A stretch of 64,000 nt of DNA from assembly GCF_018130145.1 (NCBI RefSeq), contig NZ_JAFCMB010000001.1, forward strand, positions 372,001 through 436,000, read 5' to 3'. The stretch is from Bradyrhizobium sp. AUGA SZCCT0176 (GTDB taxonomy: Bacteria > Pseudomonadota > Alphaproteobacteria > Rhizobiales > Xanthobacteraceae). The position numbers and the translations under genes were made by a program. The notes under the pieces are model-generated. The model made no database searches and had not been told where the DNA came from. It saw only the letters and a list, made by a program, of their open reading frames with translations. Positions 1 through 64,000 of this stretch are shown here, one piece after another (positions within the stretch are counted from its first letter, which is position 1; each line of letters starts with the position of its first letter).

Positions 1-2688
1 TGACAGGATGAAGGTTCGTTCGTTGTCGAGCGGAATACCGATTTCGCCCTTGATCTCGGCATCGATCCGGTGGATGTGATCGCGGCGCGCCATTTCCCAA
101 TCGGCGAACCATGCGGCGATGCGCTGGAACCGCGGCCACCACAGCGCCCGCGCCTCGGGGCGCTCCATCAGCGGCGCAAAAAATTTCTCCCCGATGCCGC
201 GCAGCGCGAGCGCAGGCTGGGCCGGCAATGTGTCGGCGAAGGTTTTTGTAAATTCGCCAAGCGCTTCATGGATCGCCGAGCCGCGATCGGCAGCTGACAG
301 TGGCATATCGACGGGATCGAGCGGGTCGAGCCGCAGAATGTATTTCGCGTAGATCGTGTAGGGATCGCGCAGCCAGTCCTCGATCGCCGTCACCGACAAT
401 TTCAGCGGGCGCGTCGCACGTGGCGGCTTTGGCGCGGGCTGCGGGATCGGCTCTATCTTTGCCGGCCGGTCGAGTTCGGCGGCGAAGCGGACATAATCCT
501 CGCCGGCCTGTGTGGCTTGCTTCCAGTGCTCTTCGCCGGCGACGGCCTCGAGCCGGTGCAGGAAGCGCGAGGCCACCGCCGGCGCGCCGCCGACTTTCGC
601 CGAATGGGTCAGGATGACGTCGGTGTGGCCGAGCAGTTGCGCGAAGTCATGCGCTGACAGGCCGATGCGCCGCTCCGGCAGATCGAGGCCGAGTTCATGC
701 CGCATCGGCCGGCTCAACCACGGATCGATCCGCGGTGACGGTGGCCACACGCCTTCGACCAGCCCGCCCAGAATCACGCGATCGGATTCGGTCAAGCGTG
801 CTTCGAGCTGGCCATAAATGTGCAGATGCGCGCTCGCCGATTCCGGCCGCCGCACCATGCGGTCGGCGAAGGCGGTCTGGAACAATTCCGGATAATCGCC
901 GAGCTGGACCATCAGCCCGCTGGGTTTCTGTTCGCCCAACAGATCGGCAAACGCCGAGGCCAGCGCTGATCCCTGGGCGCCCTCGAACACGACGGCGATT
1001 TCGGTTTGGTCGGATGACAGGGCCATCAACACCTCGCGGTGGCGATGCGCCAGTTCAGCGAAGTCATAGGGCTGCGAAGACGCCATGCTTTCCAGCGGCA
1101 ACAGCGCCTGCTGCAGCGCAGAGATCAACCCTCGCGCCTGATCGAGTTCGTCATCGCGCAATTTGGCGCGTTGCTCGGACGCGTGGAGCGAAGAGGTCTC
1201 GCCGTCTCTCAATTTCCTGAGTTCAGCGCGAAAACGATCGAAGTCGCGCGCGAGGCCATTGCTGCCGGCTTGCGGCCGCGTGCCGCGCAGCAGGGCCAGT
1301 TCCAACACCTCGATGGTGTGTTTCAGCGCACCATGCGCGCCACCCAGCCGGAACAGCGGGTGCTTCATCAGCGCCAGCAAGGTCGGTGGCTCCAGCCCCT
1401 TCGCCGCGGCTTGCGCCACCAGCCGCGCAAAGATTCCGGCGGAGGTATCCATCAGCGCGTCACCGCCGGAATCATCGAATTCGAGGTTCCAGCGGCCGAG
1501 TGCTGCCATCACCCGCCGCGCCAGCGCACGGTCCGGCGTCACCAGCGCGGCCGATTTGTCGAGGTGCCGCGCCTCGCGCATGGCGACCGCGATCGCCAGC
1601 GCCTCCATCTCCGGATTGGGCGCCGCGACGACCGCGAGGTTTTTCATGCCGCCCGAAATCTTCGCGGCAATGTCAGGCTGTTCCAGCCGGTCGTGCCATT
1701 GTTCGGTCGCGGTCGACGGCCGCATCGTTTCGGAGACCAGCACGTCGCGTCCATCAGGCGCAGGCGTGCCCAAAATCTCGACGTCGCTGCGCTTGATTCC
1801 GAACCGGTCCAATAGGGCATGCATCGCGAATTGCGGATGGTTCGAGGCCGGCGGAGTGGTGAATTTGCCTTGCGCGTCTCTGATGCCGCCGATGGTCCGC
1901 CAGGCCGCGTCATCGAGATCGGTATCTAACCCCGGCAGCACCACCGCGCCTTGTTTGAGCCTGGCGACGACGTGCAGGAATTTTGCGGTCGCGGGCATCG
2001 AGCCGGTCGAACCCGCCGCGATCACCGGGCCCTTGTGGTGCGCAGTCAGGCGCGCGGCCTCGGCGTCGATCAGAAGGTCGCGCCGCGCCGCCGGTTCGAT
2101 CCGTCCGATTTCGTGCAAATGCTGCGGCCACGCCTTGCGCGCGATGCGCAGGAATTCCAGCGAGTGCTGCCAGTATCGATCGAGCTGGTCCGGCACCAGT
2201 TTGTCGAGCGCATTCCAGTCGACGCCGCGGGTGACCATGTCGTCCATCAATCGCGCCAGATCGCCGGCCAGCGCCAGCGTCGAGGCCGGGCCGCCGACCA
2301 CCAGCGGCGCCGACACCGGCGTTTTGGCCCACGCCGCCACCAGATGGGCCAGCGTCAGCCGCCGCTCGAGTTCGCCGAGCCGCGGCGGAATGTCGAGCGG
2401 CGCCACGCCGCCGAATTGTTCGGAGCCTTCCGCGAACGCCAGTTCGTCCTCATCGATATCGCCGAGCGCCACGATGCGCGGCAGGATCGCAGCATCGGTC
2501 TTCATCTCGTCGAGAAAGATCTCCCGCGCCATCCGGCCGGCGCGCCGGGTCGGCAGATAGAGCGTCGCCTGCGCCAGGTTCAATGGATTCTGGCGCGCCT
2601 CGAATCCATCGACCAACCGGCCGTCGACCAACGCCGATATGACGGTGCGCAGAAGCGGCACGGATACGGGAACGCTGAAAACGCGCAT
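1..2688 (-). CDS. addB: AddB, helicase-nuclease subunit of AddAB (3' end cut by window)
   Basis: The reading frame is open from an ATG at 2688 to the window edge, giving 896 codons; alphaproteobacterial AddB is roughly 1000-1050 residues, so only the C-terminus is missing. The protein starts MRVFSVPVSVPLL and contains LPTRRAGRMAREIF near residue 50, as in rhizobial AddB. From about residue 760 the segment LKLSVTAIEDWLRDPY matches the start of the C-terminal PD-(D/E)XK nuclease domain. With AddA it forms the RecBCD-like enzyme that processes double-strand breaks for recombination. It is last in the minus-strand series divL, tsaE-amgK, pilZ, murU; addA would be expected just left of the window (family knowledge, not seen). 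Confidence 0.93.
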   Translation of the reverse strand, partial: MRVFSVPVSVPLLRTVISALVDGRLVDGFEARQNPLNLAQATLYLPTRRAGRMAREIFLDEMKTDAAILPRIVALGDIDEDELAFAEGSEQFGGVAPLDIPPRLGELERRLTLAHLVAAWAKTPVSAPLVVGGPASTLALAGDLARLMDDMVTRGVDWNALDKLVPDQLDRYWQHSLEFLRIARKAWPQHLHEIGRIEPAARRDLLIDAEAARLTAHHKGPVIAAGSTGSMPATAKFLHVVARLKQGAVVLPGLDTDLDDAAWRTIGGIRDAQGKFTTPPASNHPQFAMHALLDRFGIKRSDVEILGTPAPDGRDVLVSETMRPSTATEQWHDRLEQPDIAAKISGGMKNLAVVAAPNPEMEALAIAVAMREARHLDKSAALVTPDRALARRVMAALGRWNLEFDDSGGDALMDTSAGIFARLVAQAAAKGLEPPTLLALMKHPLFRLGGAHGALKHTIEVLELALLRGTRPQAGSNGLARDFDRFRAELRKLRDGETSSLHASEQRAKLRDDELDQARGLISALQQALLPLESMASSQPYDFAELAHRHREVLMALSSDQTEIAVVFEGAQGSALASAFADLLGEQKPSGLMVQLGDYPELFQTAFADRMVRRPESASAHLHIYGQLEARLTESDRVILGGLVEGVWPPSPRIDPWLSRPMRHELGLDLPERRIGLSAHDFAQLLGHTDVILTHSAKVGGAPAVASRFLHRLEAVAGEEHWKQATQAGEDYVRFAAELDRPAKIEPIPQPAPKPPRATRPLKLSVTAIEDWLRDPYTIYAKYILRLDPLDPVDMPLSAADRGSAIHEALGEFTKTFADTLPAQPALALRGIGEKFFAPLMERPEARALWWPRFQRIAAWFADWEMARRDHIHRIDAEIKGEIGIPLDNERTFILS

Positions 2689-2815
2689 GGGCTGCCTGAT
2701 TCGAGGTCAGGGCAATATAGGGAGTGATGGCTCAATGGTCATGGGTGGGGTGACGGCAGCCCGCAACTCTGTACGCCGTCTCGGCCTTGACCTCAGATGT
2801 GCAATTGCACATCGG

Positions 2816-2913
2816 GGGACCCATACGCCGCGGCCCATCGTTTGCATGCTCGCGTTAGATGCCTTCTGCCATAATGACCGCCGCGGCGTATGGGTCCCGG
2901 CGTTCGCCGGGAC
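2816..2913. repeat. REP-like paired palindrome
   Basis: Two perfect 18-bp inverted arms (2816-2833 and 2881-2898) reading gggacccatacgccgcgg and its complement are separated by 47 bp. The right arm runs into a second short hairpin (2894-2902 against 2905-2913, 2-nt loop). It fills the gap between murU and addB. Elements of the same design (GTCCCGG or similar cores) recur near 28599, 31442, 41986 and 58877. Confidence 0.75.
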
Positions 2914-2939
2914 GACGATAACGGGTCGTACGCGGCGCC

Positions 2940-3662
2940 TTACGCCACGCTCTCCAGATACGCCTCTTCCGCGGCCTGCACCGCATCGGGGGTTCCGACA
3001 TGCATCCAGACGCCGTCGAGGCGCAGGCCGAACAGCCGCTCCTGCTCATTGGCCTGGTCGAACAATTTCGTCAGCGAGAACTCGCCCGCGGGCGCACCTG
3101 TAAACAGCGACGGCGACATGATCGCGGCGCCGGCATAGACGAACGGCACCACCTGATGTTCACGCCGCTTGCGCAGCGCACCGTCCGGCAGCATCGAGTA
3201 ATCGCCGCGGCCGGCATAGCCGATGCTGCTGGTGGTCGGCGCCATCAACAGCAGGATATCCATGCGCGCGGGATCGAAGGTCTCGGCCAGCCGCGTCAGA
3301 TTGGGCCGCACGCCGTCGATCCACATGGTGTCGGCGTTGAGATGGAAGAACGGCTCTGTGCCGAGCAAAGGCAGGGCCTTCACGACGGCGCCGCCGGTGC
3401 CGAGCACCTGATCGCGTTCGTCGGAGATGGTAATGCGGGGGCGGGTTCGGGAGGCGGTATGTTCGATGATCTGGTCGGGCAGATAATGCACATTGACCAC
3501 GGCTTCGCCGACGCCGGCGGCGGCCAGCTTGTCCAGCACGTGATCGAGCAGCGGCTGGCCCATCACGCGCACCAGGGGCTTTGGCATGTGGTCGGTCAAC
3601 GGGCGCATCCGCAGGCCTAGACCGGCGGCGAGGACCATGGCTTTCTTGGGCGTGACGGACAT
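2940..3662 (-). CDS. MurU-like sugar-1-phosphate nucleotidyltransferase
   Basis: 240 residues from the ATG at 3662, chosen because the nucleotidyltransferase signature KAMVLAAGLGLRMRPLT begins a few residues later; an upstream ATG at 3746 adds only an unlikely 28-residue tail. The Rossmann-type NTP-transferase fold is indicated by LAAGxGxRM, PKPL, the metal site NADTMW and HVGTPDAV near the end. It most resembles MurU, which makes UDP-N-acetylmuramic acid from MurNAc-1-phosphate in the anabolic peptidoglycan-recycling pathway. The gene upstream carries an AmgK-like sugar kinase domain, the enzyme preceding MurU, which supports the assignment. A different sugar substrate (hexose-1-phosphate) cannot be excluded. 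Confidence 0.8.
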   Translation of the reverse strand: MSVTPKKAMVLAAGLGLRMRPLTDHMPKPLVRVMGQPLLDHVLDKLAAAGVGEAVVNVHYLPDQIIEHTASRTRPRITISDERDQVLGTGGAVVKALPLLGTEPFFHLNADTMWIDGVRPNLTRLAETFDPARMDILLLMAPTTSSIGYAGRGDYSMLPDGALRKRREHQVVPFVYAGAAIMSPSLFTGAPAGEFSLTKLFDQANEQERLFGLRLDGVWMHVGTPDAVQAAEEAYLESVA

Positions 3663-3786
3663 TTCCTGGATTTCTCGAAACGGATCAGCGCTTGGGATCA
3701 TATCACGGTGATTCGGCTGATCCAGCGACTGTGAGGCCATAGTCATTGCAGATGACGGCTGTAAGACGACGCTGGCGCGGCGGGGC

Positions 3787-4113
3787 TCATGCCTCGGCGG
3801 TCTCCGCGCCGCGCTTGCCGGTCGCCTTTTTCTTCTTGTCGCCCTGCTTCAGGAAATTGACGCCGATCTGGTCGCCATTGACCCAGGCCAGTTCGCAGCG
3901 GCGGTAGGCCAGTCCCGTGGACGACAGCAGCAGAAAGAATTCCTTCAGATGCAAGCCCTCGACGGAACCTTCCACCGTCAGCTTGGCACCGGTCTCGGAG
4001 ACGTCTTCCATCACGCATTCACGCCGCCAGGTGCCGTCGATGCCCATCATATGCGCCGGATAGCCGCGCTCGAATGTGACGCGATCTCCCTTGCGCCGCT
4101 CTGATGTCGCCAT
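3787..4113 (-). CDS. PilZ domain protein
   Basis: 108 residues from the ATG at 4113 (MATSERRKGDR). The c-di-GMP binding signature is present: RRKGDR at residues 6-11 corresponds to the RxxxR loop and DVSETG near residue 40 to the (D/N)xSxxG motif. The tail is Lys-rich (GDKKKKATGKRG) and looks disordered. The protein is a single-domain c-di-GMP receptor of unknown partner. It sits between tsaE-amgK (stop 4203) and the MurU-like gene, so it interrupts what is otherwise a two-step cell-wall salvage pair. The longer frame to 4239 has no better start signal. Confidence 0.85.
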   Translation of the reverse strand: MATSERRKGDRVTFERGYPAHMMGIDGTWRRECVMEDVSETGAKLTVEGSVEGLHLKEFFLLLSSTGLAYRRCELAWVNGDQIGVNFLKQGDKKKKATGKRGAETAEA

Positions 4114-4202
4114 CGCCGTATTCCCGGATTCGAAACAGCCGCTCGCACACGCGGAGCATAGCCTTCCGCAGATTAAAGCCGGGGTGGCTAACAAGTGGTA
4201 AA

Positions 4203-5720
4203 TCAGGCGACCGGCGGCGGCACGTTGGCGGTGTACCATTCGCGAAAATCCGCCAGGGCCGGGTGAGCCAATGAACGGTTCAGATAGGTCCAGATTCGCG
4301 GCTGATGACGCAGATATTGCGGCTTGCCATCGCGCCGGTTGAGCCGCGCGAAAGTGCCGAGCAGGCGGGTATTCCGCTGCGCCGACATGATGGCATAGAG
4401 CTCGGCGAAACGGGCCGGATCGAAATTGCTGTCGGCGGCGCGCCGCGCCTTGATGTAGCGGGTCAGCAGCGTCAGTTCGAGCGCCTCGGGCACGTCGATC
4501 CGCGCGTCCTGCAGCAGCGACACCAGGTCGTAGGCGGCAGGTCCCAGCACCGCGTCCTGGAAATCGATGATGCCGACCCGCAGGATTCCGGAACGATCAT
4601 CGAGCCAGATGATGTTGGGGGAATGGAAGTCCCGGATCACCCAGGTCCGCGGCGCGGCCGCCGGCTTCTTCAATAACTCCCGCCACATCCCGACGAATTC
4701 GTCGCGCAGCTCCTGGCTTGGCTCGACGCCGCGATCGGGCATGTACCACTCAAGCATCAGCCCCATCTCGACCAGCCACGCTTCGGTGTCGAATACGGGA
4801 ATGGCGTGGGTCGATTGCAATGTCAGCAGCAGGATGTCCGGCAGCGGCTCGCGATGCAGCGCCGCCAGCATGTCGGTCGCGGCCTCGTAGCGCTCCACGA
4901 TCGGTTGCGGCGGATCGCCTTCGACGATGCCGGCGTGGCCGAAATCCTCGGTGATCAGGAAACCGGCATCGAGGTCCTGGTGGCGGATCGCCGGCGCCGA
5001 GAAGCCGCGCTCGCGCAGGCCGTTGGCGATGGCGACGAACGGCTTGACGTCTTCGGCCAGATGCACGGCGGCGCTGTAGGATTTGCCGTCATAGATCGCC
5101 GGGCCGTCCGGCCGCTTCGGTGAATTCATCAGGATGGCTGTGCCGCCCAGATGCAGCCGCGCATAGGAACGCGTCGAGGCATCGCCGGGCATGCGCTCGC
5201 GCTGCGCTTCCAAAAAGCCTGATGTTTCGAGAAATTGGCGCAGGACTTTAAGTCTCTCGACCTGGGCCGCCGCCTTGCCGTGACCGGTAAACTCGGCGGC
5301 GCGCGCACTGGATCCGAACGCGGGACGATGGCTGAAGGCGATGTCGATGCGGTCGTCCGGCAGCGCGTCCGCAGCGCGCTCCGGCCATTCGATCAGCGCC
5401 AGCGCCCCCTCGGGCAGCGGCGACAGCCCGATTTCCTCCAGCTCGCTCGAATCGTTGATGCGATAGAGATCGGCGTGAACGATCGGAAACGGCTGGTCAT
5501 AGCTTTGCGCCAGCGTGAATGTCGGGCTCGGCACTTCCAGCGCCTCGTCGTTGGCGAGGTAGCGGATCATCGCGCGCGCCGCTGACGTCTTGCCGGCGCC
5601 GAGATCGCCCGACAGCGTGATCACATCGCCGGGGCCAACCAGCAGCGCCAAGTCGGCCATCAGTTGCGCGGTCGCGGTCTCGTTCGCGAGCGCCACCGAG
5701 AATGTCGCGGGGCCGGTCAT
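4203..5720 (-). CDS. tsaE: TsaE-AmgK-like fusion: t6A ATPase joined to a sugar kinase
   Basis: 505 residues from the ATG at 5720, which overlaps the divL stop codon as ATGA. Residues 1-150 are TsaE, the ATPase of the tRNA t6A37 complex, with Walker A GDLGAGKTS at about 38-46 and PSPTFTLAQ. The rest is an aminoglycoside-phosphotransferase-fold kinase with the Brenner-type catalytic loop RDFHSPN (363-369) and the metal-binding DFQDA (386-390). DFQDA and AYDLVSLLQDAR match AmgK, the anomeric MurNAc/GlcNAc kinase, rather than antibiotic kinases. The next enzyme of that pathway, a MurU-like protein, is encoded two genes downstream. The fusion is known in Rhizobiales. TsaB of the same t6A pathway is at 60767. 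Confidence 0.9.
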   Translation of the reverse strand: MTGPATFSVALANETATAQLMADLALLVGPGDVITLSGDLGAGKTSAARAMIRYLANDEALEVPSPTFTLAQSYDQPFPIVHADLYRINDSSELEEIGLSPLPEGALALIEWPERAADALPDDRIDIAFSHRPAFGSSARAAEFTGHGKAAAQVERLKVLRQFLETSGFLEAQRERMPGDASTRSYARLHLGGTAILMNSPKRPDGPAIYDGKSYSAAVHLAEDVKPFVAIANGLRERGFSAPAIRHQDLDAGFLITEDFGHAGIVEGDPPQPIVERYEAATDMLAALHREPLPDILLLTLQSTHAIPVFDTEAWLVEMGLMLEWYMPDRGVEPSQELRDEFVGMWRELLKKPAAAPRTWVIRDFHSPNIIWLDDRSGILRVGIIDFQDAVLGPAAYDLVSLLQDARIDVPEALELTLLTRYIKARRAADSNFDPARFAELYAIMSAQRNTRLLGTFARLNRRDGKPQYLRHQPRIWTYLNRSLAHPALADFREWYTANVPPPVA

Positions 5721-8236
5721 TCGGCGGCGTTGCGATGGGCGTTCTGGTCGATCGGAAAGTCGCACGTGACCGTCGTGCCCTTGCCGAGTTCCGAATCGAC
5801 CCGCACCTTGCCGCCGTGCAGTTCGACAAAGGAGCGCACCAGCGACAGACCAAGCCCCGCGCCGCGGTGCCGCGAGCCGTTGGAATGGCTCTCGAACCAG
5901 TCGAACACCTTGTCCTTGACGTCGGGCGGGATGCCCGGTCCGGAATCGGTGACGGTGAAGATGACGCGATGCTCGTTGCGCCGTGCGCTGATGCTGACGG
6001 TTGCATCATGCGGCGAGAAGCCGACGGCATTGGCAAGCAGGTTATAGAGCACCTGCACCACGCGGCGCTCGTCGCCGGTGAAGTCGCCGATGCTGGGATC
6101 GATGTCGACCTTGAGTTCGATACGGTCGGTGGCGAGCCGGTCCTGAATGCCTTCCCTGGCCGACTCGATGGCTTTCGCGATGTTGACCGGGCCGAGTTCG
6201 AGCTTCATGGCGCCGGCGTCGATGGTGGCGAGGTCGAGGATGTTGTTGGTCAGCGCCAGCAGCGCGTTGGTGGATTTGGTGACGTAGTCGAGATACTCGG
6301 CCTGCTTTGGCGTCAGCGGACCGGTCGAGGGATCGCTCAGGAAGTGCGCGAAGCCGATGATGGTGGTGAGCGGGGCGCGCAGTTCGTAGGACACGTGGTG
6401 GACGAAATCGACCTTCATCTGGTCGGCGGTCTCGAGCGCCTCGTTGCGTTCGCGCAGCGCGCGTTCGACGTTTTCGGTGTCGCTGATGTCCTGGAAGGTC
6501 AGCATCGTGGCGCCGTCGGGCAGCGGCATGGTCATGCAGGTCAGCACGCTGCCGTCCTTGCGCTCGAGCTTCAGCGCCACCTGCGCCCGGTTGCCGATCG
6601 CGGTGATCGCCTCGCGCAGCGTGCGCCAGGTCAGATCGTCGTCGAACAGCGGCTTGCACCAGGATTCCACGGTCTCGATGTGGGGCTGTTCGCGCAGCTG
6701 CTCTTCCGACAGTTTCCACATCTTCGCAAAGGCGGGATTGAACAGTTCCACGCGGCCGTTGCTGCCGAACACCGCGACCGCTTCGGCGAGATTGTTGAGC
6801 GTCTCGTGCTGTACCCTTGTCAGCCCGTCGAACCGCCGCGCCAGATCGAGGCTTTCGGTGACATTGTCGAACAAATAGGTGACGCCGCCTTCGAGGTTCG
6901 GCGTCGTGACGACGCTGACCGCGCGGCCGTCGGGCAGGAACCAGGTGTAGGTCTCCGGCTCGACCGCGCGATAGGCCTCGTGCAGCTTGGCTTTCCAGGC
7001 CCGGAAGTCCGGCTGCTCGGGGAGTTTGCGCGTGGCGCGCAGCCGGTCGAGCACGCTGGAATCGTCGGGCTGGCCGTCGAGGAAGGCCTGATCGAGGCCC
7101 CACAGCCGGCGGTAGGATTCGTTGTAGAAGGCGAGCCGGCGCTGGGCGTCGAATACCGCAACCCCCGACGACAATTGGTCGAGAGTGCGGCGATGCGCCT
7201 CCACCATCCGCTGCAGCGCGGCGCGCAGCTGGGTCGCCTCGCTGGCGTCGATCGCGATGCCGGCGCTGCCGCCGCCAAGCTTCAAGGCCTGCACGTCATA
7301 GATCCGCCGTTCGCCGCTGACGACGATCGGCAGCCGCGCGCTGAAGCTGGAACTGTCGTTCAAGGTCCGGCTCATGTCGGTGCGCTGGTCGGTTTCCAAA
7401 AGTTCGAGGTTGCGACGGACGACATCCGCGACGCTGGTCCCTTCGGTCGCCCGCACATAGGCCGTATTGGCGTAGCGCAGATTGCCCTCGGGGCTCTTGG
7501 CCCATATCGGCCAGGGCGCGGCGGCGGCGAAGTCACGCAGCAGCTCGGTCTCTTCCTGAAGCGTCTTGTAGCGCAGATTGGATTCGGCGAGTTCGCGGCG
7601 CAGCCCACCGAGTTCGCGAATCCGAACAACGGCTTGGCCGCCGATGGCGCGGCCCATCGCCTCGATCGCGCGGCCGTTCGAGGTCGAGAGGTTGAGCAGA
7701 AAGCCTTCCCCTGCCTCGCGCAACGCATCGACGGCATGGTCCATCTGCAGCGCCGGTTCCGGCGGCAGCCAGGTTCCAAAGGCGAGGATCCGCTGCGGTG
7801 AGTTTTGCAACGCTTCCTGCGAGATCAGCAGCGCGGTGTCACCGCTGATCTGGGGCCGGCTGTCGCCCGCGGCCCAGGAGATCAGAATTTGCGGCTCGGC
7901 GAACAGCAGTGCCCGCAACCGGTCGGCCTGAACCTGCAGATCGGCGATGTCCTGGCGCAGGCGGACCTCGGTGCGGGTCGCCTTGACGCGGGTGCGCATC
8001 AACAGGATTGCCGCCACGACGGTGAAGCCGAGCAGCGACAATGCCGTGGTCAGCACCGCGAATTCCTGGTGATTGAGGTCGAGCCAGGCCGAAATCACCT
8101 CGGAGAGCGGCAAATCGCCGGCCAAAGCCGGTTCCGATACGATGGATAAAGCAGAGGCGAGCGCGATCATGCCGTGACGTGCCAGTGAGGTGCACGACAG
8201 CAGGTTTCGACGCATCGCCGCGACTACGCCCGACAT
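5717..8236 (-). CDS. divL: DivL-type sensor kinase with Tyr in place of the phospho-His
   Basis: 839 residues from an ATG at 8236; other starts at 8323 and 8215 are possible. A signal-like segment ends near SEPALAG, followed by a membrane helix (FAVLTTALSLLGFTVVAAIL), PAS-type repeats (DQLSSGVAVFDAQ, NNLAEAVAVFGSNG), a dimerisation helix and a HATPase domain (N box LYNLLANAVGFSP, G1 DSGPGIP, G2 GAGLGLSL). The H-box reads HHVSYELRAPLTT, so the normal histidine is Tyr617. This is the hallmark of Caulobacter DivL, which reads DivK phosphorylation and controls CckA and the CtrA pathway. The gene is first in the minus-strand series and overlaps tsaE by 4 bp. Confidence 0.88.
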   Translation of the reverse strand: MSGVVAAMRRNLLSCTSLARHGMIALASALSIVSEPALAGDLPLSEVISAWLDLNHQEFAVLTTALSLLGFTVVAAILLMRTRVKATRTEVRLRQDIADLQVQADRLRALLFAEPQILISWAAGDSRPQISGDTALLISQEALQNSPQRILAFGTWLPPEPALQMDHAVDALREAGEGFLLNLSTSNGRAIEAMGRAIGGQAVVRIRELGGLRRELAESNLRYKTLQEETELLRDFAAAAPWPIWAKSPEGNLRYANTAYVRATEGTSVADVVRRNLELLETDQRTDMSRTLNDSSSFSARLPIVVSGERRIYDVQALKLGGGSAGIAIDASEATQLRAALQRMVEAHRRTLDQLSSGVAVFDAQRRLAFYNESYRRLWGLDQAFLDGQPDDSSVLDRLRATRKLPEQPDFRAWKAKLHEAYRAVEPETYTWFLPDGRAVSVVTTPNLEGGVTYLFDNVTESLDLARRFDGLTRVQHETLNNLAEAVAVFGSNGRVELFNPAFAKMWKLSEEQLREQPHIETVESWCKPLFDDDLTWRTLREAITAIGNRAQVALKLERKDGSVLTCMTMPLPDGATMLTFQDISDTENVERALRERNEALETADQMKVDFVHHVSYELRAPLTTIIGFAHFLSDPSTGPLTPKQAEYLDYVTKSTNALLALTNNILDLATIDAGAMKLELGPVNIAKAIESAREGIQDRLATDRIELKVDIDPSIGDFTGDERRVVQVLYNLLANAVGFSPHDATVSISARRNEHRVIFTVTDSGPGIPPDVKDKVFDWFESHSNGSRHRGAGLGLSLVRSFVELHGGKVRVDSELGKGTTVTCDFPIDQNAHRNAAE

Positions 8237-8428
8237 GATTTGCCCCAGAACGCACGACTTCAGGCCCGGCGCTAACCCCCGCCGTGCACGAATCGAGTGA
8301 GAGTATCCCCAAGGTGACTCCATGGGTAAGAGTCCAGACCGTGAACGTGAATCCGGCTGTGCAAAAATGAGCGGATAACGTCGCGCCCAAAGCCGACGTT
8401 CGGTCTCATCGCTTGCTACAGCACCTCT

Positions 8429-10228
8429 TCACCTCGCACTATCAGGCACCTTCAGTCCGACGGTGCGTCCTGGAAAGCCAGCGGCGTCAAAATAGCGCGT
8501 CGAGCCGACAAACTGCATGTTCACGATGGTGCGCAGGCCGTTGTCGCCCCGCTTCGAGACAATGTCCTGTCGCCACGGCCGGGCGGGCTTCCCGCCGAGG
8601 AGTGCTTCGGTAAGCGCGCGGCCACGCAGCTTGCCGACCGGCGGAAGCGTGACACCCAGGATCTTTTCCAGCGTCGGAGCGATATCGGCGTTGCTGACCG
8701 GGGCCGTATCGTTGAAGCCGGTCTTGAACGCAGGCCCGATGGCCGCCATGAAGTTCCCGGTATCGGCGCGGCTAAAGCTGCCGTGATGGCCTTGCCCCTG
8801 CAAGAGGGTGGTATCGGATACGGTCACGCTACAAAACAGCGGCTGATCACACCCCGTCGTTTCGGAGCGGAAATTGACGACGATGGCCGGCGTTGGCGTT
8901 CGCGCTCCCCCTTTGAGGCCTACTCTGCTCAGCGGCAGGGTTCCCGGAATCGGTCCAAGGTCATCACGAACGAAGACGCCGCTGGTGTAGTCTTGCGCCA
9001 GGAGCGCCTTGACCACCTGCCTCACCATGGTCTTGGCGTTGTCCTGCGGTAGATAGATGAGATCGTTGCCTCCGTTGGCGCCAACCACGATATCGGGTTT
9101 GGCCGGATCGTTGCCGATCGAAGCGCTGGCGCGGCGCGGGTATTTCCCGGCCTTGTAGTCGATGCCAGCGCCTTGAGCGGAGGGCTCATGCAGCGGCAGG
9201 CCCACAGCGTGCGCAAGGTCGATGGCAAGAAAGCCGGGTGGCAACTGCCCTTCGGGCACATTGTCGTATTTCAGTTTTGCAGCTGGACTGGTCTTGCTTT
9301 GCTTCGACACCGTGCTGAAGCCGTGGTCGGCGGTGATGAAGATGTTGGTGTCGGCCTCGAGCCCAAGTTCTTTGAGCGCAGCGACGATCGCCGCAAGATC
9401 GTCGTCGGCCACCTTGATTGCGGCAAGCGAGGTCGGACCGTTGATGCCGGGAACAAGTTCATTGACGCTGTCGCGCTGGGAGTGCTGGGTGCCGTCCGGA
9501 TCGGATGACCAATACAGCAGCATGAACGGCTTCTTGTTCTCCTTGAAATGCGGCAACAGCACCTTGGTGACGACGTCGCGATAATATTTCTGCTGCACGA
9601 TATTGGTAGCCTTGCCGGGATTTTCGCGTTGCGCGCGCCCCGGCGTTTCCAGCGCCAATCCGGCCTTCTTGAGCATCTCGACGAGATCCGGCCGCAACGC
9701 GATGCCATCCTTCTTGCCGGTATCGTCGTCGAAGAAAATCGTGGTCTTGCCGTCGAGCTCGGTGAGGTCATGGATCGCCACCGGCCCGACCTTGCCGAGG
9801 GCGGCCGTGAAGTAGCCCTTGTCACGCGCCGCCGCCATGATCGAGCGCTCGGCAATGAAATTTCCGCCGTGATGCTGGTTCAGCTCACTCAACACCGCAT
9901 TGTTCTGGATGAAAGGCGTTATGGTTCCGGCTGCGCTGGCAACCGGAAAGCCGGTGTAGAACACGTTGCCGAAATCTCCGGTGTCGCCAATCAGGTGACC
10001 GGTCGCGATCACCGAGGCGTTCGACGTCGTAATGGTCGGATAGACCGAATGACTGTTCGAGAAGTTGACACCTGTGTCCCGTATCCGGGCGAATGTGGGG
10101 GCTCGCTCGGGCGTAACAGCAGCGGCGCGAAGACCGTCAGCGACGAACAGGATGACGTTCTGTTGGGCATTGCATGGTAGCGTGCCCGACAGGATAGCGA
10201 ACACCGCGCAGACGATTAATTTCCCCAT
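8429..10228 (-). CDS. Secreted alkaline-phosphatase-superfamily hydrolase
   Basis: 599 residues from the ATG at 10228, preceded by a GGGGGG ribosome site. A signal peptide (MGKLIVCAVFAILSGTLPCNA) is followed directly by VILFVADGLR, the first metal-binding Asp of the superfamily. PTITTSNAS supplies the likely Thr/Ser nucleophile, and TADHGFS and GHHGSFSRAD supply later metal ligands. This layout matches the nucleotide pyrophosphatase/phosphodiesterase and phosphonoacetate-hydrolase branch of periplasmic enzymes. The substrate cannot be read from the sequence. It lies alone between dut and divL, with 123 and 192 bp gaps, so it is probably its own transcription unit. Confidence 0.8.
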   Translation of the reverse strand: MGKLIVCAVFAILSGTLPCNAQQNVILFVADGLRAAAVTPERAPTFARIRDTGVNFSNSHSVYPTITTSNASVIATGHLIGDTGDFGNVFYTGFPVASAAGTITPFIQNNAVLSELNQHHGGNFIAERSIMAAARDKGYFTAALGKVGPVAIHDLTELDGKTTIFFDDDTGKKDGIALRPDLVEMLKKAGLALETPGRAQRENPGKATNIVQQKYYRDVVTKVLLPHFKENKKPFMLLYWSSDPDGTQHSQRDSVNELVPGINGPTSLAAIKVADDDLAAIVAALKELGLEADTNIFITADHGFSTVSKQSKTSPAAKLKYDNVPEGQLPPGFLAIDLAHAVGLPLHEPSAQGAGIDYKAGKYPRRASASIGNDPAKPDIVVGANGGNDLIYLPQDNAKTMVRQVVKALLAQDYTSGVFVRDDLGPIPGTLPLSRVGLKGGARTPTPAIVVNFRSETTGCDQPLFCSVTVSDTTLLQGQGHHGSFSRADTGNFMAAIGPAFKTGFNDTAPVSNADIAPTLEKILGVTLPPVGKLRGRALTEALLGGKPARPWRQDIVSKRGDNGLRTIVNMQFVGSTRYFDAAGFPGRTVGLKVPDSAR

Positions 10229-10351
10229 GGTGCCCCCCGGCATTGCGAATTATTGGAGCGCAGTATGAGGGAAAGCGCTGCTTGCGCCAAGCATTCTCAC
10301 GGCAAGGCAAGCTGCCGCGTAACGTGCCAATTCAGCTGGAGTTGAAGTGGC

Positions 10352-10810
10352 TTAACGCCCGGTCGAGCCGAAACCGCCGGCGCCGCGGTCGGTGGTCGAT
10401 AGCGTCTCGACCTGAACCAGTTGCGCCTGCGTGACCGGCGCGATCACCATCTGCGCGATGCGTTCGCCGCGCCGGATCGGGAATGGCGCCTCGCCATGGT
10501 TGATCAGGATCACGTTGATCTCGCCGCGATAATCCGCGTCCACCGTGCCGGGCGTATTGAGGACGGTGACGCCGTGCTTTGCCGCCAGCCCCGAGCGCGG
10601 TCGCACCTGCGCCTCAAATCCCGGGGGCAATGCGATGGCAAGGCCGGTGGGCACCATCGCGTATTTGCCCGGCGGCAGGATCAAGGGCGTTTCCGCCGGC
10701 ACCGCCGCCAGCAGATCCAGCCCCGCCGCGTCCGCGCTCTGATAGGCCGGCAGCGCCAGGCCCTCGGCGTGCGGCAATTGCATGATGTCGACCTTGACCG
10801 TTGCGCTCAC
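10352..10810 (-). CDS. dut: dUTP diphosphatase
   Basis: 152 residues beginning with GTG at 10810. The start is fixed by a GGAGAAG site just upstream and by a GTGA overlap with the coaBC stop codon; the longer frame to 10885 lies inside coaBC. All five trimeric dUTPase motifs are present: [34 protein letters not shown] and the C-terminal [11 protein letters not shown] arm. The enzyme hydrolyses dUTP to dUMP, keeping uracil out of DNA and supplying thymidylate synthesis. Adjacency of coaBC (dfp) and dut is old and also found in E. coli. Confidence 0.97.
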
Positions 10811-12270
10811 GAATTCTTCTCCAGTGATTTTGCGATCCGCGCCACCAGTTCGGCCGCGACCTGTTCTTTCGTCATGACCGGCCAAGAGTCCACTTCAATA
10901 TTGTCCACTGCAATGTTATCGACGCCGGCTTCTTTGCCGTCCCGCGTCAGCAGATGCACGGTGTTGCGGTCGCCGCCCATCACGCCGGTTGAAGGTGAAA
11001 CATCGTTGGCGACGATCCAGTCGCAGCCCTTGCGCGCGATCTTGGCCTTTGCATTTTCGATCAGATGTTCGGTCTCGGCGGCGAAGCCGATCACCAGCGG
11101 CGGGCGCTTATCCCCAAGTTTTGAAATCGTCGCCAGGATGTCGGGGTTTTCGAGCAGTTGCAGCGGCGGCATGCCGGCCGATGTCTTCTTCAATTTCTGC
11201 TCGCCCTCATTGGCGACGCGCCAGTCGGCGACGGCGGCGGCGAAGATCGCGATATCCGCCGGCAACGCCGCCTCGACCCGGTGCAGCATGTCGCGCGCCG
11301 ATTCGACCCGGATCACCGTCACGCCTGCGGGATCGCGCAAGTCGACCGGGCCGGACACCAGCGTCACGTCGGCGCCCGCGGCCTGCGCCGCGGCGGCGAT
11401 CGCAAAACCCTGCTTGCCCGACGAGCGGTTGGCGATATAGCGCACCGGATCTATCGGCTCATGGGTCGGGCCCGCGGTGATCAGCACGCGTTTTCCCAAG
11501 AGCGGACGCGGACGCGGCGGACGCAGGATGTCGACTGCGGCAGCGGCAATTTCCACGGCCTCAGACATCCGTCCGACGCCGGCCTCGTTGGTCTCGGCCA
11601 TCTCGCCGGCATTGGGGCCGATCATGATGACCCCGTCGCGGCGAAGCTGCAGCACGTTACGGCGGGTGGCGGGGTTGTTCCACATCAAGGGGTTCATCGC
11701 CGGTGCCAGCAGGATCGGCTTGTTGGCAGCCAGAAGGATAGCGCTTGCGAGATCGTCGGCGTGGCCATGCGCCATCTTCGCCATCAGGTCGGCCGTCGCC
11801 GGTGCGACCACGATCAGATCGCATTCACGGGCCAGACGGATGTGACCGGCGTCGAATTCGCTGCCGGGGTCGAACAGGTCCGTATAGACGCGCTCATGCG
11901 ACAGCGCGCTCGCGGACAGCGGCGTGACGAATTGCTGCGCCGCCTTGGTCAGCACGCAGCGGACCTCGATGCGCCGCTCCTTCAGCCGCCGGATCAGTTC
12001 GAGCGATTTGAAGGCGGCGATGCCGCCGCCGATGATCAGCGTGACGCTGGCCTGATTGGCCGCATCGGCGATCGCCGGCGCGCGGGCGGAGGCTTGCTCA
12101 GGCGGCGTCGTGCCGGCAGACGGGGAGGCAGGAAATTCGGGGCGGTCCTGGATGAGGTCGCCCAGGATGACTCGGACTTCTTCTTCCACCGAACGGCCGT
12201 TGCCGGCGGATCGCAGCCGCAAATAGGCCTTTACGGCGTCGTCGAGCTTTCGGATGGTGAGGCTGGCCAT
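10807..12270 (-). CDS. coaBC: CoaBC with an N-terminal ribbon-helix-helix domain
   Basis: 487 residues. Residues 1-40 ([20 protein letters not shown] onward to VEEEVRVIL) look like a FitA/Arc-type ribbon-helix-helix DNA-binding domain, then a Pro/Ala linker. Residues about 75-250 are the FMN-binding CoaC decarboxylase (GGGIAAFK, H143 in [14 protein letters not shown] at 190-197). From about 257 comes CoaB, the phosphopantothenate-cysteine ligase ([27 protein letters not shown]). Together they convert phosphopantothenate to phosphopantetheine for CoA. A GGAG site 9 bp before the ATG supports translation of the RHH part. The CoaC flap ([18 protein letters not shown], 218-235) lacks the catalytic Cys of E. 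coli Dfp. It overlaps dut as GTGA. Confidence 0.93.
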
Positions 12271-12297
12271 GGTCGGCTCCAGGCAGACATGATGTCA

Positions 12298-12322
12298 ATG
12301 CTAGCATACAATGCATGCATTG
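12298..12322. promoter_or_regulatory. Adjacent palindromes in the ubiB-coaBC gap, candidate operator
   Basis: A perfect 14-bp palindrome caatgcatgcattg (12309-12322) lies 2 bp from a perfect 10-bp palindrome atgctagcat (12298-12307). Both are built from ATGC/GCAT half-sites, the arrangement cooperative ribbon-helix-helix dimers favour. They sit in the 55-bp gap between the ubiB stop and the coaBC ATG. On the minus strand a possible -35 (TTGCAA) and -10 (TAGCAT) spaced by 16 bp overlap them, so a bound protein could block the promoter. Autoregulation by CoaBC's own RHH domain is inference. Confidence 0.5.
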
Positions 12323-12325
12323 CAA

Positions 12326-13900
12326 TCACATTTGCCGGACGGCCACCAGAATCCCGATAAATGTCACGGCGATGATCCAGAGCGCCACGGTGCGCCAGCG
12401 GCTCTTGCGCCCCTCGGCCCTGCCCAGCGCCGCAATCGTCTCCGGCGACAGTGTGACGCCCTCCCGGGTCATCTTCTCCAGCTGCTCCAGCACCGCCACC
12501 GAGCGCGTGGCAACTGCCGGCAGGCCTGCCAGCACGCGGCCAAGATCGCCCGCGCCGGACACCGCGCCCTGGATACGTCCGATCGGGCCGAGATTGCGCT
12601 CGATCCATTCGCGCACCACGGGATCGGCGACCTTCCAGATATCAAGCTTGGGATCGAAACCGCGCGCCACGCCCTCGACCACCACCATGGTCTTTTGCAG
12701 CAGGATCAGTTCGGGGCGGGTCTGCATGTCGAACAGCCCGGTGACCTCGAGCAGCAAGGTCAACAGCTTCGCCATCGAGATGTCTTCGGCGATGCGGTTG
12801 TGGATCGGCTCGCCGATGGCGCGGATCGCCTGCGCGAAATTCTCGACCGAGTGATGGCCGGGCACATAGCCGGCCTCGAAATGCACCTCGGCGACGCGGC
12901 GGTAGTCGCGGGTAATGAAACCCAGAAGAATTTCGGCGAGGAAGCGCCGCTCCTTCAGGCCAAGCCGGCCCATGATGCCGAAATCGACGGCGACCAGGCG
13001 GCCGGCCTCATCGAGGAACAGATTGCCGGGATGCATGTCGGCATGAAAGAAGCCATCGCGCAGCGCGTGGCGCAGGAAACTCTGGATCACCTTGCGCCCG
13101 AGATCGGGCAGGTCGATCTGCGATTGTGCGAGGCGCGCGTGGTCGTTGAGCGCGATGCCGTCGATCCACTCCATCGTCAGCACGTTGTGGGTGGTGCGGT
13201 CCCAATCCACCGCCGGCACGCGGAAATCCGGATCGTCGCGCGTGTTCTCCGCCATCTCGGACATCGCGGCCGCTTCCAGCCGCAAGTCCATCTCCATCGC
13301 GACCGAGCGCGACATCGTGTTGATGACCTCGATCAGCCGCAGCCGGCGCGCTTCAGCCGAATGCGCTTCCGCATTATTCGCGACGAAAAAGAAATCGGCG
13401 AGGTCGCGGCGGAAACGTGCGGCGACGTTCGGTCGGAGCACCTTGACGGCGACGGCCTTGCGCACGCCATCGCGCTCGGTCTCGCCGCGATGAACCTGCG
13501 CGATCGAAGCTGCGGCAACCGACGGCCCGAAGCTCGCAAACGCCTGTGCTACAGGGCGTTCCAGCGATGTGGCAATGACGGCCTCGGCCTCGCTTTGCGA
13601 AAACGGCGGCAGCCGATCCTGCAAGGCTTCCAGATCCCGCGCCATCGCAACGCCGACCACGTCGGGCCGCGTTGCCAGAAATTGTCCGAGCTTGAGATAG
13701 GCGGGGCCGAGCCGGGTCAGCGCCCGCGACAGCCGCGGGCCGGATTTGGCGCCGGGCCGCTCGATGATCCGCGCCAGCTTGAGCGCGAGTTGCCCGGGCG
13801 GCGGCACCAGGCTCGGATCGACAACGCCGAACACGCCCTCGCGTGCGAACACAAAGCCGGCGCGGACAAGCCGCGCGATGTGGGTCGCCGCAGAAATCAC
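12326..13900 (-). CDS. ubiB: UbiB-family ubiquinone biosynthesis kinase-like protein
   Basis: 524 residues from a GTG at 13900 that overlaps the ubiE stop as GTGA; a longer frame to 13951 would run into ubiE. It is an atypical ADCK/UbiB kinase-like protein: KxGQ motif [17 protein letters not shown], Ala-rich nucleotide loop [28 protein letters not shown] and the DFG-equivalent VDFGIMG. Two hydrophobic helices at the C-terminus, ending [16 protein letters not shown], anchor it to the inner membrane. UbiB is an ATPase needed for coenzyme Q synthesis, probably helping extract hydrophobic intermediates. The pairing with ubiE is the usual alphaproteobacterial order. Confidence 0.95.
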
Positions 13901-14658
13901 AAACGCCAGCCCGAATGCAGCGCCACGATACCGCCGGAGAGGCTTTCCCATTTCACCCGCGAGAAGCCGGCGGCGCTGATCATCTCGGCAAAGGCGTTGG
14001 GCCTCGGAAATTTCCGGATCGATTCAACGAGGTATTGGTAGGAGTCGGCGTCGCCGGTCACGGCTCGGCCGAGCGGCGGGATCACCTTGAACGAGAAAAA
14101 GTCATAGAGCCGGTCGAGCCCGGGCACATCGACGGCGGAGAATTCCAGGCACAGGAATCTGCTGCCGGGTCTCAGCACGCGGTAGGCTTCCTTCAGCGCG
14201 GCATCGATCCGCGGCACGTTGCGGATGCCGAACGCGATCGTATAGGCGTCAAACGCGCGATCCGGAAATTCCAGCGCCTCGGCGTTGCCCTCGACGAACG
14301 AAACCTGCTGGTCGAGATGCCGCGCAATCGCGCGGTTGCGGCCGACGTCGAGCATGTCGGTATTGATGTCGCAGACCGTGGCGCGGAAGCCGGTGCCTGC
14401 CGCCTTGGCGGCGCGAAACGCGATATCGCCGGTGCCGCCGGCAACATCCAGCAGTGCGAACGGCGCATCGCCCTTCGGCGGATTGAGCTTATTGATCATG
14501 ATGTCTTTCCAGACCCGGTGCAGGCCCGCCGACATCAGATCGTTCATCAAATCATAGCGCGACGCCACGCTGTGAAACACGTCGTTCACCAGCGTCTGCT
14601 TGTCCCCAAGGGGGACGTCCCTGAAGCCAAAATGCGTCGTTTGGTCCGGCCGATCCAT
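13897..14658 (-). CDS. ubiE: UbiE, demethoxyubiquinol/demethylmenaquinol C-methyltransferase
   Basis: 253 residues from the ATG at 14658, preceded by GGAGATAAG. SAM-binding motif I is [30 protein letters not shown] and [15 protein letters not shown] are typical of UbiE/COQ5. It performs the C-methylation step in ubiquinone synthesis. It is first of the ubiE-ubiB-coaBC-dut series, and mutM diverges from it across a 79-bp gap that must hold both promoters. Confidence 0.97.
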
Positions 14659-14737
14659 CAACTTATCTCCATGGCCTGACCATAGCGCGCCCGCCGCAAT
14701 GGCGCTATCACGTCACCTTCATAAGGTGAATAGCTGC

Positions 14738-15646
14738 ATGCCTGAATTACCCGAAGTTGAGACCGTCCGCCGCGGCCTGCAACCCGCCATGGAGGGGTCA
14801 AAAATCGTCAAGGCGGAAGCCCGGCGGAAAGATCTGCGGTTTCCCTTTCAAAAAGACTTTATCGCGCGGCTGGAGGGCCAGACCGTGACCGGCCTTGGCC
14901 GCCGCGCCAAATATCTGATGGCGGACCTGACCTCGGGCGACGTGCTGCTGATGCATCTAGGCATGTCGGGCTCGTTTCGCGTGCTGGAAAACGGCGCCAA
15001 CAGCACAAGCAAGAATACACCTGGCCAAAATACACCTGGCCAATTCCATCTCCCGCGCAGCGAAGACCGCGCCCATGATCACGTCGTGTTCCACATGTCG
15101 TCGGGCGCTTCTGTCGTGTTCAACGATCCGCGCCGCTTCGGTTACATGAAGATTATCGCCCGCAACGCGCTGGAGGAGGAGCCGCTGCTGAAAGGGCTCG
15201 GTCCCGAACCGCTCGGCAATGAATTTGATGCAAGGATGCTGGCGCAATCCTGCCACAACAAGAAAACCAGCCTGAAGGCCGCCTTGCTCGACCAGCGCGT
15301 GGTGGCGGGACTTGGCAACATCTATGTCTGCGAAGCGCTTTATCGCGCCCATCTGTCGCCGCGCCGGCTGGCTGCGACCCTGGCGACGAAGAAAGCCGAG
15401 CCGACCGACCACGCCAAGCGCCTGGTCGGCTCGATCCACGATGTCTTGAACCAGGCGATCAAGGCCGGCGGCTCCTCGATCAGCGACCATCGCCAGACCT
15501 CGGGCGAACTCGGCTATTTCCAGCACTCGTTCCAGGTCTATGACCGCGAGGGCGAGAAATGCCAGACCGCGCGCTGCGGCGGCGTCGTGCGGCGCTTCGT
15601 CCAGAACGGCCGCTCGACCTTCTGGTGCCCGAAATGCCAGAAGTAG
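14738..15646 (+). CDS. mutM: Formamidopyrimidine-DNA glycosylase
   Basis: 302 residues from the ATG at 14738, chosen because MutM must begin (M)PELPEVETV, with the N-terminal Pro as catalytic nucleophile and the following Glu as acid. The helix-two-turn-helix segment ([20 protein letters not shown]) and the C-terminal zinc finger (two Cys near GEKCQTARC, then [13 protein letters not shown]) are complete. The enzyme removes 8-oxoguanine and formamidopyrimidines in base-excision repair. A perfect 15-bp tandem duplication at 15014-15043 inserts [10 protein letters not shown] into a surface region and keeps the frame. Confidence 0.97.
15014..15043 (+). repeat. 15-bp tandem duplication inside mutM
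   Basis: The unit aatacacctggccaa occurs twice head to tail without mismatch (15014-15028 and 15029-15043). Since 15 is a multiple of three, the reading frame is preserved and five residues are doubled. The lack of divergence suggests a recent slippage event. Confidence 0.9.
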
Positions 15647-15677
15647 TCACGCACGTCCGCGCCGCGGCATCGACATC

Positions 15678-16262
15678 ATGAACACGCCGCCGATCCGGAC
15701 CTCGCGCCTGATCCTGCGACCGCTCGCGCTATCCGACGCGCCGGCGATCCAGCGCCATTTCAACAACTGGAACATTATCCGCAATCTCGCATCCGTCGTG
15801 CCCTGGCCCTATCCGGACGACGGCGCGGAAAGCTTCATCAGGATTCAGTTGGAAAAAATCACCGCGGGCGAAGAACTCTATCATTGGGTCTTGGTATTGC
15901 GAGCGGGCGACGGCGAGGCCATCGGCAACATCCATTTTCGACCCTCGGCGGACAGCCCGAAAGGCAACCGGGGATTCTGGCTCGCCGAGCCCTATTGGAA
16001 TCGCGGGCTGATGACCGAGGCCATCTCGGCCGTAAACGATTTTGCCTTCAACACGCTCGCTATCGAGCAGTTCTACGTTTGCAACGTGGCTTCCAATGAA
16101 GCGTCCCGCCGCGTCAAGCAAAAGACCGGAGCCGAGTTCGTTGGCTACATCGAACTCGCGCATCACAACGGCCAGTCGAAATCGGAAAAGTGGCGCGTGA
16201 CGCGCGAAAACTGGCTGCGCCTGGCTCCATCTCGTTCCGAAACGGACGTAAACAGGCAGTAA
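15678..16262 (+). CDS. RimJ/RimL-type GNAT acetyltransferase
   Basis: 194 residues from the ATG at 15678, 31 bp after mutM. RTSRLILRPLALSDAPAI at the start and FWLAEPYWNRGLMTEAISAV in the acetyl-CoA site are typical of the RimJ/RimL branch of GNAT enzymes, followed by FYVCNVASNEASRRVKQKTG. Members acetylate protein N-termini, antibiotics or small amines; the acceptor cannot be predicted. The longer frame upstream of 15678 is the tail of mutM in another frame. It is probably co-transcribed with mutM. Confidence 0.85.
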   Translation: MNTPPIRTSRLILRPLALSDAPAIQRHFNNWNIIRNLASVVPWPYPDDGAESFIRIQLEKITAGEELYHWVLVLRAGDGEAIGNIHFRPSADSPKGNRGFWLAEPYWNRGLMTEAISAVNDFAFNTLAIEQFYVCNVASNEASRRVKQKTGAEFVGYIELAHHNGQSKSEKWRVTRENWLRLAPSRSETDVNRQ

Positions 16263-16370
16263 GCGCAACAATGCAACCGCCCAATTATAACATTGTGGCT
16301 AATCCGCATGATTACTGGCGCGGTTTGGCTGAAATGCCAGCCGCAGAACAACAAAGAAACGGGAAACAAC

Positions 16371-18050
16371 ATGACCAGCAACTGGCGGGATCGCGCGGCC
16401 ACTACTTTTCAATGTCAGAAGCAGCCGGCGACTTCCAGCCGCGGCATGGTGGTGAGCAATCATCCGCTGGCCTCGAGCGCGGGCGCCGAGATGTTGGCGG
16501 CCGGCGGCAACGCCATCGATGCGGCGATCGCGACGCTGTTCACGCTGACGGTGGTCGAGCCGATGATGGTCGGCATCATCGGCGGCGGCATGGCACATAT
16601 TCGCCTCGCCGACGGCAGTCATCGCTTCATCGACGGCCAGAGCACCGTGCCGCTGTCGGTCCGTCCCGACACCTTCAGATCGAAACCGGGTTCGGCGCAT
16701 GACGTGTTCGATACGGTCGGCGCCGAAAACCTCCACGGCCCGAAAGCGGTGGCGACACCGGGCTCGCTGAAAGCCTGGTGCGAGACGCTGCAAAGGTTCG
16801 GCACGATGAGCCTTGCCGACGTGATGCAGCCCGCGATCAAGCACGCCGCGCGCGGCTATGCGGCGACGCCCTATCTGCACGAATGCATCAGCGACAGCGC
16901 GGCTGACATGCTGAAGGACAAGGCGATCTCGGCGGTCTTTCTGCCCAAGGGGGTGCCGCTGAAGGCCGGCGAGCGCGTGGTGCAGTCGGAATATGCGGAG
17001 ACGCTGACTCACATTTCGCAGCACGGCGCAGCGGCGCTGTACCAGGGACCGCTCGGCGATATCCTGGTCGACTACATGAAAGCGCATGGCGGCTTCATCA
17101 GCCGTGAAGACCTCACCACCTACAGGACCGTCGAGCGCCAGCCGATCCGCGCTGATTATCGCGGTTGGGAAATTCAGGGGCCGCCACCGCCCGCGGCCTC
17201 CGGCGTGCACATCGCGCAGATGCTCAACATTCTGGAAGGCTACGATATCGCACGCCTCGGCTTCGGTTCGGCGGAGACGATTCACTATCTCGCCGAAGTG
17301 CTGAAGATTGCCTTTGCCGATCGCGCGGCCGCCAGCGGTGATCCTGACTTCATCAACGTGCCGGTGGAGCGGCTGACGTCGAAGGCCTATGCCGGGGAAC
17401 GCCGCCGCGCGATCGATCCCGGCCGCGCGAAAAAATGGGGCGCCGGCGTCGCGCAGCTTGAAGGCGCGCACACCACGCATATGACGGCGGCGGATGCGTT
17501 TGGGAATGTGGTCGCGACCACGCAGACCATCAACAATCTGTTCGGCGCCAAGATCATGATCCCCGGTCTCGGCACCGTGCCGAACAACTACATGAACCTC
17601 TACGATCCCCGGCCCGGCCATGCGCTGTCACTGGCGCCGGGCAAGCGCGTCACTACCTCGATGTCGCCAATGATGGCGCTGCGCGACGGCAAGCTGGTCT
17701 ATGCGCTCGGCCTGCCCGGTGGAAAGCGAATCTTTCCGAGCGCGATGCAGGCGCTGATCAATCTGATCGACCATGGCATGAGTCTGCAGGAAGCCGTCGA
17801 GGCGCCGCGGGTCTGGACCGAGGGCAATGCCCTCGAAGTGGAATCGGCGGTGCCGGAAAGCGTTCGCGCCAAACTCACTTCGATGGGCCACAGAGTGCAG
17901 GCGGTGCGGACGGTGGCCGGTGGCATGAATGCCATTCAATTCCACGACGACGGCCGGATGTCGGGCGCAGCCTGCTGGCGCGCCGACGGCACACCGATCG
18001 GCATCGCCGGCGGCCTTGCGCGCGCCGGCGTGAGGTTCGGGCTGACCTAG
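16371..18050 (+). CDS. Gamma-glutamyltransferase family protein without an export signal
   Basis: 559 residues from the ATG at 16371. The Ntn-hydrolase family is clear: GMVVSNHPLASSAGAEMLAAG near the start, IIGGGMAHIRL, and the autoprocessing site GAHTTHMTAAD, where Thr368 should become the N-terminal nucleophile of the small subunit. FGAKIMIPGLGTVPNNYMNL and GKRVTTSMSPMM follow as expected. No signal peptide or membrane segment is seen, unlike periplasmic E. coli Ggt, so a cytoplasmic amidohydrolase in the Ggt/HpxW group (glutathione or oxamate-like substrates) is possible. It is separated from the acetyltransferase gene by 108 bp. Confidence 0.85.
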   Translation: MTSNWRDRAATTFQCQKQPATSSRGMVVSNHPLASSAGAEMLAAGGNAIDAAIATLFTLTVVEPMMVGIIGGGMAHIRLADGSHRFIDGQSTVPLSVRPDTFRSKPGSAHDVFDTVGAENLHGPKAVATPGSLKAWCETLQRFGTMSLADVMQPAIKHAARGYAATPYLHECISDSAADMLKDKAISAVFLPKGVPLKAGERVVQSEYAETLTHISQHGAAALYQGPLGDILVDYMKAHGGFISREDLTTYRTVERQPIRADYRGWEIQGPPPPAASGVHIAQMLNILEGYDIARLGFGSAETIHYLAEVLKIAFADRAAASGDPDFINVPVERLTSKAYAGERRRAIDPGRAKKWGAGVAQLEGAHTTHMTAADAFGNVVATTQTINNLFGAKIMIPGLGTVPNNYMNLYDPRPGHALSLAPGKRVTTSMSPMMALRDGKLVYALGLPGGKRIFPSAMQALINLIDHGMSLQEAVEAPRVWTEGNALEVESAVPESVRAKLTSMGHRVQAVRTVAGGMNAIQFHDDGRMSGAACWRADGTPIGIAGGLARAGVRFGLT

Positions 18051-18156
18051 CAAATCGGTGGACGCAATTTCTCGGATTCGAAGATTGCCGCGGCTTCGTT
18101 GTGGTTGAAAATAGCGCAAATATTCTCATGCGATTCCGTCGTTGCGGCAGGAATTG

Positions 18157-18168
18157 CGTACTAGTACG
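18157..18168. promoter_or_regulatory. 12-bp palindrome upstream of the chemoreceptor gene
   Basis: The sequence cgtactagtacg is a perfect palindrome 88 bp upstream of the chemoreceptor ATG, in the 206-bp gap after the gamma-glutamyltransferase gene. It could be an operator, but no regulator is implicated and a 12-bp palindrome can occur by chance. Confidence 0.25.
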
Positions 18169-18256
18169 GGCCGCCTGTTTCTCCATTCTTCATGGTTAAT
18201 CCCCATCCTGATGCGCCGACGGTTGTTGTCCGCCTGCATCCTGGAGGGGGTTCGCC

Positions 18257-20359
18257 ATGGCAATTCTGAAGTTGAATATTCGTGGGCGTCTGATCTTGGG
18301 CTTCAGCGTGATCTGCGCATTGCTTGCATGCGTGGTCGTCATCACCATCGTCAAAGTTGGCAACGTCAACGAATCCACCGAGCGGACCGTCAATCTTCGC
18401 GTGCCGACCGCGATGGCCGCGAATGATGTGGTGGCCGGGGTTTATGCCTCGCTCGCTTCACTGCGCGGCTGGCTGATCACCGGCAACGACACATTCAAGG
18501 CCGAGCGCGTGTTGCTCTGGAAAGACATTCAGCGCCATGGCGCCGAGATGGATGGCCTCTCAACGCGTTGGTCCTCCGAACAGAACAAGGCGGACTGGAA
18601 GCAGGCCAAGCCACTGCTCGACGAACTGCGCAGCGCGCAGGACAAGGCCGAAGCAATTGCCCACACCATCGACGAGCAGCCCGCAGCAAAGATGCTCGCC
18701 ACCGAGGCCGCGCCGCTGGCGAAACTCATGCTGCAAAAGGCGACGTCGATCATCGACGAGGAGGGCGGCATTGCTTCGACGGATGCGCGCAAGAGCCTGT
18801 TGATCGGTTTTGCAGATATGCGCGGCAGTATGGCGATGGCAATCGGCGCGATCCGCGCCTATCTGCTGACCGCGGACATGGCCTTCAAGAAGGAGTTTGA
18901 GGATCTCTGGGCGCTCAACCAGACAAAGTTCGAGGCGCTCTCGAAGCGACGCGCGGAAATGACAAGCGAGCAGCAGAAAGCGTTTGACGCGCTGGTCGAT
19001 GCCCGCGCCAAGTTCGCGCCGATGCCGCAGAAGATGTTCGAGATCCGGGCCTCGGCTCGCTGGAACATGGCGCAGTGGTTCCTGACCAACGAGGCGGCTC
19101 CCCGCGCCAACAAACTGCTCGATATCTTCGCGGGAACAAAGGACGCCACCGGATCGCGTTCCGGCGGGATGGTCGCGCGCCAGCAAGACAATCTGAAACG
19201 CGACGGCGCGGCGGTTCTCGCTGAAACCAGTTTCCTGATGACGCTGCTCTGGGTGCTGCTCGGTGTCGGCATCGGCGTTGCGGCGACTGTCGTCTATCTG
19301 ACCAACCGTTCGATCGTGCCGCCGATTCTGAAGATGGTCGGCGCCATGGGCCAGCTTGCCGGCGGCGATCATTCGGTTGCGATCCCGGCGACCGACAAGA
19401 AGGACGAAATCGGGCTGATGGCGCGGGCGGTCCTGATCTTCAAGGAGAACATGATCAAGGCCAAGGGGCTCGCCGAAAAGGAAGCCGAAGCCATCAACGC
19501 GCGCGTGGCGCGGGCGGCGCGGGTCAATGATCTGACCCAGACCTTCGATGCCAATATATCGACCGTGTTGAGGTCGGTTGCGTCGGCATCGACCGAACTG
19601 CAGGCAACCGCGTCGTCAATGACGGCGACGGCGGAGGAGACCAGCAACCAGGCGACCGCGGTGGCGGCTGCGACCGAGGAGGCTTCGACGAACGTACAAA
19701 CCGTCGCGGCTGCGTCGGAGGAACTGGCCAGTTCCGTTACCGAGATCAGCCGTCAGGTCGCGCAGTCGGCCTCGATCGCGCAGAAGGCCGTGGGCGAAGC
19801 CGATCGCACCAACGCGACGGTGCAGGGCCTGTTCAAGGACGCCGCCGGCATCGGCGATGTCGTCAAGCTGATCAGCGAGATCGCCAGCCAGACCAATCTG
19901 CTGGCGCTCAATGCGACGATCGAGGCGGCGCGCGCCGGTGAGGCCGGCCGCGGCTTCGCGGTGGTGGCGGCCGAGGTCAAGAGCCTCGCCGAACAAACCG
20001 CGAAAGCAACGGACCAAATCAGCACGCAGGTCTCGTCGATCCAGGCTTCATCGAGCGAAGCCGTCGCTGCCATCAAGGGGATCTCCGCGACGATCAATGA
20101 AATGAGCGAGATCGCCTCCGCGATTGCGGGTGCCGTGGAAGAACAGGGCTCGGCGACTCAGGAGATCGCCCGCAACGTGCAGCAGGCGGCGCTCGGCACC
20201 GGCGAAATCTCGTCGAACGTGAGTGGCGTTCAGCAAGCCGCCGGCGACACCGGTGCCGCCGCGCATCAGGTGCTGCAGGCCTCCAGCGAATTGTCTCGGC
20301 AGTCCGAGACGATGCGAAGCCATGTCGAAACCTTCCTCAGCGACATCAAGGCTGCCTGA
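18257..20359 (+). CDS. Methyl-accepting chemotaxis protein
   Basis: 700 residues; the ATG at 18257 follows a CTGGAGGGGG ribosome site. Membrane helix 1 (about 10-34) is followed by a long helical periplasmic sensor of roughly 290 residues with several repeated helices (four-helix-bundle/nitrate-sensor-like). Membrane helix 2 is [19 protein letters not shown] near 327-347, then a HAMP domain ([26 protein letters not shown]). The cytoplasmic domain has the conserved hairpin tip [20 protein letters not shown]. No C-terminal pentapeptide tether for CheR is present. No chemotaxis genes are nearby, so the ligand and array partners are unknown. Confidence 0.93.
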
Positions 20360-20400
20360 TACGCAACCGATCGGCCTCTCCGCGCGACCGGGGAGGCCAG

Positions 20401-20514
20401 AGCGTTTTCCAGTGAAAGCCTGTCCCGCACTTGATGCGGGATGGATACCGGTTCGCGTCAAGAAAACGCGTCAGAACGAGAATCCAGAGCTCCGTTCCGA
20501 TTCAATCGGAACGG
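20401..20514 (+). repeat. AGCGTTTTC dispersed repeat, copy 1 (with nested hairpin)
   Basis: This copy begins agcgttttcc, carries ataccggttcgcgtcaagaa and aaaacgcgtcag, and ends in a hairpin ccgttccga/tcggaacgg (20492-20500, 20506-20514). Unlike the other copies it carries an extra palindrome cccgcacttgatgcggg in its first third (about 20424-20440). Just upstream, ggcctc/gaggcc (20373-20398) may form the chemoreceptor terminator. Other copies are at 22881, 51288, 59593 and 60114. Confidence 0.8.
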
Positions 20515-20546
20515 AATGGTTTCGGTCCCGCAATGACGTCGTCGGT

Positions 20547-21920
20547 CTACTTCCGCACGCAGATCACACGCACCACGGATGCTTTTGCGTCCGGTGATCC
20601 GCTGGCGCCAGTGACGCCATTGGCCTTGAGGAAATCGCGCACGGCATCTGATGTCACCAGCACCGCCTGTGCGGCGCCGTTCGCCGGACCTGCAACGACC
20701 ACCGGCTTCAGCAGCGCGATGCCGGCGAATTTGCCGTCGCCGTCGAGCGCGGCCGCGCCGGAAAAGCCGAGCGCGGGCGGCGGCGACAACGCGACGTCAC
20801 TGCTGCCGCCAAGCTGTGCGACCGAGGCCCTGACGCTGCTGACGGCGCCGCCGCCGCCCTGGTTCTGCGGATCGGCAATGCCGGTCAGGTCGAGCGCCGT
20901 CTTCGAGGCCGGGCTCGCGAGGTTGAGCGGCTTCAGTCCGCGCGCGCCATAGATGCGCAGCAAAGCGAGATCGTGCTCCTTGTCCTCGGCCACACGGTCG
21001 GCATTGCCGAAGCCGGCGATCGCGACCGCGACGCAGCCGTCGGTGATCTGGCGGTCGGCGATGATCGCGCCGTCGTCGCTGACCACGACGCCGGTGCCAT
21101 ATTCCACGGTCTTGCGCGGCGGGGGGCCCGCGACCTGCGGGCCGGTTGGAAAAGCGTTGAATGCGCTCGACATTGCGATCACCACCGGCTCCACGGTATT
21201 TTCCGTGGCCTGATCATAGAGGATGGTGAGGATGCGGACTTCATCGCCCTTGAAGGTGCCGCGCAAATAGAACTTCTTCAGGCCTTGCAGGCCGGACAGC
21301 ACGAAGAAGTCCGGCTTCACCACCGTGTAATCGATCTTGCGCTGGGCTTCCTTCTTTTCCAGCTCGGCGAGTTTTGCCGTGGTCGGATTGGCTTCCTTGC
21401 GCCGCGCCAGTTGGATCTGGATGGTTCCGGTCGGCGACGTCCATTTGGTGCCGTTGGCGTCGCTGGCCTGCTGCGGCACCAGCTTTGTGGGAATGCCGAG
21501 CCGTACGCCGGTGCCGGGATCGGTGGCGATCTTCCAGCCGACATTTTCCTGCCGCTTCCTGGCGGTGTCGGCGAGGATGCCGCGCTCCTGCGGATTGAGC
21601 ACGCCAGTCTCCTTGGCCCCGCGGCTCTTCTGGAATTCCTTGATCGCCTTGACCATGCGCTCGCTGACGTCGCCGGTGACCGCGCCATTGTACTGGCCAA
21701 CCCAGGCGAGGTCGGATTGCAGCGCCAGCCGTTCGGCCTGCGACATCGCGTTGGCGGTTTCCTCGGGCTTTTGCAGCGCGGGCCGGATCGGCACGGTCGC
21801 GACCGGCTTCGGCTTGGCGCCGGCCGTGGAGGGCGGCGTCAACTGGGCCTGAGCTGACGATCCCAGGCTCGCGAAAATGGCGGCCGAGACCATCATTGTT
21901 GCTGAAAACACCGATCTCAT
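20547..21920 (-). CDS. Secreted peptidoglycan-binding protein with degenerate trypsin-like domain
   Basis: 457 residues from the ATG at 21920. A signal peptide (MRSVFSATMMVSAAIFASLG, cleavage after SAQAQ) is followed by a PG_binding_1-like helix set (LAWVGQYNGAVTGDVSERM, KAIKEFQKSRGAKETGVLNP) and a C-terminal chymotrypsin-fold domain (YGTGVVVSDDGAIIADRQIT, DLALLRI, LGFSGAAALDG). The catalytic Asp and Ser positions are filled, but the His expected in the (N/A)xHVV segment reads Gln (ADRQIT), so proteolysis is unlikely. It is probably a periplasmic pseudo-protease attached to peptidoglycan. It diverges from the E1-like gene over 136 bp. Confidence 0.75.
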   Translation of the reverse strand: MRSVFSATMMVSAAIFASLGSSAQAQLTPPSTAGAKPKPVATVPIRPALQKPEETANAMSQAERLALQSDLAWVGQYNGAVTGDVSERMVKAIKEFQKSRGAKETGVLNPQERGILADTARKRQENVGWKIATDPGTGVRLGIPTKLVPQQASDANGTKWTSPTGTIQIQLARRKEANPTTAKLAELEKKEAQRKIDYTVVKPDFFVLSGLQGLKKFYLRGTFKGDEVRILTILYDQATENTVEPVVIAMSSAFNAFPTGPQVAGPPPRKTVEYGTGVVVSDDGAIIADRQITDGCVAVAIAGFGNADRVAEDKEHDLALLRIYGARGLKPLNLASPASKTALDLTGIADPQNQGGGGAVSSVRASVAQLGGSSDVALSPPPALGFSGAAALDGDGKFAGIALLKPVVVAGPANGAAQAVLVTSDAVRDFLKANGVTGASGSPDAKASVVRVICVRK

Positions 21921-22056
21921 GACAAATCCCAGGGAATATTCGGAATCGGGAGGGAATATTGGAGCGATCATTGACCTCGGGTCAATTAAGCACATCTGCT
22001 TGGTCAGCAACAACAGCGCCCCGGTTCACGGAACGGCGCATGGGAATAGACCGACG

Positions 22057-22857
22057 ATGCTGACCGCCGACGAACTCGAACGCTATGCCCGCCACATCGT
22101 GCTGCGCGAGGTCGGCGGCCCCGGCCAGACCGCCCTGAAGGAGGCGTCCGTGCTGGTGATCGGCGCCGGCGGTCTCGGCGCCCCGGTCCTGATGTATCTC
22201 GCCGCCGCCGGCATCGGCACGCTCGGCGTGGTCGACGACGATATTGTCTCGCTGTCCAATTTGCAGCGCCAGATCATCCACACCACGCCCGATATCGGCA
22301 AGCGCAAGGTCGATAGCGCCGCGCAGCAGATCGACGCGCTCAACCCGCACGTCAACTTCGAGGCGCATGCGGTGCGTCTCGATGCCGGCAACGCGATGTC
22401 GCTGATCGGCGGTTATGATCTGGTGCTCGATGGGTCAGATAATTTCGAAACCCGCTATCTGGTTTCCGACGCCTGCTTCCTCGCGGCCAAGCCGCTGATC
22501 ACGGCGGCGCTTGGCCAGTTCGACGGATCGCTGACGACGATCCGCGCCCATGAGCGGGACGCCGGCGGCGAGTTCAATCCGACCTATCGCTGTCTGTTTC
22601 CAGAGGCGCCGCCGCCGGGCACGGTGCCGGCCTGCGCCGAGGCCGGCGTGATGGGCGCTCTCGCGGGCATGCTGGGATCGATGATGGCGCTGGAAGCGAT
22701 TCGCGAAATCGTCGGCTTCGGCGACAGCCTGGTCGGACGGCTGGTGATGGTGGACGCCCGCGCGATGCGGTTCGAAACTCTGCGCTACCGGCGCGATCCC
22801 GCGAACCCGCTCAACGGCGATACGCCCACGATCACTGATCTAAGTGCGCACCGGTGA
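22057..22857 (+). CDS. HesA/MoeB/ThiF-family E1-like adenylyltransferase
   Basis: 266 residues from the ATG at 22057 (MLTADELERYARHIVLREVG). The ATP-binding Rossmann motif VIGAGGLGAPV, the DDDIVSLSNLQRQ segment and the DGSDNFETRYLVSDAC loop show a MoeB/ThiF adenylation domain. The crossover-region Cys may be in TVPACAEAGVMG. The two CxxC pairs that bind zinc in E. coli MoeB are not evident: only one Cys occurs in TYRCLFPE and none in the C-terminal region. It activates a ubiquitin-like sulfur carrier (MoaD or ThiS type) by adenylation; which one cannot be told. No moa or thi gene is next to it. Confidence 0.85.
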   Translation: MLTADELERYARHIVLREVGGPGQTALKEASVLVIGAGGLGAPVLMYLAAAGIGTLGVVDDDIVSLSNLQRQIIHTTPDIGKRKVDSAAQQIDALNPHVNFEAHAVRLDAGNAMSLIGGYDLVLDGSDNFETRYLVSDACFLAAKPLITAALGQFDGSLTTIRAHERDAGGEFNPTYRCLFPEAPPPGTVPACAEAGVMGALAGMLGSMMALEAIREIVGFGDSLVGRLVMVDARAMRFETLRYRRDPANPLNGDTPTITDLSAHR

Positions 22858-22880
22858 GGACTGGCGGGCATCCGTCCTAA

Positions 22881-22980
22881 AGCGTTTTCCAGCGAAGTGG
22901 ATCCCGGTTCGCGCTAAGAAAACGCGTCAAAACAAAATATAGAGCCCCGTTCCGATCTAATCGGAACGGAAAAGGCTCTA
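22881..22980 (+). repeat. AGCGTTTTC dispersed repeat, copy 2
   Basis: The element runs from agcgttttcc through gaaaacgcgtcaaaacaaaa to a two-part hairpin: agagcc/ggctct outside (22941-22946, 22974-22979) and ccgttccga/tcggaacgg inside (22947-22969). Its last bases include the stop codon of the cysteine-rich gene at 22978. The hairpin lies between two convergent genes and may act as a bidirectional terminator. Confidence 0.8.
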
Positions 22981-23412
22981 GTCGATGTCGGCAATCTGCT
23001 TCTCGTAGTCAGACGCGTTTGATTTATCCGTCATGACCTGCGGGCAACGGAAGCAGGCCTCTTTGCCTTCCTGACGGAACCAGCGGCAGGTGGGGCGAAT
23101 CTCGCAGGCGGGAAGCGCGTTGACGACAGCCGGAACGCCTTCAACGATCCTTTTGGCCAGACTGCAGGTGTTACCCTTGAAATGCTTGCAGCCGCCGCTG
23201 GCGCCCGCGCAGGGTGCCGCGATGCGGAACAGTTCCGTGGGCTTGGCATCTCCCGCAAGGGCAAGGACCTGTTCGGAGATTGGCACGGTCTCGGTGAGAT
23301 ATCCGACCCGGTGCTGCTCCGGCGTACCGGTGATTACGCCAAAGATTCGGGCGCCCTCGTCGGTCGCCTGCGAACTCGGGCAGTCGATCTGCTTCTTTAA
23401 ATCCTTGGACAT
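22978..23412 (-). CDS. Cysteine-rich protein of unknown function next to a small peptide gene
   Basis: 144 residues from the ATG at 23412, with AGAGGGA upstream. No signal peptide or membrane segment. Eight cysteines: C11, then C68-x6-C75-x7-C83 and C103-x5-C109-x10-C120-x2-C123. The clearest motif is RPTCRWFRQEGKEACFRCPQ. The spacing suggests metal or iron-sulfur binding, but I cannot assign a known family. It lies 117 bp downstream of a 70-residue peptide gene on the same strand, with a small hairpin (23479-23513) between them. That suggests the two act together, for example as peptide and maturation or carrier protein. This is inference from gene order only. Confidence 0.6.
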   Translation of the reverse strand: MSKDLKKQIDCPSSQATDEGARIFGVITGTPEQHRVGYLTETVPISEQVLALAGDAKPTELFRIAAPCAGASGGCKHFKGNTCSLAKRIVEGVPAVVNALPACEIRPTCRWFRQEGKEACFRCPQVMTDKSNASDYEKQIADID

Positions 23413-23478
23413 GAATCCCTCTATCTCGCTGCGCGTGCCGGGTGAGCTGCGTCTAACCCGAAATGAAAAGGCGTCCGG

Positions 23479-23513
23479 GATGGCGTCCGACGCACGACGC
23501 GCCGAACGCCATC
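23479..23513 (-). other. Hairpin between the peptide gene and the Cys-rich gene
   Basis: Arms gatggcgt (23479-23486) and acgccatc (23506-23513) enclose a 19-base loop in the 117-bp gap. There is no U-run, so it is more likely to set relative transcript levels or stability than to terminate. The stem is short and its role is unproven. Confidence 0.35.
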
Positions 23514-23529
23514 TCGTCTCTTGATCGAT

Positions 23530-23742
23530 TCAGAATAGAACCGTCTTTGTGGGCACCGGCATCGTCGGCGTCGGAAATCTGCCGAAGATGGTGATATCCT
23601 TGATGATATCGCCCAGCGATCCGCGGTTGATCGCAGCCCTGAAACCGGCTGCGACGATTTCAAGCTGTTCCGGGGTGAGCTGAACCGGTGCTTCGAGCTC
23701 GGACTTCGCAGGCTCGACTGCGTTGATGTCGGACTTCTTCAT
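23530..23742 (-). CDS. 70-residue peptide with leader-like helix and Thr/Pro-rich tail
   Basis: The start at 23742 is fixed by a strong AAGGAGAAG site; the longer frame to 23889 lacks one. The peptide begins MKKSDINAVEPAKSELEAPV, continues LTPEQLEIVAAGF (residues about 22-34) and ends GRFPTPTMPVPTKTVLF. The middle resembles conserved leader regions of ribosomally made, modified peptides (LxxEELExVAxG, then a small-residue cleavage-like site), and the tail has alternating Thr-Pro. No Cys is present. A CRP/FNR-like site lies 80 bp upstream and a cysteine-rich protein is encoded downstream. No recognisable radical-SAM, LanM, YcaO or ABC exporter gene is near, so precursor status is a hypothesis. 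Confidence 0.6.
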   Translation of the reverse strand: MKKSDINAVEPAKSELEAPVQLTPEQLEIVAAGFRAAINRGSLGDIIKDITIFGRFPTPTMPVPTKTVLF

Positions 23743-23821
23743 CTGTCTTCTCCTTGTCGCGAGACGAAGGGGCCATCCGCTTCGGCTGCTACAGGAGGCT
23801 AGGGACAGATTGGATGAGTTA

Positions 23822-23839
23822 CCGTGATTTTGCTCACGG
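23822..23839. promoter_or_regulatory. CRP/FNR-type palindrome upstream of the peptide gene
   Basis: ccgtga-N6-tcacgg is a perfect 18-bp inverted repeat fitting the GTGA-N6-TCAC core of CRP/FNR-superfamily operators. It is 80 bp upstream of the peptide ATG and 51 bp downstream of the aldo/keto reductase stop, so it most likely controls the peptide operon. A weak -10-like TAGCCT lies on the minus strand at 23797-23802, about 31 bp from the site centre, compatible with a class II activator position. Confidence 0.55.
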
Positions 23840-23889
23840 AACCCTCGCGCCCCGGCGAATGGGGGCGCGAGGAACTCGTGCGGTTGCAT

Positions 23890-24891
<1,002 letters not shown>

Positions 24892-24992
24892 GGTGGTGCT
24901 CCTCGTATTGGCGGCGGGATTCCCGTGCCGGGTTGACGAGGCTGGTATGGCCGATCGCGATTAGAGCGATAAGCTGGACAATGCTAAATAGT

Positions 24993-25012
24993 TTGTTCAG
25001 TATACCGAACAA
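24993..25012. promoter_or_regulatory. LysR-type operator overlapping the lysR start
   Basis: ttgttc a gtatac c gaacaa is a 20-bp palindrome with one mismatched pair, containing T-N11-A spacing. It ends on the first base of the LysR ATG at 25012, in the divergent gap with the aldo/keto reductase gene. The position fits an autoregulatory LysR site that also controls the divergent gene. Confidence 0.55.
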
Positions 25013-25941
25013 TGAACGATGTTGATCTCCGCGATCTCGATGCCTTCGTCGCCGTGGCGCGCACCCGGAATTTCCGGCGCGCCGCGATCGAGCAGCGCGT
25101 CTCCGTCTCGAGTCTCAGCCAGCGGCTGCGCGACATGGAGGAGCGGCTTGGCGTCCGTCTGATGAACCGCACCACCCGCAGCGTTGCGCTGACGGAAGCC
25201 GGCGAGCTGCTGCTGGCCCGGGTCGGGCCGGCGATGTCGGATGTCGGCGCCGCGCTCGATCAGGTGCGCGGACTGCGTGACGTGCCGTCGGGCCGCCTGC
25301 GCATCAATGCGCCGCCGCCGGCGATCGATCTGGTGCTGGCGCCGATGGTCGCGCCGTTTCTTGCAAAGTATCCGCAGATCGAACTGGAGATCGTCGGCGA
25401 GAGTGCATTCGTCGATATCGTCGCCGGCGGTTTCGACGCCGGCGTGCGCTACGGCGAGCATCTGGCACAGGACATGATTGCGGTTTCGCTCGGGGCGCCG
25501 CAGCGCTACGCGGTGGTGGCATCGAAGGAATATGTGGCGCGACACGGCAAGCCGATGCATCCGAAGGATCTGCTCGATCACGCCTGCATCCGCACCCGGT
25601 TCGGCAGCGGCGCCATGCTGGATTGGGAATTCGAGAAGGCGGAACGTGTCGTGGTGGTTTCGCCGCCGGCAAAACTGGTCGCAACCTATCTCGGCCTTGC
25701 GCTGCGCGCCGTCCACGATGGGATCGGCTTCTGGTTGACGTTTGAAGGTTATGTGCGCTTTGGCATCAAATCGGGTGCGCTGGTCAGCGTGCTCGACGAC
25801 TGGTGCGCGCCGTTTCCCGGACCGTTTCTGTACTATCCGAGCCGCCGCCAGCCGCCGCCGGCGCTGGGCGCGTTCGTCGCGTTTGTCGGGGAATGGCGCA
25901 AGCAGGAGAGACGGAAGGGCCGGGGCGGCTCAACTGGGTGA
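25012..25941 (+). CDS. LysR-family transcriptional regulator
   Basis: 309 residues from the ATG at 25012. The N-terminal winged helix-turn-helix (LRDLDAFVAVARTRNFRRAA, VSVSSLSQRLRDMEERLGVRL) is followed by a periplasmic-binding-protein-like effector domain (PSGRLRINAPPPAIDLVLAP, GFDAGVRYGEHL). It belongs to the common subgroup encoded divergently from oxidoreductases; here the aldo/keto reductase gene is the likely target. The effector is unknown. Its last 12 bases overlap the end of the convergent P-loop kinase gene. Confidence 0.93.
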   Translation: MNDVDLRDLDAFVAVARTRNFRRAAIEQRVSVSSLSQRLRDMEERLGVRLMNRTTRSVALTEAGELLLARVGPAMSDVGAALDQVRGLRDVPSGRLRINAPPPAIDLVLAPMVAPFLAKYPQIELEIVGESAFVDIVAGGFDAGVRYGEHLAQDMIAVSLGAPQRYAVVASKEYVARHGKPMHPKDLLDHACIRTRFGSGAMLDWEFEKAERVVVVSPPAKLVATYLGLALRAVHDGIGFWLTFEGYVRFGIKSGALVSVLDDWCAPFPGPFLYYPSRRQPPPALGAFVAFVGEWRKQERRKGRGGSTG

Positions 25942-26607
25942 AGCACGCCACTTCAGTATTTTTGGCTCCCGCAGATCATTGTAGCCGATGACAATATCGG
26001 CATGCTCTTCCGGGGCGCACTCACGCAGATATCGCTGCTGGCCGCCGACATAACGCTGGTTCGGCGGCGCAGCAGGATCGGGCGCGCCAAAATCCGGGCC
26101 GCGCTGCGCGCCGCGCGGCACGGAGACATTGAAGTCGACCTTCAGAAAGATCGAGATGTCCCAACAGGCCCGAAGCTCGGGGCGGTGCAGGAAGATGCCG
26201 TCAACGATCAGCGCGGCGGTTGGCGGCGCCTGCTGCGTGACCGGTTCGAACGGCCGGTCGTTGTCGAGATCAAAATGCCCTGCGACGTATCGACCGGAGC
26301 CACCGGGACTCAAGGGATCGAGCAACAGTGTCCGAAATGAATCGTAGTCGTACGAGTCGAGAAAAAAGCCATCAGGTGAATACCGGCCACGCGCGTATCG
26401 TACCGAGCGTGGATGATGGAAATCATCGACGGAAGCGCGGATCGTCGGGCGGCCTTGTGCTGCCACGAGCGGCGCCAGCGCATCCGCCAGCGTGGTCTTT
26501 CCCGCGCCATCGACGCCATCGATCGCGACGCGGATGATCCGCGTGGGATGTAGTGCGACGACGGTGGCGGCGAGGCGGTTCAGCAGCGATGCGTGGGCTT
26601 CGCTCAC
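25930..26607 (-). CDS. Uridine-kinase-like P-loop protein
   Basis: 225 residues. Walker A GVDGAGKTT at about 31-39 is preceded by IIRVAID, and DDFHHPRSVRY matches the uridine kinase/phosphoribulokinase fold. LIVDGIFLHRPEL is the Walker B-like region, and YLRECAPEEHADIVIGYND ends the core. These Udk-like proteins phosphorylate a small nucleoside or sugar; the substrate is not defined. It starts 19 bp after the dehydrogenase stop at 26627 and is probably translated from the same mRNA. Confidence 0.8.
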   Translation of the reverse strand: MSEAHASLLNRLAATVVALHPTRIIRVAIDGVDGAGKTTLADALAPLVAAQGRPTIRASVDDFHHPRSVRYARGRYSPDGFFLDSYDYDSFRTLLLDPLSPGGSGRYVAGHFDLDNDRPFEPVTQQAPPTAALIVDGIFLHRPELRACWDISIFLKVDFNVSVPRGAQRGPDFGAPDPAAPPNQRYVGGQQRYLRECAPEEHADIVIGYNDLREPKILKWRASPS

Positions 26608-26626
26608 ATCATCCTCGGTGGCCGCC

Positions 26627-27628
26627 TCACAGCATGCTGGGCAGCACGCGGTCCGGCGGCTTGTGGTTGTCGAGGAAGGTCCTGATGTTGATGATCACCT
26701 TCTCGCCCATCTCGACACGGCCTTCGATCGTGGCCGAGCCCATGTGCGGCAGCAGCGTGACCTTGCCGGCCTTGGCCAGCCGAACCAGTTTTGGATTGAC
26801 GGCGGGCTCATGCTCGTAGACGTCGAGCCCGGCGCCGCCGATCTCGCCACCTTCGATCAGCTTGATCAGCGTGTCCTCGTCGATCACCTCGCCGCGCGCG
26901 GTGTTGACGATATAGGCCTCTTTCCGGATCAGTTTTAAGCGCCGCGCCGACAGCAGGTGGAACGTCGCTGGGGTGTGCGGACAGTTCACCGAGATGATGT
27001 CCATCCGCGCCAGCATCTGGTCGAGGCTTTCCCAATAGGTCGCGCCCAATTCGTCGGCGATCACGGGCGCGACGGGACGGCGGTTGTGATAGTGGATCTG
27101 CAGGCCGAAGGCGCGGGCCCGGCGCGCCACCGCCTGGCCGATGCGGCCCATGCCGATAATGCCGAGGCGTTTGCCGCCGATGCGATGACCGAGCATCCAG
27201 GTCGGCGACCAGCCCGGCCAGTGCTTGCCATCGGTGAGAATCGAGGCGCCCTCGATCAGCCGCCGCGGCACCGCGAGAATCAGCGCCATGGTCATGTCGG
27301 CGGTGTCTTCGGTCAAGACTTTCGGCGTGTTGGTCACGGTGATGCCGCGCGCATGCGCCGCCGTGACGTCGATATTGTCGACGCCATTGCCGAAATTGGC
27401 GATCATCCGCAGCTTGCAGTCGGGCTGCTTGAGAATTTCCTCGTTGACCAGGTCGGTCACGGTCGGCACCAGCACGTCGGCGGTACGGACCGCCTCGGCG
27501 ATCTGTTCCGGCGTCATCGGCGTATCGTCGAGATTTAACCGCGCATCGAACAGTTCGCGCATCCGGGTCTCGATCGAGTCCGGGAGTTTGCGGGTGACGA
27601 CGACGAGAGGCTTTTTCTTAACCGACAT
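26627..27628 (-). CDS. 2-hydroxyacid dehydrogenase (glyoxylate/hydroxypyruvate reductase-like)
   Basis: 333 residues from the ATG at 27628. The D-isomer-specific 2-hydroxyacid dehydrogenase layout is complete: substrate loop ANFGNGVDNID, NAD-binding LGIIGMGRIGQAVARRARAF, catalytic Arg in NTARGEVIDE, Glu in VYEHEPAV and His in LLPHMGSAT. The sequence is closest to bacterial glyoxylate reductase (GyaR-type), which reduces glyoxylate to glycolate. The 415-bp gap before it separates it from the divergent SH3 gene. Confidence 0.9.
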   Translation of the reverse strand: MSVKKKPLVVVTRKLPDSIETRMRELFDARLNLDDTPMTPEQIAEAVRTADVLVPTVTDLVNEEILKQPDCKLRMIANFGNGVDNIDVTAAHARGITVTNTPKVLTEDTADMTMALILAVPRRLIEGASILTDGKHWPGWSPTWMLGHRIGGKRLGIIGMGRIGQAVARRARAFGLQIHYHNRRPVAPVIADELGATYWESLDQMLARMDIISVNCPHTPATFHLLSARRLKLIRKEAYIVNTARGEVIDEDTLIKLIEGGEIGGAGLDVYEHEPAVNPKLVRLAKAGKVTLLPHMGSATIEGRVEMGEKVIINIRTFLDNHKPPDRVLPSML

Positions 27629-28043
27629 GTCCTGCTCTCATGAGGCAATGGCTCGTCCAACCTTTGACGAGTCAGAAGCTTCGCCGTTGAGGCCTCATTA
27701 ACCTGGTTGTTCGACACTGCATTCGCTGCGCGGTTCGAACGGCTACCTGGTCGTTTCCTTAGGTTTCCTTAGCGCTTCCTCGGGTTCCCCGATCCTTACC
27801 TCGGGGTTGCCAAGGGAAGGGTCAAGGTAATCAGGGAAATTCGGGCGTTCTGGTTCTCAAGCGTTCCGTCCTCTCTAGCAGAAGGCCGGGCCAAGACAAG
27901 AACCCCTCGGGAACGACAATCCGAGTTGCGACCGAGGCGGGCACAGGGGGACTCAGGTTTAAGGGTCTTGGGTTTCAGGCGTTGAGTGGATTGTTTCAAC
28001 TCGAAGAATTCGAGTTGAGAGGTTCTCGGCAGGAGACGAGTTG
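27629..28043. other. 415-bp divergent intergenic region
   Basis: No credible gene is seen. It contains the promoters of the dehydrogenase (minus) and SH3 (plus) genes. Notable are the direct repeat tttccttag near 27760, a small hairpin ccccga/tcgggg (27787-27806) and a strong hairpin at 27996-28018 listed separately. No tRNA or IS remnant is recognisable. Confidence 0.6.
27996..28018 (+). other. 10-bp-stem hairpin upstream of the SH3 gene
   Basis: tcaactcgaa and ttcgagttga form a perfect 10-bp stem with a 3-base loop (gaa), ending 25 bp before the ATG at 28044. A second mini-hairpin (gaga-ggt-tctc) follows directly. It may be a 5'-UTR stability element or an operator palindrome; it has no U-run. 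Confidence 0.5.
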
Positions 28044-28571
28044 ATGGCGTTGGGGCGTTTCTGTTCGATGGCGGTGCTGGCAGGGTGCATGCTGGGTGCG
28101 TCGGTCAGCACAGGTTTTTCAGCCAAGGAAGCAGGCTCCACCACCAGCGGCCTCCCGGTGCCGCGTTATGTCAGCCTCAAATCCGATCATGTGAATGTCA
28201 GGGCCGGTCCGACCAAGGACAATGACGTCGCCTGGGTTTACACCCGCTCCGGCCTGCCGGTCGAAATCACCGCTGAATTCGAGAACTGGCGCCGGGTGCG
28301 CGATTCCGAAGGCGCCGAGGGCTGGGTCTATCATTCCCTGCTGTCGGGCCGCCGCACCGCCGTCGTCACCATGAAGACCAAGGACGAACTCGCGCCGCTC
28401 TACGATCGCGCCGATCCGTCCAGCGCGGTCGCCGCGCGCCTGCAGGCCGGCGTCGTCGCCCAGGTCAAGAAATGCGCGGCCGGCTGGTGCCGCGTGATCG
28501 GCAACGGATTTGACGGCTGGATCGAACAGCAGCGGCTGTGGGGCGTCTACGCCGACGAGAAGGTGGATTGA
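28044..28571 (+). CDS. Secreted bacterial SH3-domain protein
   Basis: 175 residues from the ATG at 28044, with GGAGA upstream (an in-frame TTG at 28041 is less likely). A signal peptide (MALGRFCSMAVLAGCMLGAS) leads to two SH3_4-type repeats: YVSLKSDHVNVRAGPTKDND to GWVYHSLLSG, and KTKDELAPLYDRADPSS to GFDGWIEQQRLWG. Such proteins occur in the rhizobial periplasm and are thought to bind peptidoglycan or partner proteins; no enzyme activity is visible. It diverges from the 2-hydroxyacid dehydrogenase gene. Confidence 0.85.
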   Translation: MALGRFCSMAVLAGCMLGASVSTGFSAKEAGSTTSGLPVPRYVSLKSDHVNVRAGPTKDNDVAWVYTRSGLPVEITAEFENWRRVRDSEGAEGWVYHSLLSGRRTAVVTMKTKDELAPLYDRADPSSAVAARLQAGVVAQVKKCAAGWCRVIGNGFDGWIEQQRLWGVYADEKVD

Positions 28572-28598
28572 TTGCGCCGTTGACGACCAATTGTCGTC

Positions 28599-28735
28599 GT
28601 CCCGGCCTAGTGCGCAATTGCGCGCGGGGGGCCGGGACCCACCCATACCCCGCGGCTCCGCGTTAGCCACGAATGGCCGACGCCGTCCTCAACAATAAAC
28701 ATTTGTGGTTATGGGTCCCGGCTCAAGGCCGGGAC
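28599..28735. repeat. REP-like palindromes between the SH3 gene and irr
   Basis: Two hairpins share the GTCCCGGC core: gtcccggcc/ggccgggac (28599-28607, 28630-28638) and gtcccggc/gccgggac (28715-28722, 28728-28735). A larger pairing gggaccca/tgggtccc links them. The pair lies between the convergent SH3 and irr genes and could terminate both. Confidence 0.75.
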
Positions 28736-28751
28736 GACGGGCTGATAGAGC

Positions 28752-29258
28752 TCAGCGCTTCTTGCGCAGCCGCACGACCATGTCGACGCGGGCGATTTCG
28801 TAACCTTCCGGCACGTCGGGCATCCGCGACAGCACCAGATGCGGATCTGGAATGTCGACCAGCTCGTGGTTGTTCTCGAGATAGAAGTGGTGATGCGCCG
28901 TCACGTTGGTGTCGAAATAGGTCTTGGTGCCGTCAACGCTGACCTGGCGCAGCAGGCCGGCATCGGTGAGCTGGTTGAGCGTGTTGTAGACGGTGGCGAG
29001 CGAGACCGGCACCTTGGCCAGCGTCGCTTCCTCGTAGAGCATTTCAGCGGTCAGATGCCGCGCGCCCTTGCCGAACAGCAGCCAGCCGAGCGCCATGCGC
29101 TGGCGGGTCGGCCGCAGGCCGGCAGCTTGCAGCATTTCGTTGACGTCATGCCAGGGACAGCCGGTCAACGCCGGTTGATGTCCGGCGGCATGGGCGGCCG
29201 GATCCATCGCGGCTAAGTCAGCGGCGTCGTCGTTCACAGTCGAGACCTGGTCGTTCAT
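28752..29258 (-). CDS. irr: Irr, heme-responsive iron regulator
   Basis: 168 residues from the ATG at 29258. A Fur-family protein with the features of Bradyrhizobium Irr: N-terminal heme regulatory motif GCPWHDVNE (Cys34-Pro35), helix-turn-helix GLRPTRQRMALGWLLFGKG, and the histidine cluster AHHHFYLEN (His122-124) for the second heme site. Known function: under iron limitation Irr accumulates and represses or activates heme and iron genes; heme binding triggers its degradation. It is divergent from fabA, the usual rhizobial neighbourhood. A 21-bp palindrome is 28 bp upstream. Fur is encoded at 59646, so both iron regulators are in this window. Confidence 0.95.
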   Translation of the reverse strand: MNDQVSTVNDDAADLAAMDPAAHAAGHQPALTGCPWHDVNEMLQAAGLRPTRQRMALGWLLFGKGARHLTAEMLYEEATLAKVPVSLATVYNTLNQLTDAGLLRQVSVDGTKTYFDTNVTAHHHFYLENNHELVDIPDPHLVLSRMPDVPEGYEIARVDMVVRLRKKR

Positions 29259-29602
29259 TTCCACTTCGGTACCACGCTGACAAACTTGGGCAATATTCTT
29301 GCCCAATATAAAAGGAAATCCTTTAGATGCAAGTTTTTCGCAACTAGAACGATCCCAAGGTAAAGGCGGAACCCGCGATGGGACAGGGTGCTTTTAGGCC
29401 CTATCCAGTGCTTTGCCGCCCGCCAAGGCCTATGTTACAGAGCGCGCGGACCACATATGCATATTCGGCAGGGACATTTGCCGGTGGCACCCAAGTAGCG
29501 CCAATTTGCGGGAAACAGGCATTCTTCCGCGGGAAACCGGTCCGGTTCGCTCGAAAGCGCGACCAGGATACTTTTGCGGGACATCTTAGAGAGGCTGAAA
29601 CG
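29259..29602. other. 344-bp irr-fabA divergent region
   Basis: It holds the irr operator palindrome at 29286-29306 and, 4 bp further on, a second palindrome aaagga-aa-tccttt (29311-29324). The reading frame can be extended upstream of the fabA start to 29378, but that extension has no family similarity. No RNA gene is recognised. Confidence 0.6.
29286..29306. promoter_or_regulatory. 21-bp palindrome upstream of irr
   Basis: ttgggcaa-tattc-ttgcccaa is a perfect inverted repeat with 8-bp arms, 28 bp before the irr ATG. In Bradyrhizobium the irr promoter is known to be bound by Fur, so this is a candidate site, but it does not look like a classical Fur box or an ICE motif. Another repressor is possible. 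Confidence 0.5.
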
Positions 29603-30130
29603 ATGCTGGATCGCCGCGGCGGTTACGAATACGAGGATTTGCTGGCGTGCGGCCGTGGCGAGCTATTCGGCCCGGGAAATGCGCAATTACCGCTGCCGCC
29701 GATGCTGATGTTCGATCGCATCACCGAAATTTCCGAAACCGGTGGGGAATACGGCAAGGGCATCGTTCGCGCCGAACTCGACGTGAACCCGGATCTCTGG
29801 TTCTTCGGCTGCCATTTCAAAGGCGATCCGGTGATGCCGGGCTGTCTCGGCCTCGACGCGCTGTGGCAGATGGTCGGCTTTTATCTCGGCTGGACCGGCG
29901 GCGAGGGCCGCGGCCGGGCGTTGGGCCTCGGCGAACTGAAGTTCTCCGGTCAAGTGATGCCGAATGTCCGCAAGATTGTGTACAACGTCGATATCAAGCG
30001 CGTGATGCGTCTAAAGCTCTGGCTGGGTATCGCCGACGGCTGGCTTTCGGCCGACGGCGAGATTATCTATCGCGCGAAGGATCTGAGGGTGGGGCTGTTA
30101 AAGCAGGGTGCCGCATTGCCGGGAGCGTAA
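29603..30130 (+). CDS. fabA: FabA, 3-hydroxydecanoyl-ACP dehydratase/isomerase
   Basis: 175 residues from the ATG at 29603 with GAGAGGCT upstream. The start [20 protein letters not shown] and the active-site segment [20 protein letters not shown] (catalytic His, and Asp in the following helix) are standard for FabA. It dehydrates 3-hydroxydecanoyl-ACP and isomerises the product to cis-3-decenoyl-ACP, the branch point to unsaturated fatty acids. fabB follows after 78 bp on the same strand, forming the usual pair. Confidence 0.97.
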
Positions 30131-30208
30131 GTTACCCGCTCTCCAATAGGCGGAATTCGGTTTGACGGCGGCCATCACACAAAACGCAAACGACAGGACG
30201 AGGCGATC

Positions 30209-31432
30209 ATGAGGCGGGTTGTCATCACGGGGATGGGCATCGTCTCATCCATCGGAAATAACACCCAGGAAGTGCTTGCGAGCCTTCATGAGGCGAAATC
30301 GGGGATCACGCGCGCGGAAAAATACGCCGAACTCGGCTTCCGCTCGCAGGTGCAGGGCGCTCCGTCCCTCAATCCCGCCGATGTCATCGACCGGCGCGCG
30401 ATGCGCTTTCTCGGCGAGGGCGCGGCGTGGAATCACATCGCGATGGAGCAGGCGATCCAGGATTCCGGTCTCAGCCCGACCGAGGTTTCCGACGTCCGTA
30501 CCGGCATCATCATGGGCTCCGGCGGACCGTCCGCGCGCACCATCGTCGAAGCGGCCGATATCACCAGGACCAAGGGTCCCAAACGCGTGGGGCCGTTCGC
30601 GGTGCCAAAGGCGATGTCGTCGACCGCCTCAGCCACGCTGGCGACCTGGTTCAAGATCAAAGGCGTGAACTATTCGATCTCGTCGGCCTGCGCGACCTCC
30701 AACCATTGCATCGGCAACGCCTATGAGACGATCCAGATCGGCAAGCAGGATGTGATCTTCGCCGGCGGCTGCGAGGAACTCGACTGGTCGCTGTCGGTGC
30801 TGTTCGACGCCATGGGCGCGATGTCCTCGAAATACAACGCCACGCCCGCCACCGCGTCGCGTCCCTATGACGTCAGCCGCGACGGCTTCGTCATTGCGGG
30901 CGGCGCCGGCGTGGTGGTGCTGGAAGAGCTCGAACACGCCAAGGCGCGCGGCGCGCGCATCTACGCCGAAGTGGTCGGCTATGGCGCGACGTCTGACGGC
31001 TACGACATGGTGGCCCCCTCGGGCGAAGGCGCCGAGCGCTGCATGCGGATGGCGATGGAGACCGTGAAGACGCCGATCGACTACATCAATCCGCACGCCA
31101 CCTCGACGCCCGCCGGCGATCCGCCGGAAATCGAGGCGATCCGCAGGGTGTTCGGCACCGGCGAAAAATGCCCGCCGATCTCGGCGACCAAGGCGCTGAC
31201 CGGACATTCGCTCGGTGCCACCGGCGTTCAGGAAGCGATCTATTCGCTGTTGATGATGAACAATGGTTTCGTGTGCGAGAGCGCCAACATCACCGAGCTC
31301 GACCCGGTGTTTGCCGACATGCCGATCGTGCGCAAGCGCATCGACAACGCCAAGCTCGGCACCGTGCTGTCGAACTCGTTCGGCTTCGGCGGCACCAACG
31401 CCACGCTGGTGTTCAAGCGCATGGATGCGTGA
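30209..31432 (+). CDS. fabB: FabB, 3-oxoacyl-ACP synthase I
   Basis: 407 residues from the ATG at 30209. The Cys-His-His triad is present: [21 protein letters not shown] and [11 protein letters not shown] with the conserved Lys before it. FabB elongates the cis-3-decenoyl-ACP made by FabA and is required for unsaturated fatty acids. In many rhizobia fabI follows fabB; here the gene is instead followed by REP-like palindromes and a GST gene on the other strand. Confidence 0.97.
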
Positions 31433-31441
31433 GCGTTTGTC

Positions 31442-31542
31442 ATGCCCCGCGTATGCGGGGCATCCAGTACGCCGCGGCTTGTCGATTCAAGCACTGATGT
31501 CTCTGGAATACTGGGTCACCCGCTTTCGCTTTCGCGGGTGAC
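31442..31542. repeat. REP-like palindrome pair after fabB
   Basis: Two hairpins: atgccccgc/gcggggcat (31442-31450, 31455-31463) and gtcacccgc/gcgggtgac (31515-31523, 31534-31542). The block fills the gap between the convergent fabB and GST genes and probably serves as terminator for both. Confidence 0.75.
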
Positions 31543-31553
31543 GACAGTTGGGC

Positions 31554-32150
31554 CTATCCCGCCGCGATCTTCTCTGCGCGCTGGAACGCCGGGCGGGCCG
31601 CGCATCGATCGATGTAGGCGTCGAACGAGGGCCGTGACGGCACCATCTTGAACAGCCGCACGGCGAAATTCAGCCCGGAGCCAATGATGATGTCGGCTGC
31701 GGAAAAATTCTCGCCGAGAATCCACGGACCTTTCTCCAGTGCGTTGTCGAGCACGTCGATCACGCGTTGCGAATCGCCCCAGCCGGCCGCGACCGGATTC
31801 ATTTCGATCTTGGTCGCGAGCTGCACGATCGCAGGCTCGATACAACCGGGGCTGAAGAACAACCAGTAGAGATACTTTGCGCGCAGCGGATCTCCGAGCG
31901 GCGGCGCCAGCTTCGCTTCCGGATAGCGCTCGGCGACATAGGCCGCGATCGCGGCGGCTTCGGCAAGCGTGGCCTCGCCATCCCGGAGCGCCGGCACCTT
32001 GCCCATCGGATTGATCGCCAGATATTCGAGCTTGCGCTGTGCGCCGGTCGAGATGTCCGTCAGCACGCGTTCATAGGGTTGTCCGGTCTCTTCGAACAGC
32101 CATAGCGAGGAAAACGAACGCGAGCGGGGCGACCAATAAAGCTGCATCAT
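31554..32150 (-). CDS. Glutathione S-transferase family protein
   Basis: 198 residues from the ATG at 32150. The N-terminal thioredoxin-like half (MMQLYWSPRSRSFSSLWLFE, NPMGKVPALRDGEATLAEAA) carries the cis-Pro and the Glu-containing glutathione-binding loop. The C-terminal helical domain contains LGENFSAADIIIGSGLNFAV, the conserved N-capping/hydrophobic-staple region. The SRSF segment near the start supplies the likely catalytic Ser. Substrate unknown; probable detoxification or stress role. It is convergent with fabB. Confidence 0.88.
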   Translation of the reverse strand: MMQLYWSPRSRSFSSLWLFEETGQPYERVLTDISTGAQRKLEYLAINPMGKVPALRDGEATLAEAAAIAAYVAERYPEAKLAPPLGDPLRAKYLYWLFFSPGCIEPAIVQLATKIEMNPVAAGWGDSQRVIDVLDNALEKGPWILGENFSAADIIIGSGLNFAVRLFKMVPSRPSFDAYIDRCAARPAFQRAEKIAAG

Positions 32151-32459
32151 GGCGGAACCTTTCATCGGCGGGGGCGGACAATGCCATCTTCATTGCGCGT
32201 CTGACGCGAATTGGCAACGCACTACGCCTAGGACGAACGGTTCAACGTCGAGCGATATGTTGGTCAACTTTATTTCGTGCGGTCGACTGGCCGGCGATTT
32301 CGGGCGAATCGCGGAGAGCCACGCTCAATTGTCTTTGAGGTAGTTGGGCAGCAGGAGGCATGGCTAGCAAAAAACTAAGCGCGGCCGTGAGGCCTTCGCT
32401 CATCACGCCCGCGATTCGCGGCGAGGGTTTCGGCTTGCGCTGTTCGCGCATCCTTTGCG
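32151..32459. other. 309-bp gap containing a duplicated oxyR 3' fragment
   Basis: No intact gene is seen. Bases 32402-32450 closely repeat the last ~50 bp of oxyR (see the repeat entry). The remainder should include the GST promoter and the 3' end of the unknown secreted-protein transcript. Confidence 0.6.
32402..32450 (-). repeat. Duplicated 3' end of oxyR (left copy)
   Basis: This stretch matches 33447-33497, the 3' end of oxyR, with only a few differences. Read on the minus strand it encodes REQRKPKPSPRIAG, against REQRKAKPSPRKSRG in OxyR. The two copies are direct repeats flanking the unknown secreted-protein gene (32460-33284). Confidence 0.8.
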
Positions 32460-33284
32460 TTATTGTCCAAGCGTGGCCGACAATGCCTTGTCGAGATGCG
32501 TAGCAAGCAATGCCCGGGTACCGTCGCGCAATGTCGCGCTCGTCGCCGCCGCTGCTGCCGGCTCTGGAAACGCAGAATTTTCGAGTTTGGTAAGCGGGTC
32601 CTCGACTCCAAAACCCCTGGCAAGTGCCAAGCCAAGATTGAGGTTAAAAGGCTTTTTGCTGACCTCGTAGGTCTGTCCGTCAAACACCGTGACCTGAATG
32701 TTGGAGTACAAGCGGGTATGGCCGACGAGGCTGCCGATGCCGCGGTGATAAACGCCGATGCCGCGCAGGGTCTGGTTGGTTCCGTCCAACTTGCTGTCAA
32801 GTTTTGTAACCGCCACATAACGCGCGCAACCAGCGTTCGCGGTGATCTGCCGCACAATGGTGGTCAGATCGCTCTCAGGATTGCGAAACAGCGCCGGGGC
32901 AGGACGGTCGTAAGGCGCGAACGCCTGCTTCGAGTAGGCTATTCGCCGGACACCGGCGCCGGAACCCGTCACGGCGCGAACGCGCGCGACCACGAGATCG
33001 TCGAGACCCCAGCTCTCGATCGGTACATCCGCATAATCGTTGTTGAATACGGTGAGGCCGATTTTCTGAACCGCGAACTGGTCGCCGACCGCTGGAATAA
33101 CGCCGATCTGACAAGGACCGCTTTCCGTCGGCGCGGCTTGCCTCGCGCTGGTCTTGGTCTTTGCCGCCGCCTTCTTGGCGGGCTTCGGCGCGGATGGCGC
33201 GGCTATAGGCGCGGGCTGGGCTTGCGCCCATGCGGGTGTGACGGAGCACGACAGGATAAGTGCAACGGCCAGGACGCGGATCAT
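32460..33284 (-). CDS. Secreted protein of unknown function
   Basis: 274 residues from the ATG at 33284. A signal peptide (MIRVLAVALILSCSVTPAWA) is followed by an Ala/Pro/Lys-rich linker to about residue 50. The globular part contains CQIGVIPAVGDQFAVQKIGL, RRIAYSKQAFAPYD and YSNIQVTVFDGQTYEVSKKP. Only two cysteines are in the mature part. I do not recognise a family, and no catalytic motif stands out. The gene lies between two direct copies of the oxyR 3' end, suggesting insertion or local duplication. It faces away from GST and follows oxyR on the same strand after 163 bp. Confidence 0.7.
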   Translation of the reverse strand: MIRVLAVALILSCSVTPAWAQAQPAPIAAPSAPKPAKKAAAKTKTSARQAAPTESGPCQIGVIPAVGDQFAVQKIGLTVFNNDYADVPIESWGLDDLVVARVRAVTGSGAGVRRIAYSKQAFAPYDRPAPALFRNPESDLTTIVRQITANAGCARYVAVTKLDSKLDGTNQTLRGIGVYHRGIGSLVGHTRLYSNIQVTVFDGQTYEVSKKPFNLNLGLALARGFGVEDPLTKLENSAFPEPAAAAATSATLRDGTRALLATHLDKALSATLGQ

Positions 33285-33447
33285 GAAAACTCGGGAACGG
33301 GATTGGTGCGCAGGGATGCGTCTAACTAGAGCGCACCGCGGGCATCCGCAAGTTGTTTTGCGCCTCTTCGTCTATCGTGCGGAGCTCTTCCATCGATAAT
33401 ACTTCATCACATATCCCGTCATCGGCGGGACCTTGTCGCGTTGCTGA

Positions 33448-34383
33448 TCACCCCCGCGATTTCCGCGGCGAGGGTTTCGCCTTGCGCTGTTCGCGCAAGG
33501 CATCGGCGGCGAGGCAGACCACTTCCGAGATTTGCTGCAGCTGTGCGGCCAGCGGGCTTGTCTTGCGCCAGACCATGCCGATGGTCCGCGACGGTTGCGG
33601 GTTGCTGAACCGCGCGACCGAGACCTGTGCCGAACGGGTTTCCACCGTGACCGCCATTTCCGGAATCAGGGTGACGCCGATGCCGGCGCCGACCATCTGA
33701 ACGAGCGTGGACAGCGAGCTTGCGTCCAGCACCTCGCGCGGCGGCGACTGCATGTTGCAGAACGACAGCGCCTGGTCGCGGAAACAATGCCCCTCTTCGA
33801 GCAGCAGCAACCGCATCTCGCGCAGCGTCTCGTGGCTTGGCACCGGTGTGCCCTCGTCCTCGCCCGGCCGCACCAGCAGGAAATTCTCGGAAAAGCAGGC
33901 GACCTCGGTCAGCGATGGCTCCGATACCGGCAATGCCACGATCGCCGTATCGAGCCGGCCTTCGGTCACTTCCTTGATCAGCTTCGGCGTCAGCGTCTCG
34001 CGCACGTGGATGTCGAGTTCCGGATGCATGCGCGCGAGGTTCTCGATCACTTTCGGCAGCAGATAGGGCGCGATGGTCGGGATCATGCCGATGCGCAGCC
34101 GTCCGGCAAGCCGGTCCTGTGCCGCGCGCGCGAAATCGCCGAGTTCATCGACCGAGCGCAGGATGTCGCGGACACGCTGGACGATCTCTTCGCCGAATTC
34201 CGTCAGCGTGATCTGTCGCGCGCTTCGTTCCAGCAGCGCGCCGCCGAGCGCTTGCTCCATTTCCTTGATTTGCATCGACAGGGCCGGCTGCGAGATCGAG
34301 CAGGCTTCCGCCGCGCGCCCGAAATGGCCGTGACGGGCCAGCGCATCAAAATAACGAAGCTGTCTGAGCGTCATCTGTATCAT
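33448..34383 (-). CDS. oxyR: OxyR, peroxide-sensing LysR regulator
   Basis: 311 residues from the ATG at 34383 (an ATG at 34374 is also possible). A LysR-type helix-turn-helix (LRQLRYFDALARHGHFGRAA) is followed by the OxyR sensing segment GHCFRDQALSFC, with the redox pair Cys200 and Cys209. It is divergent from katG across 103 bp. Known logic: peroxide forms the disulfide and OxyR activates katG. Its last 50 bp are duplicated at 32402-32450. Confidence 0.95.
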   Translation of the reverse strand: MIQMTLRQLRYFDALARHGHFGRAAEACSISQPALSMQIKEMEQALGGALLERSARQITLTEFGEEIVQRVRDILRSVDELGDFARAAQDRLAGRLRIGMIPTIAPYLLPKVIENLARMHPELDIHVRETLTPKLIKEVTEGRLDTAIVALPVSEPSLTEVACFSENFLLVRPGEDEGTPVPSHETLREMRLLLLEEGHCFRDQALSFCNMQSPPREVLDASSLSTLVQMVGAGIGVTLIPEMAVTVETRSAQVSVARFSNPQPSRTIGMVWRKTSPLAAQLQQISEVVCLAADALREQRKAKPSPRKSRG

Positions 34384-36625
<2,242 letters not shown>

Positions 36626-36660
36626 TCAGCTGAGCGCTGGACGAACGCTACACTGACAAA

Positions 36661-36686
36661 AAAGGGCGGCTCAAGAGCCGCCCTTT
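36661..36686. terminator. Bidirectional terminator between katG and sod
   Basis: aaagggcggctc and gagccgcccttt form a perfect 12-bp stem with a 2-base loop. The A-rich left arm and T-rich right arm give U-runs on both strands. The hairpin is 35 bp after the katG stop and 24 bp from the sod stop. Confidence 0.88.
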
Positions 36687-36710
36687 CGCTTTTCAAGATG
36701 GAGCGCGCGA

Positions 36711-37457
36711 TCAAACGCCGAGCGTACCGGCCTTCGCCGCCGCAAAACGCTCGGCGACCTTGGTCCAGTTCACCGTGTTCCACCACGCCTTGAGATAATC
36801 GGCGCGGCGGTTCTGGTAGTTGAGATAATAGGCGTGCTCCCAGACGTCGTTGCCAAGCAGCGCGCGCTTGCCGTCCATGATCGGATTGTCCTGGTTCGGA
36901 CGGGTCTCGATCGCGAGCTTGCCGTCCTTGGCAACGGTCACGAACACCCAGCCGGAGCCGAACTGACGTCCGCCCGCGGCATTAAAGTCGTTCTGGAACT
37001 TCTCCAGGCCGCCGAGGTCCTTGTCGATCGCGGCCAGCACCTCGCCTTCCGGCTTGCCGCCGCCCGGGGCCATGATTTCCCAGAACATGGTGTGGTTGGC
37101 ATGGCCGCCGAGATTGTTGCGCACACCGAATTTGATGTCGTCGTTCAGGGCGTTCAAATTGCCGAGGATGTCCGTCACCTTGCTGGTGCCGAGCTGCGCA
37201 TTGGTCTTGGCGAGGGTGTTCAGATTGTTGACGTAGGCGGCATGATGCCGACCATGGTGGATTTCCATGGTCTTGGCATCGATATGCGGCTCAAGCGCGT
37301 TGAAGGCGTAAGGGAGCGGCGGCAGCGTGAACGGGCCTGCCGCGGCCGGGGCAGGCGCCGGTGCGGCGGCCTGGGCAAAGACGACACGCGGTGCCGCCGC
37401 GACGGCTACGAGGCCGGCGGCGGCGCTGAAAAAATGACGGCGCGAAAGTGCGGACAT
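36711..37457 (-). CDS. Tat-exported Mn/Fe superoxide dismutase
   Basis: 248 residues from the ATG at 37457. A twin-arginine signal (SRRHFFSAAAGLVAVAAAP) with an AxA-like site at VFAQA sends the folded enzyme to the periplasm, and a Pro/Ala linker follows. The SOD core has the metal ligands His67 (MEIHHGRHH), His122 (GGHANHTMFW) and Asp/His in DVWEHAYYLNY. The Gln in RPNQDNP favours the Mn type. It removes superoxide outside the cytoplasm, complementing KatG. It is convergent with katG. Confidence 0.92.
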   Translation of the reverse strand: MSALSRRHFFSAAAGLVAVAAAPRVVFAQAAAPAPAPAAAGPFTLPPLPYAFNALEPHIDAKTMEIHHGRHHAAYVNNLNTLAKTNAQLGTSKVTDILGNLNALNDDIKFGVRNNLGGHANHTMFWEIMAPGGGKPEGEVLAAIDKDLGGLEKFQNDFNAAGGRQFGSGWVFVTVAKDGKLAIETRPNQDNPIMDGKRALLGNDVWEHAYYLNYQNRRADYLKAWWNTVNWTKVAERFAAAKAGTLGV

Positions 37458-37604
37458 AAGTCTCTCCCTGCGTGACGAGCCTGCTGCTCGGTTCGGACGA
37501 TCGTAACGGGTCCAGCTTCCAGCTGCGAAGTCAGCCCCATTCCGGTTTCATTTTAAATGGGTTAGGCGCTGCGGCGTAAGAGCGCACGATCACATCTGCG
37601 GCAA

Positions 37605-37631
37605 ATAAAAAGGGCGGCTTTGCAGCCGCCC
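37605..37631 (-). terminator. Intrinsic terminator of the rimP-pnp operon
   Basis: Stem gggcggct/agccgccc (37612-37619 and 37624-37631) with a 4-base loop; on the minus strand it is followed by five T and further T-rich sequence. It sits 25 bp after the pnp stop codon. Confidence 0.85.
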
Positions 37632-37656
37632 CTTCTGATTTTCGATGTCGAGGCGC

Positions 37657-39816
37657 TTACTCGCCGGCCGCTTCGCGGGGCGCCGAGGCCTCCGCCGCCT
37701 TCTGCTTGGCTTCGAGGTCCTCGCCGGTCGCCTGATCGACCACCTTCATCGACAGCCGCGTCTTGCCGCGATCGTCGAAGCCGAGCAGCTTGACCTTGAC
37801 CTTGTCGCCTTCCTTGACGACGTCGGAGGTCTTCTGCACCCGGGCCCCGGCGAGCTGGCTGATGTGGACGAGGCCGTCCTTGGCGCCGAAGAAGTTCACG
37901 AACGCGCCGAACTCCATCACCTTGACCACGGTGCCTTCGTAGATCTGGCCGATCTCCGGATCGGAGGCGATCGATTTGATCCACTTGATCGCGGCCTTCA
38001 TCGCCTCGCCGTCGTTGGAGGCGACCTTCACGGTGCCGTCGTCCTCGATGTTGACCTTGGCGCCGGTCTTCTCGACGATCTCGCGGATCACCTTGCCGCC
38101 GGTGCCGATCACTTCACGGATCTTGTCGGTCGGGATCTTGAAGGTCTCGATGCGCGGCGCGTACTCGCCGAGCTCGGCGCGCGCATTGGTGAGCGCCTTC
38201 GACATTTCGCCGAGGATGTGGATACGCCCATCCTTGGCCTGGCCGAGTGCCACCTTCATGATCTCTTCGGTGATGCCCTCGATCTTGATGTCCATCTGCA
38301 GCGAGGTGATGCCCTGGTCGGTGCCGGCCACCTTGAAGTCCATGTCGCCGAGATGATCCTCGTCACCGAGAATGTCGGACAGGACCGCAAAGCGCGAACC
38401 TTCCAGGATCAGGCCCATCGCGATGCCCGCGGTCGGCCGCTTCAGGGGAACGCCCGCATCCATCAGCGCCAGCGAAGCGCCGCAGACCGACGCCATCGAC
38501 GACGATCCGTTGGATTCGGTGATCTCGGACACCACGCGCACCGTGTAGGGGAATTCGTGGTGCGGCGGCAGGACCGGATGGATCGCGCGCCAGGCGAGCT
38601 TGCCGTGGCCGATTTCGCGGCGCTTGGTGCCGCCGAGGCGTCCGGTTTCACCGACCGAGTAGGGAGGGAAGTTGTAGTGCAGCAGGAACTGCTCCTTGTA
38701 GGTCCCTGACAGCGAGTCGATGTACTGCTCGTCCTCGCCGGTGCCGAGCGTGGTCACGACCATCGCCTGGGTTTCACCGCGGGTGAACAGCGCCGAACCG
38801 TGGGCGCGGGGCAGCACGCCGACTTCGGCGATGATGCTGCGCACGGTCTTGGAATCGCGGCCGTCGATGCGCTTGCCGGTGTCGAGGATGTTCCAGCGGA
38901 CGATCTTGGATTCGAGTTCCTTGAACACGCCGGCGATGCGCAGCTTGTCGTATTGCGGCTCCTGCCCTTCCGGGAAGTAGTGAGCCATCACCTTTTCCTT
39001 GGCCTTGCCGACCGCCGCGTAGCGGTCCTGCTTGATCGGGATAGCGTAGGCCGAGCGCAGCTCCTGCTCGATCAGGCCGAGCATTTCCTTCTCGAGCGCG
39101 CTCTCGTCGACGACCTTGACTTCGCGCGGCTCTTTCGCGGCCTTCTCGGCCAGCTCGATGATCGCCTTGATCACCGGCTGGAAGTGCCGGTGTCCGAACA
39201 TCACAGCACCGAGCATGATGTCTTCGTTGAGTTCCTTGGCTTCCGATTCCACCATCAGCACGGCGTCGGCGGTGCCGGCGACGACCAGATCAAGCTGGGT
39301 CTCGAGCATTTCGTCGAGCGTCGGGTTGAGCACATATTCGTCGTTGGCGAAGCCGACGCGGGCCGCCCCGATCGGGCCCTTGAACGGCGCGCCCGAGATC
39401 GTCAGCGCCGCGGAGGCCGCGACCAGCGCCAGAATGTCGGGATCGTTCTCCATGTCATGCGACAGCACGGTGACGATGACTTGGGTTTCATTGCGCCAGC
39501 CGTCGACGAACAGCGGACGGATCGGACGGTCGATCAGGCGGGAGACCAGCGTCTCCTTTTCGGTCGGCCGGCCCTCGCGCTTGAAATAACCGCCGGGAAT
39601 GCGGCCCGCGGCATAGGTCTTTTCCTGGTAGTCGACGGTCAGCGGCAGGAAGTCGACGCCTTCGCGCGGGTTCTTGGCGGCGACGACCGTGGCGAGCACG
39701 ATGGTCTCGCCATAGGTCGCGAGCACGGCGCCGTCGGCCTGACGGGCGATCTTTCCGGTTTCAAGCTTGAGGGGACGTCCACCCCAGTCGATCTCGACTG
39801 AATGAGCATTAAACAT
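37657..39816 (-). CDS. pnp: Polynucleotide phosphorylase
   Basis: 719 residues from the ATG at 39816 ([20 protein letters not shown]); an in-frame ATG at 39831 would add five residues. Two RNase PH-like core domains are followed by a KH domain ([17 protein letters not shown]) and an S1 domain ([20 protein letters not shown]). It degrades RNA 3' to 5' phosphorolytically and is part of the degradosome. It is the last gene of the rimP series, after rpsO with a 315-bp gap, and ends at an intrinsic terminator. Confidence 0.98.
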
Positions 39817-39831
39817 TTCGATTTCTTTCAT

Positions 39832-40131
39832 GGTTTAGCGAAAGCAGGGACGCCTGAAACACAAAGACCATGCGCAAGATTGCGAGACACTGATCGCAAC
39901 ACGAGATCAGCGTCCGGCGATCCTGCCATGGTCTTTATATTTCGGATGGCGTCCATCCTCTCGGTAGTCCGGGCACCTTGCCCTGCCCAGCGGCCGGATT
40001 GCTGCTGGACGTCTATTGAGCATGAGTTTCTTCATGCCCTTGCGCATGATCGTCTCCGAAAATCCGGAGTCCGGGTTTCTTCCGGAAGACCATACGAAAA
40101 CGCGCGCAACAGGCGCGCGCGTACTCTGGGA
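39832..40131. other. rpsO-pnp intergenic region, pnp leader
   Basis: The gap holds the rpsO terminator-like hairpin on the right, a small hairpin ggatgg-cgt-ccatcc (39944-39958), and a part (about 40033-40092) rich in ccgga/tccgg half-sites that resembles a degraded palindromic repeat. In E. coli the pnp leader hairpin is processed by RNase III; whether one of these hairpins has that role here is open. Confidence 0.5.
40096..40122 (-). terminator. Terminator-like hairpin after rpsO
   Basis: Arms acgcgcgc (40100-40107) and gcgcgcgt (40115-40122) form an 8-bp stem, followed on the minus strand by TTTT. It is 9 bp after the rpsO stop. The short U-run suggests partial termination, with readthrough into pnp. 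Confidence 0.55.
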
Positions 40132-40401
40132 TCAACGACGAATGTTGTGCTTTTCGAGCAGCGCCTTGTAGCGCGCCTCGTCCTTCCGCTTGATGTAATC
40201 GAGCAGGGAACGGCGCGTGGCGACCATCTTCAAAAGACCCCGGCGCGAATGATTGTCCTTCACGTGGGATTTGAAGTGCCCGGTGAGGTTGTTGATGCGT
40301 TCCGAAAGGATCGCAACCTGAACCTCGGGCGAGCCGGTGTCGCCGGTCTTGTTGGCATTCGTCTTGATGACTTCCGCTTTGCGTTCGGCGGTAATCGACA
40401 T
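40132..40401 (-). CDS. rpsO: Ribosomal protein S15
   Basis: 89 residues from the ATG at 40401. The S15 signature is clear: [40 protein letters not shown] and a basic C-terminus ending KHNIRR. It binds the central domain of 16S rRNA early in 30S assembly. The start codon is 2 bp after the truB stop (TGA-CG-ATG), so translation is probably coupled. The truB-rpsO-pnp order is nearly universal in Proteobacteria. Confidence 0.98.
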
Positions 40402-40403
40402 CG

Positions 40404-41546
40404 TCAAACTTTCTCGTTGTTACGACCGGAACTGGCAGTCAGTCCGGTCAGGTTGAACACACGCTTGGGGATGAGTTCGCCATTGCCAATTTCGGCGAGG
40501 GCCAGAAGCCGGCCTGCCACCGTGACATAGACTGTGCCGCTACAATTGGGCGCATCCCGTCCGCGCAACAAAACGGCCTGGCCCCGGTGGAGCCTTGCCG
40601 CATCAGCCCGTGTGACGGCCAGTGCCGGGATGTCGTCCAGCGCGGTCTCAACGGGCAAAAGCGCGTCGGCGAGGCTGCCCTCGCCCGACGCGGCTCTATT
40701 ACACAAAGCCTCCAACTGTTCCAGCGGAATCATGTCCGTTTCGCGGAATGGACCGACCAGGGTCCGCCGCAAGGCGCTGATATGGCCGAAACAGCCCAGA
40801 ATCCGGCCGATATCGCGGGCCAGCGCCCGGACATAGGTTCCCTTGCCGCACTCGGCCTCGAACACGGATTGGCCGCTATCTGTATGTTCTACAAGGGTTA
40901 ATTCGTGAATCTCGACCGGTCGCGGCTTCAATTCGACGGTTTCGCCGTCTCTGGCCAGGTCATAGGCCCGTTCGCCCTGGACCTTGATCGCGGAATATTG
41001 CGGCGGGATCTGCTCGATCAGGCCGGTGAATTGCGGCAGCAGCGCCCGGATCGCCTCGGCGGAGGGCCTGAGATCGCTGGTCCTGGTCGCCCGGCCCTCG
41101 GTGTCGTCGGTATCGCGTTCCTCGCCCCAGCTCACGGTGAAGCGGTAGCGCTTGCGGCCGTCCATCACGAACGGGACCGTCTTGGTGGCTTCGCCCAGCG
41201 CGATCGGCAAACCGCCGGAGGCGAGCGGGTCGAGGGTACCGGCATGGCCGGCGCGCTTGGCCTGGAACAGGCGCTTGAGCACCGCGACCGCGTGCGTCGA
41301 GGTCATGCCGATCGGCTTGTCGAGAATCACCCAGCCATGGACGTCGCGCTTGTCGCGGCGCGGCTGATTATTCTGCCGCTGCTGTTTGCCTTGATGCTTG
41401 TTCTGGCGCGGATCGTTATTGCCGCGCCGCGTATCGTCGCCGCGTCGGGAATCTTCGTTGCGTGTTTCGGTAAAAATATTTTTTTCGGCGTCATGCGATT
41501 CGGCATTTTGCGAATCGATGACGCTGTTTGCAGTGTTCACAACCAT
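40404..41546 (-). CDS. truB: TruB, tRNA pseudouridine-55 synthase, with charged N-terminal extension
   Basis: 380 residues from the ATG at 41546, which shares one base with the rbfA stop (TGATG). The catalytic Asp lies in [34 protein letters not shown] and the C-terminal PUA-like region are present. Before the core (starting [15 protein letters not shown]) lies an extension of about 70 residues rich in Arg, Asn, Asp and Gln ([20 protein letters not shown]), absent from E. coli TruB and probably a disordered RNA-contacting tail. It makes pseudouridine 55 in tRNAs. Confidence 0.97.
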
Positions 41547-41959
41547 CACTTGTCGTCCGAATCGGGTGCGAGGTCTCTTTGCACCGCAGGTGTTCTCAGT
41601 AATTTCTCGATCCGTTCCGCTTCATCGAATCGTTCGTCGACGCGAAAGCGAAGGTCAGGCGCAAATTTTAGGTTAACGCGGTGCGCGATCTCGCCGCGCA
41701 GGAATTTCTTGTGGCGCGCGAGCGCTGCGATCACGACATCGGTGTCGCGTCCGCCGAGCGGCATCACATAGACGGTTGCAAGCTTCAGGTCCGGTGACAT
41801 GCGCACCTCCGGAACCGTGATGATGTGACCCTCGAGATCGGGGTCATGCACGCTACCTTGCGACAGAATATCGGCGACCGCATGGCGCACGGTTTCGCCG
41901 ACGCGCAATTGGCGTTGCGAGCCGCCGGGGGCGGAACTCTTGCTGTGGTGGCGGGGCAT
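41546..41959 (-). CDS. rbfA: RbfA, 30S ribosome-binding factor
   Basis: 137 residues from the ATG at 41959. The single KH-like domain shows [38 protein letters not shown] and [20 protein letters not shown]. It assists late 16S rRNA processing and 30S maturation. It follows infB after a 184-bp gap filled with REP-like palindromes and overlaps truB by one base. Confidence 0.96.
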
Positions 41960-41985
41960 GGCCGTCTCTCAAAAACAAATCCGTC

Positions 41986-42095
41986 ATGGCCGGGCTAATC
42001 CCGGCCATCTACGTCTTTCTTGCTGCTGAATTCTCTGGGACGTGGATGCCCGGAACACTAATGCGAAGACGCGCTTCGCGCTTTTGTCCGGGCAT
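41986..42095. repeat. REP-like palindromes inside the infB-rbfA gap
   Basis: Two hairpins: atggccggg/cccggccat (41986-41994, 42000-42008) and atgcccgga/tccgggcat (42046-42054, 42087-42095); the second loop contains a gcgaag/cttcgc mini-stem. They separate infB from rbfA inside an operon, so they will be transcribed and could protect or process the mRNA. Confidence 0.75.
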
Positions 42096-42143
42096 GACGT
42101 CGAACTATTACAATGTCTTCCGACGAAGCCGTAAGGTTCAGAC

Positions 42144-44792
42144 TTACAGGCTCCGCTGGATCGTCTCCACGCGATAACACTCGATAACGTCGCCGGCGCG
42201 CATGTCGCCGTAATTCTCGAACGCCATGCCGCATTCCTGGCCGGACTGCACTTCCTTCACTTCGTCCTTGAAGCGCTTCAGTGTCGAGAGCTTGCCTTCA
42301 TGCACAACCACGTTGTCGCGAATGAGGCGTACATTGGCGCCGCGTTCCACGGTGCCGTCGGTGACGCGGCAGCCGGCGACCTTGCCGACCTTGGAAATGT
42401 TGAACACTTCCAGGATCTGCGCATTGCCCAGCATGGTTTCGCGCAGCGTCGGCGCGAGCAGGCCGGACATCGCCTTTTTGATGTCGTCGACCAGATCGTA
42501 GATGATGTTGTAATAGCGGATCTCGATGCCGTTGCGCTTGGCGGCGGCCGCCGCTTCCTTGTTGGCACGAACCGAGAAGCCGATGATGGCGGCGTTGAAA
42601 CCTTCCGCCAGCGTCACGTCCGATTCGGAGATGCCGCCGACGCCCGCATGCAGGATGCGCGCGGCAACTTCGTCGGTGCCGAGCTTTTCCAGCGATCCCA
42701 AGATGGCTTCGAGCGAACCTTGCACGTCGGCCTTGATGATCAGCGGGAATTCCTTGCGGCCCGACGTCTTGAGCTGCGACATCATCTGTTCGAGCGAGCC
42801 GCGCATGCCGGAAATCGAGGCAGCCGCGTTTTCGCGCTTCTGGTGGGCGCGATAGCTCGTGACCTGGCGGGCGCGGGCTTCGTTCTCGACCACCGCGAGG
42901 CGGTCGCCGGCTTCCGGCGGACCGTTGAAGCCGAGCACCTCGACCGGCACTGAAGGTCCGGCCTCGTCGATGTTCACGCCCTGATCGTTGATAAGGGCGC
43001 GGACGCGGCCCATTTCGGCGCCGGCCACGATGATGTCGCCGATGCGCAAGGTTCCGCGCTGCACCAGCACGGTCGCAACCGGACCCCGGCCGCGATCGAG
43101 CCTGGCTTCGATCACGGTACCTTCGGCGGGACGTTCCGCGTTGGTCTTGAGGTCGAGCAGTTCGGCCTGCAGCGCGATCATTTCCAGCAGCTTGTCGAGA
43201 TTGGTCTTGTTCTTGGCTGATACCTCGACGTCGACGACGTCGCCGCCGAACGACTCGACCTGAACCTCGTGCTGCAACAGCTCGGTGCGCACGCGCTCCG
43301 GCTTGGCGTCGGGCTTGTCGATCTTGTTGATCGCGATGATCATTGGAACCTTCGCCGCCTTGGCGTGGTTGATCGCCTCGATGGTCTGCGGCATGACGCC
43401 GTCATCGGCCGCCACCACCAGGATCACGATATCGGTGACCTTGGCGCCGCGCGCACGCATCGCGGTGAACGCGGCGTGGCCGGGCGTATCGATGAAGGTG
43501 ATCTTCTTGCCGCTTTCCGGTGAAGTCACCTGATAGGCGCCGATATGCTGGGTGATGCCGCCGGCTTCGCCCGAAACCACGTTGGCATGGCGGAGCGCGT
43601 CGAGCAGCGAGGTCTTGCCGTGATCGACATGGCCCATCACGGTCACGACCGGCGACCGCGGTTCGGTGTCGGTGGAATCGTCGACGATGTCGAACAGACC
43701 CTCTTCGACGTCGGACGCGGCCACGCGCTTGACGGTATGGCCCAGTTCCTCGGCGATCAGCTGCGCGGTGTCGGCGTCGATCACGTCGGTGATCTTGTGC
43801 ATCGCGCCCTGCTTCATCAGCAGGCGGATGACGTCGACCGCGCGTTCCGACATGCGGTTGGCGAGTTCCTGGATGTTGATCGCTTCCGGGATCACCACTT
43901 CGCGGATGATCTTTTCCTTCGGCTCGTTCGAGGCGTGTCCCTTCAGGCGCTGGGTGCGGCGGCGGAACGAGGCGATCGAACGCTCGCGCACATTGTCGGC
44001 GTCCAGGGCGGTGACCAGCGTCAGGCGGCCGCGTTCCTTTTGCGGTCCGGGCTTGTGGGTCGTCTTCGGCGGCACGGCGGGGCGCATGGCGCCGCCGGGG
44101 CCACGGCGGATCTGGCGCGGACCTTCATCCTCATCGGAGGCGTCGGCGGCAACGCCCGGCGCGCGCGCGGGCGGCACTGCCGAGGCCGTCGGCCGGGCCG
44201 CGGGGCGCGCGGTGGTAGTGGTGGTGCCGGGTGCTGCGGTTGTTGCGGCCTTGGCTTCGGCCTCGCCAAAACGCTTCTTGGCTTCGAGTTCGGCCTTGCG
44301 CTTGGCTTCTTCTTCCAGGCGGTGACGTTCTTCCTCGGCCTTGCGGCGCGCTTCGGCGGCTTCGCGTTCAGCCTGCTCGATGCCTTCCTTGCTGCTGCGG
44401 CGCTTGGCTTCTTCTTCCGCCAGCCGACGTTCCTCGATGTCACGGACCTTGGCATCGGCCAGCGCGCTGGCGCGCGCGGAACGTTCGTCCTCGGTCAGCG
44501 TGCGCAACACCACGCCGGAGCCGGCGCGGGGCGCGGCTGGCGCTGAGGGGCGGCTTGGCGCTTTGGCGACGACCGGCGCCGGCTTGGCGACCACAGGTTC
44601 GGGCGCATGGGTTTCGCCGGCGGGCGCGTCGCCACCGAGGCGGCGCTTGCCGCGCTTCTCGACCACGACCTGCTTGGTCCGGCCATGGCTGAAGCTCTGG
44701 CGTACGGTGCCCGTCTCGACGCGCGGCTTGAGCGTCAAGGTCTTGGTCGGGACACTCAAAGTCTTGTCGCCAGGCGTTTTGGTATCAACCAT
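42144..44792 (-). CDS. infB: Translation initiation factor IF-2
   Basis: 882 residues from the ATG at 44792. The long N-terminal region is Ala/Glu/Lys/Arg-rich coiled coil ([20 protein letters not shown]) followed by a Pro/Ala/Thr linker. The GTPase domain carries G1 [10 protein letters not shown]2 [12 protein letters not shown]3 DTPGHAAF and G4 NKIDKPD. The C-terminal domains that bind initiator tRNA are intact. It brings fMet-tRNA to the 30S subunit. It lies between ylxR and rbfA in the usual order. Confidence 0.98.
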
Positions 44793-44855
44793 TCAGCAGT
44801 CCTAATCTTGTTGCGTAGTGCGCATTCGCACAGTCGTTAAAGCACATCTTGTTAG

Positions 44856-45548
44856 TCAGAATTTCTGGCCGCTTCCTTCGGTCTTGTCGTCATCGGCCAT
44901 CCGGTATCGGACCAGGATCTGGCAGCGCGACAGGAACGTCTTGCTCGCCGGGCCCGCGAGCAGGGCAGCATGTATCACATTTGACCGCCCCAGTGCCAAA
45001 TCCAATTCTGCCGACGTCAGAACATTGACGATCGGAAATCTGGTCGAAAATTCCTCCGATTCATCCGCATTTCCGCGCTTTTGCCGCACGATCGCGTCCA
45101 ATTTGCGGATTCCGTCGGCCGCACCGTCCGAAGCGTGGATCAGGGCCTGGGCCTCCCCGTCCCGGAGCGCGCCCTCGACCTTGCTGAAACCGGAGACGAC
45201 CTGGCCGGCCTTGGCGACCATCGCCAGCGCCTCGGTCGCGCTGCGAACCAGCAAAGCCTCGGTGTCGGCGGGGAGGGTCGCTGCGGCCCGGATGTCGCGC
45301 TTGAAACCCCTGCTGAATTGGTTACGCCGCACCGCTTCCGCAACGGTCCGGCGCGATGCCGAGACCCACAGGCCACGGCCGGGGAGCCTGCGCTTCAGAT
45401 CCGGAACGACCTCGCCCTGGGGCGAGACCACGAATCGGATCAGTTCGTCGATCGGGCGCACCTCACGGGTGACCGCGCACATCCGCATCGTCGCGGACCT
45501 GTCGGTCCGCGGTCCGTTGTCGAGATCGGGGTCAGCCATGGCGAGCAT
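44856..45548 (-). CDS. YlxR (DUF448) RNA-binding protein fused to an L7Ae-like domain
   Basis: 230 residues from the ATG at 45548, 15 bp after the nusA stop, with AAGGAG upstream. The N-terminal DUF448 domain reads RMCAVTREVRPIDELIRFVV and RRLPGRGLWVSASRRTVAEA. Residues about 95-175 (TEALLVRSATEALAMVAKAG, ALIHASDGAADGIRKLDAI) look like the L7Ae/YlxQ fold. In Gram-positive bacteria ylxR and ylxQ are separate genes between nusA and infB; here they form one protein, as is usual in alphaproteobacteria. YlxR (RnpM) binds RNase P RNA in some bacteria; its role here is unproven. Confidence 0.9.
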   Translation of the reverse strand: MLAMADPDLDNGPRTDRSATMRMCAVTREVRPIDELIRFVVSPQGEVVPDLKRRLPGRGLWVSASRRTVAEAVRRNQFSRGFKRDIRAAATLPADTEALLVRSATEALAMVAKAGQVVSGFSKVEGALRDGEAQALIHASDGAADGIRKLDAIVRQKRGNADESEEFSTRFPIVNVLTSAELDLALGRSNVIHAALLAGPASKTFLSRCQILVRYRMADDDKTEGSGQKF

Positions 45549-45563
45549 GCGCGGGGCATCTCC

Positions 45564-47177
45564 TTACGCCGTCTGGTCTTCGGTGGCTTCCGCCGCCTCG
45601 GACTGCTTGGCAAGGTCGGCCTCGGTGATCCAGCCGGCGATGACGCGGGCCTGCATGATCATGCGCTCGGCATCGTCGCGCGAGATTTCGTTGGCGTCGA
45701 GAATGCCGGGGAACTTGGTCGGCTCGGCGCCTTCCTTGCGCTCGGTCCAGCCAACCAGATCGTCGGTGGCGCAACCGGCCAGATCCTCGACCGACTTGAT
45801 GTCATTCTCGCCGAACTTGACCAGCATCTTCGAGGTCACGCCGGGTACTGTCTTCAAAGCGTCATCCACACCGAGTTCCTTGCGTTTGTTTTCCAGCTCG
45901 GTCTCGAGCTGCTCCAGGTATTCTTTTGCACGGCTCTGCAGTTCGTTGGCGGTCTCCTCGTCGAAGCCCTCGATGCCGGCGAGTTCCTTGACGTCGACCA
46001 GCGCGAGTTCCTCGACCGAGGTGAAGCCTTCCGATGCCAGCAACTGGCCGACCACTTCGTCGACATTCAGCGCTTCCATGAACACCCGCGTCGAGTTCTC
46101 GAAATCGGCCTGGCGGCGCTCGGATTCTTCCTGCTCGGTGAGGATGTCGATGTCCCAGCCGGTGAGCTGCGAAGCGAGCCGCACATTCTGTCCGCGGCGA
46201 CCGATCGCCAGCGACAGCTGGTTGTTGGTGTCGGGCACCACGACCTCGATACGCTCGCGGTCTTCGTCGATCACGACCTTGGCGACTTCGGCGGGCGCCA
46301 GTGCGTTGACGACGAAGGTCGCGATATCGGGCGACCACGGAATGATGTCGATCTTCTCGCCCTGCAGTTCGTTCACCACCGCCTGCACGCGCGAACCGCG
46401 CATACCGACGCAGGCGCCGACCGGATCGACCGAGGAATCCCGCGAAATAACGCCGATTTTGGCGCGCGAACCGGGATCGCGGGCGACCGCCTTGATCTCG
46501 ACGATACCGTCATAGATTTCCGGCACTTCCTGCGCGAACAGTTTTGCCATGAACTGCGGATGGGTGCGGGACAGGAAGATCTGCGGCCCGCGGGTTTCGC
46601 GGCGGACGTCGAAGATATAGGCGCGGACGCGGTCGCCGTTGCGGAATACTTCGCGCGGCAGCATCTCGTCACGGCGCACGATGGCTTCGCCGCGGCCGAG
46701 ATCGACGATCACGCTGCCATATTCGACGCGCTTGACGATGCCGTTGACGATGTCGCCGATGCGATCCTTGAATTCCTGATACTGCCGGTCGCGCTCGGCC
46801 TCGCGCACCTTCTGCACGATCACCTGCTTGGCGGATTGCGCGGCGATGCGGCCATATTCCAGCGGCGGCAGGGTGTCGGCGATGGTGTCGCCGACCTGGG
46901 CGCCCGGATTGGCGCGCTGCGCATCGGCCAGCGAAATCTGGTTCGACGAATTCTCCACCACGTCGACGACCAGCATGTGGCGCGACAGCCGGAGCTCGCC
47001 CTTCTTGGCGTCGATCTCGGCGTGAACATCGGTCTCGCTGCCGTAGCGGGCGCGGGCCGCTTTCGCGATGGCGTCTTCCATCGCCGCGATCACGATACCG
47101 CGGTCGATCGACTTTTCGCGGGCAACCGCATCTGCGATCTGCAGCAATTCGAGTTTATTGGCGCTGACAGCTGCCAT
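45564..47177 (-). CDS. nusA: Transcription termination/antitermination factor NusA
   Basis: 537 residues from the ATG at 47177. The N-terminal RNA-polymerase-binding domain (ANKLELLQIADAVAREKSID), S1 domain (GIVKRVEYGSVIVDLGRGEA), two KH domains (DPVGACVGMRGSRVQAVVNE and LSLAIGRRGQNVRLASQLTG) and the C-terminal acidic repeats are complete. It controls pausing, termination and antitermination. It starts 3 bp after the rimP stop. The upstream leader has an intrinsic terminator that NusA might itself influence. Confidence 0.98.
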   Translation of the reverse strand: MAAVSANKLELLQIADAVAREKSIDRGIVIAAMEDAIAKAARARYGSETDVHAEIDAKKGELRLSRHMLVVDVVENSSNQISLADAQRANPGAQVGDTIADTLPPLEYGRIAAQSAKQVIVQKVREAERDRQYQEFKDRIGDIVNGIVKRVEYGSVIVDLGRGEAIVRRDEMLPREVFRNGDRVRAYIFDVRRETRGPQIFLSRTHPQFMAKLFAQEVPEIYDGIVEIKAVARDPGSRAKIGVISRDSSVDPVGACVGMRGSRVQAVVNELQGEKIDIIPWSPDIATFVVNALAPAEVAKVVIDEDRERIEVVVPDTNNQLSLAIGRRGQNVRLASQLTGWDIDILTEQEESERRQADFENSTRVFMEALNVDEVVGQLLASEGFTSVEELALVDVKELAGIEGFDEETANELQSRAKEYLEQLETELENKRKELGVDDALKTVPGVTSKMLVKFGENDIKSVEDLAGCATDDLVGWTERKEGAEPTKFPGILDANEISRDDAERMIMQARVIAGWITEADLAKQSEAAEATEDQTA

Positions 47178-47180
47178 GGC

Positions 47181-47957
47181 TCAGTCTCCTTCGGTGGGAT
47201 CGAATTCGCCGCCGGGCAAACCTTGCGCGGCGAGGCGATGTTTCTTGGTATTCTTCGGTAACGGCTTCTTCAGCGGCTTGTTCAGTGTCTTGGGCTTCGG
47301 CTTGTTGCTCTTGGCCGGATCGCTTTTTTTGGCGTGCGGCGGCGGTGGTGGCTCAAGCCCGAGATTCTGCCGCAGCTCGCGCTCGGCGGCCTTGCCGCGC
47401 CGCATCGATTCCGCGATCAGCTCGTCGGTGAGAACCAGACGGGCGTCGGCGATGTCTTCCATGACCAGCAGCACGTCGGCATCTTCGTCCGCGCGGATGT
47501 CATCGCGATGAAGCCGCACCGCGTCGCCCTCGACGCTCCGCAGCGTACCACGAAAGCGCTTGCGGCCCTGATAGGCGAGCGCCATCTCGATCTTCACGAG
47601 ATGACCGACATAGCGTTCGAAGTCCGAACGGCGCACCAGCGGACGATCGATGCCGGGCGATGAGATCTCCAGCCGGTAGGCGCGCTCGATCGGATCGGCG
47701 ACGTCGAGCACCGGCGACAATGCCCGCGAAATCGCCTCGCAATCCTCGATCTGCATGGTGCCGTCGGGCCGTTCGGCCATGATCTGGACCGTGCAGCCGG
47801 CCTCGCCGGAAATCTTGATCCGCACCAGCCGGTAGCCCATGCCCTGCAATACCGGCCCTGCCACGGCGGAAACCCGCGCGGCGACGCCCGGCTCGACCAC
47901 GAGCCGCGGCTCGGCGAGCAGGTCAAGATCCTCTGAAACAGCAGTTGGCTCGGTCAT
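47181..47957 (-). CDS. rimP: Ribosome maturation factor RimP
   Basis: 258 residues from the ATG at 47957 (an in-frame TTG at 47969 is less likely). The core ([60 protein letters not shown]) is typical RimP, needed for 30S assembly. The C-terminus adds a long Lys/Pro-rich tail ([20 protein letters not shown]) not found in E. coli. It is the first gene of the rimP-nusA-ylxR-infB-rbfA-truB-rpsO-pnp series. Confidence 0.95.
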
Positions 47958-48072
47958 GTCCAGGGTCAAAAGCGTCTTTACTTACATGAGGTTAGGCCGG
48001 GTCTAACCCGGATCCAGCCGGTTCCCTGAACCGTGCCGTGAGGCCCTTCTGGGCTGGGCTCGTTCAGGTAAT

Positions 48073-48102
48073 AAAAAAGAGCGGGTCCCGAAGGGCCCAC
48101 TC
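48073..48102 (-). terminator. C(UUCG)G intrinsic terminator in the rimP leader
   Basis: On the minus strand GAGTGGGCC-UUCG-GGACCCGCTC forms a stem with one mismatch and one G-U pair, closed by the very stable C(UUCG)G tetraloop and followed by six T. It lies between the promoter at 48140-48168 and the rimP ATG (116 bp downstream). It would truncate the transcript at about 60 nt unless read through, which suggests attenuation or a small RNA. Confidence 0.8.
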
Positions 48103-48139
48103 TCAATACGCGATCGTATGAGAACCATAAGTTGCGGCG

Positions 48140-48168
48140 GATATAGCGGTTTTCCCGCAATCCGGCAA
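48140..48168 (-). promoter_or_regulatory. Promoter of the rimP-nusA operon leader
   Basis: On the minus strand, -35 TTGCCG (48163-48168) and -10 TATATC (48140-48145) are separated by 17 bp, a good alphaproteobacterial housekeeping promoter. The predicted start is near 48132, giving a leader of about 175 nt before rimP. Confidence 0.65.
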
Positions 48169-48293
48169 GGCCTTGCACGCCTCGTTAAGGGAGATTTTGA
48201 GTCCTGTCCGAGCGGGCCAAAGCCTAACCCTTCATTCACGAACGGTACCTAGATTGCCGAAAACCAGCCAATTCGGCCGGTTTGGATAGGTTT

Positions 48294-49376
48294 ATGACGC
48301 CAGCGACAACGCTGATCCCAGGACTGGACGACATCGTCAGGGGCGGCGATCCCAAGCGCCGTGCCGATGCGGCGCGCCGGATCAGTGAATTATTCCTGCA
48401 GGGGGCTGCCAATTTCGGCGCCGATCACGTCGATCTGTTCGACGGCGTATTGAGCAGCCTGGTCCCCCATGCCGACATTGCCGCGCGAGCCGAGCTCGCC
48501 GAGCGGCTGTCGCTGCTTGTCAACGCGCCGCGTGGGCTGGTCGGGCAGCTCGCCCATGAGGACGAAATTGCCATCGCCGGTCCGCTGCTGCGGCGTTCGC
48601 CGGTGATCGACGAACAGATCCTGATCGAAATCGCTGGCGTGAAGGGGCAGGGCCATCTGCTGGCGATGTCGGATCGGCCGACGCTCTCTCCCGACCTCAC
48701 CGATGTCATCGTGCGCCGCGGCGACCGCGATGTCGTCAGGCGCACGGCGGGCAATGCCGGTGCAGCGTTCTCGTCGGACGGCTATTCGACCTTGATCAAG
48801 CGCGCCGGCCAGGACGGCGTGCTGACGCTCAAGATCGGCCAGCGCGACGATCTTTCTACCGAACAACTGAAAGACCTTCTGGCCGGAACGATCGATGTGG
48901 TCCGCCGCCGCCTGTTCACAGTCGTCAAGCCGGCGCGGCAGGTGGCGATCAAGCGGGCGATCAACGAAATCTCCGGCGCCGTCGAACGAACAGACAGCGG
49001 CCGCAACTTCGAGGCGGCGCAGCGCACGGTCCTCGCGCTGCACCGCGACGGTCAGCTGGTTGAAAGCGCGCTGCTCAATTTCGCCAAGGCAAACAAATAC
49101 GAGGAATCCGTCGCCGCGCTGGCGGCGATGACCGGCGTGAAGATCGCGACCCTCGACCGGCTGATTGCCGGCGACCGCTACGATCCGATCCTGATCGCCG
49201 GCAAGGCGATCGGCCTCGAATGGGCCACCGTGCGCGCACTGATCCTGCTGCGGCTGGGCCCGAACCGGACGGCGTCGCCGGCCGATATCGAAAGCGCGCG
49301 CGTGAATTTCGCGCGCCTGATGCCCACGACTGCCGAGCGCGTCGTCGGCTTCTGGAAGACCCGCCCGACGGTTTGA
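48294..49376 (+). CDS. DUF2336 domain protein
   Basis: 360 residues from the ATG at 48294 (an in-frame TTG at 48282 is weaker). The sequence (LIPGLDDIVRGGDPKRRADA, ELFLQGAANFGADHVDLFDG, SLVPHADIAARAELAERLSL) is a helical, HEAT-like DUF2336 protein of the kind widespread in rhizobia. No catalytic or membrane segment is visible, and the function is unknown. It is transcribed away from rimP and toward the convergent trmB. Confidence 0.85.
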   Translation: MTPATTLIPGLDDIVRGGDPKRRADAARRISELFLQGAANFGADHVDLFDGVLSSLVPHADIAARAELAERLSLLVNAPRGLVGQLAHEDEIAIAGPLLRRSPVIDEQILIEIAGVKGQGHLLAMSDRPTLSPDLTDVIVRRGDRDVVRRTAGNAGAAFSSDGYSTLIKRAGQDGVLTLKIGQRDDLSTEQLKDLLAGTIDVVRRRLFTVVKPARQVAIKRAINEISGAVERTDSGRNFEAAQRTVLALHRDGQLVESALLNFAKANKYEESVAALAAMTGVKIATLDRLIAGDRYDPILIAGKAIGLEWATVRALILLRLGPNRTASPADIESARVNFARLMPTTAERVVGFWKTRPTV

Positions 49377-49387
49377 GTTCTCAGGCC

Positions 49388-50131
49388 TTAGCCCACCCGC
49401 CGAAACCGCAGATACGCCGCGACACGTCCCTCGCGCTCGGCCTTCCGCCCATAGCGCGTCATCGTGTAACCGGCCCACGGCTCGCGCCAGTCGATGGCGC
49501 GTTCCGCCATCCAGGAAAAATCCGGCGAACGCAGCAGATGCGCCAGCGTCCACGCGCAATAATCGTCGATGTCGCTGACGAAACGAAATTCAGCCCCGGG
49601 CTTGAGGATGCGGGCCATCGCGGCCACGGTGGCATCCTGCACGAAGCGCCGCTTCCAGTGCCGGCGCTTCGGCCAGGGATCGGGATGGATCAGATCGATC
49701 CGCGCCAGAGATCGCGGCGGCGCCCATGCCAGCAATTCGGCGGCGTCGCCGGCGTAGAGCCTGATATTGCCGATGTTGTGGGCTTCAATCTGCGTCAGGA
49801 TTTTCGCCATGCCGTTGACATAGGGCTCGCAGCCGATGAATCCGATATCGGGAAAGGCCTGCGCTTCGGCGATCAGATGTTCGCCGCCGCCAAATCCGAT
49901 TTCCAGCCTGACAGCATCAGGCTTCGACTCGAAGATGTCGGTGAGATCCTCAGGCGCGGGCATGCTGATATCGAGCGCCAGATGCGGCAGCAGATTGTCG
50001 ATCAGGTCGGCCTGATGGATGCGCAGCTTGTGGCCCTTGCGGCGGCCGAAGAACGAGCCGTGCGCATGCGCGGCGGCGCCGTCATCCGGCGGCGCGTCGT
50101 GATCGCCGATGTCGCGGGGTGAGACCGTCAT
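49388..50131 (-). CDS. trmB: tRNA (guanine-N7)-methyltransferase
   Basis: 247 residues; the ATG at 50131 overlaps the stop codon of the upstream peptidase gene as ATGA. SAM-binding LEIGFGGGEHL, GCEPYVNGMAK and the catalytic-site IHPDPWPKRRHWKRR are typical of TrmB, which makes m7G46 in tRNAs. FGRRKGHKLRIHQADLI near the start is the usual entry sequence. In many rhizobia metK precedes trmB; here an M20 peptidase does. Confidence 0.96.
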   Translation of the reverse strand: MTVSPRDIGDHDAPPDDGAAAHAHGSFFGRRKGHKLRIHQADLIDNLLPHLALDISMPAPEDLTDIFESKPDAVRLEIGFGGGEHLIAEAQAFPDIGFIGCEPYVNGMAKILTQIEAHNIGNIRLYAGDAAELLAWAPPRSLARIDLIHPDPWPKRRHWKRRFVQDATVAAMARILKPGAEFRFVSDIDDYCAWTLAHLLRSPDFSWMAERAIDWREPWAGYTMTRYGRKAEREGRVAAYLRFRRVG

Positions 50132-51261
50132 CGCAGCGTCTGGTACAGCCGGTGCAGCAACCGCGCCCTCGGCTCGATCGAGGAGATGTACATCTGCTCG
50201 TAATGGGTATGCGCGCCCTTGCCGTCGACCCCGAGGCCGTCGAGCGTCGCCGTGTGGGGCGCGGTGAAATTGCCGTCGCTGCCGCCGCCGGTGAAGGTGT
50301 CGACGAGATCGAAACCGATTTCGGCCGCCAGCGTTTTGGCGTGCTCATAAAGCGCCGCACCGGCGTTGCTCTTTTCGTAAGGCGGGCGATTCAGTTCGCC
50401 GGTGACGGTGATGCTGACGCCCTCGGTGCGTGATTTCAGGCCGAGGATCTTCGGCACCAACTCGTCGGATTCGGCAATACCGGGCACGCGCATGTCGACC
50501 TCGGCATAGGCCTCCTCCGCGATCACGTTCGGCTTGGTGCCGCCCCTGACGACGCCGACATTGACGGACACGCCACGCTTGAGGTCGTTCATCGCCTCCA
50601 GCGTCTGAATGACGTTGCCGAGTTCGCGGATGGCGCTGCGGCCGTCCTCGGGCCGCGTGCCGGCATGCGACGGCACGCCCTTGATGAAGACTTCGAAGCG
50701 CGCGACGCCCTTGCGTCCGGTGACGATTTTGCCGCCGTCGCGGGCGGGCTCGGTCACCAGCACATACTTGGCCTTGCGCCCCTCGGCCTCGATCAGTGCG
50801 CGCGACGTCGGGCTGCCGATTTCTTCATCGGAGACGAACATCTGGGTGATGCCGAGCGGCGGTCGCGCGCTGTCGGCACAAATCTGGCGAAAGGCATGGT
50901 AGGCGAGATAGGCGCCGCCCTTCATGTCATAAATGCCGGGACCGAAGGCGCTGTCGCCCTCGATCTTGAACGGCAGCCGCTCGATGAATCCCAGCGGATG
51001 CACGGTATCGAGATGGCTCAGCACCAGGATGCCCGGCGCGTCCTGCCCCCATGACGAACGCGCGACCAGATGATCGCCGCATCCGTCTTTTCCTGCGATC
51101 CGCTCAACGGTCACGGGCAGGTCGCGGTAGCCATCAGTAACGAGGTCGGCGAGCTTGTTGACCTGTGCGGGCACCTCGGTCGGCGTCTCGATTTCGACCC
51201 AGCGGCGGATGCCGTCGAGGATTGAACTGGGATCAAACGGATTGGCGGTGGTTCCGATCAT
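50128..51261 (-). CDS. M20-family metallopeptidase (carboxypeptidase G2-like)
   Basis: 377 residues from the ATG at 51261. Zinc ligands are in LSHLDTVHP, GPGIYDMKGG, SDEEIGSPTSRAL and VTEP, with the final His near DGKGAHTHYEQMYI. The lid/dimerisation domain (GVPSHAGTRPEDGRSAIREL) is intact. CPG2-like enzymes remove C-terminal glutamate from peptides or folates, or hydrolyse N-acyl amino acids; the substrate is unknown. It overlaps trmB by 4 bp, so the two are translated together though no functional link is obvious. Confidence 0.9.
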   Translation of the reverse strand: MIGTTANPFDPSSILDGIRRWVEIETPTEVPAQVNKLADLVTDGYRDLPVTVERIAGKDGCGDHLVARSSWGQDAPGILVLSHLDTVHPLGFIERLPFKIEGDSAFGPGIYDMKGGAYLAYHAFRQICADSARPPLGITQMFVSDEEIGSPTSRALIEAEGRKAKYVLVTEPARDGGKIVTGRKGVARFEVFIKGVPSHAGTRPEDGRSAIRELGNVIQTLEAMNDLKRGVSVNVGVVRGGTKPNVIAEEAYAEVDMRVPGIAESDELVPKILGLKSRTEGVSITVTGELNRPPYEKSNAGAALYEHAKTLAAEIGFDLVDTFTGGGSDGNFTAPHTATLDGLGVDGKGAHTHYEQMYISSIEPRARLLHRLYQTLR

Positions 51262-51287
51262 CAGCGCTTTGCCTTCATGGAATTCGG

Positions 51288-51426
51288 CTAGAGCTTCGGT
51301 TCTGATTGAATCAGAACCGAAACTCTAGATTCTTGCTTTGACGCGTTTTCTACCGCAGATAAGTCTACGCAATCTGCGTAAACTTGATTGCTTTGCGAAC
51401 CGGTTCCCACTTCGCTCAAAAACGCT
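51288..51426 (-). repeat. AGCGTTTTC dispersed repeat, copy 3 (inverted, with insertion)
   Basis: Reading on the minus strand, it runs from AGCGTTTTTGAGCGAAGTGG through GAAAACGCGTCAAAGC to a hairpin ctagag-ttcggttctga/tcagaaccgaa-ctctag (51288-51328). Compared with copies at 59593 and 60114 it has about 37 extra bases (51351-51390) that include a small hairpin acgca-atc-tgcgt. Confidence 0.8.
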
Positions 51427-51489
51427 CCAATGTCATGCGCTCGCGCCGGCGGGCGCGTCAATCGGAACATCCGGTTATGGCAGCTGATA

Positions 51490-51906
51490 TCAGCGCTGGT
51501 CGGGACCTTCGCGCGCGGCGATCTGTTCGACCAGTTCGACGATACTGCGGCGCATTTTGGCGTCGGTAATGCGCGTGAACGCTCGCGTCAGCGCCAGGCC
51601 TTCGGAGGTGGCGAGAAAGTCGGAAACGTAGGCAGGCGAACTGGATTCGCTGAAGCCGTCGGCATTGACAGCACCGCTCGGCCCGCCGTCGAACAAAAAC
51701 GATACCGGCACCTGCAAGATTTCCGAGATCCGCTGCAGGCGGCTGGCGCCGACCCGGTTGGTGCCCTTTTCGTATTTCTGAACCTGCTGGAAGGTGAGGC
51801 CCAATGCCTCGCCGAGTTTTTCCTGGCTCATGCCCAGCATGATGCGTCGCATGCGAACGCGGCTCCCGACATATTTGTCAACAGGGTCTGGCGCTTTGGT
51901 GGACAT
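51490..51906 (-). CDS. XRE/Cro-CI family transcriptional regulator
   Basis: 138 residues from the ATG at 51906, with AGGAGTGTTGGAG upstream. The helix-turn-helix is MSQEKLGEALGLTFQQVQKY followed by EKGTNRVGASRLQRISEIL (about 27-65). The C-terminal part (LTRAFTRITDAKMRRSIVEL) is helical and likely dimerises. This protein is conserved downstream of lnt in rhizobia, usually followed by metK; its targets are unknown. A 248-bp gap separates it from lnt, so it may have its own promoter. Confidence 0.88.
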   Translation of the reverse strand: MSTKAPDPVDKYVGSRVRMRRIMLGMSQEKLGEALGLTFQQVQKYEKGTNRVGASRLQRISEILQVPVSFLFDGGPSGAVNADGFSESSSPAYVSDFLATSEGLALTRAFTRITDAKMRRSIVELVEQIAAREGPDQR

Positions 51907-52154
51907 CTCCAACACTCCTGGGATTACGCGCCGGGGAATGAGGCATAAGCGGACTATGCCTCAGGCGCCGGTACCGTCAAATCCTGCTCGGAGGATCGGG
52001 TTGAACTGCGGACAATTTGAGCAATGAACTGACTGGTTCTTGTTTTTGGTTGCGGAACCCAGAATGCGAATTGCGCGGTCGGTCTGTCAACTAGTTAGTG
52101 GATTCGCGCGGGCCGCTTTTTTCCGCGACAGCAACAACCAGCAACATGCAAGTC

Positions 52155-53765
52155 TCAGGACTTTCGCCTTGCAAAGCGGCGCCGGATGACCAGCAGCAAC
52201 GCAACAGCCAGAATCATGCCCGTTGGAATGTCTCTAACACGGGCATAAATCGTCGGCGGCAAAGCCGATGGCAGGTTGGCATCCAGGACGCCTTCAATGC
52301 CAAGGCCGAGCCGTGCGACAATACGCCCCGAGGGATCGATCACGGCTGAAATGCCGGTGTTGGCTGCACGAACAACGGGCAAGCCTTCTTCGACGGCGCG
52401 CAGGCGCATCTGCTGCAGATGCTGATAGGGGCCGGTCGAAATTCCGAACCAGCCATCATTGGTGACGTTGATGATCCAGCCCGGGCGATCGTCGCGTGTC
52501 GTTATATCACCGGGAAATATCGCCTCGTAGCAGATCAGGGGCAGCGCCCGCGGCGCGTTCGGGATGTCCATGGCGCGGCGGCGGGTGCCCGGAATGAAGC
52601 CGCCCTGGACTCTCGTTAGCTGCACGAAGCCGAGTTTTTCCATCCAATCCTGAAACGGCAGATATTCGCCGAAAGGCACCAGATGAAGCTTGTCATAAAC
52701 CGACAACACGCTGCCGTCGTGGTCGATCGCATATATCGAGTTGTAGGCGCGCGTGATTCGCACGCCGGGCGGGAGGTCGGGCGCGCGCACCGAGCCGGTG
52801 ATCAGCACGGTACCCCTCGGCAGCAGGTCGGCGATCTGCGCCATCGCATCGGCTTCGCGGGTCAAAAAGAACGGGAACGCCGATTCCGGCCAGATCAAAA
52901 TCTGTGCATCGCTCACGCCGGTCGATTGCGGCCCCGAAGCCCGATCGGACAGTGTCAGATATTTCTGCATCACCTCCGCCTTGGCGGCGTAATTGAATTT
53001 GACGTCCTGCTGCAGATTGGGCTGCATGATGCGCAGCTTGACCTTTGCCAGCACGGTCGGCTGCATCGACAGCCTGACGGCGCCGAACACGGCCATGACC
53101 GCGAGCAAGCCGAGCGCCGCCACCGGCGCGAGCCAAGGTTTTCGGCCCCGCGAGGTGCCATCGATCAGGACCGCCGGGCTTGCGAAGATCGCCACCGTGA
53201 GGAACGTCATCCCCCACAGCCCGATCAGCGATGCAGTCTGGGCCAGCGCCAGCGGCTCCGACAGCGCGTAGCCGAACGAATTCCAGGGAAATCCCGACAG
53301 CAGGTGGCCGCGCAGCCACTCTGTTATCGTCAGGCTGATCGCGAGCGCGAGCAGGCGCGAAGCGTCGCGGGTCCAGAGCAGGCGCGCCAGCGCAAAGCCT
53401 GCCGCGGTGAACAGCGCAAGATAGGCCGGCAGGCCCAGCACCGCGAACGGCATCAGCCAGGCGAACGTTGGCGCATCGACCAGGAAGGCGTACCCGATCC
53501 AGTAAAGTCCAACGACGAAATAGCCGAGCCCGAACCAGAAGCCCGACATCGCCGCCGCCGGCACGCCGCGCCATCGCCCCGCACCGGCGCCGTCGATCAG
53601 CCAGACCGCGACCGGAAAGGTCAGGAACAGCAGCGGCCATGCATTGAACGGCGCCATTGCCAGTGCCGACAATGCGCCGGCCACCAGCGCAAGAGCGGCG
53701 CGCTTCCATCCCCAGGCCAGGATGATCGCAAGACCGGCGGCGCGAAGTTTGCTGGCGGGAATCAC
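52155..53765 (-). CDS. lnt: Apolipoprotein N-acyltransferase
   Basis: 536 residues beginning with GTG at 53765, which overlaps the corC stop as GTGA. Several membrane helices in the first 210 residues precede a nitrilase-fold periplasmic domain with the catalytic Glu in WPESAFPFF, Lys in YDKLHLVPFGE and Cys in ICYEAIFPG. A last membrane helix (ILAVALLLVI) ends the protein. It adds the third acyl chain to lipoproteins. It ends the miaB-phoH-ybeY-corC-lnt series. Confidence 0.97.
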   Translation of the reverse strand: MIPASKLRAAGLAIILAWGWKRAALALVAGALSALAMAPFNAWPLLFLTFPVAVWLIDGAGAGRWRGVPAAAMSGFWFGLGYFVVGLYWIGYAFLVDAPTFAWLMPFAVLGLPAYLALFTAAGFALARLLWTRDASRLLALAISLTITEWLRGHLLSGFPWNSFGYALSEPLALAQTASLIGLWGMTFLTVAIFASPAVLIDGTSRGRKPWLAPVAALGLLAVMAVFGAVRLSMQPTVLAKVKLRIMQPNLQQDVKFNYAAKAEVMQKYLTLSDRASGPQSTGVSDAQILIWPESAFPFFLTREADAMAQIADLLPRGTVLITGSVRAPDLPPGVRITRAYNSIYAIDHDGSVLSVYDKLHLVPFGEYLPFQDWMEKLGFVQLTRVQGGFIPGTRRRAMDIPNAPRALPLICYEAIFPGDITTRDDRPGWIINVTNDGWFGISTGPYQHLQQMRLRAVEEGLPVVRAANTGISAVIDPSGRIVARLGLGIEGVLDANLPSALPPTIYARVRDIPTGMILAVALLLVIRRRFARRKS

Positions 53766-54880
53766 TGCGAACCGGCTCCATCGCTGGACGATGGCGGCGC
53801 GTTGTCATTGGCCTGCGGCGCATTGGTGTCGGGCGCAGCTTCACGGCGGCGGCTTTCGCGCTGCGTGCGGGGGGCGGGCCGTTCCTTGCGAACCGCAATG
53901 CGCAGCCGCTTGACCCGCCGCGGATCGGCGTCGAGCACTTCGATCTCGTAAGTACCGGGCCCTGAAATGACTTCGCCGCGCACCGGCAGGCGGCCGACCT
54001 GCGACACCAGATAGCCGCCAAGGGTCGCGACCTCTTCGCCGGCCTCGCCGGTGATGAAGTCCTCGCCGATCACCGAACGGGCGTCCTCGAGGCTGGCGCG
54101 GGCATCGGCGATGAATGAATTATCCGCCTGCCGCACGATCGCCGGCGGCTCGTCGCTGTCATGCTCGTCGTCGATTTCGCCGACGATCTGCTCGACGATG
54201 TCCTCGATCGACACCAGCCCGTCGGTGCCGCCGTATTCGTCGACCACCAGCGCCAGATGGATGCGCGAGGCCTGCATCTGCGCCAGAAGGTCGATCGCCC
54301 GCATCGACGGCGGCACGTAGAGCAGCTTGCGGATGATGTTGGCGTCCGCCAGCGGCTGCGCCAGGTCGACCGCGCGCAGATCGAGGCCCGCGGGGAAAGG
54401 TTTCTTGCGCTTCGCCTTGGTGGTGTCGCCGACCCGCGCCTTCGCGGTCATGAACGCCAGGAGGTCGCGGATGTGCACGATGCCCTCGGGGTCGTCGAGG
54501 GTCTCGTTGTAGACGACGAGGCGCGAATGCGCCGCGCTCTCGAACAGGCTCATCAATTCGCCGAGCGGGATGTCGCGCTTGACCGCGACGATGTCGGCGC
54601 GATGCACCATCACGTCGGCGATGCGCCGTTCGTGCAGCCCGAGGATATTGCGCAACATGGTGCGCTCGATGGCGGAAAAGCCCACCTCGTCCGGCGTCGA
54701 GGCATCGAGCACGACCTGCAGATCGGCGCGGACCGATCCCGGCTTCCAGCCGAACAGCGTGCGGATCGCGCGGGTCAGCCAGTTCTCCGCTGTCGGGCGC
54801 AGCACCTCGCCTTCCTGCACCACGGCCGGAAGGTTGGACGTGTTGCGCGGATTGTCGTGGGTAGGGTCGGAGTCCGGCAT
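53762..54880 (-). CDS. CBS/CorC-type transporter-associated protein
   Basis: 372 residues from the ATG at 54880, one base after the ybeY stop (TGA-C-ATG). Two CBS domains (RIADVMVHRADIVAVKRDIP, YVPPSMRAIDLLAQMQASRI) and the C-terminal CorC_HlyC domain (YLVSQVGRLPVRGEVISGPG) are present; DEYGGTDGLVSIEDIVEQIV links them. There is no membrane domain, so it resembles the soluble CorC type (also called YbeX), linked to magnesium homeostasis and ribosome quality. The tail is Arg/Pro/Ser-rich and disordered. Confidence 0.92.
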   Translation of the reverse strand: MPDSDPTHDNPRNTSNLPAVVQEGEVLRPTAENWLTRAIRTLFGWKPGSVRADLQVVLDASTPDEVGFSAIERTMLRNILGLHERRIADVMVHRADIVAVKRDIPLGELMSLFESAAHSRLVVYNETLDDPEGIVHIRDLLAFMTAKARVGDTTKAKRKKPFPAGLDLRAVDLAQPLADANIIRKLLYVPPSMRAIDLLAQMQASRIHLALVVDEYGGTDGLVSIEDIVEQIVGEIDDEHDSDEPPAIVRQADNSFIADARASLEDARSVIGEDFITGEAGEEVATLGGYLVSQVGRLPVRGEVISGPGTYEIEVLDADPRRVKRLRIAVRKERPAPRTQRESRRREAAPDTNAPQANDNAPPSSSDGAGSQ

Positions 54881-54881
54881 G

Positions 54882-55490
54882 TCAGTCCATCCGCTCCCGG
54901 TCCGCATGGGGATCGCGATCCGCATACGGATCCGGAATGCCGAGCTGCGCGAGGATCTCCTGCTCGAGACCCTCCATGGCTTCGGCGTCGTCGTCTTTTT
55001 CGTGATCGTAACCGATCAGATGCAGGAACCCGTGCACCGCAAGATGGCTGAGATGGTGATCGAACGGTTTTTGTTCGTCGTCGGCCTCTTTGCGCGTCGT
55101 CTCATAGGCGATGGCGATATCGCCGAGCATGCGCGGTGCATCGTCGGGCGTTCCCGCACCGGTCGGCTGCAACGCCGGAAACGATAGCACATTGGTCGGC
55201 TTGTCGATGCCGCGCCAATTGCTGTTCAGGGTTCGGATCCCGGAATCGTCGGTCAGCATGACTGCCAGTTCCGCTTCGCAGACATCGGCATCGGCGATTT
55301 CGGCGGCCGCGTTGATGGCGCGATGGATCACCGCCTCGGCGTCGGGCTCGGTCTGCCAGCAATCGGCGACCACGAGGACTTCGGTTACGGGGTGGACGGA
55401 AGACAATTTCGTTCCAGGGTTTTGCAGTCCAGCATTCGGGTTGCGGCCCGAGCCCGCCTGCTGCGGGCCCAAAGCCAAAGGTCTGGCCAT
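54882..55490 (-). CDS. ybeY: Endoribonuclease YbeY
   Basis: 202 residues; the ATG at 55490 shares one base with the phoH stop (TGATG). The zinc-binding HGFLHLIGYDH motif and KPTNVLSFPA define the UPF0054/YbeY family. It acts in 16S rRNA 3'-end maturation and ribosome quality control. An N-terminal extension of about 35 residues precedes the core VLVVADCWQTEPDAEAVIHR. Confidence 0.95.
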   Translation of the reverse strand: MARPLALGPQQAGSGRNPNAGLQNPGTKLSSVHPVTEVLVVADCWQTEPDAEAVIHRAINAAAEIADADVCEAELAVMLTDDSGIRTLNSNWRGIDKPTNVLSFPALQPTGAGTPDDAPRMLGDIAIAYETTRKEADDEQKPFDHHLSHLAVHGFLHLIGYDHEKDDDAEAMEGLEQEILAQLGIPDPYADRDPHADRERMD

Positions 55491-56545
55491 CAGGATCTGC
55501 CGGTCGCCGGTTTTTGCGGCAAGCCCTCATAGGCGGCGACGATCCGCGCCACCAGTTCATGGCGGATGACGTCCTCGGCGGTGAACTTCACCTGCGCGAT
55601 CCCCTCGACGCCGTCGAGCAGCTTGACGGCCTCGGCAAGTCCCGAGGTCTGGCCATTCGGCAGGTCGACCTGCGAGGGATCGCCGGTGATGATCATGCGG
55701 CTGTTCTCGCCAAGTCGGGTCAAAAACATCTTCATCTGCATCGAGGTGGTGTTCTGCGCCTCGTCCAGGATGATGACGGCGTTGGTCAGCGTGCGGCCGC
55801 GCATGAAGGCGAGCGGCGCGATCTCGATTTCGCCGCCCTGCAGCGCGCGTTCCACCACCCGCGCGTCCATCAGGTCGTATAACGCGTCGTAGATCGGCCG
55901 CAGATAGGGATCGACTTTTTCGCGGAGGTCGCCGGGCAGGAAGCCGAGCCGTTCGCCGGCTTCGACCGCGGGTCGCGTCAGGATGATGCGATCGACTTCC
56001 TTGCGCTCGAACAATTGCGCGGCATGCGCCACCGCAAGCCAGGTCTTGCCGGTGCCGGCCGGGCCGACGCCGAACACCATCTCGCTGCGTTTCAGTGCGC
56101 GGATGTAGGAATCCTGCGCGGCGGTGCGCGCCCGCACCGGGCGCTTGCGCAGATTGATGGTCTCGAACGCGGTCTTGGCGGCCTTGGGATCGAATTCGAA
56201 CAGCGATCCCTGCGCGATCACGGCGCGGATGGCGCCTTCGACGTCGCCCTGCGCCAGATCCTGTCCCTGCACCGCCTGGGCGTAGAGCGTCTCGAGCACG
56301 CGCCGCGCCGCGTCGCAGCCGTCGCGCGATCCGGCGATGGTGATGTGATTGCCGCGCGAATCCACGACGACGCCGAGACGGCGCTCGATCAGCGCGAGAT
56401 TTTGGCCGTAAGGGCCGACCAGCGCGGAAGCGGCACGGTTGTCGTCGAAGTCGATGACGACTTGGGTTTCGGGCGGAATTTGCATGTCGCGATCAAATTT
56501 GCGGCTGGGAGCAAGCGAAGGTGAATCCGATGCGCTTTTGGGCAA
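55490..56545 (-). CDS. phoH: PhoH-family ATPase
   Basis: 351 residues beginning with TTG at 56545, chosen for the GGGAG site 11-15 bp upstream and the 4-bp gap to the miaB stop; an ATG at 56485 lacks such a site. An N-terminal KH-like region (VGPYGQNLALIERRLGVVVD) precedes Walker A GVGPAGTGKTWLAVAHA and Walker B VIILDEAQNTT. It is the PhoH/YbeZ ATPase that works with YbeY, encoded next, in ribosome and RNA maintenance. Confidence 0.93.
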   Translation of the reverse strand: MPKSASDSPSLAPSRKFDRDMQIPPETQVVIDFDDNRAASALVGPYGQNLALIERRLGVVVDSRGNHITIAGSRDGCDAARRVLETLYAQAVQGQDLAQGDVEGAIRAVIAQGSLFEFDPKAAKTAFETINLRKRPVRARTAAQDSYIRALKRSEMVFGVGPAGTGKTWLAVAHAAQLFERKEVDRIILTRPAVEAGERLGFLPGDLREKVDPYLRPIYDALYDLMDARVVERALQGGEIEIAPLAFMRGRTLTNAVIILDEAQNTTSMQMKMFLTRLGENSRMIITGDPSQVDLPNGQTSGLAEAVKLLDGVEGIAQVKFTAEDVIRHELVARIVAAYEGLPQKPATGRS

Positions 56546-56549
56546 GGGT

Positions 56550-57968
56550 TCAGGCTCCCGTTGTTATTCGAGAAGAATCGGTCATGGGTGAAAGCGTCGA
56601 TAAAGAGGGGCGCGCGGAGGCGCCTGCGAGTTCGCCGAGCAGGCTGTAGCGCTCCAGGCTGTCGATGGAGACCGGCAGCACTTTTCCGATGATGTCAGGT
56701 GATGCCATCACATGCGCGGGCTGCAGATAAGCGGTGCGGCCGACGATCTGGCCGGGGTTGCGGGCCGCGCGTTCGAACAGCACATCGACAGTCTTGCCAA
56801 TCATGGCCTTGTTGAAGGCCGATTGCTGGCTGTCGATCAATTCCTGAAGCCGCCCCAATCGCTCGTCCATTTCTGCCGCTGACACCGTCTCCCGCATGTC
56901 CGCCGCCGGCGTGCCGGGCCGCGGCGAATATTTGAACGAATAAGCCCCAGCGTATCCGATTTGCGTGACAAGCGCGAGGGTGGCGGCAAATTCTCCCTCG
57001 GTTTCGCCGGGGAAGCCGACGATAAAATCCGATGAAAATGCAATATCTTGGCGGCTCTCGCGAAATCGGTCGATGACGCGGCGGTAATCATCGGCGGTAT
57101 GCTTCCGGTTCATGGCAGCCAGAATGCGGTCGGAGCCGGATTGTACCGGCAGATGCACGAACGGCATCAGTTCGGGCAGGTCGCGATGTGCCTCCAGAAG
57201 CGAATCATCGACGTCGCGGGGATGGCTGGTCGAATAACGCAGGCGCACGATACCGGGGATTTCGGCGAGACGAGTGAGCAGCCTGCCAAGCGGCCAGGTC
57301 CGTCCGTCCGGACCTTCGCCGTGATAGGCGTTGACGTTCTGCCCGATCAGCGTGATCTCGCGCACGCCATTGTCGGCGAGCCGCATCACGTCGTCGATGA
57401 TTTTTGCAACTGGCCGGGAGACTTCCGCACCACGCGTGTAAGGCACCACGCAGAAGGTACAGAACTTGTCGCAGCCTTCCTGCACGGTGACGAACGACGA
57501 GATGCCGCGCGCGCGGATCGCCGCGGGCTTCGGCGGCGGCAGAAAGCCGAACTTGTCCTCGACCGGGAATTCAGTCTCCAGCGCGCGGCCATGGCTTTTG
57601 GCGCGGGCGAGTAGCTGCGGCAGATGATGATAGCTCTGCGGGCCGACCACGACGTCGACGGTCGGCGCGCGGCGGATGATCTCTTCGCCCTCGGCCTGCG
57701 CGACGCAGCCGGCGACCGCGATGCGCATCTCGCGTCCCTGGCGCGCGGCTTCATCCTTGGCGACGCGCAAGCGCCCGAGTTCGGAGTAGACCTTTTCGGA
57801 AGCCTTCTCGCGGATATGGCAGGTGTTGAGGATGACGAGATCCGCATCCTCGGCACTGTCGGTCTCGACAAAGCCTTCGCCCGCCAGCGTGTCCACCATG
57901 CGCTGCGCATCGTAGACGTTCATCTGGCAGCCATATGACTTGATATGCAGCTTGCGCGGCGGCTTCAT
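56550..57968 (-). CDS. miaB: MiaB, tRNA-2-methylthio-N6-isopentenyladenosine synthase
   Basis: 472 residues from the ATG at 57968. The N-terminal cluster domain ([42 protein letters not shown]) supplies three Cys, the radical-SAM motif GCDKFCTFC three more, and a TRAM domain ends the protein. It adds the methylthio group to A37 of tRNA. Its upstream region, including the first codon, was copied into 58778-58870 when the HAD gene pair arose. Confidence 0.96.
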
Positions 57969-58870
57969 GGAACCTGAATGCGGGCTTGGTCGGCGCCCAT
58001 GCGGCGCCCGCTCTGGGGGTCAATTATAGCCTAAATGGCCGAAAATCCAGCGACTTGCGCCGGTCATTCCGGGCCTAATCGGCCCCAATCCGGGCAATTA
58101 GATCGGGCAATTGCCGCATATCGTCGAAAGTGACCGCGGCGCCTGCGGCACGCAGCGTATCTGCGGTGTCCGGACGGCAATGGCTGCCGCCGTGAAACCC
58201 GAGCACGGTCATGCCGGCGGCCCAGCCCCCGGTGACGCCGGCCACGCTGTCCTCGATCACGAGGCATCGCGCCGGCGGGACTTTCATCTGCCCCGCCGCG
58301 AGCAAAAACAGATCCGGTGCCGGCTTGCCGTTGCGCACCTGCGATCCCGAAAAAATATGCGGGGCAAAGCGCTCGTACAGTTTCACCCGTGACAGGCTCG
58401 CGAAAATCTTTTCGTGCACGGCACTGGAGGCGACGCATTTGCGCAGGTCGATGGCGTCGAGCGTCTCGTGAAGATGCGGAATTGGTTCAACAGCCTCCGC
58501 GAGCGCTGCAAACAATGTCGTTTGCCGTTCATGCTCGTACGTTTCGGCCAACGGCCGCCCGAGTTCCCGCTCGACTTCGGTGGTTGCATCGAGCGATGTG
58601 CGTCCGAGAAATCGCTGATGCACCTGCTCGGCGGTGATCGGATAGCCGTGACGCGTCAGCACCTCGGCATGAACGCGGCACGAGATCACCTCGCTGTCGA
58701 CCAGCACGCCGTCGCAATCGAAAATGATGAGATCGAAATTGGCGTTCAACGTTTGCACGCGGCCTCATCCTTGGCGATTCATGGAACCGGAGTGCGGGGT
58801 TGGTCGGCGCCCATGCGGCGCCCAGTCTGGGGGTCAATTATAGCCTAAATGGCCGAAAATCCAGCTTATT
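57963..58870. repeat. Tandem-duplicated segment: miaB upstream region plus HAD gene
   Basis: The region just upstream of miaB (57963-58060) recurs almost identically at 58778-58862, and each copy is followed by a HAD phosphatase gene (58075-58758; 58920-59591). Shared stretches include ggtcggcgcccatgcggcgc and gggggtcaattatagcctaa. The unit, about 0.8 kb, therefore duplicated head to tail. Confidence 0.85.
58075..58758 (-). CDS. HAD-superfamily phosphatase, tandem copy 1
   Basis: 227 residues beginning with GTG at 58758 and AAGGATGAGG upstream. Motif I DCDGVLVDSE holds the nucleophile and acid Asp, motif II CVASSAVHEK, and motifs III/IV GKPAPDLFL and CLVIEDSVAGV. It belongs to the beta-phosphoglucomutase-like/GPH-type subfamily I HADs that hydrolyse small phosphates. 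It is a paralogue of 58920-59591 made by tandem duplication: the two share their last 20 residues nearly exactly (MRQLPDLIARIGAD) but diverge in the cap domain, which suggests different substrates. Confidence 0.9.
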   Translation of the reverse strand: MQTLNANFDLIIFDCDGVLVDSEVISCRVHAEVLTRHGYPITAEQVHQRFLGRTSLDATTEVERELGRPLAETYEHERQTTLFAALAEAVEPIPHLHETLDAIDLRKCVASSAVHEKIFASLSRVKLYERFAPHIFSGSQVRNGKPAPDLFLLAAGQMKVPPARCLVIEDSVAGVTGGWAAGMTVLGFHGGSHCRPDTADTLRAAGAAVTFDDMRQLPDLIARIGAD

Positions 58871-58876
58871 AGCCCC

Positions 58877-58914
58877 GTCATTCCGGGTCCGCGCTTCGCG
58901 CGTCCCGGAATGAC
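58877..58914. repeat. REP-like palindrome in the second HAD copy
   Basis: Perfect 11-bp arms gtcattccggg/cccggaatgac (58877-58887, 58904-58914). In copy 1 only a single arm remains (58063-58073, followed directly by cctaatcgg), so the palindrome was either inserted in copy 2 or lost from copy 1. Confidence 0.8.
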
Positions 58915-58919
58915 CATGT

Positions 58920-59591
58920 CTAATCGGCCCCAATCCGGGCAATTAGATCAGGCAATTGCCGCATATCGCCGAAAGTGACCGCGGCGCCTGCGTCGCGAAG
59001 CAATTCAGCGTGACCTGCGCTGCAATGGCTGCCGCCGTGAAAGCCGAGCACGGTCATCCCGGCGGCCCGGCCACCGGTGACGCCGGCAACGCTGTCCTCG
59101 ATCACCAGGCATTGAGCCGGCCGGATATTCATCTGTTCGGCAGCGAACAGAAACAGATCCGGGGCAGGCTTGCCGCGCGTGACCTGCGTGGCGGAAAAGA
59201 TGTTGGGCGCGAGGACATCGTAGAGCCCGGCGCAGGTGAGGCCATGGCGAATCTTCTCCGGCGTACCGCTCGATGCCACGCATTTCGGAAGATCGATTGC
59301 GGCAATCGCTTCGCCGATATGGGGAATGGCTCCCAGCTCGTCAGCATATCGTTGCAGCGCGGCCTGTTTCATCTGCGCTTCGAAATCATCCGGGAGACTG
59401 CAACCCAGTTCGGCCTCGACGGTCAGGCGCGCCTCACGATCGGAGACGCCGAGGAACCGCTGCAGCACCTGATCCGCCGTGATCGGATAGCCGTGGCGCG
59501 TCAGCGTCTCCGCATGCGCGCGGCATGAAATGACCTCGCTGTCGACCAGCACGCCGTCGCAATCGAAAATGACGAGCTGTGGAATCTGCAT
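58920..59591 (-). CDS. HAD-superfamily phosphatase, tandem copy 2
   Basis: 223 residues from the ATG at 59591 (MQIPQLVIFDCDGVLVDSEV); an in-frame GTG at 59615 lies inside the dispersed repeat. The catalytic motifs are as in copy 1: DCDGVLVDSE, CVASSGTPEK, GKPAPDLFLFA, VIEDSVAGV. The cap region (LGCSLPDDFEAQMKQAALQR) differs from copy 1. An AGCGTTTTC repeat abuts the start codon directly and leaves no obvious ribosome site, so expression may be weak or depend on readthrough from fur. Confidence 0.88.
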   Translation of the reverse strand: MQIPQLVIFDCDGVLVDSEVISCRAHAETLTRHGYPITADQVLQRFLGVSDREARLTVEAELGCSLPDDFEAQMKQAALQRYADELGAIPHIGEAIAAIDLPKCVASSGTPEKIRHGLTCAGLYDVLAPNIFSATQVTRGKPAPDLFLFAAEQMNIRPAQCLVIEDSVAGVTGGRAAGMTVLGFHGGSHCSAGHAELLRDAGAAVTFGDMRQLPDLIARIGAD

Positions 59592-59592
59592 T

Positions 59593-59647
59593 TTATTTTG
59601 ACGCGTTTTCTTCACGCGAACCGGTACCCACTTCGCTTGAAAACGCT
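59593..59647 (-). repeat. AGCGTTTTC dispersed repeat, copy 4 (inverted, at the fur stop)
   Basis: On the minus strand it reads AGCGTTTTCAAGCGAAGTGG, then GTACCGGTTCGCGTG and AAGAAAACGCGTCAAAA. It contains the first two bases of the fur stop codon on one side and meets the second HAD start on the other. It lacks the terminal hairpin of the full element. It is about 96% identical to the first part of copy 5. Confidence 0.85.
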
Positions 59648-60098
59648 ATGACGACTTATCTTCGTCCAACGGCACGCAATACAGTTCGAGCCGGTGATCG
59701 ACCAGTTTGTAGCCGAGCTGGCGGGCGATTTCGGCCTGCAGCTTCTCGATTTCTTCCGAGGTGAATTCGATCACCTTGCCGTCGCGCAGATTGATCAGGT
59801 GATCGTGATGGCTGTCCGGCATCTGCTCGTAGCGCGCCCGGCCCTCGCGGAAATCATGCCGTTCGATGATGCCGGCGTCCTCGAACAGCTTTACGGTGCG
59901 GTACACGGTCGAGATCGAGATCTTGTCGTCGACCTCGACGCAGCGCCGGTAGAGTTCCTCGACGTCGGGATGATCCACCGAATCCGCCAGCACCCGCGCG
60001 ATGACGCGGCGCTGCTCGGTCATGCGCATGCCGGTGGCGGCGCAGCGTGCCTCGATACCGGTATTCTTGTGCGCGGGCGGGGATTTCAGAACAGACAT
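59646..60098 (-). CDS. fur: Fur-family regulator (Fur/Mur type)
   Basis: 150 residues from the ATG at 60098; an ATG at 60113 adds five residues. The helix-turn-helix (CAATGMRMTEQRRVIARVLA, SISTVYRTVKLFEDAGII) and the metal-binding HHDHLINLRDGKVIEF region are complete, but the C-terminal CxxC of E. coli Fur is absent (ELYCVPLDEDKSS). In Bradyrhizobium and relatives this orthologue responds to iron or manganese (Mur). It is bounded exactly on both sides by inverted copies of the AGCGTTTTC repeat. Confidence 0.93.
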   Translation of the reverse strand: MSVLKSPPAHKNTGIEARCAATGMRMTEQRRVIARVLADSVDHPDVEELYRRCVEVDDKISISTVYRTVKLFEDAGIIERHDFREGRARYEQMPDSHHDHLINLRDGKVIEFTSEEIEKLQAEIARQLGYKLVDHRLELYCVPLDEDKSS

Positions 60099-60113
60099 GA
60101 TCTCGGGCCTCAT

Positions 60114-60219
60114 AGCGTTTTCAAGCGAAGTGGGTACCGGTTCGCGTAAAGAAAACGCGTCAAAACAAAGAGCTAGAGCCTGTTCGGTTCTGATCCCATC
60201 AGAACCGAACAGGCTCTAG
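60114..60219 (+). repeat. AGCGTTTTC dispersed repeat, copy 5 (full, with 22-bp hairpin)
   Basis: It starts agcgttttcaagcgaagtgg and ends with the longest hairpin of the family: perfect 22-bp arms (60173-60194 and 60198-60219) around a 3-base loop. It lies immediately upstream of fur in opposite orientation to copy 4. The hairpin is positioned to end rimI transcripts or sit in the fur 5' region. Confidence 0.85.
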
Positions 60220-60251
60220 AGAGCAGGGGGTGTTTTGCCACCCCGTGCAGT

Positions 60252-60767
60252 TTACGACAAGTCGCGCCGCATCAGAAGTGCATTCAATTGCTCCCCGCCG
60301 GGCTGCTGATAATAGCGCTCGCGGCGCCCAATGACGCCGAATCCGGCCCATTCATACAGCCGCCGCGCCGGCTGATTGTTTTCTTCCACTTCCAGGAAGA
60401 TGGAACGCACGCCGCGGCCGGCGAGATGGCCAAGATGGGTCAGCAGCAAATTGCGCGACAGGCCGCGGCCACGCTCGCCGGCATCGATCGCGATCGACAA
60501 TATTTCGGCTTCGTCCGCGGCCATGCGCGAGACCGCAAAGCCGATCACCTTGCGCCCTTGCCGGAGGCGATGAACCAGCGTGTTGCGTTCGGTCAGCATC
60601 GCCTCGAACTCGCCTTCACCCCAGCCACGGTGAAACGAGGCGCCATGCAGCTGCGCCAGCCGCGCCGCGTCGCGCTGGCTGGCCGGTTCGACCACCGGCG
60701 CGCCGCCGCGCCACCATTTTGAAATCAGGGATCCCAAGGCTATTGTTACGGCCATTATCCCGGCCAT
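60252..60767 (-). CDS. rimI: RimI-like ribosomal protein alanine acetyltransferase
   Basis: 171 residues; the ATG at 60767 shares one base with the tsaB stop (TAATG). GNAT motifs are AEILSIAIDAGERGRGLSRN and IFLEVEENNQPARRLYEWAG, diagnostic of RimI. The first 30 residues (MAVTIALGSLISKWWRGGAP) are a hydrophobic/basic extension not found in E. coli RimI. The tsaB-rimI pairing is near universal. Confidence 0.93.
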   Translation of the reverse strand: MAGIMAVTIALGSLISKWWRGGAPVVEPASQRDAARLAQLHGASFHRGWGEGEFEAMLTERNTLVHRLRQGRKVIGFAVSRMAADEAEILSIAIDAGERGRGLSRNLLLTHLGHLAGRGVRSIFLEVEENNQPARRLYEWAGFGVIGRRERYYQQPGGEQLNALLMRRDLS

Positions 60768-61462
60768 TATGATGCGGGCTGTGAGGCTTGCGGCAGCGGG
60801 TCCTTTGGCGGCTTGGCGTCGGGCGCGCGCAGATAATAGGGACTGGCCGGCGACATCTCCGGGCTGACGGCGGCGCCCAGCCAGGCTACCCAGGTGATGT
60901 CGGGCGCCGGCTGTGCGTCGACCCGGAACGGCGGCGGCGCATTGGCCGGCCAGCGATCGGCGAGGATTTTGGCGGCGTTGCCGACCAGGTGCGGCGCGCC
61001 GAAGCGGGAGGCGTCGAGTGCTTCCGATATCGGCGCCACTTTCGGCTTGACCAGCGAGCCACCGTCGCCGCTGACAACCTGGAAATACACATGATCGTGG
61101 CGCGCATCGATCGCGGAAATGATCGGATGCTCGCTGTTCTCGCCGACGAAAGGCGCCGCGTAGGCGGTCAGCGTCGTCAATCCCACCACCGGCTTGCCGG
61201 CCGCCAGCGCAATGCCGCGGGCGGCCGAGAGGCCGACACGCAATCCGGTAAAGCTGCCGGGCCCCTTGGTCACGGCGACACGGTCGAGCGACGTGAACGC
61301 GATGCCGGATGCTTTCATCACCCGCGCGATCAGCGGCATCAGGGCTTCGGCGTGGCCGCGCTTCATCGGCTGCGATTCCTGCGCGATGATCTTCGTCGTG
61401 TCGGTATCGAGCACGGCCGCAGCGCAGGCATCAAGCGCGGTATCGATGGCTAGGATTAACAT
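60767..61462 (-). CDS. tsaB: TsaB, t6A biosynthesis subunit
   Basis: 231 residues from the ATG at 61462. The ASKHA-fold signature LAIDTALDACAAAVLD, then VTKGPGSFTGLRVGLSAARG, marks TsaB (YeaZ). It forms the scaffold with TsaD and TsaE in N6-threonylcarbamoyladenosine synthesis at A37 of tRNAs. TsaE is encoded as a fusion at 4203 in the same window. A 274-bp gap with tandem hairpins separates it from nfuA. Confidence 0.95.
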   Translation of the reverse strand: MLILAIDTALDACAAAVLDTDTTKIIAQESQPMKRGHAEALMPLIARVMKASGIAFTSLDRVAVTKGPGSFTGLRVGLSAARGIALAAGKPVVGLTTLTAYAAPFVGENSEHPIISAIDARHDHVYFQVVSGDGGSLVKPKVAPISEALDASRFGAPHLVGNAAKILADRWPANAPPPFRVDAQPAPDITWVAWLGAAVSPEMSPASPYYLRAPDAKPPKDPLPQASQPAS

Positions 61463-61521
61463 GGACGATTGGTAACATTTTTCACGATGAAAGGCGCGGT
61501 GTTCTTGCTGTCATGGCCGGG

Positions 61522-61632
61522 CATAGCCGTCCAGAAGGACGGCGTCGCTTCCACTCGCCATAGCCGTCCGGAAGGACGGCGTCGCTTCCGCTCGCCATAG
61601 CCGTCCGGAAGGACGGCGTCGCTTCCGCTCGC
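61522..61632. repeat. Three 37-bp tandem repeats, each a hairpin
   Basis: Units start at 61522, 61559 and 61596, with one or two mismatches in the first. Each contains gccgtcc-ggaa-ggacggc (GGAA loop; AGAA in unit 1). The array is itself enclosed by inverted atggccggg and cccggccat, so it is a REP-like element whose loop has been amplified threefold. The 37-bp period does not keep a reading frame. Confidence 0.88.
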
Positions 61633-61736
61633 CTATGTCCCGGCCATCCACGGCTTTGTCGCAGCTCATAAAATGTGAATGCCCGGGAGGGCCCGGGCAT
61701 CACGTAGAGACAAATCGCGTATTTTCGACGCCCGGC

Positions 61737-62306
61737 TTACATCGGCCGGACTTCGACCACGTCGGGCACGAAGTGCTTGAGCAGGTTCTGAATGCCGTGC
61801 TGCAGGGTTGCCGTCGAGGACGGGCAGCCGGCGCAGGAGCCCTTCATGTTGAGATAGACGACGCCGTCCTTGAAGCCGCGGAAGGTGATGTCGCCGCCGT
61901 CATTGGCGACCGCGGGGCGCACACGCGTCTCGATCAAATCCTTGATGGTCGCCACCGTGTCGGCGTCGGCCTCGTTGAAGAACTCGTCTTCCTCGTCGAG
62001 CGCCTCGTCATTGCCGGCCGTGCCGTCGGCCAGCAGCGGTGCGCCGGACATATAATGTTCCATGATGGCGCCGAGGATTGCCGGCTTGAGATGCTGCCAG
62101 TCGCTGTCGTCCTTGGTCACGGTGACGAAATCGGCGCCGTAGAACACGCTTTTCACGCCCTGCACGTCGAACAGCCGTTCGGCCAGCGGCGAGCGGGAGG
62201 CTGCTTCGCGGTTGGCGAATTCCATCGTGCCGGTGTCGAGCACGGTACGGCCCGGAATGAATTTCAGGGTGGCGGGGTTAGGGGTCGCTTCGGTCTGGAT
62301 AAACAT
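61737..62306 (-). CDS. NfuA-like iron-sulfur scaffold/carrier protein
   Basis: 189 residues from the ATG at 62306 with GGAGAAA upstream. The N-terminal Nfu_N domain (MFIQTEATPNPATLKFIPGR) and the C-terminal NifU-like domain with the cluster-binding CAGCPSS motif are separated by an acidic linker (NDEALDEEDEFFNEADADT). It delivers Fe-S clusters to target enzymes; MiaB encoded nearby is a known type of client. Confidence 0.95.
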   Translation of the reverse strand: MFIQTEATPNPATLKFIPGRTVLDTGTMEFANREAASRSPLAERLFDVQGVKSVFYGADFVTVTKDDSDWQHLKPAILGAIMEHYMSGAPLLADGTAGNDEALDEEDEFFNEADADTVATIKDLIETRVRPAVANDGGDITFRGFKDGVVYLNMKGSCAGCPSSTATLQHGIQNLLKHFVPDVVEVRPM

Positions 62307-62431
62307 CTGATTTCTCCGGCGTCGCCGGTTCAAGGCCGGCGCGTGGGTTTCCCTTTAGCAGATGGCGACGGCCAACGCACGATCAAGGGGCGCAGGGCAG
62401 CCCTTCCAAGCCCCTATTCCCTTAATTCCGC

Positions 62432-62926
62432 TCAGGAAAGCGCGTCGATTTCGGCGTCCTTGAGGTCGCCGGAAACGATGGTGACCGGGATCGGGAACGA
62501 GCCGGCGGCCTGTGCGATCAGGGCGATCAGCGGGCCGGGGCCTTCGGCGCCCGGATTGGCCGCCAGCACCAGCATCGAGATATCGACGTCCTTGTCGATC
62601 ACGTCGAGGATCTGTTCGGTCGGATTGCCCTCGCGAATCACCCTCTCCGGCGTGATCGCGGCAATGCCGTTGGCGCGGCCGGAGGCGCGGTCGAGCGCCT
62701 CATTGGCAGCGTCCTCGGCTTCGGCGCGCATGATGTCGGCGACCCCCAGCCATTGCTGGTTCTGGTCCTCGATCTCGATGATGCGCAGCATCACCACGCC
62801 GCCGCCGACCCGGATCGCCCAGCGGCTGGCATAGTAAACCGCGCGGTCCCACTCCGCGGTGTCGTCAACGATGACAAGACATTTTGGCTTGTGACCCGTC
62901 TCGTAGCTTCGTCGCTGGGTGGTCAT
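62432..62926 (-). CDS. Universal stress protein (UspA) family
   Basis: 164 residues from the ATG at 62926 (MTTQRRSYETGHKPKCLVIV). The Usp fold is shown by CLVIVDDTAEWDRAVYYASR, IIEIEDQ and the C-terminal GPLIALIAQAAGSFPIPVTI. The nucleotide-binding GxxGxG-9x-GS/T motif is poorly conserved (NPGAEGPGPLIAL), so ATP binding is doubtful. It lies between trpS and nfuA, the usual rhizobial order. Confidence 0.85.
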   Translation of the reverse strand: MTTQRRSYETGHKPKCLVIVDDTAEWDRAVYYASRWAIRVGGGVVMLRIIEIEDQNQQWLGVADIMRAEAEDAANEALDRASGRANGIAAITPERVIREGNPTEQILDVIDKDVDISMLVLAANPGAEGPGPLIALIAQAAGSFPIPVTIVSGDLKDAEIDALS

Positions 62927-63026
62927 GCATGTCCCGGTGCTGCGCCAAACCGACGCATGCTGCCACGGCGCAGCCGTGTCAGACAAGCGCCGTCGCTGGT
63001 TCAAGCAGCGATGGAGAACTTACCCG

Positions 63027-63170
63027 CCCCTGGAGGGGGAGGGTCGACGCGAAGCGGCGGGGTGGGGTGACAGTCTCTCGTTTCGATCAGTGCCCGAGTT
63101 GAGAGACTGTCACCCCACCCCGTCTTGCATTTCGCGGCGCTCATGCAAGCCGACCCTCTCCCTCCAGGGG
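63027..63170. repeat. Nested composite palindrome between the Usp gene and trpS
   Basis: Outer arms 63027-63046 and 63151-63170 match 19 of 20. Inner arms 63058-63079 and 63101-63122 are a perfect 22 bp around a 21-base loop. A third stem cttgcat/atgcaag (63124-63130, 63143-63149) lies in the right half. The whole can fold as a large branched cruciform. Confidence 0.85.
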
Positions 63171-63182
63171 AGGGTGAAGACG

Positions 63183-64000
63183 TCAGCGCTTGCGGATGAA
63201 GCCGACGATGTCCTTGGCGGCCTTCATGGTTTCGGCGGCGATCGCCTCGGCGCGCTCGGCGCCGTCGATCAGGATCGAATCGACGTGGCCGGGGTCGGCG
63301 ACCAGCCGTTTCATTTCCGAGGCGATCGGCGCGAGTTTGGTGACGCAAAGTTCCACCAGCGCGTTTTTGAAGTTGGAGAACTGTCCGCCGCCGAACTCGG
63401 CCAGCACCTCGGCTTTGCTGCGGCCCGACAGCCCCGCATAGATGCCGACGAGATTGTCGGCCTCCGGGCGGCCTTCCAGCCCCTTTTCTTCCGACGGCAA
63501 TGGTTCCGGATCGGTCTTGGCCTTGCGGATCTTCGCCGCGATGGTCTCGGCGTCGTCGGTCAGATTGATCCGCGAATTATCCGATGAATCCGACTTCGAC
63601 ATTTTCTTGGTGCCGTCGCGCAGGCTCATCACCCGCGTCGCGGGCCCGGTGATCACGGGCTCCGGCAGCGGAAAGAACAATCCGTCGTTGAAGCCATGGC
63701 CGCGGATCGAGTCGCCGAAGTCGTTGTTGAACTTCTGCGCGATGTCGCGGGAGAGTTCGAGGTGCTGCTTCTGGTCCTCGCCGACCGGCACGTGGGTGGC
63801 GCGATAGACCAGAATGTCGGCGGCCATCAGCACCGGATAATCGTAAAGCCCGACCGAAGCCGCTTCGCGATCCTTGCCGGCCTTGTCCTTGAACTGCGTC
63901 ATGCGGTTGAGCCAGCCCATCCGCGCCACGCAATTGAAGATCCAGGCGAGCTCGGCATGACCGGTGACCTGGCTCTGGTTGAACACGATGTGCTTTTTCG
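63183..64000 (-). CDS. trpS: Tryptophanyl-tRNA synthetase (5' end cut by window)
   Basis: About 272 codons are visible; the start lies right of the window. The frame reads [20 protein letters not shown] at the edge, then [20 protein letters not shown] and the class I signature [19 protein letters not shown]. TrpRS is about 340-350 residues, so roughly the first quarter is missing. It charges tRNA-Trp. The order trpS, Usp, nfuA, tsaB, rimI, fur, miaB is the rhizobial arrangement. Confidence 0.97.

Follow-up and report, generated by a model that had tools for sequence, protein, structure and literature searches.

In the window, by which we mean the whole 64,000-nucleotide stretch of Bradyrhizobium sp. 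AUGA SZCCT0176 DNA that was analysed, the gene for the coenzyme A biosynthesis enzyme CoaBC lies on the minus strand, in the order ubiB, a gap of 55 nt, coaBC and dut. A putative dut start at 10810 would give a 4-base overlap with the end of coaBC. The genes and features discussed here are the following.

12326-13951, minus strand: ubiB, upstream of coaBC and on the same strand (PF03109, ABC1, E = 2.5e-76)
12290-12328, minus strand: operator-like array of four TGNNNNCA modules (letters checked, comparative conservation)
12321-12328, minus strand: module 1, TGATTGCA, which includes the ubiB stop codon TGA (letters checked)
12312-12319, minus strand: module 2, TGCATGCA, core of a 14-bp palindrome (letters checked)
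12299-12306, minus strand: module 3, TGCTAGCA, core of a 10-bp palindrome (letters checked)
12290-12297, minus strand: module 4, TGACATCA (letters checked)
10807-12270, minus strand: coaBC, bifunctional enzyme with an N-terminal FitA-like ribbon-helix-helix (RHH) domain
12151-12270, minus strand: RHH segment, CoaBC residues 1-40 (PF22513 match at residues 2-37)
12052-12150, minus strand: CoaBC linker, about residues 41-73, variable and probably disordered (pLDDT and drop in identity)
10807-12051, minus strand: CoaC flavoprotein and CoaB (DFP) domains (TIGR00521, PF02441, PF04127)
10352-10810, minus strand: dut, downstream of coaBC and on the same strand (PF00692, dUTPase, E = 1.6e-33)

The CoaBC of the window is a normal bifunctional enzyme according to the equivalog model TIGR00521 (bifunctional CoaBC), which it matches at 386.7 bits, above the cut-off of 219.7. 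As an earlier note on this DNA had proposed, the protein opens with a FitA-like RHH domain: PF22513 (FitA-like_RHH) matches residues 2-37 at 52.7 bits (E = 4e-14, Pfam cut-off 27), and a TGGAG stretch precedes the ATG at 12270, in line with the ribosome site claimed for this start. When the first 69 residues were compared with the PDB using phmmer, the only matches at E ≤ 5 were two gonococcal FitA sequences (2h1o/2bsq, E about 0.01). AlphaFold placed helices at residues 11-24 and 28-41 in the 60-residue and full-length models alike, while the linker was poorly predicted, with pLDDT below 50 at residues 44-69. The monomer model of the RHH shows no strand, since the RHH strand pairs only in the dimer. 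With this model as the query, the best Foldseek match was 2bsq_E, FitAB on DNA (TM 0.61, rmsd 1.5 Å, weak E of 0.4), followed by Arc and CopG, and the weak E-values are those expected for just 60 residues. The closest solved relative of the CoaBC RHH is FitA by sequence and also by fold, the E-value of the latter being weak. Like the enzyme-repressors of the PutA kind, CoaBC is an enzyme that carries a domain of the DNA-binding type (PF22513 together with TIGR00521).

The RHH of CoaBC is conserved to about the same degree as the enzyme, in contrast to the drifting linker. In 150 sampled pairs of the genus, the RHH and the catalytic part had mean identities of 0.885 and 0.901, and the linker one of 0.41; over 200 wider pairs, the corresponding values were 0.651, 0.684 and 0.222. 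R7 was present in all 112 distinct fused RHH sequences (those joined to CoaBC), T5 in 98% and S3 in 95% of them. In FitA, R7 contacts DNA.

Read on the minus strand from 12328 to 12290, the array in the ubiB-coaBC gap is TGATTGCA-a-TGCATGCA-ttgta-TGCTAGCA-t-TGACATCA. Its modules have start-to-start distances of 9, 13 and 9 bp, and modules 3 and 4 form the pair motif TGMWWKCA-N-TGMWWKCA with one mismatch. The ubiB stop codon (12326-12328) makes up the first three bases of module 1, an arrangement likewise printed for most loci of the genus. The earlier note had centred on two palindromes, CAATGCATGCATTG (12309-12322) and ATGCTAGCAT (12298-12307), and had placed them over a possible promoter. 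Its coordinates and letters for the palindromes and for CoaBC are correct and both palindromes are present, but they are not the conserved unit, as only the module cores persist. Indeed, the long palindromes had to be rejected in that role: the 14-mer CAATGCATGCATTG, which is unique in this genome, was seen again only in L004 among 28 further genus loci whose gap could be read (30 in all, less the window's own and the misparsed L015). The promoter part of the claim found no support in an E. coli-type sigma-70-like scan of 12100-12500, whose sole match lies on the plus strand with none on the coding strand; the scan is uninformative.

Similar modules precede coaBC in other loci where the gene carries the RHH. 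When every 8-mer within 150 nt upstream that agrees with TGNNNNCA at 7 or all 8 positions was counted as a module, 59 of the 101 fused loci had four modules and 22 had three. Among 272 neighbouring module pairs no more than 25 bp apart in these loci, 170 were spaced by 9 bp and 69 by 13-14 bp. The commonest 8-mers were TGATTGCA, TGCAATCA, TGCTAGCA, TGATATCA and TGATAGCA; the half-sites of gonococcal FitAB are TGCTATCA/TGATAGCA.

The strict pair motif occurs at a single place in the 7,792,420 bases of the genome, the coaBC gap, while the reversed-pattern control gave none, so that its occurrence there is more than chance. We saw no wider regulon in this genome: with one mismatch allowed, the motif and the reversed control each gave 10 places, and two of the 10 of the motif fall in the coaBC array. 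PF22513, too, is matched only once in this genome (G000), in CoaBC. A PF22513 match was present in all of 60 genus genomes, and in 49 of them the CoaBC domain was the only one, FitA-like RHH domains being scarce in the genus outside CoaBC. Ten genomes had two or three matches, and the one match of the remaining genome, G035, was free-standing, coaBC there being cut at a contig end. The strict pair was found in 131 of 146 genus genomes and was missing from 15; G023, G050 and G099 are without it, and their gaps show looser modules only. In 54 of the 58 genus genomes with places listed, the strict pair stands 23-98 nt ahead of the CoaBC match; the same 58 genomes hold another 21 places away from it. 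A second pair-motif site, TGCTTGCATTGATTGCA, was seen at about 967-983 of locus L185 (G009), in the gap before a gene reading like a lytic transglycosylase, and the same 17-mer is listed in G014, G061 and G133.

For comparison across loci, each was scored by its best upstream pair (maximum 16), and an array was called at 14 or more. We scored 141 loci of L002-L146 (L001, L082, L083, L085 and L086 were left out), namely 101 fused loci, of which 27 are short loci taken as fused from an open match starting at residue 1 or 2, 32 RHH-less loci, and eight with a separate antitoxin; the last include a frameshifted fusion (L057), hence seven are truly unfused. With a motif and a threshold of 14 that were fixed after many of the scored loci had been seen, an array was found within 150 nt at 99 of the 101 fused loci. 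The earlier note had stated that conservation of the palindrome at coaBC genes lacking the RHH would speak against its reading, and none of the 32 RHH-less loci had an array within 330 nt. For 99 of the 101 fused loci, no more than 2 of 100 dinucleotide shuffles reached as high a score, which was the case for none of the 32 RHH-less ones. In the two fused loci that missed (L095 and L116), the array lies farther upstream, beyond repeat-like sequence. Such sequence stands between array and coaBC in these two loci and between ubiB and array in L120, the array being kept in each.

A score of at least 14 was also reached at five of the seven truly unfused loci with a separate antitoxin and at the frameshifted L057, the other two unfused loci (L063 and L077) scoring only 12. 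In L057/L214, from an Afipia MAG, the RHH and the catalytic part are in different frames, through assembly error or a real split. One of the 32 RHH-less loci (L145/L172) has an array just past 330 nt, which adjoins a sub-threshold PIN match (15.6 bits vs a cut-off of 23.6). The arrays of two fused loci, L211 (Nitrobacter) and L215 (Rhodopseudomonas), score just 13.

A named set of 80 loci, several of which are from genomes also present among the G-handle genomes, comprised 52 fused loci, 26 RHH-less loci, the frameshifted Afipia MAG gene and L231, whose apparent lack of the RHH is due only to a contig start within that domain and which was dropped from the count. In this set the array was found at 49 of the 52 fused loci within 150 nt and at 50 of 52 within 400 nt, at none of the 26 RHH-less loci, and at the frameshifted gene. 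Scores of 15 or 16 are reached by every one of the 17 named fused loci that fall outside the Xantho-/Nitrobacteraceae group. Of 128 rows in the tree, 68 have RHH and array, 55 have neither (these still contain L231), four have the RHH without the array and one, L172/L145, has the array without the RHH. Independent contrasts on supported branches gave 4 pairs only, mostly concordant, with a median p of 0.125, and their backing for the link is suggestive only. Across the loci compared, array and RHH co-occur near-exclusively.

It could be argued that the RHH is an oligomerisation or stability element only, and that the array is the target of some other regulator, such as an RHH protein from a different family. 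RHH domains do dimerise, and many CoaBC in the order, among the matches listed, are without one, so catalysis does not need it. However, array presence tracks RHH presence across loci, the strand positions S3, T5 and R7 rank among the most conserved, and neither this genome nor the 49 genus genomes mentioned above hold any other FitA-like RHH (PF22513), which makes this explanation improbable.

Sites similar to those of the array are also found upstream of FitA-like genes that are not joined to CoaBC. At eight free-standing FitA-like genes away from coaBC, the upstream pair scored 14-15 in five, 13 in two and 11 in one, and four of the eight are followed by a PIN-like reading frame downstream. 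Because of these sites, we regard the array as a candidate FitA-type operator, and a candidate cognate operator before coaBC is supported by comparative sequence. Between ubiB and coaBC themselves, five loci (L075, L077, L131, L132 and L140) hold an antitoxin and a PIN gene that each exceed their Pfam cut-off, and the CoaBC of these loci has no RHH. L063 and L074 have an open antitoxin and a toxin of which only the two ends are left. Two FitA-like RHH genes (Pfam) stand in tandem before the PIN gene upstream of coaBC in L132 (205-1075, G450).

The fused L128 and the unfused L132, which share one genus code, are 76% identical over 310 columns covering the ubiB end, the operator and the 5' half of the RHH, and identical at 87% of 159 columns from the coaBC leader onward. 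Between these aligned blocks, L132 has about 770 nt (second antitoxin and toxin) vs about 100 nt in L128, so the linker of L128 ends in former leader DNA. The antitoxin tail motif P-[LIF]-G-G, chosen from the intact antitoxins of L063, L074, L075, L077 and L140 and absent from those of L131 and L132, was found in 0 of 131 fused N-terminal extensions. At the coaBC locus of the window there is no PIN toxin gene, the neighbours being ubiB and dut.

In the tree, there are two main fused groups, Xantho-/Nitrobacteraceae and Phyllobacteriaceae-like. With corrected labels (L231 unlabelled, L057/L214 taken as fused), 13 changes are required to explain the fused state, of which supported branches force at least 6, and these 13 may stand either for several captures or for fewer captures with losses and transfers. 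The unfused L154 groups with the fused L150 and L151 and, together with these changes, makes a reversal or a replacement possible. Of 289 genomes sampled from the class, 213 had a match; among the matches listed, only the window's own covers query residues 1-26, and the match starts at 27 and 35 belong to rows with internal stops. The assignment of order family f24 to Methylobacterium was rejected; its RHH rows group with named Mesorhizobium in the tree.

The decayed modules at this junction (L063, L074 and L145) and the weak arrays of the fused L211 and L215 could also be taken to mean that domain and operator are neutral relics from the decay of a module and have no present regulatory effect. 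This is likewise unlikely, since the RHH is conserved about like the enzyme and far above the linker, and the array persists across both large fused groups and despite later insertion of repeat-like sequence. That the locus still works as a toxin-antitoxin system, with the fused antitoxin neutralising a PIN toxin from another locus and with the operator serving that function, would recall the complete antitoxin/PIN pairs at the same junction in relatives, but we hold it to be very improbable given that the gene next to coaBC is dut, that CoaBC linkers are not conserved and that the P-[LIF]-G-G tail is missing from all the fused extensions, a motif itself not in the antitoxins of L131 and L132.

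The combination of a DNA-binding-type domain on CoaBC with matching sites before its own gene makes it very probable that the production of the enzyme is self-controlled. From what can be read in the DNA, namely the domain, the array, their co-occurrence and uniqueness and the intermediates in relatives, we infer DNA binding and repression by CoaBC, as well as any metabolite signal. We consider it highly likely that an antitoxin-derived RHH of FitAB/VapBC-type origin on CoaBC binds the array and represses coaBC(-dut). A FitAB/VapBC-type module would have settled between ubiB and coaBC, its own operator included; the PIN toxin would then have been lost by deletion, and the antitoxin's DNA-binding half would have become an in-frame part of CoaBC with loss of the toxin-binding tail. 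RHH dimers would form between the N-termini of CoaBC subunits and attach to the TGNNNNCA modules between ubiB and coaBC, and bound CoaBC would repress coaBC(-dut) transcription, expression falling when CoaBC is plentiful. Autorepression of coaBC-dut, as put forward in the earlier note, would fit the anatomy of the locus; the toxin-antitoxin origin was not part of that note.

The CoaBC locus has in common with FitAB (VapBC-type) of Neisseria gonorrhoeae (PDB 2H1O/2BSQ) the FitA-like RHH and TG..CA modules upstream of the gene. Unlike FitAB, it is without a toxin, its RHH forms part of a metabolic enzyme and no toxin-binding tail is left. Excerpts of PMC3920265 and PMC3384007 describe four FitAB heterodimers on a 36-bp stretch of their own regulatory region; according to the former, binding is promoted by the toxin, which stabilises the complex holding the antitoxin dimers on the DNA. 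By analogy, the CoaBC oligomer may stand in for the lost toxin as a scaffold, bringing several RHH dimers onto one operator. CoaBC of Mycobacterium smegmatis and M. tuberculosis, which has the same two enzyme domains, is described in excerpts of PMC7794376 as a dodecamer whose CoaB is inhibited by CoA thioesters; with twelve subunits, each particle could present as many as six RHH dimers. Unlike the CoaBC of the window, the mycobacterial protein has CoaC at its N-terminus (residues 1-179), with no RHH mentioned in those excerpts.

The precedent for an RHH-bearing enzyme that represses its own gene is PutA, an autogenous repressor according to excerpts of PMC5293562. With trifunctional PutA (RHH plus proline dehydrogenase/P5C dehydrogenase), CoaBC shares an N-terminal RHH on a flavoenzyme and, as proposed here, autogenous repression. 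Unlike PutA, CoaBC is biosynthetic and not catabolic, its RHH is FitA-like, and a toxin-antitoxin origin is visible in relatives. A search of full-text literature, with most subscription papers and bioRxiv preprints outside its scope, gave no description joining CoaBC or phosphopantothen- with ribbon-helix-helix and, within the same scope, nothing joining phosphopantothenoylcysteine decarboxylase, Bradyrhizobium and toxin-antitoxin; the terms pantothen and dfp are absent from the toxin-antitoxin survey PMC2701414. With this limited coverage, the absence of RHH-CoaBC from print is not proven, and as a variant of the PutA-like enzyme-repressor it is new as far as the literature searched, without this being proven.

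A bolder possibility, which we advance tentatively and with some doubt, is that CoaBC acts as a CoA-pathway sensor in which the multi-subunit enzyme does the bridging once done by the lost toxin and ligand occupancy alters the engagement of RHH and array, the antitoxin having been captured more than once at this junction. Active-site occupancy (CTP, phosphopantothenate, CoA thioesters, flavin state) would then set the number of engaged RHH dimers. The link from CoaBC autorepression to CoA supply, which the earlier note had drawn, is speculation. If the sensor reading is true, the cell would read its CoA status directly through CoaBC, and selfish modules would have been turned into metabolic regulators.

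The whole, decayed and fused stages in relatives would mark a traceable path from a toxin-antitoxin module to a regulator of an essential housekeeping enzyme, with a proposed transcriptional control point in CoA synthesis. RHH-CoaBC reaches well-studied genera, as it is found in Bradyrhizobium, Rhodopseudomonas, Nitrobacter, Afipia, Mesorhizobium and Phyllobacterium.
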